From NCBI GenBank assembly GCA_004299305.1, contig SCPZ01000071.1:1-42774 (forward strand): a stretch of DNA of 42,774 bases. Direction: 5' to 3'. Positions 1 to 42,774 of this stretch are shown piece after piece. The stretch comes from Methylobacter sp. (lineage in GTDB: Bacteria; Pseudomonadota; Gammaproteobacteria; Methylococcales; Methylomonadaceae). Positions within the stretch are counted from its first letter, which is position 1; the number at the start of each line of letters is the position of its first letter. The position numbers were made by a program, and so were the translations under genes. A model generated the notes under the pieces. It had not been told where the DNA came from. It did no database searches and saw nothing but the letters and a program-made list of their open reading frames with translations.

Positions 1-322
1 CATTTTGACAATGCCGGAAGGCGACACACGCTACTCTGCGCGTTTGGGATGGATCAAAAAAGAATTTACCAAGGCATACCTTGCTGCTGGCGGCAAAGAA
101 CAAGCGCGTAGCAATTCACGGATTAGGCAAAGGCGGCGCGGAGTTTGACAACGCCGATATTGGGAACATGCCCTGCGAGACGAAAACGATTATGCCCGAC
201 ATTTCGATTATATCCACTACAACCCGGTTAAACATGGATACGTGGAATCGGTGCAGGACTGGCCTTATTCCACTTTTCACCGCTGGGTTAAACAGGGGGT
301 TTACCCTGCTGATGCAAGCTGA
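1..322 (+). pseudogene. REP-associated tyrosine transposase (RAYT, Y1_Tnp/TnpA_REP family), 3' part, broken
   Basis: Reading from base 2, the frame gives the C-terminal part of a RAYT, with the family's PEGD, WIKKEF and FDYIHYNPVKHGYV blocks followed by DWPYSTF and a YPAD tail, ending at the TGA at 320-322. The 5' part lies outside the window. An in-frame TGA at 146-148 falls where the family normally has Trp (RGVW-QRR-WEH), so a TGG-to-TGA change has split the protein; the reading frame is otherwise intact on both sides. RAYTs are single-strand transposases that act on REP palindromes, and REP-type palindromes of the GTTCCCACG kind occur at 7940-7970 and 39257-39492. Not functional as read, unless the stop is suppressed. 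Confidence 0.75.
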
Positions 323-323
323 T

Positions 324-728
324 TTAAAATCCCACCCAATTCTCAATCCTAAGTCCTGCAACACGAGCAAATTCTTTGGTGTTATTGGTCACTAAAATCA
401 AACCTTCACTTCGCGCATGTCCGGCAATATGCAGATCATTAACGCCGATGCTGTTGCCCTGTTTTTCCAGGGTTCCGCGAATGTCGCCATAATGCGCGGC
501 GGCTTTGGCGGTGTAATCCAATACTTCTAAACGTGAGACAAAATCTTCAACCTGAGCCAGATTATGTACGGGTTGTGCGCTTTTTTCGACGCCATGCAGC
601 AACTCGGCCAGTGTTATCGCGGAAATGCACATCTGCCCCACATGTTGATTAAAAATCGCCAAAACTTCGATGGGGCGGCGTTTAAGCACATAAATAACGA
701 TGTTGGTATCGAGCATGACTTTAAGCAT
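324..728 (-). CDS. vapC: VapC-like PIN-domain ribonuclease toxin
   Basis: A 134-residue PIN-domain protein, the usual VapC length. The N-terminus MLKVMLDTNIVIYVLK has the first acidic residue Asp7; Glu42 (LAELLHG) and Asp98 (GVNDLHIAGHA) supply the next two metal ligands. The fourth position, usually Asp in VTNDREF, reads VTNNTKEF here, a common tolerated variant. VapC toxins are Mg-dependent RNases that cleave tRNA or rRNA and are neutralised by VapB. The ATG overlaps the stop of vapB by one base (TAATG), so translation is probably coupled. The stop lies one base from the end of the RAYT remnant on the opposite strand. Family call firm; its RNA target cannot be told. Confidence 0.9.
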   Translation of the reverse strand: MLKVMLDTNIVIYVLKRRPIEVLAIFNQHVGQMCISAITLAELLHGVEKSAQPVHNLAQVEDFVSRLEVLDYTAKAAAHYGDIRGTLEKQGNSIGVNDLHIAGHARSEGLILVTNNTKEFARVAGLRIENWVGF

Positions 729-961
729 TACAAGGCTTCTCGATCCGTTTCGGTTTGTTCGGCGCGTTCTGCCAGAAAATCGTCGCTGACTTTTTCCCCG
801 CTTAAAAAGAAACTGTCCCAGGTATGTTCAACCGGGCAAAGTATGCGCTCCTCGCCATTGACGCGAATAGCGACTTTTTTTACCGAATCCTTAAAACGGA
901 CTTCCGCAGGCAAGCGCACGGCTTGGGTTTTGTTATTGTTAAAAATCGAACCTTGTAACAT
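728..961 (-). CDS. vapB: VapB-like AbrB/SpoVT-type antitoxin
   Basis: A 77-residue protein beginning MLQGSIFNNNKTQAVRLPAE, the swapped-hairpin AbrB DNA-binding signature of VapB/MazE antitoxins (N-x-x-x-QAVRLP). The acidic C-terminus (SDDFLAERAEQTETDRE) is the part expected to wrap the toxin. A TGAGG ribosome site precedes the ATG. It is first in the operon with vapC, and such antitoxins usually repress their own promoter, which must lie in the AT-rich stretch 962-1020. Confidence 0.88.
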   Translation of the reverse strand: MLQGSIFNNNKTQAVRLPAEVRFKDSVKKVAIRVNGEERILCPVEHTWDSFFLSGEKVSDDFLAERAEQTETDREAL

Positions 962-969
962 GATAGACC

Positions 970-1083
970 TCAGTAGTATTTGTATATATTTTTAGTATAT
1001 ACCTGGTGTTTACAGTCAACAAGCCCCAACACTTTCAGGCGCTCAATTGTGGAATCATCTAATTTGACAGCTTTGCTGGTCAT
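970..1083 (-). pseudogene. N-terminal fragment of a ribbon-helix-helix (CopG-like) antitoxin
   Basis: A 37-codon frame starting at the ATG 1083-1081 reads MTSKAVKLDDSTIERLKVLG, which resembles the start of CopG/RelB-type antitoxins (beta strand then helix), then runs into unrelated sequence and stops at 970. It overlaps the expected vapBC promoter. Together with the RelE fragment just upstream on the same strand it looks like debris of a toxin-antitoxin pair, although the order (toxin first) is reversed from classic relBE. Short, so the assignment is tentative. Confidence 0.4.
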
Positions 1084-1134
1084 GGCTGGCTTCCTGAGTA
1101 TTAAAAGATAATACCTAAGCCTATCCCTTTCAAA

Positions 1135-1346
1135 CTATTCCTTCAACAAGGCGCTGTCATTAAGTTGATACTTGTTCCGATACACTTCACGCCAGTTGCC
1201 GATTTTCACAATCAGTATGCGCAAAGCGCCGTCTTCTATGCTAATGATGCGGTAGTTGCCCACTCGATATTTCCAAAAGTCGTCAAGACGCGAGCCTTTA
1301 ACACTTCCCAATGCTACGCGGGTCATCAAGAACGGCTAGGGAAGTT
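1135..1346 (-). pseudogene. RelE/ParE-family toxin remnant (C-terminal half, frameshifted)
   Basis: The open part encodes the RelE C-terminal half: SRLDDFWKYRVGNYRIIS, then ALRILIVKIGNWREVYR, which carries the conserved YRVG-YRII and REVYR blocks and the basic residues of the active site. Just upstream, another frame reads LDDPRSIGK, the block that normally precedes it, so a small indel near 1310-1320 has shifted the frame. The N-terminal half (about 40 residues in intact homologues) is not found further upstream. The open frame itself would need a TTG start with no ribosome site. Judged a decayed gene. Confidence 0.65.
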
Positions 1347-1425
1347 AGGGTCAGTTCTAACAATCCAACAAATGCACATCAGTACAGTGTCATTGCAACA
1401 AACCATCAAATAAAGACACAAAAAT

Positions 1426-1444
1426 AGATACACGCCGTGTATCT
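1426..1444. promoter_or_regulatory. 19-bp perfect palindrome, likely TacA operator
   Basis: AGATACACG-C-CGTGTATCT is a perfect inverted repeat with 9-bp arms around one base, 43 bp before the tacA start codon. DUF1778/RHH antitoxins bind such short palindromes to repress their own operon. Binding by the adjacent gene product is inferred from position. Confidence 0.65.
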
Positions 1445-1487
1445 GATATGGTATGGTTGATGTAGATTGAAATAAAGAGGAATTTTT

Positions 1488-1775
1488 ATGTCTTACAGCC
1501 AAACATCAACCGATACACAAACTCAGGCGGTTAACTTGCGCGTTCGCCGCGATATTCGCGCCTTGATTGATAGGGCGGCAAAGGCGCAGGGCAAGACGCG
1601 CTCTGACTTTATGATTGACGCCGCTCGACGTGCAGCGGAAGAATCTTTGCTTGACCAAACACTGGTGCGGCTTGATCAAGAAACTTACGAGCATTTCCTT
1701 GAGGTTCTCGACAGCCCGCCTAGTGGTGAAGGGTTTGAGCGGCTGATGGCTGCCGCAAAACCTTGGAATGGATAA
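1488..1775 (+). CDS. tacA: DUF1778 (TacA-type) ribbon-helix-helix antitoxin
   Basis: A 95-residue protein. Residues 14-50 (AVNLRVRRDIRALIDRAA then GKTRSDFMIDAARRAAE) form the ribbon-helix-helix DNA-binding unit typical of DUF1778; the C-terminal tail (LDQETYEHFLEVLDSPPSG, then a hydrophobic helix) is the neutralising region that occupies the toxin's active site in characterised TacAT pairs. A strong AAGAGGAA ribosome site precedes the ATG. Its TAA overlaps the ATG of the GNAT toxin (TAATG). The palindrome at 1426-1444 is the likely autoregulatory operator. Confidence 0.9.
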   Translation: MSYSQTSTDTQTQAVNLRVRRDIRALIDRAAKAQGKTRSDFMIDAARRAAEESLLDQTLVRLDQETYEHFLEVLDSPPSGEGFERLMAAAKPWNG

Positions 1776-2254
1776 TGCTGTCTTCCCCCGTTCTGTTAGC
1801 TACGGATCATCAGTTTGATGATTTTGCCTGTGGTGTCGATAGCCTTGATGATTGGCTGAAGAGGCGGGCGCACCCTAATCAGGTCAGCGGAGCGTCTCGC
1901 ACTTATGTGGTGTCGGAAGGGAAAAAGGTTGTTGGTTATTACTGTCTGGCTTCAGGCGCACTGGAGTTGAACGATGCTCCCGCATCAGTCAGTCGCAATA
2001 TGCCCGATCCTGTTCCTGTCGCCATTCTTGGTCGTCTTGCTGTTGATAAATCCTGTCAGGGCAGAGGGCTTGGGGTTGCCTTGCTTCAAGATGCCGTCGG
2101 TCGCACGGCGCAAGCAGGCGGCATTCTTGGTATACGCGGGCTCCTTGTCCATGCGCTTTCGATTGAAGCAAAGGCTTTTTATGAACATCACGGGTTTGTC
2201 GCATCGCCGACACAACCCATGACTTTGATCCTGTCGCTAAAGGGACTTGTGTAA
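1775..2254 (+). CDS. tacT: GNAT acetyltransferase toxin (TacT-type)
   Basis: A GNAT-fold protein of 159 residues if begun at the ATG 1775, chosen over the upstream TTG at 1763 because it forms a TAATG junction with tacA. Acetyl-CoA-binding motif A is plain (AILGRLAVDKSCQGRGLG), as is the C-terminal AFYEHHGF block with the catalytic-type Tyr. TacT toxins acetylate the amino group of aminoacyl-tRNAs and stop translation; TacA inhibits and co-represses. Adjacent and co-oriented with a DUF1778 antitoxin, so the pair is a type II toxin-antitoxin module. Which aminoacyl-tRNA it would hit is unknown. Confidence 0.9.
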   Translation: MLSSPVLLATDHQFDDFACGVDSLDDWLKRRAHPNQVSGASRTYVVSEGKKVVGYYCLASGALELNDAPASVSRNMPDPVPVAILGRLAVDKSCQGRGLGVALLQDAVGRTAQAGGILGIRGLLVHALSIEAKAFYEHHGFVASPTQPMTLILSLKGLV

Positions 2255-2307
2255 TTATTGATGGCTCTTAGAGGGGCTTGTTCAGCCGTTGTCCAGTCCG
2301 ATTTGAT

Positions 2308-2616
2308 TTAAACCAAATGCACTTCCAGTTTTTTACCCACCGCAGCGGCGTATTTGCGTAAGGTGTCGATAGATGGCGAATGTTTGCCTGAGACCAAGGC
2401 GCTTTCCAGGCGCGCCACTGCCGAGGGTTTTGTGCCCATGCGTTTAGCGACTTGCGCTTGGGTTAATCCGGCTTCGCGTCTGGCGCTGAGTATTTCGTCG
2501 AGTATGGCGTATGTTGTGATGTTGGCGTCATAATCCGCTTTTACCGCTGGATTGCTTAATAATTGTTCGCGAAATGCGGCATCGTGTGGAACGGGTTGGT
2601 AAGTATCGTTAGCCAT
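2308..2616 (-). CDS. XRE-family HTH protein, HigA-like antitoxin without visible toxin
   Basis: A 102-residue protein with a helix-turn-helix at about residues 44-90 (ARREAGLTQAQVAKRMGTK, then PSAVARLESALVSGKHSPS, then TLRKYAAAVGKKLEVHLV). The N-terminal 40 residues resemble those of HigA-type antitoxins. An AGAGG ribosome site precedes the ATG. Its usual partner, a RelE/HigB toxin, should sit directly upstream on the minus strand, but that space (2617-2726) holds only a fold-back sequence, so it is an orphan antitoxin or stand-alone regulator. Confidence 0.8.
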   Translation of the reverse strand: MANDTYQPVPHDAAFREQLLSNPAVKADYDANITTYAILDEILSARREAGLTQAQVAKRMGTKPSAVARLESALVSGKHSPSIDTLRKYAAAVGKKLEVHLV

Positions 2617-2639
2617 GGTTAACCTCTTTGGCTAGCAAC

Positions 2640-2702
2640 TTAAGCCGGGACAGATAACATCCCTTTGAGGGATGTTATCTGTAAAATCGTCCCGCCTTAA
2701 AT
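2640..2702. repeat. long fold-back sequence between the HTH gene and the cyd operon
   Basis: The core ACAGATAACATCCCT (2650-2664), TTG, AGGGATGTTATCTGT (2668-2682) is a perfect 15-bp inverted repeat. Outside it, TTAAGCCGGGAC and GTCCCGCCTTAA pair with one mismatch across a small bulge, giving a hairpin of about 60 bases. It has no U-tract, so it is not a textbook terminator. It could end the cyd transcript, serve as an operator for the adjacent HTH protein, or be a small mobile repeat. Confidence 0.6.
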
Positions 2703-2726
2703 TGGAAGCCAAAATCAGGGAGGGGG

Positions 2727-3296
2727 TTATAAACAGCTCTTTGCCGCTGCAACCCTGATCAATTCATCCACTTCATTGCTTGTTGCTGCAAAATCTTCAG
2801 TTGATACGGAGTATTCGGCAACCCCAACAGCGGCTTCAACAACTACGCCCGGCGCTTTAACACGTTCTGAAATTTCATTTTTAATCTGCGCCGCGATTTG
2901 CTCGGCTTTTTTCAATGGTGAACCCGGCATTGCAATAAGAAAATCCTGGTCGCTCATTCTTGCCGCAATATCAACGCCCGCCCTGATGTCTTCTTTAACG
3001 CAATCGGCCACGCCGCGTAATATGGCGTCCATTTCATGCTCAGGTAAATTATTATTCCTGGTTTTAAAACCTCTTAAACTGATAAAAAGAATAGAAAAAG
3101 GAAAACCGTTGAGTTTGGAGTTCTCGACTTTTTCCTTTAATCGCCCCAGCATGGTGTCTTTGGTCATTAACTGGGTTAGCGGGTCTAGGGGGATATGTTC
3201 CCTGTCCCAGGTTTCCTGGGCTTCCAGCCGCAGTACGTTGATAATGCCTAATGAGCAGGCCAGTAATAATCCAAGTATCCAGGTGAAATACCACAT
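2727..3296 (-). CDS. cydX: CydX-like cytochrome bd small subunit fused to a degenerate GGDEF domain
   Basis: A 189-residue protein and third gene of the cyd operon, 9 bp after cydB, exactly where cydX sits. Residues 1-28 (MWYFTWILGLLLACSLGIIN then VLRLEAQE) match the CydX/YbgT signature almost residue for residue: MWYF-WILG-LLACS-G-I-L-LE. CydX is a 30-40 residue single-span subunit that stabilises the haems of CydAB. Here the frame continues: from residue 38 (DPLTQLMTKDTMLGRL) it follows the fold of a GGDEF domain to about residue 186. The signature motif reads SDQDF (115-119) instead of GGDEF, and the metal Asp positions in FIDLDGFK are Ser73 and Arg75, so diguanylate cyclase activity is unlikely; GTP or c-di-GMP binding or a purely structural role is possible. 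The domain stops short of the usual C-terminal ALYRAK helix. Confidence 0.88.
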   Translation of the reverse strand: MWYFTWILGLLLACSLGIINVLRLEAQETWDREHIPLDPLTQLMTKDTMLGRLKEKVENSKLNGFPFSILFISLRGFKTRNNNLPEHEMDAILRGVADCVKEDIRAGVDIAARMSDQDFLIAMPGSPLKKAEQIAAQIKNEISERVKAPGVVVEAAVGVAEYSVSTEDFAATSNEVDELIRVAAAKSCL

Positions 3297-3305
3297 AGTA
3301 ATCTC

Positions 3306-4445
3306 CTAATAAGCCGTGTGATCGTTTTGTTGAATGTGTTCCAGCGTGACTTTGCCGCGCAATACACGGAACACCCAAGCGGTGTAAGTGACAACGATGG
3401 GTAAAAAAATCACCGTCACCCAGAACATGATGTTTAAGGTGGTAAGGCTGGAACTGGCGTCCCATACGGTCAGGGAGCTGTTCAAGGCCGAGCTTGACGG
3501 CATCAGGAACGGAAACATCGACACGCCCGCCGTTAAAATAACCGAAGTTAATACTAATGAGCTGCTTATAAACGCCAAGCCGGTGCGGTCAATTTTTGAC
3601 AGTACGATGGTTGCCGCTCCGGCAATAAAAGCCAGGGCGGGAATAATCCATAACACCGGACAATGCGCATAGTTATCCAGCCACAATCCCGGTTCTTTGA
3701 TGACTGTTTTTTCCAGTGGGTTGGATGGCGCGTTATGGAGGATTTCACTGCTGATATGGTAACCGTCAATATTGGCAACCCAGATGCCTGCCACAGCAAA
3801 AATGACTAAGGTTACGATTGCCGCAACAGTAACCACTTTTTTACAGCGCAGGTTAATGTCGCCCTCGGTTTTTAGCTGTAAATAGACTGCGCCATGCATA
3901 ACCAGCATCGATAAGCTAACTACTCCCGCCGCCAATGCAAAAGGGTTTAATAAGGCCCAGAATGAACCGGTATAAAAAATACGCATATCGTTATCGAAGT
4001 GGAACGGCACGCCTTGCAGTAAGTTGCCGAAAGCGACGCCGAAAATCAAGGCTGGCACCAAGCCGCCGACAAACAAGGCAATATCCCAGTTGTTGCGCCA
4101 TGTTTGGCTGGGCAGTTTGCTGCGGTAATCAAAGCCTATCGGCCTTAAAAATAACGCAAACAAGGTCAGTAACAAGGCGAAATAAAATCCTGAAAAGGCT
4201 ACGGAATACGCGATAGGCCAAGCCGCAAACAATGCGCCGCCGCCGGTTACCAGCCAAATCTGGTTGCCTTCCCAGGTTGCGCCTATGGAATTGATAATGA
4301 CGCGGCGTTCGGTGTCGTTTTTGCCTAAAAAGGGTAAAAGAATGGCTACGCCGAGGTCAAAACCGTCGGTAATCGCAAAGCCGATCAATAACGCGCCTAA
4401 TAAAGCCCACCAGATCAAGCGCAGGGTTTCATAATCGAAAATCAT
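3306..4445 (-). CDS. cydB: cytochrome bd ubiquinol oxidase subunit II
   Basis: A 379-residue multi-span protein, the same length as E. coli CydB, with its landmarks in order: WWALLGALLIGFAITDGFDL, NDTERRVIINSIGATWEGNQ, TGGGALFAAWP, PIGFDYRSK, AFGNLLQGVPF and FPFLMPSS. It pairs with CydA in the quinol oxidase that reduces O2 to water with high affinity and contributes to proton-motive force. Its ATG overlaps the cydA stop by 4 bp, and the CydX-GGDEF gene follows 9 bp after its stop, so the three are one transcript. Confidence 0.96.
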   Translation of the reverse strand: MIFDYETLRLIWWALLGALLIGFAITDGFDLGVAILLPFLGKNDTERRVIINSIGATWEGNQIWLVTGGGALFAAWPIAYSVAFSGFYFALLLTLFALFLRPIGFDYRSKLPSQTWRNNWDIALFVGGLVPALIFGVAFGNLLQGVPFHFDNDMRIFYTGSFWALLNPFALAAGVVSLSMLVMHGAVYLQLKTEGDINLRCKKVVTVAAIVTLVIFAVAGIWVANIDGYHISSEILHNAPSNPLEKTVIKEPGLWLDNYAHCPVLWIIPALAFIAGAATIVLSKIDRTGLAFISSSLVLTSVILTAGVSMFPFLMPSSSALNSSLTVWDASSSLTTLNIMFWVTVIFLPIVVTYTAWVFRVLRGKVTLEHIQQNDHTAY

Positions 4446-6007
4446 AGTGATGCTCCTGTGGCGATTTCAAAATGGTAGCGGCCTTTATGCAGGCTGCTGG
4501 GGCCTAACTTGATGAATTTAAGCATCAAGAATAGTTCGATGATCAAAAATACCGTATATAAACCGATGTAGCCTGCCAAACTCAGGTATATATCCAGTTC
4601 GGTTAGGGACGAGGTGCTTAAGAATGTCGGCAGAATCTCCGCGATAGTCCAGGGTTGGCGACCGAACTCGGCGACAAACCAGCCCATTTCGCAGGCAATC
4701 CAGGGCAAGGGCATGATGTAAAGACTGGAACGCAACAACCAGTTTTGCCTGCATTTACGAATCGAGCTGGCGATAACTGCGAAAATAAATATCCCCAGCA
4801 TGATAAAGCCGCAAGCCACCATAATTCGGAAGGTCCAAAACAAGGGCACGACCCTGGGTATAGAATATTGCGCCGCCAGTTCTATTTGCTCATCGGTCGC
4901 ATCGACCACTTTTTCGGTATAGCGTTTGAGCAACAGGCCGTAACCTAAGTCATTCTTGTAGCTGGTGAACTCGTCACGGATCATGGGATCCCTGTTGCCG
5001 CTTGTTCTTAATATTTGCAACAGTTCGTAAGCCTTCATGCCGTTACGAATACGCGAGCGGTTTTTTTCCAGAATCTCCGATAAACCGGAAATCGGCGTAT
5101 CGATGGAACGGGTGCCGATCAAGCCCAATACCCAGGGGATTTTGATCGCGTAATGCGTTTTCATGGCTTCCTGGTCGGGGATGCCGATCAGGGTAAATGC
5201 GGCGGGCGGTTCTACGGTGTGCCATTCGGCTTCGATAGCGGCCAGTTTGGTTTTTTGCACTTCGCCGTCGGTATAGCCGCTTTCATCGCCCAACACAATC
5301 ACCGAAAGGATTGCTGCCAAGCCAAAGCCTGCGGCGATGGTATAAGAGCGTTGCGCAAAAGCCGCATCGCGACCTTTCAGCATGTAATAAGCGCTGATGC
5401 CCAGCACGAAAACAGAGGCTGTGGTGTAACCTGCGGCAACGGTATGGACGAATTTAACCTGGGCTGCCGGGTTAAATAACAATGCGCCGAAGCTGGAGAT
5501 TTCCATGCGCATGGTTTCGTAATTAAACTCCGCGCCGACCGGGTTTTGCATCCAACCGTTGGCGACCAGAATCCATAATGCGGACAGGTTGGTTCCCAAT
5601 GCAACCAGCCAGGTCACTAACAAATGTTGTCCTTTGCCCAGCTTATCCCAGCCAAAGAAAAACAGGCCGACAAAGGTGGATTCCAGGAAAAACGCCATCA
5701 AGCCCTCGATGGCAAGCGGCGCGCCGAAAATGTCGCCGACATAGTGCGAGAAATACGACCAGTTCATGCCGAATTGAAATTCCATGGTCAAACCGGTGGT
5801 AACGCCCAGTGCGAAATTGATGCCGAATAATTTCCCCCAGAATTGGGTCATATCCTTGTAAATTTCCTTGCCGGTCATGACATAGGTCGATTCCATTATC
5901 GCCAGTAAAAACGATAAACCTAATGTTAATGGGACAAATAGAAAATGGTATAGAGAAGTTGCTGCAAATTGCCAGCGTGATAAATCAACTACGGCCTCTG
6001 AAATCAT
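4442..6007 (-). CDS. cydA: cytochrome bd ubiquinol oxidase subunit I
   Basis: The start ATG at 6007 is chosen because an AAGGAG ribosome site lies just before it and MISEAVVDLSRWQFAATSLY is the family N-terminus; the open frame extends further upstream without similarity. This gives 521 residues, as in E. coli CydA (522). The haem and quinol regions are present: the first His ligand in SLYHFLFVPL, the Q-loop start GDESGYTDGEVQKTKL, and GRQPW near the C-terminus. The Q-loop is the long E. coli-type version (PPAAFTLIGIPDQE through RSIDTPISGL to IPRVVPLFWTFRIM). Terminal oxidase for low oxygen, and resistant to sulfide in characterised bd enzymes, which suits the divergent sqr gene. Confidence 0.97.
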   Translation of the reverse strand: MISEAVVDLSRWQFAATSLYHFLFVPLTLGLSFLLAIMESTYVMTGKEIYKDMTQFWGKLFGINFALGVTTGLTMEFQFGMNWSYFSHYVGDIFGAPLAIEGLMAFFLESTFVGLFFFGWDKLGKGQHLLVTWLVALGTNLSALWILVANGWMQNPVGAEFNYETMRMEISSFGALLFNPAAQVKFVHTVAAGYTTASVFVLGISAYYMLKGRDAAFAQRSYTIAAGFGLAAILSVIVLGDESGYTDGEVQKTKLAAIEAEWHTVEPPAAFTLIGIPDQEAMKTHYAIKIPWVLGLIGTRSIDTPISGLSEILEKNRSRIRNGMKAYELLQILRTSGNRDPMIRDEFTSYKNDLGYGLLLKRYTEKVVDATDEQIELAAQYSIPRVVPLFWTFRIMVACGFIMLGIFIFAVIASSIRKCRQNWLLRSSLYIMPLPWIACEMGWFVAEFGRQPWTIAEILPTFLSTSSLTELDIYLSLAGYIGLYTVFLIIELFLMLKFIKLGPSSLHKGRYHFEIATGASL

Positions 6008-6342
6008 TTGTTCTCCTTGGGTTGCAGTCCTGTAGACCAGGACTTGAGAAAATGGCACTGGATACAGCGTATGCCTGTTGTGATTAAAACAAATTACCTG
6101 CAAAGAAACAACTCGCGTCTGAGTTCGATTTTTAACCTAACAATTAATCTTGTGTGTTAGGAACGAACCGTGCTATTGTTTATTAACGTTTTCTAATATA
6201 CTAAATTTGTCTGATCGGGTACGGATGTGATTTTTTTACTGCTCAGTAGATTTACTAATTAACTTTAATGAGATTTTCAATTAACCTTGGTCGATTGGAA
6301 AAAACACAAGGCACGCAATAAACTATTAATCAGGAGAATATC
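6008..6342. promoter_or_regulatory. divergent control region between cydA and sqr
   Basis: 335 bp without a gene, AT-rich, that must contain both divergent promoters. An inverted repeat CCTAACA (6136-6142), 12 bases, TGTTAGG (6155-6161) lies roughly midway and is a candidate regulator site. I could not match it confidently to FNR, ArcA or NsrR consensus. AGGAG at 6331-6335 is the sqr ribosome site. Promoter hexamers are not clear enough to place. Confidence 0.5.
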
Positions 6343-7623
6343 ATGGCTCGAATTGTAATTTTAGGTGCTGGCATTGGCGGCGTACCAATGGCTTATGAAA
6401 TGAAGGAAACGGTAGGAAAAAATCATGATGTTATCGTGATTTCAGATAGTCCTACTTTTCATTTTGTTCCGTCAAATCCCTGGGTTCCACCCAGATGGCG
6501 GACACCGGAAGAGTTAAAGGTTGAATTAGCTCCTGTTTTTAAAAAGAAAGGCATAGAATTCATTCAAAAAGCCGCAGCAAAAGTTGACCCGGTTAATAAT
6601 CAGGTTCATCTGGATGATGGTTCAGCCGTTGCTTACGATTTCCTGGTTATTGCTACAGGGCCACGCCTGGCTTTCGATGAAGTTCCCGGTTTAGGCCCGG
6701 ACGGTTATACCTCCTCGGTATGTCATGTCGATCATGCGGCGGTTGCGGCTCAGGATTGGGATAAATTTATGGAAAATCCCGGCCCGATTGTGATCGGAGC
6801 GGTTCAGGGCGCATCCTGTTACGGTCCTGCCTATGAATATTTAATGATTCTTGAAACCGAGTTGCGCAGAAGAAAAATTCGCGACCAAGTGCCGATGACG
6901 TTCGTTACTGCGGAACCTTACATCGGGCATTTAGGCCTGGGCGGAGTAGGGGATACCAAAGGCCTGTTGGAAAGCGCCTTGCGCGATAAGACTATTAAAT
7001 GGATAACCAATGCCAAGGTCGACAAAATCGAAGCAGGTATGATGTTTGTGACCGAAGTCGATGATGAAGGCAATGACAAGAAAAAACATGAGCTGCCTTT
7101 CAAGCATTCAATGATGTTACCTGCCTTTACCGGCGTTGACGCGGTGCGTAATGTCGGCGTTGAAGGCTTGGTTAACCCGCGTGGCTTTGTTTTGGTGGAT
7201 GAACATCAGCGTAATAAAGCCTTTAAAAATATCTATTCCGTCGGCGTTTGTATCGCCATTCCTCCCATTGAAAAGACTCCGCTGCCGGTTGGCGCGCCGA
7301 AAACCGGCTATATGATCGAGTCTATGGTGACTGCCACAGCGCATAACATTGCCGATGAATTAGCGGGCAAGGAGCCGACGCATAAAGCTACCTGGAATGC
7401 CTTATGTTTGGCCGATTTTGGCGATTCCGGCGTGGCTTTTCTGGCCAAGCCGCAAATTCCGCCGCGTAATACAACCTGGTCTGCACAAGGTAAATGGGTG
7501 CATTTGGCTAAGATCGGTTTTGAGAAATATTTCATGCGTAAAATCAGAAATGGCATCAGCGAGCCTTTTTATGAAAGAGCCATGCTCAAATTAATAGGCG
7601 TAGTCCGTTTGAAGGGAAAGTAA
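6343..7623 (+). CDS. sqr: sulfide:quinone oxidoreductase, type I
   Basis: A 426-residue flavoprotein very close in pattern to Acidithiobacillus ferrooxidans SQR. The FAD-binding GAGIGGVP lies at residues 8-15, and [47 protein letters not shown] and [15 protein letters not shown] follow in order. The three redox cysteines of type I enzymes fit Cys127, Cys159 and Cys355. The enzyme oxidises sulfide to polysulfide at the membrane and passes electrons to quinone; the C-terminal amphipathic helices ([19 protein letters not shown]) fit monotopic membrane attachment. Divergent from cydA, so quinol made here could feed the bd oxidase. The downstream gene begins one base after its stop. Confidence 0.94.
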
Positions 7624-7624
7624 G

Positions 7625-7825
7625 ATGACTATTGATCGCGTGGTTTTTGCCGTAGCAGGCAGCTTTATTTTGATTAGCTTGTTATTGGCTCATTATCATT
7701 CTGAATTGTGGCTGTGGTTCACCGCTTTTGTCGGCGCAAACTTGTTGCAATCGGCATTTACCGGGTTTTGCCCGATGGCCATCATACTTAAAAAATTGGG
7801 TGTTAAGTCGGGTAGTGCATTCTGA
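7625..7825 (+). CDS. DUF2892 (YgaP-like) small inner-membrane protein
   Basis: 66 residues with two membrane spans (about 8-25 and 29-50). The [15 protein letters not shown] block is the diagnostic DUF2892 motif, with the conserved Cys-Pro. This domain is often found next to or fused with rhodaneses and other sulfur-handling proteins, and here it is co-transcribed with sqr (one-base gap). Its molecular role is not established; membrane handling of sulfane sulfur is a reasonable inference. Confidence 0.82.
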
Positions 7826-7839
7826 TTAATTCATTCAGA

Positions 7840-7934
7840 TAGAACACGGATGACACAGATTAGACGGATTTAAGCGGATTTTTTATACATCTTTATCAGT
7901 GATTATCAGTCAAATCCGTGTCATCTGTGTTCTA
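7840..7934. repeat. dispersed paired-end repeat, copy 1
   Basis: The element starts TAGAACACGGATGACAC and ends with the reverse complement (GTGTCATCTGTGTTCTA), with ATCAGTGATTATCAGTCAAA in the right half. Related copies lie at 14110-14303 and 18439-18620, and a right half alone at 37732-37777. Non-coding; nature unknown, MITE- or REP-like. Confidence 0.75.
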
Positions 7935-7939
7935 TTACA

Positions 7940-7970
7940 CCTCGTTCCCACGTGCTACGTGGGAACGAGG
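7940..7970. repeat. REP palindrome, possible terminator for sqr-DUF2892
   Basis: CCTCGTTCCCACGT, GCT, ACGTGGGAACGAGG is a perfect 14-bp inverted repeat around three bases. The same CGTTCCCACG unit recurs four times in 39257-39492. Lying between the DUF2892 gene and tolC it could also form a strong transcript hairpin, though there is no U-tract. Confidence 0.75.
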
Positions 7971-7995
7971 AATTCTTTAACAGGTACACAAGTAC

Positions 7996-9402
7996 GTGAA
8001 GATTATGCTTAAAGCAATACGATACAAATTAGCATTGGGCCTGTTATCGATACTGTTACTATCGAGCGGTTCATCTGTAGCGGAGCAGGTACATCAAAAA
8101 TCTGCCGATAAAGCCGCAGCGGAAAAACCAATCGGCCAATCCTTTACACTGGATCAGGCTATTGATTACGCATTATCCAATAATCCCGACCTGCAAATCG
8201 CCGCAGAACGCATCGGACAGGCCGAAGCTCAATTAGGCGTAGCATTGTCGGCGTTTTATCCGCAACTGACTGCTAAAGTCGGCTACGATCATTCCAACAA
8301 TCCCGCGCAGGTCTTTTCGATGATTGTGGCGCAAAGGGATTTCAATGCCAATTCTATCAATAACATTAACAATCCCGGTTATCGGCAAAACTTTCGTCCC
8401 GAAATCATAGGCAAACTGTCTTTGTTTCGTGGCGGTCAGGATTATCAAAACAGCAAAGCGGCGGAGTTGGGTATAGATGCTGCGGAGTTCGAACGCTCAA
8501 CGGTGCGCAATGCCTTGATCGAAGCCGTAACCGCCTCCTATTACGCCTATTTGGCCGCGCAGGAAGCGGATAAAGTCGCCCAGGATTCCATTGCCGCAAT
8601 CACCAGCGAGCTAAAGCAAACGAAACTGCGCTACGAAGCCGGAACCGTACTTAAGTCCGATGTTTTATCGCTGGAAGTGAAATTGGCTGAAGCGCAGGAA
8701 GCTGAAATCAGGGCAGCCAACGGCATTGAGCTGGCTAAAACCGGCATCGCTACCTTACTCGGCTTGGCCACGGATCAAGCGTTTACTGTCGCGTCGGCAG
8801 CTTCGAAGCTGCCCGAACCCAAGTTGAGCGTAGCGTTTAACGACTTGCTTGAACTTGCGATGACGCAACGCCCTGAAGTTAAAGCGGCCGCCAGTCAGGT
8901 GGAAATCGCTCAGGCCAAGTTAAAAAGCGAACAGGGCGCTTATTTGCCTAAAGCCGACGCTTACGTGAGTTACGGTCAAAACAGCCAATCTCCCGGATTT
9001 TCCAGTGCTAAAGACAATGTCACCGCCGGAGTCAGCGTCGAAATGGATTTGTTTTCCGGCCTGGAAACCAAAAACCGCGTCAGCGCTGCTGAACGAAAAG
9101 CCGCCGAAGCGCGTGAAACGGAGCGCAAAACAAAATTGGCTATCGAACAGGAAGTTAAAATCGCTTTTCTGAAGATGGAAGAAGCCTTGGCCCGTATGCG
9201 CGTTACCGAAGCATCGGTTGCCGCTGCCGATGAAGCGTTAAGACTGGTTAATGAACAACGGCGCGCGGAAACAGTGACGGTCACCCGTTATATCGAAGCT
9301 GAAGTTGCTAAAAATAAAGCTCATTCGAACACGATTGCAGCGCATTACGATGCCTTGGGCGCCGAAGCAGCATTGAAAAAAGCGGTCGGCGACTGGAAAT
9401 AA
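7996..9402 (+). CDS. TolC-family outer-membrane efflux protein
   Basis: A 468-residue protein (GTG at 7996; an ATG three codons on is equally possible). The signal peptide ends near residue 29 (LLSILLLSSGSSVA). Two homologous OEP repeats follow: the first from SFTLDQAIDYALSNNPDLQI, the second from LLELAMTQRPEVKAAASQVE, each with long coiled-coil helices and short strand segments such as LTAKVGYDHS and ADAYVSYGQN. Such proteins trimerise into the outer-membrane duct of tripartite pumps. Same strand as the membrane fusion and RND genes downstream, which very likely supply the rest of the pump, although a 376-bp repeat-rich gap separates them. Confidence 0.92.
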   Translation: MKIMLKAIRYKLALGLLSILLLSSGSSVAEQVHQKSADKAAAEKPIGQSFTLDQAIDYALSNNPDLQIAAERIGQAEAQLGVALSAFYPQLTAKVGYDHSNNPAQVFSMIVAQRDFNANSINNINNPGYRQNFRPEIIGKLSLFRGGQDYQNSKAAELGIDAAEFERSTVRNALIEAVTASYYAYLAAQEADKVAQDSIAAITSELKQTKLRYEAGTVLKSDVLSLEVKLAEAQEAEIRAANGIELAKTGIATLLGLATDQAFTVASAASKLPEPKLSVAFNDLLELAMTQRPEVKAAASQVEIAQAKLKSEQGAYLPKADAYVSYGQNSQSPGFSSAKDNVTAGVSVEMDLFSGLETKNRVSAAERKAAEARETERKTKLAIEQEVKIAFLKMEEALARMRVTEASVAAADEALRLVNEQRRAETVTVTRYIEAEVAKNKAHSNTIAAHYDALGAEAALKKAVGDWK

Positions 9403-9420
9403 AACCTAAACAGCGATTGG

Positions 9421-9748
9421 TCCACGAAAAGCACGAAAGACACGAAAAATACTAAATGAATCGGTATTTATTCGGTGTGACGAACAGTCCCTTCTCCCTC
9501 AGGGATGCCTACATGGATGTAGGTAGTAGAGCAACGCAGGAGCAGTTGCCGAGAAGGTTAGGATGAGGGGATCAAAAAAAGCATTTTTCCTTGCTTTAGA
9601 TTCCCCCCTCACCCAACCCTCTCGGCAATGCAGGAGCAATTGCCGAGAGGGCTTTTACGCTTTGCGCTGAATATTTATATGAATCATTTGTTATATTTCG
9701 CAACTATTCTTCCTTGAATATTTTTGTGCTTTTCGTGTCTTTCCTGGA
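9421..9748. repeat. nested composite repeat between tolC and the membrane fusion gene
   Basis: The outer ends are inverted: CCACGAAAAGCACGAAAGAC at 9422 and, on the other strand, CAGGAAAGACACGAAAAGCA ending at 9747. Inside is a second family: GCCGAGAAGGTTAGGATGAG near 9547 faces CCCTCACCCAACCCTCTC near 9606. Within that, CCCTCTCGGCAAT (9617-9629) and ATTGCCGAGAGGG (9639-9651) form a perfect 13-bp stem. The phrase GCAGGAGCA-TTGCCGAG occurs twice in direct orientation. Non-coding; a nested insertion of two repeat families. The rest of 9403-9778 holds only the upstream region of the next gene. Confidence 0.7.
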
Positions 9749-9778
9749 CAAATGTTTTTTTAAGACAAAGGAAACCTT

Positions 9779-10861
9779 ATGTCACAAACCGAACCCAAAA
9801 ATATCAATAAAATCGTCACTATTTCCACTGCCGTTTTAGCCTTAATCCTGTTATTGCTTTATATGCAAGGCAGTTTTGTCAGCAAAGTGCCGCCCGGAAC
9901 AAGTTCGCAAGTCGTCGATTTAAAAATGCCGATAAGCATGTTTGTTGTTGAAAAAAAACAGGTTGACGATATTCTCAGCTGGCCCGGCACGGTAAAGTCG
10001 AGAACCGTGGCCAATATTGCCCCAAAAATGACGGCCCGGATTATCGAGATCAAGGTTAATTCCGGGGATAAGGTTAAAAAAGGCGACTTAATCGCCCGTT
10101 TGGATGAGCGCGATATTAAGGCCCAGGAAAATGCAGCCCTGGCCGCGCTTGCCGGTGCAAACGCCCAGGCAAACCGAGCCCAGGCAGACGAACAACGCAC
10201 CCGCAGTTTATACAGTAAGGAAGCTGCAACCCGAGAAAACTTCGATGCGGTAATCGCCGACGCGAAAGAGGCGAAAGCAGGCGTAAGCCAGGCAACAAGC
10301 ACGATCACGGAAATCAGGAGCCATTTGGCCGATACCCTGTTAGTCGCTCCTTTTGACGGCATTATTGTTAAACGTCTTAAAGAGCCCGGTGACATGGGCC
10401 TGCCCGGCGTTCCGGTGGCGACCTTGCAAACGCCGCAAGGTTTAAGGCTTGAAGCCGACGTACCGACTAGCTGCGCCGGACGATACGGTATCGGCATGGA
10501 TGTCATGGTGCGCATCGATACCTTGGGTCTCACAACCAACGCGCAAATTGACGAGATCAGCCCCGAAGTCGACCCGCAAACCCGCACCCAGCTGATTAAG
10601 ATTGCATTGCCTGCTATCGAAGGCCTGCAACCGGGCTATTTCGGCTGGTTGGAGCAAGCTTGCGATCAGCACGAAGCCTTATTGATCCCTGCCGATGCAG
10701 TGCAGCATATCGGGCAATTGGAAGTCGTCAAGGTTTGGTCGGAGGATAGGGAGCTTATGCGGCATATCAGAACCGGTAAAACCTTCGGTGACCAAGTTGA
10801 GGTCATTTCCGGCCTGCATGTCGGCGAAACCGTCATGACTCATCTTCAGCAGGTGCAATGA
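9779..10861 (+). CDS. RND efflux periplasmic membrane-fusion protein (HlyD/AcrA family)
   Basis: A 360-residue adaptor. One N-terminal span (about 17-33, IVTISTAVLALILLLLYM) anchors it; the lipoyl half-motifs flank an alpha-hairpin (IIEIKVNSGDKVKKGDLIAR before, ADTLLVAPFDGIIVKRL after), then beta-barrel and membrane-proximal parts (PEVDPQTRTQLIKIALP; ADAVQHIGQLEVVKVW). It links the inner-membrane RND pump to TolC. AAGGAAACC precedes the ATG. Its stop overlaps the RND start by 4 bp (ATGA), so the two are translationally coupled. Confidence 0.92.
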   Translation: MSQTEPKNINKIVTISTAVLALILLLLYMQGSFVSKVPPGTSSQVVDLKMPISMFVVEKKQVDDILSWPGTVKSRTVANIAPKMTARIIEIKVNSGDKVKKGDLIARLDERDIKAQENAALAALAGANAQANRAQADEQRTRSLYSKEAATRENFDAVIADAKEAKAGVSQATSTITEIRSHLADTLLVAPFDGIIVKRLKEPGDMGLPGVPVATLQTPQGLRLEADVPTSCAGRYGIGMDVMVRIDTLGLTTNAQIDEISPEVDPQTRTQLIKIALPAIEGLQPGYFGWLEQACDQHEALLIPADAVQHIGQLEVVKVWSEDRELMRHIRTGKTFGDQVEVISGLHVGETVMTHLQQVQ

Positions 10862-13800
10862 TGGACGACCTGCAAAACCAAGGCCCTAAACGCGGCTTGA
10901 CAACCAAGATTGTCGAAATCTTTACCACCTCCCAGCTGTCGATACTGTTCCTGGTTATTTCACTGCTGGCCGGAGTTGCGGCGCTAATCCTCACGCCGCG
11001 TGAGGAAGATCCGCAAATTGTCGTGCCGGTTATGGATGTGCTGATTGAATATCCGGGCGCTTCCAGCGAAGAAGTCGAAAAACTGGTCGCCACTCCGTTG
11101 GAGGTTTTACTCAAACAGGTTGAAGGCGTGGAATATGTGTATTCCGTGTCCAAACCCGGTGCGGCGCTGGTTACCGTGCGTTATTTCGTCGGCCAGGATT
11201 TTGAAGACAGCTTGGTCAAGACCTGGGACCGGCTGATGTCCAACCAGAACCTGATTCCTCCCGGCGTAACGCACTGGAAAGTGTCGCCGGTTGAAATCGA
11301 TAACGTGCCTATCGTTTTAATGACGCTTTCCGCACAGAATGATGATTACGATTCGATGGCCTTGCGCCGTATCGCCGACGAGCTGATTATTTCGTTGAGA
11401 AGCGTCGGCGATGTCGGTAAAAGCTGGGTGGTCGGTGGCGAGCAGCGGCGGGTATCGATTTATGCCAATCCTGCGTCACTGGCGGCCCATGGTGTAACCT
11501 TGCTTGAAATCACCCAGGCACTGGCTAATGCCAACGTTAATCTGCAAGTCGGCAACATCGAACGCGGCAATCGTGAAATCCTGCTGGAAGCCGGGCCGCA
11601 TTTCGAGTCGTCGAACGAAGTGGGAGCGACCGTCATTAAAAGCGTTGCCGGACGTCCGGTTTACCTGCGCGATGTGGCGCGCATTGAAGACGGCCCGGCG
11701 GATGTCGATCATTACACCCGCATCGGTTTCGGCCCTGCGGTTGATGAGATGCCGACGATAGGCAAAGCCTCCGGCAACCAGCCGCAAGTCGGGCAAGAGC
11801 GGCAGATGGTCACTATTGCCGTCGCCAAACGCAAGGGCAGCAATGCGGTCAATGTCGCCGAAGCCGTTATCGCCACGGCGGAGAAGCTGCACGGCACGTT
11901 GATCCCCGAAGATATTTTATTGAGTATCAGCCGCGATTACGGAGAAACGGCCAACCATAAAGTCAACGAATTGGTTAAGCATTTGAGTTTTGCGATTGTG
12001 ATTATCGTGGTGTTGCTGGCCTTTTCGTTGGGGCTCAAAGAGTCGTTTATCGTGTCTATCGCGGTGCCGATGACCTTGGCGCTGACCTTGTTGCTGGATT
12101 ATATCTCCGGCTATACGATCAACCGCGTCACCCTGTTTGCGTTGATTTTGTCGTTGGGCCTGCTGGTCGACGACCCGATCGTCGATGTCGAGAACATCCA
12201 CAGACACTATAAGTTACGCAAAGAATCGCCGCTGCAAGCGCTGTTGACGGCGGTCGATGAAGTCAGGCCGCCGACCATTCTGGCGACTTTTACGGTGATA
12301 GTGTCATTTTTGCCGATGTTTTTTATCACCGGCATGATGGGGCCGTACATGGCGCCGATGGCTTTTAACGTGCCGATAGCGATGATTGTTTCGTTGATTG
12401 TCGCGTTTACCGTTACGCCTTGGGCGAGTTTCAAGCTGCTGCAAAGCGAATATCACAGCCACAGCGACGAAGCGCCGTTGGAGCTTAAACAGACTTTCAT
12501 CTACCGAATTTATCGCGCAGCGCTCGGACCTTTGCTTGCGACTTCGGGGCGGGCCAAGTTATTTTTACTGATTGTGCTGGTGGCTTTCGTGGCCTCGACC
12601 CTGCTGGCCGTTACCCGCGCCGTGCCGCTCAAATTATTGCCGTTCGACAATAAAAACGAGCTGCAAATCATGATCGATATGCCGCGCGGTTCGACGCTTG
12701 AACAAACCGATGAAGTCGCGCGCGCTTTGGGCAGCTATCTTGCCACCGTCAACGAAGTCACCGATTATCAAACCTACACCGGCCTTGCCGCACCGATGGA
12801 TTTTAACGGCATGGTTCGCCATTATTATTTACGTAGCGGCGGTTATGTCGGTGAAGTCAGGATCAATTTATTGCCTAAAGACCGGCGCGAGCAGCAATCG
12901 CACGAAATCGCCTTGCGTATGCGGCCTGAAATAGAACGGCTAGGCAAAAAATACGGCGCGAATCTTAAAATTACCGAAATTCCACCAGGGCCGCCGGTGC
13001 TGTCCGATTTGGTCGCCGAAGTCTACGGTCCGCCTGAAGCCGGTATTGACGATTTGGTCGCCGTCTCCAAGCGAGTCAGGGCCGACATGGAAAAAACCGA
13101 AGGCGTGGTCGATGTCGATGACTTTTCCGAGGCGCAACATGACAAGGTGCATTTTCAGTTAAACCGTGAAAAAGCGGCCTTGTCCGGGGTTAGCGTCGAG
13201 CAAGTTGCCCAAACCCTGCGCATCGCAGCCGCAGGCCAAAACGTGGGCATCGTTCATATAGACAGCGAACGCCAGCCTCTGGAAATTACTTTGCAACTGC
13301 CGCGTGCGCTCCGCTCGTCTGTTGCCGATTTATTGGCGTTGCGGGTTAAAACCGGGCAGGGCGACCTGATTCCGTTAAGCGAAATAGGCAGCGCCAATAT
13401 AGAAAGCGAAGATCAGCCTATTTTTCACAAGAACCTGCAACGAGTGAATTATGTGATTGCCGGAATGGCCGGACGTAGCCCGGTGGAAGCGGTTTTCGAC
13501 TTGAATGACACTATGTCTGAACGCCCCTTGCCGGAAGGCTATAGAGCCGAATTAGCTGGGGAGGGCGAATGGAAAATCACTGTCGATGTGTTTCGTGATC
13601 TTGGCTTAGCCTTTGCGGCCGCGTTAGTGATGATCTACGTGCTGCTGGTCGGGCAAACCGGGTCGCTGAGCGTGCCGTTGGTGATGATGATCGCCATCCC
13701 GTTGACCGTGATAGGCATCATGCCGGGCTTTTGGGTGCTTAACCTGTTTGCTACGCCCATTGCCGGTTACCCGAACCCGATTTATTTCACCGCCACCGCG

Positions 13801-14112
13801 ATGATAGGCATGATTGCGTTGGCGGGTATTGTCGTGCGCAACTCGATTATCCTGATCGATTTTATCGAACGCATTCGCGCCCGTGCCGATGTTACGCTGG
13901 CGGAAGCCCTGATTGAAGCCGGTGCGATACGCTTGAGGCCGATATTCTTGACCGCCGGAGCGGCCATGTTCGGCGCCTTTGTGATTATCCTGGACCCGAT
14001 ATTTTCTGGCTTGGCATGGAGCTTTATTTTTGGGATTTTTGCCTCGACCTTGTTTTCATTGTTAGTGATTCCGGTGGTTTATTTTTTGATTAACAAGGAT
14101 GCTACAAAATAG
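10858..14112 (+). CDS. RND-family efflux permease
   Basis: A 1084-residue inner-membrane transporter with the AcrB layout: a first span at about 25-45, a large periplasmic loop, a bundle of spans from about 370, a second periplasmic loop, and a second bundle near 910-1080. The proton-relay Asp pair of TM4 is in GLLVDDPIVDVENIHRHYK (Asp438-Asp439). The periplasmic REEDPQIVVPVMDV and YPGASSEEVEKLVATPLE blocks are typical of the family. Its placement between sqr and YeeE/YedE genes suggests a role in exporting sulfur-related or electrophilic products, but substrate cannot be read from sequence. The stop codon TAG is also the first three bases of dispersed repeat copy 2. Confidence 0.93.
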   Translation: MMDDLQNQGPKRGLTTKIVEIFTTSQLSILFLVISLLAGVAALILTPREEDPQIVVPVMDVLIEYPGASSEEVEKLVATPLEVLLKQVEGVEYVYSVSKPGAALVTVRYFVGQDFEDSLVKTWDRLMSNQNLIPPGVTHWKVSPVEIDNVPIVLMTLSAQNDDYDSMALRRIADELIISLRSVGDVGKSWVVGGEQRRVSIYANPASLAAHGVTLLEITQALANANVNLQVGNIERGNREILLEAGPHFESSNEVGATVIKSVAGRPVYLRDVARIEDGPADVDHYTRIGFGPAVDEMPTIGKASGNQPQVGQERQMVTIAVAKRKGSNAVNVAEAVIATAEKLHGTLIPEDILLSISRDYGETANHKVNELVKHLSFAIVIIVVLLAFSLGLKESFIVSIAVPMTLALTLLLDYISGYTINRVTLFALILSLGLLVDDPIVDVENIHRHYKLRKESPLQALLTAVDEVRPPTILATFTVIVSFLPMFFITGMMGPYMAPMAFNVPIAMIVSLIVAFTVTPWASFKLLQSEYHSHSDEAPLELKQTFIYRIYRAALGPLLATSGRAKLFLLIVLVAFVASTLLAVTRAVPLKLLPFDNKNELQIMIDMPRGSTLEQTDEVARALGSYLATVNEVTDYQTYTGLAAPMDFNGMVRHYYLRSGGYVGEVRINLLPKDRREQQSHEIALRMRPEIERLGKKYGANLKITEIPPGPPVLSDLVAEVYGPPEAGIDDLVAVSKRVRADMEKTEGVVDVDDFSEAQHDKVHFQLNREKAALSGVSVEQVAQTLRIAAAGQNVGIVHIDSERQPLEITLQLPRALRSSVADLLALRVKTGQGDLIPLSEIGSANIESEDQPIFHKNLQRVNYVIAGMAGRSPVEAVFDLNDTMSERPLPEGYRAELAGEGEWKITVDVFRDLGLAFAAALVMIYVLLVGQTGSLSVPLVMMIAIPLTVIGIMPGFWVLNLFATPIAGYPNPIYFTATAMIGMIALAGIVVRNSIILIDFIERIRARADVTLAEALIEAGAIRLRPIFLTAGAAMFGAFVIILDPIFSGLAWSFIFGIFASTLFSLLVIPVVYFLINKDATK

Positions 14113-14303
14113 AACACGGATGACACGGATTAGGCTGATAAACACGGATAAATTTAACTGATAAAATGGAACATCTTCATAAAGACATAGGCATCGCCCA
14201 ATTGGGTGCTACGATTTTTTTACTTTAATGTAAAGCAATGGCTTGGCTTCGGCTGTTTTAAAAATCCGTTTAAATCCGTCTAATCAGTGTCATCCGTGTG
14301 CTA
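14110..14303. repeat. dispersed paired-end repeat, copy 2
   Basis: Begins TAGAACACGGATGACACGG and ends GTGTCATCCGTGTGCTA, the same ends as copy 1 but with a longer middle (about 194 bp). It starts exactly at the RND stop codon, so the insertion or recombination supplied or preserved that stop. The rest of the gap between the convergent RND and YeeE genes holds nothing else visible. Confidence 0.75.
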
Positions 14304-14330
14304 TTTAATTACAGAAGGAAACCGGTAAAT

Positions 14331-14747
14331 TCACTTTCCCCGCCTCTCAATCATGCCGAACAAAGCCATTCCGGCCAGCATCGACACAACGAATACCAAT
14401 GCCTTGGGTTGTCCTGCGGCAGCACTTACCACCGCAGGCCCAGGGCAAAATCCTGACAGCCCCCAGCCGATGCCAAAAACCAGGCTGCCAATGAGTAAAC
14501 CTTTATCCAGCTCGGTTGCAGAGGATAATTGCATAGGTTCTCCCAGCAAACTGCGCTGGCGTTTTTTAGCGACAGTAAAGGCCCCGGCCCCAACCAGGAT
14601 GGCGCCGCCCATGACGAATGCGAGAGACGGGTCCCAAGTGCCGGCCAAATCCAGAAAACCTATGACCTTCGATGGATCGGTCATGCCGGAGATGATCAGG
14701 CCCAGGCCAAACAACAGGCCAACGAGAAACGCATTAAGATTCAACAT
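14331..14747 (-). CDS. YeeE/YedE-family (DUF6691) half-transporter, second of pair
   Basis: Start ATG 14747 is chosen because MLNLNAFLVGLLFGLGLIIS is the family N-terminus and lies 2 bp after the upstream partner's stop; the longer frame to 14876 merely overlaps that partner. This gives 138 residues with about four spans. Motifs: GMTDPSKVIGFLD and GWGLSGFCPGPAVVS, the second carrying the Cys that lines the sulfur path in YeeE/TsuA-like transporters. Two half-size YeeE proteins in tandem (compare PmpA/PmpB) move thiosulfate or sulfane-sulfur species across the inner membrane. Convergent with the RND operon and close to sqr, which fits sulfur traffic. Confidence 0.87.
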   Translation of the reverse strand: MLNLNAFLVGLLFGLGLIISGMTDPSKVIGFLDLAGTWDPSLAFVMGGAILVGAGAFTVAKKRQRSLLGEPMQLSSATELDKGLLIGSLVFGIGWGLSGFCPGPAVVSAAAGQPKALVFVVSMLAGMALFGMIERRGK

Positions 14748-14749
14748 GT

Positions 14750-15187
14750 TTATAGCCCTATCAAATGGTGGGTCAGGTAGACGGTGATAAAACCCGCCGT
14801 CATGAAAGTCAGCGTGGCCGCTATAGACCGAATCGAGCCGCGAGAAATGCCGCAGACGCCATGGCCGCTGGTGCATCCAGACGCATAGCTGGTGCCCAAG
14901 CCTACCAGCAGTCCGGCAATGACCAATTGCCCTGTTCCCGCTTCGATAGTCACGGTGGGCATATCGAAGGCAAATCGATAAACAAAAGGCGATGCCGCCA
15001 AGCCGAGCAGGAACAGCACGCGCCAGAGCTTGTCTCCTTTGTCGGCCTGAATCAGGCCAGCCAAAATTCCGCTGATACCGGCAATCCGGCCATTTAATAA
15101 CACAAACATGGCAGCGGCTATGCCGATCAATAAGCCGCCACAGAGACCGGCAATATAGGCGCTGTGGGTAAAATCAGATGGATTCAT
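14750..15187 (-). CDS. YeeE/YedE-family half-transporter, first of pair
   Basis: Start ATG 15187 (MNPSDFTHSAYIAGLCGGLL) is preferred to the upstream frame extension, which has no family similarity. 145 residues, about four spans. SYASGCTSGHGVCGISRGS is the hallmark YeeE motif with two conserved Cys and a His-Gly; it forms half of the substrate pathway and the second gene's GFCPGP the other half. The two genes are 2 bp apart and surely co-expressed. The direction and exact substrate (thiosulfate, polysulfide or other) are inferred from the family and from sqr nearby. Confidence 0.88.
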   Translation of the reverse strand: MNPSDFTHSAYIAGLCGGLLIGIAAAMFVLLNGRIAGISGILAGLIQADKGDKLWRVLFLLGLAASPFVYRFAFDMPTVTIEAGTGQLVIAGLLVGLGTSYASGCTSGHGVCGISRGSIRSIAATLTFMTAGFITVYLTHHLIGL

Positions 15188-15438
15188 GTTTTTCTCTAAT
15201 AATGTGGACGCTGTATTGTAAAACATTTATCGCATCGAAAAGGCTTAACAACCGTCGGGATTAAGATGCCCCAGAAACAAAATCAGCACTTCATTCAGCG
15301 TATACCCTTGAAAGCCGAAAAAACAGGCGCAATGTTAATAGCTGCTTTTTATTATGCTGCTGACAAATGTTATTTATTTTTGACCAGTTCGCGTAAAATC
15401 AAACGTTCAGAATTTGATTAACAATACCGGGAAACACC

Positions 15439-15822
15439 ATGAAAAAAATTCTTTTCTTAACTGTTTTATTGTCGGCAGCAACAGCTTTTGCTGATGATGC
15501 CAAAAATGAATGGCAGAACACTACTCTTTCTGATGCCACAATTAAGAAAATCCAGGATGCAGGGTATCAATATAAAAAGTGTGTTTCAGCTGAAATGCAA
15601 AAAACCGCTCACCAGGAGCAGGAGAGTCGCCGGGCGACTGAAGAGATTATGAAGCAATGCGAGCCGGTTTTATCCCAGATGCGAGAAATTTATTTGGCTG
15701 AAAAAGTGCCGGGTACCATTGCCGACCGCCATTTAAAACAGATGCGCATGCAAACTACTCGTAATGTGCTGCAAGGGATGATGTTTGCCGAAGCGGCCCG
15801 TAAATCCGGTCAACAACAATAA
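15439..15822 (+). CDS. hypothetical periplasmic protein
   Basis: 127 residues, not recognised. A signal peptide (MKKILFLTVLLSAATAFA, cleavage before Asp-Asp near residue 19) predicts export. The mature part is polar and largely helical, with two Cys (in YQYKKCVSAE and MKQCEPVLSQM) that could form a disulfide. It lies 18 bp before the DUF2760-Hsp70 pair on the same strand and may belong to that operon. The gap 15188-15438 upstream holds the divergent promoters and no gene I can support. Confidence 0.7.
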   Translation: MKKILFLTVLLSAATAFADDAKNEWQNTTLSDATIKKIQDAGYQYKKCVSAEMQKTAHQEQESRRATEEIMKQCEPVLSQMREIYLAEKVPGTIADRHLKQMRMQTTRNVLQGMMFAEAARKSGQQQ

Positions 15823-15840
15823 CTAAAAGAGCCTTATGTA

Positions 15841-16488
15841 ATGAATACCTATGCAATCGATTTATCTTTAAAACCCACCACATTCGATTTATGGCACGTT
15901 TGTCTGGCGGGCACTGTTGCCGTCTTGTCGCTGATTTTGATCGTGTTATTGCTGTCGATGTTGATCGCAGTGCTTCGTTGCAAGAAAAAACCGGCAATTC
16001 AGCCTGCAGTCGCAACACCTGAGCCGGTAGTAAAAATCGTCGAAAAAATTGTCGAAGTTGAAAAACTTGTTCATGCGCCGGCGCCTGAACCGGTCGTGTT
16101 AAAAGAGGCTACCCCGGATGCCGCTTTGCAATTACTGGGTCTGCTGCAAAAAGAAGCGCGCTTTATCGATTTTATTAAAGAGGATATTGCCGCTTTCAGC
16201 GATGCGGATATTGGCGTTGCCGCCCGTGTCGTACATGAAGGCTGTAATAAAGCGATTAATGAACATTTTACCTTGGCCACCGTTCGTAGCGAGCAGGAAG
16301 GCAGTAAAATTACCTTGCAGCAGGGTTTTGACGCTGCTGCAGTGCGCTTAACCGGCAATATCGTCGGTACTGCGCCTTTTACCGGCACGCTGGTTCATAA
16401 GGGCTGGCAAGTTACCGGCATCAAGTTGCCCAAACTGACGGCAGGACATAATGCCGCTATTGTTGCACCGGCTGAGGTTGAGTTATGA
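15841..16488 (+). CDS. DUF2760 domain protein, membrane-anchored
   Basis: 215 residues: one strong transmembrane segment at about 20-46 (LAGTVAVLSLILIVLLLSML), a Pro/Val/Glu-rich linker (about 55-90, with VVKIVEKIVEVEKLV), then the DUF2760 domain from about 95 (AALQLLGLLQKEARFIDFIK, then DADIGVAARVVHEGC). Function unknown. The stop overlaps the Hsp70 start by 4 bp (ATGA). DUF2760 genes are regularly paired with atypical Hsp70 genes, so this is probably a membrane partner or client adaptor for that chaperone; that role is inference. Confidence 0.85.
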   Translation: MNTYAIDLSLKPTTFDLWHVCLAGTVAVLSLILIVLLLSMLIAVLRCKKKPAIQPAVATPEPVVKIVEKIVEVEKLVHAPAPEPVVLKEATPDAALQLLGLLQKEARFIDFIKEDIAAFSDADIGVAARVVHEGCNKAINEHFTLATVRSEQEGSKITLQQGFDAAAVRLTGNIVGTAPFTGTLVHKGWQVTGIKLPKLTAGHNAAIVAPAEVEL

Positions 16489-18422
16489 AAGATTTATTTA
16501 GTCCGCAACCGCAACCCGTTGCAGAAGAGGCGGTTGTGGAGGAAGCGGAAAATCAACCGGATGAGCGCGTTGAAGTTGAGCAAGCGCAAAACGGAACACG
16601 GTTTTCTGTCGGCATTGATTTGGGTACGACGCATTGCGTGTTGTCTTATGCCGACCTGGAGCATATCGACGATGAGCAATTCTCGCCGGAAGTTATGGCA
16701 ATACCGCAATTGACTTCTCCGGGTTCGGTCGAAGAAAAAAACCAGTTGCCGTCATTTTTATATCAGGCTCATCAAGCCGAGCTTGCGGAAGGTTCTACCG
16801 CGTTACCCTGGGTTGCAGAACCTAATTATCTGGTCGGCGAAATTGCCCGTAACCTGGGCAGCAAAACGCCGATACGCCTGGTAGCCAGCGCTAAAAGCTG
16901 GTTATGCCATAGCGGCGTGGATTGCAAAGCTGCTATTTTGCCTGCCGACGCGCCTGATGAAGTCGAACGCGTTTCCCCATTCCAGGCAACTACGGCTTAT
17001 TTGCAACACCTGTGCGATGCGTGGCAAAGCCTGCATCCGGGATCTCCACTGGATCGGCAGGATGTCGTTATTACCGTGCCGGCCTCGTTCGATCCGGCGG
17101 CACGGGAGTTGACGGTTGAGGCGGCGCGTGCCGTAGGGCTCGGTCAGGCAATTCTGTTGGAAGAACCGCAGGCCGCGTTATACAGCTGGATAGAAAAAAG
17201 CCACGGCGATTGGCGCAAACATGCCGAGGTCGGCGACATTATTTTGGTAATAGATGTAGGCGGCGGCACCACCGACTTGTCATTGATAGCGGTTACCCAG
17301 CAGGAGGGGAACCTTGAGCTGACCCGTGTAGCGGTTGGCGATCATATCCTGCTGGGCGGCGACAATATGGATTTGGCTTTGGCCTATACTGTTAAAGCCA
17401 AGCTGGAAACGGAAGGCAAACGCTTGGAGCCTTGGCAGATTCAGGCCTTGACCCACAGTTGCCGCGACGCCAAGGAAAAAATCTTCAATAATGCCGAGCT
17501 TGATAGCATCCCGCTGGTGGTTGCAAGCCGAGGGTCTTCGCTGATTGGCGGCACACTGCGCAGCGAATTAACCAGGGAAGAAGTCAATCGTGTCTTGGTT
17601 GAAGGTTTTCTGCCTAAGGTTGCCGTCAGTGACAGGCCGGTAAGCCGTTCCCGCACCGGCTTAAGAACCGCCGGTTTGCCTTATGCCCAGGATGCAGGCA
17701 TTACCCGTCATTTGGCCGCGTTCTTGGCTAAACAACAAGGCGCCACGAATGAGCTTAAGGACATCAACTTGCCGGAACACGCGAGTTTTCTTCACCCTAC
17801 TGCGGTGTTGTTTAACGGCGGCGTGTTAAAAGCCGATGCATTGGCTGAGCGATTAATGGCCGTGTTAAATTCATGGTTGAGCGCGGAACAAGCGCCCGAA
17901 GCGAGATTACTGACCGGCGCCGACCTTGATCTGGCGGTCGCCCGAGGTGCTGCTTATTATGGCTACGTTCGCAAAGGTAAGGGTGTGCGCATTAAAGGCG
18001 GCACCGCAGCCTCTTATTATGTCGGCATAGAAAGCGCGATGCCTGCCGTACCGGGCATGGCCCCGGAAATTCAGGCTTTGTGTATTGCCCCGTTCGGTAT
18101 GGAAGAAGGCACTAGCCAAGAATTGCCGGATGACGAATTCGGCCTGGTGATCGGGGAGCCGGTACGGTTTCGCTTTTTTGCCTCCAATACCCGGCGCGAG
18201 GATAAGGTTGGAACCCGCCTGGATTACTGGACTAATGAAGAGCTAGACGAACTGGATGAGATTGAAGTCACCTTGCCGGAAGAAGGTCGCAGACCCGGCG
18301 AAGTCGTGCCGGTGCATCTTTGTGCGGCCGTGACTGAAGTCGGTACGCTGGAATTGCAAGCTGTATCCCAAAAAGACAACGGACGCTGGAAAATTGAGTT
18401 TGATGTCAGGGCAGGGGAGTAG
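16485..18422 (+). CDS. atypical Hsp70-family protein
   Basis: 645 residues. After an acidic 35-residue leader comes an Hsp70/actin-type ATPase domain: phosphate-1 VGIDLGTTHCVLSYADL, connect-1 ITVPASFDPAARELTVEAAR, phosphate-2 VIDVGGGTTDLSLIAV, and LLGGDNMDLALA; the adenosine motif is FNGGVLKADALAERL. The C-terminal region is shorter than and different from the DnaK peptide-binding domain. It is not the housekeeping DnaK, and no DnaJ or GrpE is adjacent. Many genomes have a second, larger Hsp70 (DUF3731) after this gene; here a dispersed repeat and ubiX follow, so that third member is absent from this place. Confidence 0.88.
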   Translation: MKDLFSPQPQPVAEEAVVEEAENQPDERVEVEQAQNGTRFSVGIDLGTTHCVLSYADLEHIDDEQFSPEVMAIPQLTSPGSVEEKNQLPSFLYQAHQAELAEGSTALPWVAEPNYLVGEIARNLGSKTPIRLVASAKSWLCHSGVDCKAAILPADAPDEVERVSPFQATTAYLQHLCDAWQSLHPGSPLDRQDVVITVPASFDPAARELTVEAARAVGLGQAILLEEPQAALYSWIEKSHGDWRKHAEVGDIILVIDVGGGTTDLSLIAVTQQEGNLELTRVAVGDHILLGGDNMDLALAYTVKAKLETEGKRLEPWQIQALTHSCRDAKEKIFNNAELDSIPLVVASRGSSLIGGTLRSELTREEVNRVLVEGFLPKVAVSDRPVSRSRTGLRTAGLPYAQDAGITRHLAAFLAKQQGATNELKDINLPEHASFLHPTAVLFNGGVLKADALAERLMAVLNSWLSAEQAPEARLLTGADLDLAVARGAAYYGYVRKGKGVRIKGGTAASYYVGIESAMPAVPGMAPEIQALCIAPFGMEEGTSQELPDDEFGLVIGEPVRFRFFASNTRREDKVGTRLDYWTNEELDELDEIEVTLPEEGRRPGEVVPVHLCAAVTEVGTLELQAVSQKDNGRWKIEFDVRAGE

Positions 18423-18438
18423 TTTTTCCGTCCGAAAA

Positions 18439-18620
18439 TAGAACACGGATGGCGCGGATTAGGACGGAGTGAAACGGATTTTTATAAAGCCGATGCTCAT
18501 CGGTATGCCTACTTATAGTGAGCTATCGGTAATATTTCCATGAAAAAGCTCCATTTTATCCGTGGTTATCAGTCAAATCCGTGTCGCCTGGAGGCGCCTA
18601 CTTTTGGCATCCGTGTTCCA
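18439..18620. repeat. dispersed paired-end repeat, copy 3
   Basis: Begins TAGAACACGGATGGCGCGG, contains GTGGTTATCAGTCAAATCCG in the right half, and ends CATCCGTGTTCCA. Diverged from copies 1 and 2 and interrupted in the right half by GCCTGGAGGCGCCTACTTTT. It starts 17 bp after the Hsp70 stop and ends 38 bp before ubiX. Confidence 0.7.
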
Positions 18621-18658
18621 TCATAGGATCAGTATCTCTTAGCTTAGCCACATAAAAA

Positions 18659-19234
18659 ATGAATCAAAAAAAACGTTTAATCATCGCCATGACCGGTGCA
18701 ACTGGCGCAGTTTATGGTGTGAGGATGCTGCAGGTTTTGCAGGCTCAGGAACAATGGGAAACACATTTGGTAATTTCATCCGCCGGCGTGGTGAATTTAA
18801 AGCATGAAATGGATATGAAGCGCGCCCAACTGGCCGAGCTGGCCGATGTGACCCACGGCATCGATGACATTGCGGCCAGTATTTCCAGCGGCGGTTTTAA
18901 AACTGAAGGGATGATTATCGCGCCGTGCTCGATGAAAACCTTGTCGGCGGTGGCGCACGGCTTTGGCGACAACCTGATTTCAAGGTCGGCTGACGTAGTG
19001 TTAAAAGAGCGTCGGCGCTTGGTGATTATGCCTCGCGAAACGCCGTTAAACTTGGTGCATATCCGCAACATGGCCAGCGTGACTGAAATGGGCGGCATTA
19101 TTTTTCCGCCGATGCCTGCTTTTTACAGCAAATCGGATTCGCTGGCGGCCATGGTCGATGAAACAGTCGGTCGGGTCCTTGATATGTTCGGGGTCAATGT
19201 CGATGGCTTGTACACGCCTTGGGAGGGATTGTAA
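18659..19234 (+). CDS. ubiX: flavin prenyltransferase UbiX
   Basis: 191 residues, usual length. The Rossmann-like FMN site starts IIAMTGATGAVYGVRML; IISSGGF-type residues (ASISSGGFKTEGMIIAPCSM), KTLSAVAHG and the phosphate-binding RRRLVIMPRETPLNLVHIRN follow, all typical. UbiX joins dimethylallyl phosphate to FMN to make the prenyl-FMN cofactor of UbiD-type decarboxylases in ubiquinone synthesis. Stands alone; no ribosome site is obvious before the ATG. After its stop, 19235-19425 contains nothing I recognise. Confidence 0.95.
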   Translation: MNQKKRLIIAMTGATGAVYGVRMLQVLQAQEQWETHLVISSAGVVNLKHEMDMKRAQLAELADVTHGIDDIAASISSGGFKTEGMIIAPCSMKTLSAVAHGFGDNLISRSADVVLKERRRLVIMPRETPLNLVHIRNMASVTEMGGIIFPPMPAFYSKSDSLAAMVDETVGRVLDMFGVNVDGLYTPWEGL

Positions 19235-19425
19235 AAGCTAAGGGGGTAAGTTATAAAATTCTGAACTTGGTCTGACAGTTTCAAAATATTTGCTTGGATT
19301 GAACCTGACACTGACGGTCTCAGTTCGGCCATAAGCGGTAGGTTTCGGGCAATGAAATAAACAACTTGTTTTCATCGGCGTTTAGACTCGGGTACGAGAA
19401 CATTGATGAATCCTGAACCTCGGAC

Positions 19426-22400
19426 TCATGGCTTCCAATCACTCAATTCTGCCGCAGGCATCGGCCTGGCTATGCCATAACCTTGGCCGATCTCGCAGCC
19501 CATATTGTGCAATGCCTGATATTGTTCTTCGGTCTCAATGCCTTCGGCCACCACCTTAAGATCGAATGCCCTCGCTAAAGCGATAATACCCTGAACAATC
19601 GTTTTGTTGCCATTGTCTTCCAACATGTCTCGTACGAAGGATTGATCTATCTTGATCACATCAATCGGCAGTTTGCTAAGATAGGACAACGAGGAATAGC
19701 CGGTGCCGAAATCATCCAGTGCGAATCCAACCCCGAACCGACGACATTCCTCAATAATATTTCTGACTTTGGTGATATCGTTAAGTGCTACGGTTTCAAG
19801 CACCTCTATCTGCAGTGCCCCTAGTGGAATGTCCGGGTAATCATTCAATTGGCGACGTAGATTTTCGGCAAAGTCGGAGGACTCCAGATGGGTGGTGGAA
19901 ATGTTGATGCTGACTTCGATCTCCAGTCCGGCATCGCGCCATCGCTTGATCTGGGCTAATACGGAGGCAATCACCCAATTGCCGATTTCGATGCCGAGTT
20001 TCGTGGTTTCGATGGGGTGCAGGAATTCAATCGGGGAAAGCAGACCGCGCTGGGGATGTCGCCAGCGAATTAAAGCCTCTGCGCCAACCAGTTGTTTCGT
20101 CGATAAGTTGATTTTGGGCTGGTAATGCATTTCCAACTGATTATATTCCAGTCCGTGACGTATGCTGTTCAGAAATTCGTGATGGCTTCGTACGCGTTGT
20201 TCCTGGTCGGCGTCATAAATGCAAAAGCGGTTCTTGCCGGATTGTTTTGCTGTGTACATGGCTTGGTCGGCATGCCGTAACAGGGTGTCTGCATCTTCGC
20301 CATACATCGGATAAATACTGACGCCAATACTGACGCCTACCGTGTTAGACAGGCCTTTAATCATGATGGGCTGCGCTATTACCGCGAGCAGTCGTTCCAG
20401 CGTCGATTCACATTTTTCGCCTGGCTTCAGGCTCAACAGCACGACGAATTCGTCGCCCCCCAAACGAGCGACTGTATCATCGCCGCGTATGGTGTTTGCA
20501 ATCCGCCTCGCCACATCGATTAGCACCTGATCGCCGGCTTCGTGCCCCGAATTGTCGTTGATGACCTTAAAGCCATCAAGGTCGAGATAGCAGACCGCTA
20601 CCATACCTTGCTCGCGGGTTGCATGCGCGAAAGCTTGTTTCATGCGATCGGCAAGCAATGTTCTGTTGGGTAGGCCCGTCAATGCATCGTAATGGGCGAT
20701 ACGACTCAATTCCGCCTCATGTTCCTTTAAATAACTGATGTCGGAAAATACTCCGACATGGCGCATGATCTCGCCGTTATCGGCAACGATAACGGTGATC
20801 GACAGCAATTCCGCATAAACCTCGCCGGATTTTCGCCGGTTCCATACCTCGCCGCGCCAAGCTTTGTTATTTCGGAGGGATTGCCACATTTCCGCGTAAA
20901 ATAACTTATCTTGATGGCCCGAACTCAGTAGCCTGGGGTTCTTGCCCAGTACCTCTTCGCGACTATAACCCGTAATCCGGGTGAAGGCCGGATTGATATC
21001 CACGATGGCGTTGTTGGCATCGGTAATCAAGATGCCCTCTTGGCTGGTGTCGAATACGCTGGCCGTGATGCGCAGGTTTTCTTCGGCCAGTTTAATTTCA
21101 GTGATGTCGCGGCCGACGGCAAGTACACCGGCAGGGGCTCCATCCATCCCCATTTCCGCAACCATGCGGATAGAATGAATTTGGTGTCGTTCCTCGTCCG
21201 GTGGGATTTTTTGTTCGAAACAGAGGCTTTCCCCGGTAGCGCCAACATGCAGGACTGCTTTGTTATACTCATCATAGCGATCACCCTTTATTGTCCCAGG
21301 CAACTTTCCAATAAAATTCGCTGCCGATAACCCAAGTGTGCGCTCCAAGGCCGGATTCATATAAAGACAGCGCCCCTCGCAATCGTAGCGGGCAATATTG
21401 TCCGGCGAATTTTCCGCCAAGGTCCGAAACTCCCGCTCCCGTAGCGCAAGATTTTCCGCCGCTTGTTTGCTTTCCGTGATGTCTTCGATAATTGACCAGA
21501 TATATTGTCGGCCATCACGCCCCGTCACCACTACGCCGTTCAGGCGCAGTGGAACCAGGCTTCCATCCTTATGTATATACTCTTTTTCATAGGGGCCATA
21601 ACGCCCGGTGCTTGCGAGAGACTCCAGTTGCAGTCTCTCGTCGGCTTCGTATTTTCTCGGCGTCAGAGCCCAGTAGTCGAGCGATCTTAACTCATCTTCG
21701 CTATAACCGCAGATGCGGCGGAATGATTCGTTGAATTCAAGATATCGTCCATTCATGTCCGTCAATGCGATGCCGAGCGGCGCAAGTGTGTAGAGGCTGC
21801 GTAACTTATCCTCGCTTTCTCGTAGGGCGAGTTCCGCTCTCTTACGTTCGGTAATGTCGTGCCAGACGCCAACCAACAACCGCTTGCCGGGCATCGTCAG
21901 CAGACGGGCGTTGATCTCGACATCCAGTATCTCGCCGTTCTTGCAACGGTGACGGTTCTCGAAAGCGGCGCCATCCGTTTCCTTCAGTTGATTTATGCTG
22001 GCTGCCAGCATTTCTTCATTTAAATCAACCTGAGTATCAATCAGCCGGAGCTTAAGATATTCCTCATGCGTATAGCCCAACATGCGGCAGGCCGCGGGAT
22101 TGGCCTCGACAAAACGCAAAGTCTCCGGGTCTATCAGTTCGATGCCGGTAGGCGTTTGCTCGAAAATGGCGCGAAACAACTCTTCACGCTCCGCCAATTG
22201 CCGTTCCATGCTCTTACGTTCGGATATGTCCCGAATGAAAGCACTGAATTCATAGCCTTTCGCCGTATGGATCGGCGAAATGGACAATTCGACGGGGAAT
22301 TCTCGTCCGTCGCGATGGAGCGCGGAAATCTCGAATCGGGTGTTGAGCAGCGCCCCCTCGCCGGTGGACAGGAAATGCTTCATACCGCGAACATGGGCTT

Positions 22401-23811
22401 CCCGATAACGGGGTGGCACTATTAGTTCGTGCATCAACCGCCCAATGGTTTCCTCCTTGTTCCATCCGAAAATCATCTCCGCATGCCTGTTCCATCTGGT
22501 GATGACTCCCTTCGAGTCTATCAATACGATTGCATCCAGCGCGTTCTCGAGCACAGAGCTCAATAATTCCTTCTGTTCCAGAAGTTTGTCTTCGCTTTCA
22601 ATCAAGGCCTGTTCGGCCAGTTTGCGTCCGGTTATATCGCGAGCGATCCCCAATACACCGATCAACTTCCCCTGGCTGTCACGCATCGGCGTCTTGAAAG
22701 TTTCCAGCAATTCACGGTGTCCGTCGTCGGCGTAGTTGACCCATTCTTCATTGACGCTAGGTCCATCTATTTCCATGCTCTTTCGGTCATGTTCGCGGAA
22801 TGAATCGGCGAGGTCCGCGCTGACGAAGTCGTAGTCGGTCTTGCCGACAATGTCGTTTGCCTTGGTGCCGAAAAATCGTTCGAAACGAGAATTGCAGGCC
22901 AGATAAACGCCGTTCACATCCTTGAGCCAAACCATGTCCGGGATGGTATTCACCAGGGTATGCAGGAACACGGCATCCAGCATTTGCTTTTCATCGGTCA
23001 TGTTCAGCGCCCATGTCTGAGTCAGATCGTGTTCATTGATCACACCAGCCACTGTGCCCGCGCTGTCGACCACTACCAAATGCCGAATTTTGGCTGCCAG
23101 CATCCGTTCTGCCGCTTCGTTGATGGTGCTATTGTGGGTAATGGTCTGCACGTTAGAGGTCATGACCTCTCTGACCGGAACGAAGGTTTGTTGGAGGTTG
23201 CGGGAATATAAGCGCACAATGTCCCGCTCGGTAACGACGCCTATTGGCCGCTCGGCTTCTAGCACTACCACACAAGTAGTTTGGTGCGCTTGCATCTGAT
23301 TCAATGCTTCCTGCAAGCTGGCTTCAGGAGGCAGGCTAAACCTGAACCGGGTCATGACCGAAGCCACTTGGCGGCGGCCCGCTAGGGCTGCAAGCTTGAT
23401 ATGCTGAGAAAAATCCGTTTCGCTAACGACGCCGAGAATTCCTTCGTCTTCGTTTGCTATGACTAGATGCCGAACGCCTTCGCGCAGGCAAACCTGATAA
23501 GCGTCCAGACAAGTGATAGACGCCGGTACAGTAATGACCGGGCAGGACATGATCTCACCAAGCGCTGTTTCAGGCGGACGTTTGGACTGCATGGCCTGCA
23601 ACATATCCCGTTCCGTGACAATGCCTAGCAGTTTCCCTTCGCGATCCGAGACCACAATGGATGAAATCCGATTTTCGGCCATGCTGCAAGCGGCCTCGCT
23701 AACGTTGGCGGCGGGATTAAAGCGGATGACATTGCGGGAAGCAATTTCGATCAAGAGTGTACTTAGATTAATGTTGCTTTGAAAACTACTGCGATATTTC
23801 ATGCGGATCAT
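19426..23811 (-). CDS. multisensor diguanylate cyclase/phosphodiesterase (4 CBS, about 6 PAS, GGDEF, EAL)
   Basis: 1461 residues with no membrane span. Residues about 20-275 hold four CBS motifs in two Bateman modules (GIVTERDMLQAM, GVVSETDFSQH, GVVTERDIVRLY, GVINEHDLTQTW), which usually sense adenine nucleotides. About six PAS units follow, begun by LVNTIPDMVWLKD, VLENALDAIVLIDS, IFEQTPTGIELIDP, LYTLAPLGIALTD, LAENSPDNIARYD and VFDTSQEGILITD. The GGDEF domain keeps DLDGFK, an intact GGDEF, and the inhibitory RxxD site (RGDD) five residues before it. The EAL domain keeps EALIRW, DDFGTGYSSL and VVAEGIE. Both domains look catalytic, so the protein could make and degrade c-di-GMP depending on input. 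Monocistronic by position. Confidence 0.94.
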   Translation of the reverse strand: MIRMKYRSSFQSNINLSTLLIEIASRNVIRFNPAANVSEAACSMAENRISSIVVSDREGKLLGIVTERDMLQAMQSKRPPETALGEIMSCPVITVPASITCLDAYQVCLREGVRHLVIANEDEGILGVVSETDFSQHIKLAALAGRRQVASVMTRFRFSLPPEASLQEALNQMQAHQTTCVVVLEAERPIGVVTERDIVRLYSRNLQQTFVPVREVMTSNVQTITHNSTINEAAERMLAAKIRHLVVVDSAGTVAGVINEHDLTQTWALNMTDEKQMLDAVFLHTLVNTIPDMVWLKDVNGVYLACNSRFERFFGTKANDIVGKTDYDFVSADLADSFREHDRKSMEIDGPSVNEEWVNYADDGHRELLETFKTPMRDSQGKLIGVLGIARDITGRKLAEQALIESEDKLLEQKELLSSVLENALDAIVLIDSKGVITRWNRHAEMIFGWNKEETIGRLMHELIVPPRYREAHVRGMKHFLSTGEGALLNTRFEISALHRDGREFPVELSISPIHTAKGYEFSAFIRDISERKSMERQLAEREELFRAIFEQTPTGIELIDPETLRFVEANPAACRMLGYTHEEYLKLRLIDTQVDLNEEMLAASINQLKETDGAAFENRHRCKNGEILDVEINARLLTMPGKRLLVGVWHDITERKRAELALRESEDKLRSLYTLAPLGIALTDMNGRYLEFNESFRRICGYSEDELRSLDYWALTPRKYEADERLQLESLASTGRYGPYEKEYIHKDGSLVPLRLNGVVVTGRDGRQYIWSIIEDITESKQAAENLALREREFRTLAENSPDNIARYDCEGRCLYMNPALERTLGLSAANFIGKLPGTIKGDRYDEYNKAVLHVGATGESLCFEQKIPPDEERHQIHSIRMVAEMGMDGAPAGVLAVGRDITEIKLAEENLRITASVFDTSQEGILITDANNAIVDINPAFTRITGYSREEVLGKNPRLLSSGHQDKLFYAEMWQSLRNNKAWRGEVWNRRKSGEVYAELLSITVIVADNGEIMRHVGVFSDISYLKEHEAELSRIAHYDALTGLPNRTLLADRMKQAFAHATREQGMVAVCYLDLDGFKVINDNSGHEAGDQVLIDVARRIANTIRGDDTVARLGGDEFVVLLSLKPGEKCESTLERLLAVIAQPIMIKGLSNTVGVSIGVSIYPMYGEDADTLLRHADQAMYTAKQSGKNRFCIYDADQEQRVRSHHEFLNSIRHGLEYNQLEMHYQPKINLSTKQLVGAEALIRWRHPQRGLLSPIEFLHPIETTKLGIEIGNWVIASVLAQIKRWRDAGLEIEVSINISTTHLESSDFAENLRRQLNDYPDIPLGALQIEVLETVALNDITKVRNIIEECRRFGVGFALDDFGTGYSSLSYLSKLPIDVIKIDQSFVRDMLEDNGNKTIVQGIIALARAFDLKVVAEGIETEEQYQALHNMGCEIGQGYGIARPMPAAELSDWKP

Positions 23812-24243
23812 GTTTCTGAGGAAGAGACTAGAAACCTGTCAGACTTGACTTTGTGATAACAACCAAAAAAAGGATGAAGTCCACGCTTCGAAAACGTAAA
23901 ACCCGTGTTGCTGAGAGCCCACGCTGCAATTATACCATTCACCATGAGCGAGGCCCAGCTTACATTCGGTAATGAGTCAGAGTGGTACAGACACGTCACA
24001 ATGGTCGGCTTTCGGGCACCGTATTTGCCAGGTCGTATGTCGCTTATGGGTCAATCTGAGACAGTCAATGTCTGATACAGTTGAGATTAATTTTGGCAAT
24101 TACCTGATCAAGTCCAGAGTTTTACAAGTATTCACCACGAAGACTCGAAGGGCACGAAGTTTATATTTTTTCTTCGTGTCCTTTGTGTCTTCGTGGTAAA
24201 AAAAATCAGATATGCAAGATATATTTCTTTGCCAGATATTGGC
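23812..24243. other. intergenic region without a supported gene
   Basis: 432 bp between the 5' end of the multisensor gene and the 3' end of pqqE. The right part holds the inverted repeat at 24135-24196. The left part should contain the promoter of the multisensor gene; no coding frame here has family similarity or a ribosome site that I trust. Confidence 0.6.
24135..24196. repeat. CACGAAG-type inverted repeat
   Basis: CCACGAAGACTCGAAGGGCA and onward (24135-24159) pairs with 24172-24196 (ending TGTGTCTTCGTGG) with three mismatches in 25, around a T-rich 12-base loop. It follows the pqqE stop (minus strand) and may fold in that transcript. It resembles the outer arms of the 9421-9748 composite. 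Confidence 0.75.
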
Positions 24244-25395
24244 TTAAGACAACAGCCGCGAGTTTTTGCTGTTACGAAAAATCAGCGGTTTCTCATTGTC
24301 AGCCAGGGCACTGGCTTTTGCCGAGTCTATCGCTTCCTGAATAATATGATGATTAGGCGATTTGCTGCATACCGGGTCGGCAGCGTACATGTCGCCGCTT
24401 AACAAATATGCTTGGCAACGGCAGCCGCCGAAATCTTTTTCTTTTTCATCGCAGCTGCTGCACGGCTCTTTCATCCATTCGAAACCACGGAAGAAATTGA
24501 AGGTAAGCGACTCGTACCAGATTTGTTCAATGCTGTAGTCTTTGACATTGGGGCAATCCATGCCCGGCAGGTCGCGGGCGGAATGGCAGGGCAGGGCGGC
24601 GCCGTCTGGTGCGATGGTCAGGAAGGTGGTGCCCCAGCCGTTCATGCAGGCTTTGGGCCGGTCTTCATAAAAATCCGGCACCACATAATAGATCTTCATC
24701 TTGCCCGCGACTTTTTCCTTGAAAGCCTGGGCGATTTGTTCGGCTTGTTCGAATTGTTCTTTGGTCGGCAGCAATAAGTCGCGGTTGGCATGTGCCCAGC
24801 CGTAATATTGGGTGTTTGCCAGTTCCAAGTAATCTGCGCCCAGCTCTTCGGCCATTGCCAGTATTTCCGGCATCTGGTGGATGTTTTCGCGGTGTATGAC
24901 TACGCACAAGACCATCGGGTAGCCGTGTTTTTTAACCAGATGGGCGACTTCTTTCTTAAGCTGGAACGATTCGGTTCCGGCCAGATGGTCGTTCAGTTCC
25001 TGGCTGCTGGCTTGGATGCTAACTTGAATATGGTCAAGCCCAGCCTCTTTAAGTTGTACGATTTTTTCTTCGGTCAGCCCATAGCCAGAGGTAATCAAAT
25101 TGGAATAATAGCCTAGGTCTCTGGCGTGTTTAACCAGTTCCGCTAGATCTTTGCGGGTTAACGGTTCGCCGCCGGAAAAACCCAGTTGCACTGCGCCCAT
25201 TTTGCGGGCTTGCGTCAGTACGCGCTTCCAGTCCTCGGTGCTCAGTTCGGACTGGTATTTCGCATAATCAATCGGGTTGGCGCAATAAGGACACTGTAGC
25301 GGGCAGGCATAAGTCAGCTCCGCCAGCAGCCAGCGCGGCGGGGTGATGCCTGTCCTGAGCGTGGTCGTAGGATTAGTTTTGTTGGATCCAGCCAT
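24244..25395 (-). CDS. pqqE: PQQ biosynthesis radical SAM enzyme PqqE
   Basis: 383 residues. The radical SAM cluster motif CPLQCPYC (Cys31, Cys35, Cys38) lies after RWLLAELTYA, as in all PqqE. GFSGGEPLTRKDL follows. The C-terminal SPASM region supplies auxiliary-cluster cysteines in CMNGWGTTFL, ALPCHSA, EPCSSCDEKE, GGCRCQAY and VCSKSPNH. The enzyme links Glu and Tyr of PqqA, held by PqqD, to begin PQQ formation. Its ATG lies inside pqqD (23-bp overlap), so the two are coupled. PQQ is the cofactor of methanol dehydrogenases, which supports a methylotroph. Confidence 0.97.
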   Translation of the reverse strand: MAGSNKTNPTTTLRTGITPPRWLLAELTYACPLQCPYCANPIDYAKYQSELSTEDWKRVLTQARKMGAVQLGFSGGEPLTRKDLAELVKHARDLGYYSNLITSGYGLTEEKIVQLKEAGLDHIQVSIQASSQELNDHLAGTESFQLKKEVAHLVKKHGYPMVLCVVIHRENIHQMPEILAMAEELGADYLELANTQYYGWAHANRDLLLPTKEQFEQAEQIAQAFKEKVAGKMKIYYVVPDFYEDRPKACMNGWGTTFLTIAPDGAALPCHSARDLPGMDCPNVKDYSIEQIWYESLTFNFFRGFEWMKEPCSSCDEKEKDFGGCRCQAYLLSGDMYAADPVCSKSPNHHIIQEAIDSAKASALADNEKPLIFRNSKNSRLLS

Positions 25396-25645
25396 TTTTT
25401 AAAGCGACCTCTAAGAAAGCGGTAATGTCGTTGGTAAGTCCTGTCGTTGCGAATTTCTGCTCCAGATCACTGACGATCTGGGCGAGATTGCGGGTGCCGT
25501 CGCAACATTTCAGGATTTCTGCGGAACTTTGGTTGAGTTCCACCATGCCTTCGGGATAGAGGATAACATCCTTTTGCTGGGCTTCTTCCCATTGCAGGCG
25601 GTGCATGGGGGAGAATTTGATGGGGTGGTCTGGGTGTATGGTCAT
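25373..25645 (-). CDS. pqqD: PqqA peptide chaperone PqqD
   Basis: 90 residues, the usual size, with the winged-helix RRE layout: HRLQWEEAQQKDVILYPEGM, then ELNQSSAEILKCCDGTRNLA. PqqD binds PqqA and presents it to PqqE. The start ATG has only a weak ribosome site. Unlike the common order, it does not directly follow pqqC: about 3.1 kb of unrelated genes intervene, so it probably depends on a promoter inside or before the YgiT/DUF4258 pair or on read-through. Confidence 0.95.
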   Translation of the reverse strand: MTIHPDHPIKFSPMHRLQWEEAQQKDVILYPEGMVELNQSSAEILKCCDGTRNLAQIVSDLEQKFATTGLTNDITAFLEVALKNGWIQQN

Positions 25646-25673
25646 TTTGAGTGTTTGGTTTTAGTGTAGAGTT

Positions 25674-25931
25674 TTATAAAGACAGTGCGGCAAAGTCTTC
25701 AACTGCAACCTGCATAATGCGCTGAGGTTGTCTTTTCTGGTGGGTTATCGCGCAGTAATCGTTTTCGATTTTTTGTAATACGGTGGCGTCAAAGTATTGC
25801 TCGCCGCAAAATGTGCATTCCAGACAAGGCACATTGTCAACCACTAACATTTGTTGATCTTTTTGGTAAATATAGCGTGTGGTTTTACTGTTAAGGTGTT
25901 TGTGTCCACAGAATACGCAATGTTCGGACAT
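25674..25931 (-). CDS. YgiT-type zinc-finger protein (putative antitoxin)
   Basis: 85 residues. Two Cys pairs (Cys5-Cys8 in EHCVFCGH; Cys39-Cys42 in ECTFCGEQYFD) form the YgiT/MqsA N-terminal zinc finger; Cys36 is an extra one. Ends with a short helix rather than the MqsA DNA-binding domain. Starts on the last base of the upstream DUF4258 gene. DUF4258 plus YgiT pairs are widespread and are regarded as putative toxin-antitoxin modules. It lies 28 bp before pqqD. Confidence 0.83.
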   Translation of the reverse strand: MSEHCVFCGHKHLNSKTTRYIYQKDQQMLVVDNVPCLECTFCGEQYFDATVLQKIENDYCAITHQKRQPQRIMQVAVEDFAALSL

Positions 25932-26242
25932 TATGAATTGCCTCGTTCAAAAGGGTTTTTAAACTTAGGAGGTGTAGGAATATAGACGGTAATAATTACC
26001 AGTGTCTTTCCCATACAACCGCATACTATATGAATAGGAATACCGTTATCGGTAAATCCAGCGAGTAAACAGCTTACACCTCGCCCAGTGTCTTTGTAGT
26101 GTTCGAGAATACGCCCATTAAGTAAAGCTTGCGCTACTTGAGCTAAAGTTAAGTTGTCATTTTGCCGTTCTTGGTCACCATGTCGCGAATAACGATAAGT
26201 TTCATCACGCACGGATTGTTTTATCCAGTCTATAGCTATCAT
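25931..26242 (-). CDS. DUF4258 protein (putative toxin)
   Basis: About 103 residues from the ATG at 26242 (MIAIDWIKQSVRDETYRYSR), which is where family alignments begin; an in-frame TTG at 26284 would add 14 residues without a ribosome site. RYSRHGDQERQND, ALLNGRILEHY, GRGVSCLLAGF and LVIITVYIPTPPKF are the DUF4258 landmarks. The fold is thought to be RelE-like, so an mRNA-interferase-type toxin is plausible but unproven. Paired with the YgiT protein by a one-base overlap. Confidence 0.82.
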   Translation of the reverse strand: MIAIDWIKQSVRDETYRYSRHGDQERQNDNLTLAQVAQALLNGRILEHYKDTGRGVSCLLAGFTDNGIPIHIVCGCMGKTLVIITVYIPTPPKFKNPFERGNS

Positions 26243-26348
26243 GGAGTGACTTTTATACGCGGATAAGGTTTTTGCATCGGACAATTGGTGTTAGCAAAAT
26301 GTTAATATACACTACTGCAAAAGTGCGGATTGTTAGCACGAATTCATC

Positions 26349-26657
26349 TTATGAGTTATTGAATGCATACAAGTCTAACTCAGCTTTAAGAGCCCTTGTA
26401 AGTTCAGTCACCTCGGCCGATAACGATTTATAATCTTCGGTTATTTGTTCTTGGCTTTTATTTGCTAAAAAGAAAAGTTTGTCCGCAGTTTTTCTAATTA
26501 AACAAAAAAGCATCGAATTAATATCAATCTGATTGGATTGTGTCCAACGCCCTAAACTACCACTTGAAAGCCCTAATAATTCCTCATGCCAGTCTATTGA
26601 ATTTACGATTGAAAGAATTTCCCTCTGGGCAGATATTCTATTATTGAATTCACTCAT
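26349..26657 (-). CDS. hypothetical small helical protein of the nucleotidyltransferase operon
   Basis: 102 residues, not recognised. Predicted to be almost all helix, with a basic-hydrophobic middle (MLFCLIRKTADKLFFLANKS) and a heptad-like C-terminus (YKSLSAEVTELTRALKAELD) suggesting a coiled coil. It is the last of three tightly packed, AT-rich genes: its ATG lies 2 bp after the nucleotidyltransferase stop. An AAAGG ribosome site precedes it. Could be an antitoxin, a subunit or a HEPN-like partner; none is shown. Confidence 0.65.
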   Translation of the reverse strand: MSEFNNRISAQREILSIVNSIDWHEELLGLSSGSLGRWTQSNQIDINSMLFCLIRKTADKLFFLANKSQEQITEDYKSLSAEVTELTRALKAELDLYAFNNS

Positions 26658-26659
26658 AA

Positions 26660-27271
26660 TTAGTCAACCTTTGATAAGCGATTTAGCCATTTATAAATTT
26701 TAGGCGCATATTGAATAACTTCGTTTATTTCACTTTCATTAACCATTGATCCATATCCACGGGTAGATAAAATTCTAGCTCGCTCAAGAGTGTTAAAAAC
26801 TCTATCATTAATTTCAAGTTTTTCATCGATTAATAATGGTGACTTGCGAGAAAATATAGGTTTTCCGTTACCAAGAGAATAACAAGTAGCAAAGTTGCGT
26901 GTGGCTAAGAACATGCATGATAAATTAAAAATTTTACTGGTTTTAGTATTCACTAATGCCTCATAAGACTGCTCAAATAACTCTCTAAATTTAGCGCAAT
27001 CTTCAGCTGTTTTCATATAAGGGGACGGTGTGCCTAAGCTCTTTATAAAATCATTGTTGTCCGAAGAGAAAATTATTTTTGATTCCAGATGAAGATGCCA
27101 AGAAAATGGGTTTCCCTCTTGCCAAAGTTCTGTAATTCGCGGGTATTTATATATGGAAAATTTTTCTTTACTGATACTTAAATTATCGTTTTCTATACAA
27201 GCCAGAAGATCAATGTCTGATCCTTGATCAACTTCACCCCTGCATATAGAACCAAAAGCATAAATATGCAT
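26660..27271 (-). CDS. nucleotidyltransferase (Pol-beta/MNT superfamily)
   Basis: 203 residues. The catalytic motif is intact right at the N-terminus: FGSICRGEVDQGSDIDLLA, with Gly7-Ser8 and metal Asp19 and Asp21; a third acidic ligand is probably in ESKIIFS. The C-terminal half is helical (FNLSCMFLATRNFATCYSLG, then PIFSRKSPLLI). It is not a CD-NTase by size. Such enzymes attach a nucleotide to a small molecule, a protein or RNA (compare MNT antitoxins and toxins). It sits 3 bp after the pentapeptide-repeat gene and 2 bp before the small helical gene, so the three work together. Substrate unknown. Confidence 0.83.
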   Translation of the reverse strand: MHIYAFGSICRGEVDQGSDIDLLACIENDNLSISKEKFSIYKYPRITELWQEGNPFSWHLHLESKIIFSSDNNDFIKSLGTPSPYMKTAEDCAKFRELFEQSYEALVNTKTSKIFNLSCMFLATRNFATCYSLGNGKPIFSRKSPLLIDEKLEINDRVFNTLERARILSTRGYGSMVNESEINEVIQYAPKIYKWLNRLSKVD

Positions 27272-27274
27272 AAC

Positions 27275-28132
27275 TTAGCGTCTGCTAAACCTTTTTACTA
27301 AGATCGCTGTAAAAAAAGCAAAAAGAGTCAGTCTTATCGCAGAAATTAATGCAACACAAATATTGGGGTACTCATTAGGTGTTTTAAAACCAAAGAAAAC
27401 AGCTGAAGATGTTTCAAGTGATTTTATATAATCATGTATATTATAAAAGTCATGGAAAACCAATGTGTCGTATAGAGCAATGCAAACTATCACCAATATA
27501 ATTGTTCTTAACAGCTTTAGGACGCTTTCGCCATTACCCCAAGTGAGATCTAAGATCCAGAATTCTAACCATCGAAGAAACTGCAAAGATCGTTTAGAAA
27601 AGCCGCCATATTTTTTTGAATAATACGTTTCTTTTGAACTCCATGATTTTTTTAAATAGGCAGATGTCGCATTAAGCTCTAACGATATTGCTTTATTTAC
27701 GGCCTTGGCATCACCAATCTGTTGAAAATTCATTCGCAAGGTTCTAGCAAAACTTCTTTTTAAATTTTCTTCTAAAGGAGCCTCTTTATCTAAAATATCA
27801 TCTTCAATCTGAGTTCTCTCAAAAATTGCGTATTGGAAGTTACAACGTTCGAATGCACATAGATGGAAATTGCTGCCAATAAATTTACAACCAATAAATG
27901 AGCATGTATTAAATACGCAATTATTAAAGTAACAACTATCAAAAAAACAGTGATCAAATGTAACTTTTTTAAATGCTATCTTTTTTGCATTCAAGCGAAT
28001 AAAAATTTTTTTAAATTGTTGGTCTTCAATATCGCTGCTGACATAAAAATCAGACATAACTGCTCTATTGCCCAATTTGAAAGATTCATCTTCAGGTGTT
28101 TTTATATTTTCTGATGCATCATTATTTTCCAT
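27275..28132 (-). CDS. pentapeptide-repeat protein with a C-terminal two-span channel-like domain
   Basis: About 285 residues from the ATG at about 28132, which has a GGAAAG ribosome site; an upstream TTG at 28165 would add 11. A block of pentapeptide repeats (IAFKKVTFDHCFFDSCYFNN, then CVFNTCSFIGCKFIGSNF and CAFERCNFQYAIFER) makes a right-handed quadrilateral beta-helix unusually rich in Cys. A basic helical linker follows, then WGNGESVLKLLR, and two membrane spans (about 219-236 and 268-290) around FFGFKTPNEYP. That order resembles Ion_trans_2-type two-span channels with a pore helix and filter, but the filter (T-x-G-Y-G-D) is replaced by FFGFKTP. First gene of the three-gene AT-rich operon with the nucleotidyltransferase. 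Confidence 0.78.
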   Translation of the reverse strand: MENNDASENIKTPEDESFKLGNRAVMSDFYVSSDIEDQQFKKIFIRLNAKKIAFKKVTFDHCFFDSCYFNNCVFNTCSFIGCKFIGSNFHLCAFERCNFQYAIFERTQIEDDILDKEAPLEENLKRSFARTLRMNFQQIGDAKAVNKAISLELNATSAYLKKSWSSKETYYSKKYGGFSKRSLQFLRWLEFWILDLTWGNGESVLKLLRTIILVIVCIALYDTLVFHDFYNIHDYIKSLETSSAVFFGFKTPNEYPNICVALISAIRLTLFAFFTAILVKRFSRR

Positions 28133-28286
28133 AGAGGCTTTCCAATCGTTTTTTACGTAAAGCAATATCTAAATCAATCTTAATGTGATGGAATTTAATC
28201 GAACTGGACTTGCTTTGATTTTTTATCGTTGTTGCTAATTGTGAATCCTTTTAGATATTGATGCGTTGGCTTTATCTATTCGATAG

Positions 28287-28751
28287 TTATAGTTTTACAT
28301 TAACACCATAACTCGAGTTTTCTATTTTTCCTATCTTGTTATAATAATCGATGATTCCATTTTTCCATACAATCCACACTTCCTCGGCGCCTGCCTGAAA
28401 ATACAGCTGAACCTTATTGGACATTTCTTCTTTCGAATTGGACGGCGAGACCACTTCAATGCAAATTTCAGGGGCATGCGTATAAGGCGTTTCATAACCG
28501 TATTGCTTGATAAATGCCTTGGAACACCAAGCAACATCGGCGACTTTTACATCTTCAGTGGTTTGGACTGAACATTCGATTATCACTTCACCTTCTTTGA
28601 GTTTTCGTTCAAGTAATGTACCGATAAGTGACAGCAAACGACCTCGTTTATTGGAAGCCGGAGTCATTTCAATCTTCCCGTAACGGTTCAACTCGATTTT
28701 AAACGGCAGGTTTTCAAAATACGGATTATCAACCACTTCTGCCCATTGCAT
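28287..28751 (-). CDS. Uma2-family (DUF820) restriction-endonuclease-like protein
   Basis: 154 residues with the PD-(D/E)XK core of the Uma2 family: VKVADVAWCS supplies the Asp, PEICIEVVSPSNSKEEM the Glu and downstream Lys, and LYFQAGAEEVWIVW the final helix and strand. The N-terminal part (KIEMTPASNKRGRLLSLIGT) is also typical. A metal-dependent nuclease fold; biological role unknown, and copies are often horizontally acquired. It lies 23 bp before pqqC (minus strand order: pqqC then this), so it is probably read from the pqqABC transcript. The gap 28166-28286 downstream shows nothing else. Confidence 0.85.
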   Translation of the reverse strand: MQWAEVVDNPYFENLPFKIELNRYGKIEMTPASNKRGRLLSLIGTLLERKLKEGEVIIECSVQTTEDVKVADVAWCSKAFIKQYGYETPYTHAPEICIEVVSPSNSKEEMSNKVQLYFQAGAEEVWIVWKNGIIDYYNKIGKIENSSYGVNVKL

Positions 28752-28774
28752 CGCCTGACTCCAGTTTGGTTGCC

Positions 28775-29503
28775 TTACGCTTTGATATTAAAATAAGGCG
28801 GCATTTCGTGAATATAAGCCATGTACATCGCATCCGCCATGGTCCATAACACATCCAGCTTGAATTGCAGGATTTGAATCATGCGCTCTTGTTGCTCGCG
28901 GGTAAGGTACCAATCCAATGTAATCGCAAGGCCATGCTCGACATCGCGGCGCGCTTCGGTCAGGCGTTTGCGGAAATAAATATAGCCTTCCTGTTCCACC
29001 CAAGGATAGTGTTCCGGCCAGTTGTCCAAACGTTGCTGGTGAATCTTGGGCGCGAACAGCTCGGTTAATGAGGAGCTTGCCGCCTCGTGCCACTCGGCTC
29101 TACGGGCAAAATTAACATAGGCATCGACGGCAAAGCGCACGCCCGGCAAAACGAATTTTAATGAGGTTATATCTTCGCGCGTCAGGCCGACTGCAATGCC
29201 CAGTTGTATCCAGGCTTCAATGCCGCCCGGATCGCCGGGGTGGCCGTCATGATCCATAATCCGCTGTATCCATTTGGCGCGGGTCTCGCGATCCGGGCAG
29301 TTGGCCAGGATGTTGGCGTCTTTAATCGGAATGCAGACTTGGTAATAAAAACGGTTGGCGACCCAGCCCTGCAATTGCGCTTTGGTCAGTTTACCTTCGT
29401 TCATCAGGGTATGGTAAGGGTGATGAATGTGGTAGTGGCTTTCCATGCCGCGTAGTTCCGCTTCAAATTGTTCTTTAGTCCAGGCTTGATTATCGCTGCT
29501 CAT
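28775..29503 (-). CDS. pqqC: pyrroloquinoline-quinone synthase PqqC
   Basis: Start ATG 29503 has an AAGGATG ribosome site and gives 242 residues, near the family norm of about 250; the frame extension to 29563 overlaps pqqB and lacks similarity. Haem-oxygenase-like all-helical fold with the conserved [20 protein letters not shown] and [38 protein letters not shown] and [12 protein letters not shown] blocks. It performs the final cofactorless ring closure and eight-electron oxidation with O2. Ten bases after pqqB. Confidence 0.97.
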
Positions 29504-29513
29504 GGTGCATCCT

Positions 29514-30425
29514 TTATAAGTCGATTTCCAAACCGTCGTAGGAGACTTCAATGCCGGCGGCATCGAGTATTTTACGCTGCTCGGAATCGTCGTCTAAGAT
29601 CGGGTTGGTGTTGTTGATATGGATCAAAATCTTGCGGGCTTTGGCGACGCCGCTTAAAACTTCTATCATGCCGCCTTCGCCGGATTGAGGTAAATGGCCG
29701 ATTTCTCTGGCTTTTTTATGGCTGATATGTTGCGTACACATTTCGTCATCGGTCCAAAAGGTGCCGTCTACCATGATGCAATCGACGGCTTGCATGGCCG
29801 CCATGACATGCGGTTCTATTTCACCCAAGCCGGGGGAATAAAATACTTTTTTCCCGGTGGAAATCTGTTCGATGATCACGCCGATATTGTCGCCGTCATG
29901 CGGATCATGCCGATGTGGAGAATAAGGCGGTGCCTTGCTTTTTAAGGCTTGGGTGTAAAAGCGCAAGTCGTCAATGCCGGGAATGGTAAAGCTGCTGCCG
30001 TCGAAAGGAATCGGATGGTGATTAACCGTGCAATAATCCGCCAGCATATTGAATAATGGGAAACCGGTAGTCAGGTCTTGCTTAACCATTTCCGTGCAGT
30101 AAACGTCCAGCGGTTTGCCTTCCCTGAGCATCAGCAATCCCGTGGTATGGTCAATCTGGCTGTCGATCAGCATGATGGCTTTAATGCCGGTATCGCGAAC
30201 GCCTTCTTTAGGATGGATAGCGGGGAATGCTTCCAGTTGGGCGCGAATGTCGGGCGAGGTATTAAACAGCAGCCAGTTAAGGTTGTCGGTGCTGACTGCA
30301 ATAGATGACTGGGTGCGGGCTTTGCCGTTCATTTCCTTGTGCCGCAAGCGATGGCAATTATGGCAGTTGCAGTTCCATTGAGGAAAACCGCCGCCTGCAC
30401 CTGAACCGAGAACTCTGATCTTCAT
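29514..30425 (-). CDS. pqqB: PQQ biosynthesis metallo-beta-lactamase-fold hydroxylase PqqB
   Basis: 303 residues, typical length. Opens [20 protein letters not shown] with the Cys-rich CNCHNCHR zinc site, continues [10 protein letters not shown] and [18 protein letters not shown], and ends with [17 protein letters not shown]. PqqB hydroxylates the diacyl Tyr intermediate before PqqC acts. Between pqqA and this gene lies the strong hairpin at 30489-30521, so it is expressed at a fraction of pqqA by read-through. Confidence 0.97.
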
Positions 30426-30488
30426 AATTTGGAAGGCATCCTAAAAGAGAATAAGGGCTGAATGATACGGTAATAAAAGACATCAGGC

Positions 30489-30521
30489 AAAAAAAAGGGG
30501 CTCATCAAGAGCCCCTTTTTT
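30489..30521 (-). terminator. hairpin terminator or attenuator between pqqA and pqqB
   Basis: A run of eight A, GGGGCTC, ATCAA, GAGCCCC, then six T: a GC-rich 7-bp stem that extends through A-T pairs. On the minus strand it is followed by a U-tract (the complement of 30489-30496), as in intrinsic terminators; it would work in either direction. Placed 12 bp after the pqqA stop it should limit transcription of pqqBC relative to the pqqA peptide. Confidence 0.85.
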
Positions 30522-30533
30522 ATCCAAATCGAA

Positions 30534-30608
30534 TTAACGATTGTAGATGTACATTGTTACTTCAAAACCGAAACGCAGGTCAGTGTAGCTTGGTGTTTCC
30601 CATTTCAT
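30534..30608 (-). CDS. pqqA: PQQ precursor peptide PqqA
   Basis: 24 codons: MKWETPSYTDLRFGFEVTMY followed by IYNR and TAA. The conserved FEVTMY block holds Glu16 and Tyr20, the two residues cross-linked by PqqE and later excised as PQQ. A GGAGG ribosome site lies 5-6 bases before the ATG. Short enough to be missed by gene callers. It heads the pqqA-pqqB-pqqC transcript with its own promoter. Confidence 0.97.
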   Translation of the reverse strand: MKWETPSYTDLRFGFEVTMYIYNR

Positions 30609-30667
30609 CGTAAACCTCCAGAAGTGTTTAAATTATTATGCCAGCTTGATCAAGTAAGCTGTTTTGA

Positions 30668-30696
30668 AGTATACGATGAACTATTTTTTTACGCAA
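30668..30696 (-). promoter_or_regulatory. sigma-70 promoter of pqqA
   Basis: On the minus strand TTGCGT (30696-30691), 17 bp, TATACT (30673-30668), close to consensus with ideal spacing. Start of transcription would be near 30661, leaving a leader of about 53 bases. Apart from this, 30609-30922 has no gene I can support: a forward frame there has no ribosome site or similarity. Confidence 0.7.
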
Positions 30697-30922
30697 CTTT
30701 TGACATCGTCAAGGTTACGAATCAAGAGCCGACAATCCTTGTTTTTAATATAGTTCTTGCGTTGTTTAACGGCAAGATCCGGGCAAAACAAAACAATGAT
30801 AAGCGGTTAAATTACAAGATGTTTAGGCCGGATGCGAAAGATGTTTTTTTTGATCGGAAGAGAGTATTATCTTGTTTCACCTTAAAAACAATAATACACA
30901 TATATAAATATGAGGAGGGGTC

Positions 30923-31129
30923 ATGGGTGGAGTTACTGAGCTGTTTGTGGTTATGATACTTATTGCGGCGTTTGCGTTTGCACCGTTAGGCTATTTTATT
31001 TACCGTTTTACCAGAGCAAGCGACAAACCATTTGGTGAAATTGAACCGCATGGCGATAGTCCGTCGGCGGTGAACGATTTTGCCGAAAAGGTTATCAAAT
31101 TTGTTCAAGGGTTGATTGCCAAAAAGTAA
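30923..31129 (+). CDS. small single-span membrane protein, hypothetical
   Basis: 68 residues with a GAGGAGGGG ribosome site directly before the ATG. One strong transmembrane segment at about 7-30 (LFVVMILIAAFAFAPLGYFI), then a polar tail ending in a short amphipathic helix (DFAEKVIKFVQGLIAKK). Not recognised. It stands alone between the pqqA promoter and a hairpin at 31147-31180, convergent with the MoeB-like gene. Confidence 0.65.
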   Translation: MGGVTELFVVMILIAAFAFAPLGYFIYRFTRASDKPFGEIEPHGDSPSAVNDFAEKVIKFVQGLIAKK

Positions 31130-31146
31130 CAATATGTTGGTTGATG

Positions 31147-31180
31147 AATTTTCCAGGTGGTGTTATTCACCTGGAAAATT
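31147..31180. terminator. bidirectional hairpin between convergent genes
   Basis: AATTTTCCAGGTG, eight bases, CACCTGGAAAATT: a perfect 13-bp stem between the small membrane protein (ending 31129) and the MoeB-like gene (ending 31196). The A/T ends of the stem supply U-rich tails on both strands. Confidence 0.8.
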
Positions 31181-31195
31181 TTCCGACTAAGACGT

Positions 31196-31942
31196 TTATA
31201 AACCGCCGCAGCTAGGGCAGTTAGGGTTTTTTCGCAGTTTCATCGTATTCCATTCCATCGTTAATCCATCCAGTAGCAATAACCGCCCGGTTAAAGCTTC
31301 CCCGATATTCATAATCAGCTTCATCGCCTCCAATGCTTGAATACTGCCGACTATGCCTGTAATCGGCGCTATAACGCCGTTGGTGGCGCAATTTTGCAAT
31401 TCTTCGCCGTCGCTGTTGTACAGGCAGTTGTAGCAGGGGCTGTTATTTTGGCCGGGGGTAAACACGCTTACCTGGCCTTCAAAGCGAATCGCGGCTCCTG
31501 AAACCAGGGGCGTTTGTTGTTTGACGCAGGCCTTATTGATTGCAAAGCGTGTCGAGAAGTTATCGCTACAGTCCAAAACCAGGTCAGCCTGCATCACCTC
31601 TAATTCGAGTTGCTCCCCCTCCAGTCTTTGCTTAACGGCTTTTATATTAATTTCGGGATTTAGTTGATTAAGCGTTTGGCGGGTTGAAATTACTTTATCA
31701 GTCCCAATATCGGGTGTGTGATGAGTAATTTGCCTTTGCAAATTGGATAAGTCCACGACGTCATTATCATAAATAGTGATATTGCCGACACCGGCCGCAG
31801 CAAGATACATGGCTGCGGGAGAACCAAGTCCTCCGGCGCCGACAATCAGCACTTTGGCAGCGAGAAGTTTTTGTTGTCCCTCAATATCGATTTGAGGAAG
31901 CATGATCTGACGGCTGTAACGCAGCAGTTGGTTGTCATTCAT
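31196..31942 (-). CDS. moeB: MoeB/ThiF/HesA-family adenylyltransferase
   Basis: 248 residues, the MoeB size. RYSRQIMLPQIDIEGQQKLL opens it; the nucleotide loop is VGAGGLGSPAAMYLAAAG (34-51), with DNDVVDLSNLQRQ after. Zinc cysteine pairs at 170/173 (CYNC) and 242/245 (CPSC). The Cys185-containing NCATNGVIAPITGIVGSIQA is typical. Enzymes of this kind adenylate the C-terminal Gly-Gly of MoaD or ThiS. Neither partner is adjacent, and there is no rhodanese domain, so molybdopterin (MoeB) and thiamine (ThiF) roles cannot be separated for certain. Confidence 0.88.
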   Translation of the reverse strand: MNDNQLLRYSRQIMLPQIDIEGQQKLLAAKVLIVGAGGLGSPAAMYLAAAGVGNITIYDNDVVDLSNLQRQITHHTPDIGTDKVISTRQTLNQLNPEINIKAVKQRLEGEQLELEVMQADLVLDCSDNFSTRFAINKACVKQQTPLVSGAAIRFEGQVSVFTPGQNNSPCYNCLYNSDGEELQNCATNGVIAPITGIVGSIQALEAMKLIMNIGEALTGRLLLLDGLTMEWNTMKLRKNPNCPSCGGL

Positions 31943-31988
31943 AGATTATGTTGGGGCTGTAAGGTGAGAGCAAATGATGCCAAAGAAC

Positions 31989-32016
31989 TTGACACTCTGC
32001 AAAAGCTCATTATCAT
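31989..32016 (+). promoter_or_regulatory. sigma-70 promoter of groESL
   Basis: TTGACA (31989-31994), 16 bp, TATCAT (32011-32016). The -10 abuts the CIRCE operator, so bound HrcA would block initiation. Confidence 0.75.
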
Positions 32017-32042
32017 TAGCACTCATTACTAGCGAGTGCTAA
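32016..32042. promoter_or_regulatory. CIRCE operator (HrcA-binding)
   Basis: TTAGCACTC, nine bases, GAGTGCTAA matches the CIRCE consensus at every arm position. It lies 41 bp before the groES start codon. HrcA represses through this site and is released on heat shock. Confidence 0.95.
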
Positions 32043-32083
32043 TAACAAAGTTTACCCTTTAATTTTAATGTTAGGAGATATTG

Positions 32084-32371
32084 ATGAAAATACGTCCGTT
32101 ACACGACAGAGTGATAGTCAAACGCGTTGAAGAAGAAACTACTACGCCCGGCGGCATCGTATTGCCGGGTTCTGCGGCGGAAAAACCAAGCCAAGGCGTG
32201 GTTTTGGCGGTAGGTAATGGTAAGCAACTGGACAACGGTACAGTTCGCGCTTTGGAAGTTAAAGTCGGCGATAAAGTGCTGTTTGGCAAATATGCAGGCA
32301 ACGAAGTTAAAGTTGACGGCGACGAACTGATCGTTATGCGTGAAGAAGACATCATGGGCATTTTAGGCTAA
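32084..32371 (+). CDS. groES: co-chaperonin GroES
   Basis: 95 residues from the ATG at 32084, which has TTAGGAG upstream; the preceding TTG is not needed. [19 protein letters not shown], the mobile loop [20 protein letters not shown], and [15 protein letters not shown] are all canonical. Heptameric lid of GroEL. First gene of the CIRCE-controlled operon, 48 bp before groEL. Confidence 0.98.
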
Positions 32372-32407
32372 GCCTTTACACCTCAATCACATTCACATAC
32401 AAATTAG

Positions 32408-34075
<1,668 letters not shown>

Positions 34076-34112
34076 TCTTGTCGTCTTAAAGCCCCGTTGC
34101 TTTAAGTGAAAT

Positions 34113-34153
34113 AAAAGCCCCGGCTGTTTTTGACACAGTCGGGGCTTTTTTTA
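34113..34153 (+). terminator. intrinsic terminator of groESL
   Basis: AAAAGCCCCGGCTG pairs with CAGTCGGGGCTTTT (one G-U pair) around a short loop and runs into a T-tract, 38 bp after the groEL stop. Confidence 0.9.
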
Positions 34154-34253
34154 TTGCAGCAGTTGATGCCCAGGAATGATATTGTTGATTTAAACTGTTT
34201 GCTCAGGCCAAACTTATTCGCCTCAATTTATTACTGACTATAACAATTGCCCC

Positions 34254-35960
34254 ATGGACATTACCAAAAAAATGCGTATCGGCGACTTGCTGGTTAAAAA
34301 CCAGATTATCACCGATGAACAACTCGTGTTGGCGCTGGCCGAACAAAAGAAAACCGGGCGACAACTGGGTCGTACCCTGATTAATTTAAACTTCGTCAGT
34401 GAAACGGAACTGCTTAACTTCCTGTCACAGCAATTAAAAATCCCATTTTTAGATATTTCTCAATATCCCCGTAAACCTGAAACAATCAAGTTGTTATCTG
34501 AATCGGTAGCCCGGCGGTTTCGTGTGTTGCTGCTGGAAAATAATGAGTTTGATGCCCTGCTGGCTATGGCCGACCCTACCGATTTAATGGGTTTGGATGA
34601 ATTAACGCGTATCCTGAAAAAAACCATACGCCCTGCGGTAGTCAGGGAGTCGGATCTGTTAATAGCGATAGACCAGTCTTATCGCCGCACCGATGAAATC
34701 AATACCTTGGCTGAGCAATTGCGTAGCGATATGTCGGAAGATGACAATATCGATCTCAATTTACTGTTGACTTCGGTTGAGGTGGCCGACGCCCCCGTTG
34801 TCAAACTATTAAAGTCAGTATTCGAAGATGCCGTGCAAGTGCGGGCTTCCGACATTCATATAGAGCCGCAAGAACATAAATTGTATATCCGTTTTCGCAT
34901 TGACGGCATCCTGCATCAGCAAACTGAAGCCGATTTAAAAATCGCCACAGCCTTGGTATTACGCCTTAAACTGATGTCCGGCCTGGAAATCTCCGAGAAA
35001 CGTTTGCCGCAGGATGGCCGTTTTCAAGTCAAAGTGCGGCAACAGTCAGTAGACGTGCGTATATCGACGATGCCGACCATCTACGGTGAATCCGTGGTCA
35101 TGCGATTATTAATCCAAAATGCCGAAGGATTTTCGCTGGAAAAATTGGGGATGCCGCCCGAGATGCTGGTGCGCTTTCGTAAGCTGCTGCATCGCCCGGA
35201 TGGCATGATACTGGTTACCGGGCCAACCGGTAGCGGTAAAACCACCACGCTTTACGCAGCCCTCAGCGAACTCAACACCACCGCCAACAAAATCATCACC
35301 GTGGAAGATCCGGTTGAATACCGTCTGCCCGGTATTAACCAGATACAAGTCAATGAAAAGATCGGTCTCGACTTTACCAGGGTATTACGATCCACCCTAC
35401 GGCAGGACCCCGACATCATCCTGGTGGGCGAAATGCGCGATCATGAAACCGCCCAGATTGGCTTACGCGCCGCTATGACCGGTCATTTAGTGTTGTCAAC
35501 GCTGCATACCAACGATGCCGCTATTTCGCCAATTCGCCTGATTGACATGGGGGTGCCCCGCTTTATGGTGGCCATGTCCTTGCTGGCCGTCATTGCCCAG
35601 CGGCTGGTGCGGGTGGTCTGTGAGAGTTGTATCCAGCCTTCTATACCGGAACCCTTCGAACAGACCTGGCTTAAACTTGAATTGGGCGATACCTTGGACA
35701 AATATTGTTTTGTCCGGGGCAGGGGCTGCCCCCAGTGTAATGGCACCGGCTATCAAGGCCGGATAGGTGTTTACGAATTGCTGGAGATGAACACCGAGCT
35801 TACCGATGCAGCCAATCTGCATGACACTAATATTTTTATTAAACTGGCGCGCCAACAGATGGTAGGAAAAACCCTGCGCAGTAACGCAGTGGCGATGGCT
35901 GTTGCCAAACGCACCACGGTTTCAGAAGCAATGCATGTTAGTAACCAGTTTGAGGAATGA
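34254..35960 (+). CDS. mshE: MSHA-type pilus assembly ATPase with c-di-GMP-binding MshEN domain
   Basis: 568 residues, GspE/PilB family. The N-terminus carries the two tandem MshEN motifs (RIGDLLVKNQIITDEQLVLA, then QLGRTLINLNFVSETELLNF), the 24-residue type known to bind c-di-GMP. The ATPase core has Walker A GPTGSGKTTT (about 322-331), Asp box ITVEDPVEY, Walker B ILVGEMRDHETA and the His box LSTLHTNDA. A tetracysteine zinc site follows (CESC and GCPQCNGTGYQGR). It powers pilin polymerisation at the inner membrane. First gene of the msh block; no clear ribosome site before the ATG. Confidence 0.92.
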   Translation: MDITKKMRIGDLLVKNQIITDEQLVLALAEQKKTGRQLGRTLINLNFVSETELLNFLSQQLKIPFLDISQYPRKPETIKLLSESVARRFRVLLLENNEFDALLAMADPTDLMGLDELTRILKKTIRPAVVRESDLLIAIDQSYRRTDEINTLAEQLRSDMSEDDNIDLNLLLTSVEVADAPVVKLLKSVFEDAVQVRASDIHIEPQEHKLYIRFRIDGILHQQTEADLKIATALVLRLKLMSGLEISEKRLPQDGRFQVKVRQQSVDVRISTMPTIYGESVVMRLLIQNAEGFSLEKLGMPPEMLVRFRKLLHRPDGMILVTGPTGSGKTTTLYAALSELNTTANKIITVEDPVEYRLPGINQIQVNEKIGLDFTRVLRSTLRQDPDIILVGEMRDHETAQIGLRAAMTGHLVLSTLHTNDAAISPIRLIDMGVPRFMVAMSLLAVIAQRLVRVVCESCIQPSIPEPFEQTWLKLELGDTLDKYCFVRGRGCPQCNGTGYQGRIGVYELLEMNTELTDAANLHDTNIFIKLARQQMVGKTLRSNAVAMAVAKRTTVSEAMHVSNQFEE

Positions 35961-35963
35961 GCG

Positions 35964-35984
35964 CCTTGAACCTTGAACCTTGAA
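35964..35984. repeat. three tandem CCTTGAA units
   Basis: CCTTGAA occurs three times in a row in the 32-bp gap between mshE and mshG. Likely a slippage-prone spacer; a change in copy number would alter the spacing to the mshG start. Confidence 0.7.
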
Positions 35985-35992
35985 CCTGCCCC

Positions 35993-37219
35993 ATGCCATT
36001 CTTCTCATACAAAGGCCGTAACAACAAAGGCGAGCTGGTAAAAGGCGCATTGGAAAGTGATGACCGCAACGCGCTGGCAAAACAGTTGCTCAGTATCGGC
36101 ATTACCCCGGTTGAAATCATGCCCGGCTCGGCGCCCACTGCTATTGACAACCTGTCCATCAGCCTGTTTGAAGAACGCATAGAGCCGCTGGATGTCATGA
36201 TGTTCAGTCGGCAGATGTACACCCTGCTTAAAGCGGGCATACCTATTATGAGCGCCCTGAGCGGCCTGCTGTCATCGACTAAAAACAAGGCATTTGCCAA
36301 AGTCATTTCCGATATTCGCTCCAGCCTTGATAGCGGTCGAGAATTATCCGCCGCGCTTAACCTGCACCCGAAAGTGTTTAATAGTTTTTATATCAGCATG
36401 ATACGCGTCGGCGAGACCACCGGGATGCTGGACAGGGTATTCCTGCGCTTGTTCGATCACCTTGAATTTGAACGATTCATGCGCGAGCAAATCAAGGCGG
36501 CGTTACGTTACCCCTCATTTGTGATGATGGCGATGGCTGCGGCGATTGTCATTATTAACCTGTTTGTTATACCGATCTTTGCTAAAGTGTTTGCAAATAT
36601 GGGGGCGGACCTGCCCTTAATGACGCGTATTTTATTGGGTTTCTCTAATTTTATGCTGGCCTCATGGCCTTATTTGTTGGCTGGTTTTGTCGGGAGCAGC
36701 TATCTATTTCGCGCTTATATCGCATCGGATCAAGGCAAGTATCAATGGGACAGCTTTAAATTAAAAACGCCGATTGCCGGTCCCATTATCCATAAAGCGA
36801 CCATGGCGCGCTTTGCCAGGAGTTTCGCCCTGTCCAGTAAAAGCGGCGTACCGATTATGAGTGCGTTAACCTTGGTGGCGCAAACCGTCGATAACGATTT
36901 TATTGCGTACAAAGTGGAACAAATGCGCGTCGGCGTTGAGCGCGGCGAATCTATTTTGCACACAGCAACAGACGCCGGTGTTTTTAACGCCCTGGTATTG
37001 CAGATGATTGCTGTTGGCGAAGAATCAGGTGCATTGGACGACTTGATGGAAGAAATTGCCGATATGTATCAGCGCGATGTCGAATACGAAATTAAAACCT
37101 TGGGAGCCAAAATCGAGCCGATTTTGATCGTATTTTTAGGCGTACTTGTGCTTATTCTGGCTTTAGGTATTTTTCTGCCGATCTGGGATCTTGGTAAAGT
37201 GGCGATACATAAAAATTAA
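35993..37219 (+). CDS. mshG: MSHA/type II secretion inner-membrane platform protein (GspF/PilC family)
   Basis: 408 residues with two repeated T2SSF cytoplasmic domains. Opens MPFFSYKGRNNKGELVKGAL, then MFSRQMYTLLKAGIPIMSAL and SFYISMIRVGETTGMLDRVF; the second repeat has FARSFALSSKSGVPIMSAL and VLQMIAVGEESGALDDLM. Three membrane spans (about 178-200, 225-245, 380-400). It is the platform on which the ATPase acts. Order mshE-mshG matches the Vibrio MSHA locus. Confidence 0.92.
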   Translation: MPFFSYKGRNNKGELVKGALESDDRNALAKQLLSIGITPVEIMPGSAPTAIDNLSISLFEERIEPLDVMMFSRQMYTLLKAGIPIMSALSGLLSSTKNKAFAKVISDIRSSLDSGRELSAALNLHPKVFNSFYISMIRVGETTGMLDRVFLRLFDHLEFERFMREQIKAALRYPSFVMMAMAAAIVIINLFVIPIFAKVFANMGADLPLMTRILLGFSNFMLASWPYLLAGFVGSSYLFRAYIASDQGKYQWDSFKLKTPIAGPIIHKATMARFARSFALSSKSGVPIMSALTLVAQTVDNDFIAYKVEQMRVGVERGESILHTATDAGVFNALVLQMIAVGEESGALDDLMEEIADMYQRDVEYEIKTLGAKIEPILIVFLGVLVLILALGIFLPIWDLGKVAIHKN

Positions 37220-37221
37220 CG

Positions 37222-37683
37222 ATGAAACCCAAAATAACCACAGCGCACCCCACTGGAGCAAGCCGTTTCGATTTTGCAATCTCCATCAGTATTATCGCCA
37301 TATTGGCATCCGTCCTGCTGTTTAGCCTTAATCGCGCACAAAACCAAGTTGAGGTGGTCATAATGGAAGCCGACTTGAGCAACATGCGCTGGGGCTTACG
37401 CGAGCTGTGGGCGCATCGTAATGCAATCGGGCAATCACTAACCGATAGCGAGGTAAATAACGCCAACCCGCTACGTTTGCTGAGCGACCAACCGAACAAT
37501 TATAGAGGTGAATACGCACAAGCGCCGCTAGCTCAATCTATTTGGTATTTTGATACTAAAGCCAAACGTCTGGTGTACATTTTTAGCGATGGTCACCAAG
37601 TACGTTACCGATTGACCAGTATAGCCAAACTTAATCGAGCTTCATTGGGAGCGATAGGGGGGATAGATTTGGTGCCGGATTAG
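37222..37683 (+). CDS. MshF-position protein with pseudopilin-like N-terminus
   Basis: 153 residues, weakly recognisable. A hydrophobic helix at about 17-35 (FDFAISISIIAILASVLLFS) follows GAS-R, resembling a prepilin N-terminus in which the +5 Glu is Asp (if Gly13 is the cleavage residue) and the FTLIE consensus is lost. The remainder (LRLLSDQPNNYRGEY, then QSIWYFDTKAKRLVYIF) looks like a small soluble pilin-type domain. It sits between mshG and the first prepilin gene, 2 bp after mshG, the place of mshF in Vibrio. It may be a membrane assembly factor instead of a processed pilin. Confidence 0.6.
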   Translation: MKPKITTAHPTGASRFDFAISISIIAILASVLLFSLNRAQNQVEVVIMEADLSNMRWGLRELWAHRNAIGQSLTDSEVNNANPLRLLSDQPNNYRGEYAQAPLAQSIWYFDTKAKRLVYIFSDGHQVRYRLTSIAKLNRASLGAIGGIDLVPD

Positions 37684-37731
37684 CGTGTTTGGGTATTTCA
37701 TTTTCTGCGAGTTACTTTAGACGCATTTGTT

Positions 37732-37777
37732 GATTTTATCAGTGATTATCTGTCTAATCTGCGTCATCCGTGTTCCA
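37732..37777. repeat. dispersed paired-end repeat, right half only
   Basis: ATCAGTGATTATCTGTCTAA followed by TCTGCGTCATCCGTGTTCCA is the right end of the TAGAACACGG element; the left half is missing. It ends 29 bp before the next prepilin gene and probably occupies its leader. Confidence 0.7.
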
Positions 37778-37806
37778 TATCTCTATCTGCTGAGTAGTTA
37801 AAAAAC

Positions 37807-38352
37807 ATGAATAAATCAAAAGGTTTTACGCTGATTGAATTGATCGTCGTTATCGTCATTCTGGCTATTTTGGCGGCAGTGGCATTACCGCGTTTGACTA
37901 ATTTGCAGCTCGATGCCCGCATTGCCAAGCTTAATGCGGCGCGAGGCAGCGTTGCAGCCACCTCTGCGATGGTTCACGCCACCTTGTTTGCGCGCAACGG
38001 CAGAGCCGATACGGCTGTTTGTCCTGCTGACGGCGGCGGCCCGGCTAATAACTCTACCGGTGCAATAGGCACCCTGTGTACGGAGGCGGGTATTATCAAC
38101 TTGGTTAACGGTTATCCTGCGGTTACTGAATTCGGCACGCCGGGCATATTAACTGCCGCAGGCCTGACCACCGTATTTAATCCAAACCAGACCGAATTGC
38201 AGGCGGAGGGTTATGATTACACCAAGACCGGAACGACGGCAATTTTTCAGGTGCGTGGCGGCAGCTCCACCAGCGACTGCTCGTTTACCTACACCGAACC
38301 TGTCGCCAATGCAGCCCCTATTATCAGCATTATTACCACAACCGGGTGTTAG
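37807..38352 (+). CDS. type IV prepilin (MshA/MshB-like)
   Basis: 181 residues. The leader MNKSKG ends at the prepilin peptidase site before FTLIELIVVIVILAILAAVA, with Glu at +5 and the usual hydrophobic helix. The mature domain has Cys pairs (ADTAVCPADGG and GTLCTEAG; SDCSFTY and a terminal TTGC) suited to disulfides. Position 3' of the mshF-like gene corresponds to mshB in Vibrio. Could be a minor or a major pilin. The stop codon TAG overlaps the left end of a large palindrome. Confidence 0.88.
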   Translation: MNKSKGFTLIELIVVIVILAILAAVALPRLTNLQLDARIAKLNAARGSVAATSAMVHATLFARNGRADTAVCPADGGGPANNSTGAIGTLCTEAGIINLVNGYPAVTEFGTPGILTAAGLTTVFNPNQTELQAEGYDYTKTGTTAIFQVRGGSSTSDCSFTYTEPVANAAPIISIITTTGC

Positions 38353-38511
38353 GCGATTTCCGGCGAAAAATATACCCACCTGACTGGTCTTTTTGCCCGT
38401 CTGCTGCGTTGTAAAAATGGTTGCATAGCTCGCTATGCGCCCATTTTACGCCTTGCAGACGAACAAAAATCCTGCGCCATTTGGGTATATTTATTCTTGG
38501 CAATCGCCTTA
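38350..38511. repeat. 162-bp near-palindrome between two prepilin genes
   Basis: Two arms of about 80 bases in opposite orientation meet at GCATAG-CTCG-CTATGC (38423-38438). Matching blocks include AGGCGATT with AATCGCCT at the ends, AATATACCCA with TGGGTATATT, TTTTTG-CGTCTGC with GCAGACGAACAAAAA, and GTAAAAATGG with CCCATTTTAC. The left end overlaps the preceding stop codon. Non-coding, MITE-like. The remainder of 38353-38737 should hold the promoter of the next prepilin gene. Confidence 0.8.
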
Positions 38512-38737
38512 GGTGTATTATTGAACTATGTGACGGGCAGAAAAGCCTTACCTTTCTGACCTTGAATGAAAAATCGTAGATTGACTTGAAAAAAGCATTG
38601 CCGATACGAAGCGACTTGATCTACACCTTAAAATAACACTCTTTGGGAGTCTTTATAACGTAGCCCATTTTAATTTCTTAGCTTGATATTTTTCACTATA
38701 CTTCGTTTATTTATAACACTTTTTAAGGGCCATAAAA

Positions 38738-39202
38738 ATGAAACAATTATCTAATATGAAACAACAATCCGGCTTTACCTTAATCGAGTTGGTCATGGTT
38801 ATCGTCATTCTGGGTATTTTGGCGGCAACCGCATTGCCGAAGTTTATCGATCTGGGCACCGATGCACGTAAAGCCGCGATGAAGGCGGTGGCGGGCTCTA
38901 TGGCTTCAGCCAATGCTATTATCTATGCCAAGGCGGCAGTGGGGAATCAGTTGGGTGCAGGCCAAAGCGTTTTAGTCAGTGGACAGAACATCACAACCGA
39001 TTATGGCTTTGCCGTGAATGTTACCGAGCTGGTAAAAGCCATGGACATAGATACAACGGGTACTGGAGATTTCGATATTTCGGCTGACCCGTTAATTACC
39101 CATAAAGGCGGGGTAACTCCTGCAAATTGCAGTGTTTTGTATGCCCCCGCCACCAGTAGCACAACGGCGCCCGCATACACCTTGGATGTAACCGGCTGTT
39201 AG
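38738..39202 (+). CDS. mshA: type IV prepilin, MSHA major pilin-like
   Basis: 154 residues. The leader (MKQLSNMKQQSG) precedes FTLIELVMVIVILGILAATA, with Glu at +5; an internal ATG would shorten the leader by six. LPKFIDLGTDARKAAMKAVA and SMASANAIIYAKAA resemble MshA pilins, and a C-terminal Cys pair (PANCSVLYAP and DVTGC) is typical. It has its own large upstream region (385 bp) and a good ribosome site (AAGGG), fitting the highly expressed major pilin. The choice between mshA and mshB for the two prepilins is by position. Confidence 0.85.
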   Translation: MKQLSNMKQQSGFTLIELVMVIVILGILAATALPKFIDLGTDARKAAMKAVAGSMASANAIIYAKAAVGNQLGAGQSVLVSGQNITTDYGFAVNVTELVKAMDIDTTGTGDFDISADPLITHKGGVTPANCSVLYAPATSSTTAPAYTLDVTGC

Positions 39203-39256
39203 AGGCGGGTTCGGTAAGGCTGGGGAGTGTTTACCCCGGCCTTAGGTGGTTTTGTT

Positions 39257-39492
39257 CTCGTTCCCACGCAGCGCGCTCGTCTTTATACACAAGTGCCTGC
39301 GAGACATCGCCATTCCTCCTCGTTCCCACGCGCCGCGTGGGAATGCAGTCAAGGCGTGCTGCGCCGCGAGTTACGGGCAACGTCGCGTATACGGGACGCA
39401 GCGCGTCCAGCGCTGCATTCCCACGTAGCACGTGGGAACGAGGTGTACTTGAACACTTGTGTATAAAGACGAGCGCAGCGCGTGGGAACGAG
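39257..39492. repeat. nested REP palindrome cluster
   Basis: The outer arms 39257-39295 and 39454-39492 are inverted copies matching at 36 of 39 bases (CTCGTTCCCACGC, then CTCGTCTTTATACACAAGTG). Inside, 39318-39348 and 39413-39443 are inverted too, and each is itself a small palindrome (CCCACGCG-CC-GCGTGGG; CCCACGT-AGC-ACGTGGG). A BIME-like arrangement of the same REP unit seen at 7940-7970. Frames crossing it are repeat artefacts, so 39203-39565 has no gene. Confidence 0.85.
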
Positions 39493-39565
39493 GAAATTTC
39501 TTGCAAACTAAAGACTCCCAAGTCTTACATGAGAAAAATACCTTGATGCACAAAAAACTTATGTT

Positions 39566-40009
39566 ATGTGTACGAAGCTAAAACAATCGATAGGTTTTAC
39601 CCTGGTCGAACTCATCATGGTGATGGTTATTCTAGGCATCTTGAGCGCTATAGCCCTCCCTAAGTTTTTCGACAATTCTATTTTTCAATCACGCGGCTTT
39701 GCCGACCAGGTATTAGCCACCCTACGTTACGCTCAAAAAGCCGCCATCGCTCAGCATCAAAATGTGTGTGTCGATTTAGCCGCAACGACCGTCACTTTAA
39801 CAATCGATGCAACTTGCTCAACTGATTTAAATTTACCCGATAGGCAAAGCAATAGCTTAACGGCACCTGACGGCATTACCCTGATTGCGGTGCCGACGGT
39901 TTTAACGTTCGATGCATTAGGCCGAGCCAATACAGCCGCCACAATCACTATTTCAGGGCTTGATACCGCTATTACCGTAGAAGCTGAGACCGGTTATGTA
40001 CACCAGTAA
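39566..40009 (+). CDS. mshC: minor pseudopilin, MshC/GspH-like
   Basis: 147 residues with the leader MCTKLKQSIG before FTLVELIMVMVILGILSAIA. QSRGFADQVLATLRYAQKAA is the GspH/FimT/MshC-type block that follows the helix. A disulfide pair is likely between NVCVDL and DATCSTD. It follows mshA in the usual order and overlaps the next gene by 14 bp. Confidence 0.85.
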   Translation: MCTKLKQSIGFTLVELIMVMVILGILSAIALPKFFDNSIFQSRGFADQVLATLRYAQKAAIAQHQNVCVDLAATTVTLTIDATCSTDLNLPDRQSNSLTAPDGITLIAVPTVLTFDALGRANTAATITISGLDTAITVEAETGYVHQ

Positions 40010-40469
40010 GTCGCAACGCGGTATTAGCCTGATCGAACTTATCCTATTTATCGTGATTATCAGTGCCGCCTTGGCAGGATTATTTTCAGTAATGAATGTG
40101 AACACCAAAGGCAGCGCCGATCCGCTGATTCGTAAACAAGCCTTAACGAGTGCGGAATCATTGTTAGAGGAAGTTGAATTGCACGATTTTTCCAATCCTG
40201 TTGGCGGTTTTACAGGGGCGGCTACTCAAGCTAATCGCGCCAGTTTTGACGATGTGATGGATTACAACGGTTTCGCCACTATGGGCATCTATCCTGCCGA
40301 TGGTTCGGCAACCGTAGTGCCGGGATTGGCCGACTATAACGTGAGTGTTGCCGTTGTAAATACCGCCTGGGGCAGCATTCTTGCAGCTGATGCGGTGCAA
40401 ATTACTATAACCGTGACTGACTCCGGCGGGCAGTCCATTCAAGCTGTAGGTTACCGGGTGAATTACTGA
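39996..40469 (+). CDS. mshD: minor pseudopilin, MshD-like
   Basis: 157 residues with a short leader (MYTSKSQRG) and ISLIELILFIVIISAALAGL, Glu at +5. ALTSAESLLEEVELHDF and the A-TVVPGLADYNVSVAVVN part resemble GspI/PilV/MshD proteins. Its start lies inside mshC and its stop TGA shares a base with the mshO ATG (TGATG), so the minor pilins are translationally coupled. Confidence 0.85.
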   Translation: MYTSKSQRGISLIELILFIVIISAALAGLFSVMNVNTKGSADPLIRKQALTSAESLLEEVELHDFSNPVGGFTGAATQANRASFDDVMDYNGFATMGIYPADGSATVVPGLADYNVSVAVVNTAWGSILAADAVQITITVTDSGGQSIQAVGYRVNY

Positions 40470-41338
40470 TGAGTCGGCATAAACATCGCCATGCAGGCTT
40501 CACCCTAGTCGAGCTAATTATGGTCATGGTCATTACCGGCATTCTTAGCGCCGTGGTGGTCGTGTTTATGAAAAGGCCCGTAGATCAATATATGGATATT
40601 GCCCGCCGAGCTGAAATGACCGATATTGCCGATACCGCCCTTCGTCGTATCGGTAGGGATATACGCATAGCCGTGCCGAACAGCGTGCGTTTGCCGACCC
40701 CCGAAGGTTCAACGTATATCGAATTCTTGCCGACCAAGAGCGGGGGACGGTATCGTGCCGCTCCAGCGCCGTCCGGTACCGCGCAATGCGGCGGTACGCT
40801 GGCTGAAGACATACTTGATTTTGCTATCGCCGATAGTTGTTTTGAGATTATCGGCCCCGCAATTGACTTTGCCGTCGGTGACCGGATCGTCGTCGGTAGT
40901 ACGCAATTCGACGGTAATCCGCCTTATGACAGCAGTGCAACCGGCGTTCTGCGCGCTTATACCGGCACAGCAGGTTCTCAAACAGTCGTTAATATAAGCG
41001 GCACTCAGTTCCCCAGTTCCGCCCAGCTGCCCGGTCAGCGTTTTGACGTTGTTCCCGGTGATCAGCAGGCAGTTACTTATGCTTGCGAGAATGTCGGCGG
41101 CGCAGTAGACGGTACAGGGACGCTCAGGCGTTATTGGGCTTATGGATTTAATGTTGTGCAAGTTGTACCGCCATTAGCTGGCTCCAGCGCATTACTTGCC
41201 GATAAAATTAGCGCTTGCTCTATCGTTTACAGCATGGTTAGTCCGCGCGATGCGCTGGTTGTTATTAGTCTGACCATCACTCGCGGCGGTGAAAGCATTA
41301 GTTTGTACCAAGAAATTCACGTTAATAATATGCCATGA
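40469..41338 (+). CDS. mshO: minor pseudopilin, MshO-like
   Basis: 289 residues. Leader MSRHKHRHAG, then FTLVELIMVMVITGILSAVV. The size and the RRAEMTDIADTALRRIGRDI block match GspJ/PilW/MshO. Four Cys (AQCGGTLA, DSCFEIIG, TYACENVG, SACSIVYS) could give two disulfides. Fits the third of four coupled genes; its stop overlaps the mshP start by 4 bp. Confidence 0.87.
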   Translation: MSRHKHRHAGFTLVELIMVMVITGILSAVVVVFMKRPVDQYMDIARRAEMTDIADTALRRIGRDIRIAVPNSVRLPTPEGSTYIEFLPTKSGGRYRAAPAPSGTAQCGGTLAEDILDFAIADSCFEIIGPAIDFAVGDRIVVGSTQFDGNPPYDSSATGVLRAYTGTAGSQTVVNISGTQFPSSAQLPGQRFDVVPGDQQAVTYACENVGGAVDGTGTLRRYWAYGFNVVQVVPPLAGSSALLADKISACSIVYSMVSPRDALVVISLTITRGGESISLYQEIHVNNMP

Positions 41339-41739
41339 AAAATTATCAGTCCGGTTTTAGTCTAATTGCCGCCATTTTTTTATTAGTCGTGATTGCCGCA
41401 CTGGGACTCTTTACGCTGACTATCTCCACCACGCAACAACAAAGTTCGGCGATGGATGCGTTAGGCTCGCGCGCCTATCAAGCAGCCAAAGCAGGCATAG
41501 AATGGGGTGTTTATCAAATAATCAAGGGTGGGGCGACATGCGCAACGTTTGTGCAGCCCACCATGCCGACGGGTACCCAACTATCCTCATTCACGGTTAC
41601 TGTTGATTGCAGTTCTACGGCATGGACTGAAGGCGCCGCTTCATTGTCGGTGTATCAACTGACCTCAACCGCCAAAACCGGCGTAGTCGGTTCAGCGGGC
41701 TACTTTGAACGGCAATTGCAGGTTACTATTACAAATTAG
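41335..41739 (+). CDS. mshP: MshP-like PilX/GspK-type minor pilin
   Basis: 134 residues. The N-terminus MKNYQSGFSLIAAIFLLVVI is the PilX/MshP pattern: Gly before F-S-L-I and Ala in place of the +5 Glu, followed by a hydrophobic helix and the QQSSAMDALGSRAYQAAKAG block that precedes IEWG. Two Cys (GGATCATF and TVDCSSTA) may pair. The absence of Glu5 is typical of the tip-type pilin, not a defect. 60 bp separates it from the next gene. Confidence 0.86.
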   Translation: MKNYQSGFSLIAAIFLLVVIAALGLFTLTISTTQQQSSAMDALGSRAYQAAKAGIEWGVYQIIKGGATCATFVQPTMPTGTQLSSFTVTVDCSSTAWTEGAASLSVYQLTSTAKTGVVGSAGYFERQLQVTITN

Positions 41740-41799
41740 GGGGATATGTCGACTAAGGATGCTAAGAACGGCGGCGCGCACATACGGTGAGGCGATATT

Positions 41800-42774
41800 A
41801 TGAAATGGTGTTATAGGCTGGTTCCTCTATTGGTCGCTATGGTGATGTTTGCTTATGGCCCGGCGGTATGGGCTGTTGCCTGCACTTCGGTGGCGACGGG
41901 CAACTGGAACGCTGCGGCGACCTGGAATACCGCTTGCCGTATATCAGGCGGCAACGCTACCAACGGTCCAGGCGCTGACGATACGGCGACTATTGCCAAT
42001 CTCAGTTCGAATCATGTGGTCACGGTTACGGCTAACGCGGCTGCCACATCGGTGACGTTTACCGGCGGAAATCGAGGTTCTCAGTTGGTATTAAACTCTG
42101 GCGTCGCGCTGAACGTGACTGGCCCCGTTACCATCAACGCTGCCTCGTCTACTACAGCAGGCCGAAGCAAGATCCTGAACATTGGATCGGGTACACTCAC
42201 GGCCACGAGCATTGCCATAACCGCCGGTACAACGAATAATCCGGATTACGTCACGGTGAGCACCGGCACTATGACCACCAGCGGCTCGATTACCTTCTCC
42301 GGCACGGCAGCGAATGCACGGTTTATTTCGACCGGCGCCAGTATGGTGAATGTCGGCGGAAACTTTGCCGACGGCGGCACGCTGACGACAAGCGGAACCG
42401 GCACCATCAATTTCAACGGTGGCGTGGCGCAAACCATAGGCGCTTATGCCACTTACAACAATATTCAGGTCAATAACACTGCGGGAGGGGTGCAATTTAC
42501 CGGAGCTACAACACTAGGCGGCACCTTGACGCTGAATGGCGGAATATTGTCGGTAGGTGCTAATACCTTGACGCTCAACGGCCCGGCGATTGCCGGTAGC
42601 CCAAGCAATTTGTCGACGACATCGTCTTCCAATCTCATCTTTGGCGGTAGTTCTGCCGGTGTAACGCTACCCGGCAGCGTCACGGCGCTCAATAACCTGA
42701 CGATTAATAATACGAATGGCGTCAGTCTCGGCGGCAGTTCAGTGACCACCACGCTGAGCGGTACGCTGACCTTA
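41800..42774 (+). CDS. large secreted repeat protein, MshQ-like, 5' part (cut by window end)
   Basis: An open frame of 325 codons runs from the ATG at 41800 to the window edge without a stop. A signal peptide (LVPLLVAMVMFAYGPAVWA, cleavage near residue 26) is followed by CTSVATGNWNAAATWNTAC, a start seen in MshQ-like and other beta-rich adhesins. The rest is Thr/Ser/Gly/Asn-rich with few charged residues and repeated strand units such as VTVTANAATSVTFTGG, LTTSGTGTINFNGG and TTLGGTLTLNGGILSVG, as expected of a beta-helix or beta-solenoid. It follows mshP as mshQ does in Vibrio. Full length and C-terminal anchoring are outside the window. Confidence 0.75.
   Translation, partial: MKWCYRLVPLLVAMVMFAYGPAVWAVACTSVATGNWNAAATWNTACRISGGNATNGPGADDTATIANLSSNHVVTVTANAAATSVTFTGGNRGSQLVLNSGVALNVTGPVTINAASSTTAGRSKILNIGSGTLTATSIAITAGTTNNPDYVTVSTGTMTTSGSITFSGTAANARFISTGASMVNVGGNFADGGTLTTSGTGTINFNGGVAQTIGAYATYNNIQVNNTAGGVQFTGATTLGGTLTLNGGILSVGANTLTLNGPAIAGSPSNLSTTSSSNLIFGGSSAGVTLPGSVTALNNLTINNTNGVSLGGSSVTTTLSGTLTL

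Follow-up and report, generated by a model that had tools for sequence, protein, structure and literature searches.

The window analysed here, a stretch of 42,774 nucleotides from Methylobacter sp., carries a cyd operon in which the third gene encodes a conserved fusion of the cytochrome bd oxidase subunit CydX to a degenerate GGDEF domain (Table 1). Homologues confirm that the fusion is real; a CydX of this form was not found described, and we infer its function from comparison. There is, in our judgement, about an even chance that the CydX tail gained a dead GGDEF domain, likely once, and that paired copies of this domain stabilise or set the oxidase dimer.

The fusion gene is read on the minus strand without interruption, from an ATG at 3296 to a stop codon at 2727-2729. 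In Pfam, its product matches PF08173 at residues 1-27 (54.8 bits, cut-off 26.2, E 9.4e-15) and PF00990 at residues 37-183 (62 bits, cut-off 23.8, E 7.7e-17), and in NCBIfam it matches TIGR02106 (CydX, residues 1-28, 50.6 bits, cut-off 31.6) and TIGR00254 (GGDEF, residues 38-183). Residues 1-29 also match PDB 6rko_X (E 4.7e-7), both the profile match and the predicted fold identify the remainder as a GGDEF fold, and both Pfam families are matched by all 59 aligned fusion proteins. The gene order is cydA, cydB, fusion; cydA and cydB overlap by 4 nt, the cydA start being picked by aligning E. coli CydA, and 9 nt separate the cydB stop from the fusion ATG, which is preceded by a Shine-Dalgarno-like AGGAGA. 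The initial annotation, made from the letters alone, had described an unbroken frame in third place in the cyd operon, with a CydX start and a GGDEF remainder physically attached to the oxidase subunit, and this description stands, both domains scoring above curated cut-offs in a single frame that relatives keep. Neither a stop or frameshift nor consistently separate genes, the two outcomes it had set against this description, is what relatives show: the fused frame is conserved in them, and the window's genome has no separate cydX. Toxin-antitoxin-like genes (window 324-2616) adjoin the end of the operon, and a second GGDEF domain is present in the window at 20227-20697 (minus strand), inside a 1470-aa open frame.

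Table 1. Features of the window around the cyd operon (positions on the forward strand of the window).
Feature	Position	Strand	Basis or remark
PIN-domain gene and weak MazE-like partner	324-961	-	MazE match below Pfam cut-off
Weak ParE-like frame	1135-1329	-	match below Pfam cut-off
TacA1 antitoxin and GNAT acetyltransferase	1488-2254	+	
HTH_3 gene	2308-2616	-	
cydX-pseudo-GGDEF fusion gene, 189 aa	2727..3296	-	open frame, Pfam and NCBIfam matches, homologues
Pseudo-GGDEF domain, residues 38-189	2730..3185	-	
SDQDF, degenerate GG(D/E)EF motif	2940..2954	-	
RAGVD, I-site-like but RxxxD versus RxxD	2970..2984	-	R105 and D109 invariant, 59/59
DPLT, DxLT hinge motif	3174..3185	-	D38 and T41 invariant, 59/59
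Linker, residues 29-37, predicted to prolong the CydX helix (helix 2-34)	3186..3212	-	AlphaFold2 model; dN/dS 0.091
CydX part, residues 1-28, single membrane helix	3213..3296	-	PF08173, TIGR02106, 6rko_X match
AGGAGA, ribosome-binding-site-like, overlaps cydB stop	3302..3307	-	sequence itself
cydB, 379 aa	3306..4445	-	PF02322, E 8.9e-104
cydA, 521 aa, long Q-loop type	4442..6007	-	PF01654, E 1.6e-168; alignment to 6rko_A over 6-516

With E. coli CydA (6rko_A) the alignment spans 6-516 and takes in the Q-loop; counted by hand, D241, Y245 and R300 are the equivalents of E. coli D239, Y243 and R298. The fusion gene lies directly after a cydAB pair of the long Q-loop type, as expected of a CydX gene. 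The window's genome (4.49 Mb, 99.99% complete) has a single match each for cydA and CydX, the latter being the fusion, and a PF08173 search found no separate cydX; since the sole CydX match stands beside the sole cydA, no other CydX is visible for this oxidase. T223, G298 and S415 of CydA are specific to the clade (54 fusion versus 49 short rows), no fusion-specific residue was found in CydB (66 fusion versus 67 short rows), and the same rows gave no clustered fusion-specific patch on the CydA or CydB surface.

Fusion homologues at E 1e-25 or better are present in 13 of the 23 genomes of the genus; of the remaining ten, two encode a 34-aa CydX and eight show no match to CydX. Across the order, 69 of 311 genomes match a profile built from 59 fusion rows at 1e-25 (242 do not, with the ten best candidates scored per genome, so that a miss is possible), and 67 of the 311, the window's included, carry a full fusion, matching from residue 1 to 163 or beyond. 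G231 has only a partial match (residues 57-167) and G226 a broken fusion. The 67 full-fusion genomes span 14 genera, one genome (G308) belonging to another family of the order, and their proteins, 36-93% identical to that of the window, retain frame, length and profile match. Of the 66 carriers that belong to the window's family, each has a single CydX match, always fused, apart from G061 with two, both fused, and thus none has an additional short CydX; other bd-oxidase members of the family use a short CydX. Independent assemblies repeat the fusion, and carriers with strain names among them are Methylobacter tundripaludum SV96 (L069), M. tundripaludum OWC-G53F (L054) and Ca. Methylobacter oryzae KRF1 (L055).

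The search proposed in the initial annotation, for CydX-length starts on GGDEF proteins, was thus fruitful within Methylococcales and blank in the wider samples. Besides the window's fusion, 369 class genomes gave one match at 1e-20 (residues 35-186, with an ordinary GGEEF motif) and 398 phylum genomes gave one (26-186, an ordinary GGEEF protein lacking a CydX start); no match at that threshold spans the CydX part in either sample, in which the best eight or nine candidates per genome were scored and one could be missed. CydX matches occur in 62 of the 369 class genomes, the window's own among them, and apart from that one no fusion of CydX to a further domain was seen there: seven long frames (100-982 aa) have 36-50 aa from match to stop, and the other 54 frames, of 86 aa or less, have no room for such a domain.

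Several loci depart from this pattern. The single-contig genome G061 has a pair of cydAB operons, both of which include a CydX fusion (L158, L159), and G070 has a second, partial fusion copy (L200) ended by the contig edge. In the broken gene of G226 (L176/L092, G226:C58:56486-57462) the frame ends 75 aa after its start, the stretch around residues 66-82 is gone, what remains is read in a different frame, and downstream of it the GGDEF part occurs a second time as a partial copy; the fusion can therefore be lost. Some short CydX proteins of Methylococcales (L034, L035, L041, L044) have a tail with two cysteines, ESVCDIDxHGxDQSC, whose conservation in that other CydX lineage suggests a disulfide or metal site.

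Reduced at 97% identity, 64 distinct fusions of at least 150 aa left 59 sequences, whose alignment has 26 invariant columns, and M1 and W2 of CydX are invariant (59/59). Five fusions outside this alignment (L198, L201-L204) keep the D and T of DxLT, lack a GG motif and depart from some of the 26 invariant columns. Values of dN/dS (pairwise Nei-Gojobori, 166-237 of 1711 pairs per region, whole-gene dS 0.1-1.2) are 0.013 for CydX, 0.091 for the linker and 0.169 for the GGDEF part, rising along the latter from 0.076 (38-75) through 0.149 (76-127) to 0.219 (128-187). As every part is well below 1, the whole frame is under selection, which is strongest near the membrane. A stripe on helix 46-63 is kept only in the fusions (E55 57/59, K56 58/59, N59 57/59, S60 54/59), its positions having mixed residues in 29 ordinary GGDEF domains, and P66-F67-S68 is present in 59/59.

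The catalytic residues are lost. GG and GG(D/E)EF are each found in 0/59 fusions, and the position of the metal-binding Asp, which we take to be the first Asp of the DxD strand, is Ser in 50 and Asn in nine, versus Asp in 29/29 ordinary GGDEF controls. Both glycines of the GH..GD loop are absent (0/59), only 3/59 and 5/59 retain the C-terminal Lys and Arg, respectively, and most GTP-contacting positions are altered; base-contacting equivalents are partly kept (N82 35/59, D90 50/59). The SDQDF motif and missing metal Asp noted at the outset are seen in the window protein, and the view that the domain is more likely a non-cyclase is borne out, the domain being a pseudo-enzyme; an active diguanylate cyclase is rejected on these counts. 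The I-site-like motif is RxxxD in 59/59, with Arg at the usual place in 0/59 versus 28/29 controls, and a canonical RxxD c-di-GMP receptor of the PelD/BcsE type is likewise rejected. GGDEF is matched 56 times in the window's genome, counting the fusion, and a [GSA]G[DE]EF motif is present in 29 of 30 GGDEF sequences fetched from it, so that c-di-GMP is very probably made.

We infer a single origin of the fusion from two trees. In a FastTree phylogeny of 133 CydB proteins (65 accompanied by a fusion of at least 120 aa, 68 by a short CydX), the fusions fall in one 67-row group with support 96, together with two shorts, L092 and L127; the former is the broken fusion, and the latter, from a Thiotrichaceae record, has a 37-aa CydX and is placed only tentatively. 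A tree of CydA and CydB (54 rows, a hand-chosen subset of 106) places 24 fusions, L092 and L190 on one side of a branch and the 28 other shorts opposite, with a weak support of 70; L190 is the window's own locus, labelled short by the script only because the locus was cut. The three label changes counted on each tree include L092 and L190, or L127. Where the trees contain short CydX genes from the window's family, these sit in other cydAB lineages. The simplest reading of these trees, which is not proof, would be one gain followed by vertical descent. The stand-alone CydX of L127 (5001-5111), which ends LLWLEAQDSLEERTESV and lies near the fusion clade in the CydB tree, is possibly a picture of the pre-fusion state.

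Stalk-helix GGDEF modules function in pairs. The AlphaFold2 model of the fusion, of moderate confidence (mean pLDDT 74.8, pTM 0.58; pLDDT 74 at residues 21-30 and 62 at 31-40), predicts a continuous helix from 2 to 34 and fits over its whole length (1-189, 179 residues, 3.4 A) onto SiaD (7e6g_B), a diguanylate cyclase with a stalk; for other cyclases, long superpositions in which the helix takes part give a larger rmsd, 4-12 A. PDB fold neighbours include PleD with c-di-GMP and ppGpp. In the available text of PMC10470546, CydX of the solved bd-I structure is oriented N-out/C-in, with a dual topology allowed as possible, whereas an older view predicted or assumed a periplasmic C-terminus (PMC5322542, PMC4325964, each available in part). 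The 2026 E. coli structures, according to the accessible portion of PMC13189123, show bd-I dimers held by CydX-CydX contacts (Met1-Trp2 and a leucine zipper), a more active dimer, and bonding of CydX Trp2 to CydA Asp239 that orders part of the Q-loop, and dimerisation is proposed there as a regulatory mechanism; bd-II is dimeric through AppX (PMC8951039, in the text available). For the orientation of CydX we go by the solved structure and by this Trp2 contact with the Q-loop.

A plausible scenario is that the CydX C-terminus was extended, most simply once, in the ancestor of a Methylococcales cydAB lineage. The CydX helix would keep its usual role in the membrane and at the interface of the oxidase dimer, and would continue into the GGDEF DxLT hinge, taking the place of the dimeric stalk helix of ordinary diguanylate cyclases. 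Because CydX is C-in and makes dimer contacts, and M1/W2 and the CydA D239/Y243/R298 equivalents are kept, each domain should adjoin its twin, the two meeting on the two-fold axis of the dimer. Given the pairing of stalked GGDEF modules, twin domains on this axis would be expected to stabilise or regulate the dimer, by mutual contact or through a cytosolic ligand or partner, and the share of oxidase in the more active dimeric state could thereby be tuned. In E. coli, CydX still functions when its C-terminus is altered or tagged (PMC4325964, partial text), and the extension is thus unneeded for basic CydX function. Also weighing against this scenario are the moderate confidence of the model, the higher rmsd with other cyclases, the 242 order genomes lacking a match, the short CydX of other family members, the broken gene of G226 and the lack of a clustered patch on CydA or CydB.

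Degenerate GGDEF domains of PelD and BcsE act as nucleotide receptors for polysaccharide secretion, and the fused domain could similarly bind c-di-GMP (or (p)ppGpp/GTP) at the altered I-site (R105, D109) or a remnant base pocket and alter oxidase activity or assembly. The invariance of R105 and D109, the partial retention of N82 and D90, the probable presence of c-di-GMP in the cell and the PleD neighbours argue for such a receptor; against it, RxxD is absent, Arg being one residue further off in every fusion, neither GG nor the metal Asp survives, few fusions retain the C-terminal Lys and Arg, and the I-site Asp is found in 28/29 controls too, so that its invariance is weak evidence. We regard this reading as unlikely, and scaffolding or regulation on the dimer axis as somewhat more likely than nucleotide sensing. 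The coupling of respiration to nucleotide signalling suggested in the initial annotation is possible, and its most elaborate form, which we hold doubtful, would be a built-in second-messenger switch: a nucleotide (c-di-GMP, (p)ppGpp, GTP) or partner on the paired pseudo-GGDEFs would twist or lock the CydX helix pair, order or disorder the CydA Q-loop via Trp2-Asp239, and raise or lower oxygen respiration with no need for new gene expression.

A role as docking site for some other cytosolic protein, for instance a dehydrogenase or a factor for assembly or localisation, with neither dimer action nor nucleotide, would fit the fusion-only stripe on helix 46-63 and the constant P66-F67-S68, but no partner gene is known, the stripe would also serve self-association and no matching patch was found on CydA or CydB, and we consider it rather improbable. 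A near-neutral passenger, left over from the fusion with little function and tolerated on a free C-terminus, is much less probable again. The tolerance of E. coli CydX, the loss of catalytic residues, the fast-evolving C-terminal third and the broken copy with its duplicated fragment agree with it, but the fusion has kept its frame, length and profile match across 14 genera, with dN/dS well below 1 throughout and near-invariant fusion-specific residues. A missed stop or frameshift artificially joining separate cydX and GGDEF genes has almost no chance of being correct and is refuted by homologues, the same fused frame recurring in 64 distinct sequences from many assemblies, strain records among them. 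Paired domains acting on the dimer remain our preferred reading.

To our knowledge, regulation of bd oxidases is known mainly at transcription. A signalling fold at the dimer-interface subunit would offer a direct handle on whether the oxidase dimer is a physiological switch, and a dead signalling domain in the CydX of many methanotrophs (the fusion carriers are methanotrophs) may allow the oxidase to be adjusted from the cell interior. For wetland Methylobacter, a role of the cyd genes under fluctuating oxygen has been proposed (PMC6222125, in the portion available). The arrangement is testable in a named strain, M. tundripaludum SV96.

No description of a CydX-GGDEF fusion was found in the accessible open-licence PMC literature; the words 'fusion', 'fused' and 'cyclase' are absent from the available text of Allen et al. 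2014 (PMC4325964), and 'fusion' and 'cyclase' from that of PMC5322542, in which 'fused' occurs once; PMC4465626 proved unrelated. Residues 1-28, the place after cydB, the long Q-loop CydA and the conserved aromatic start are those of CydX/CbdX (AppX; PF08173, TIGR02106, 6rko_X), but E. coli CydX has 37 aa and the fusion adds about 150 residues forming a folded domain; some CydX homologues have a C-terminal region of up to 44 aa, according to the part of Allen et al. 2014 (PMC4325964) available. With SiaD 7e6g, WspR 3i5b, PleD 1w25 and DgcB 6ttr the fusion shares the GGDEF fold and a DxLT hinge after a long helix, whereas GG, the metal Asp and the GH..GD glycine pair are missing (all 0/59) and the helix before the hinge is the membrane span of an oxidase subunit. 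PelD, BcsE, CsrD and LapD similarly have a GGDEF fold without cyclase activity on a membrane machine or signalling protein, but none is known to be fused to a respiratory subunit, and the RxxD I-site of PelD and BcsE is not kept in the fusion. An ammonium transporter (PDB 8qj3, 8qj4, 8qpf) is likewise a metabolic membrane protein with a GGDEF-like C-terminal stretch (profile match 468-601), the protein extended in the fusion being an oxidase rather than a transporter.
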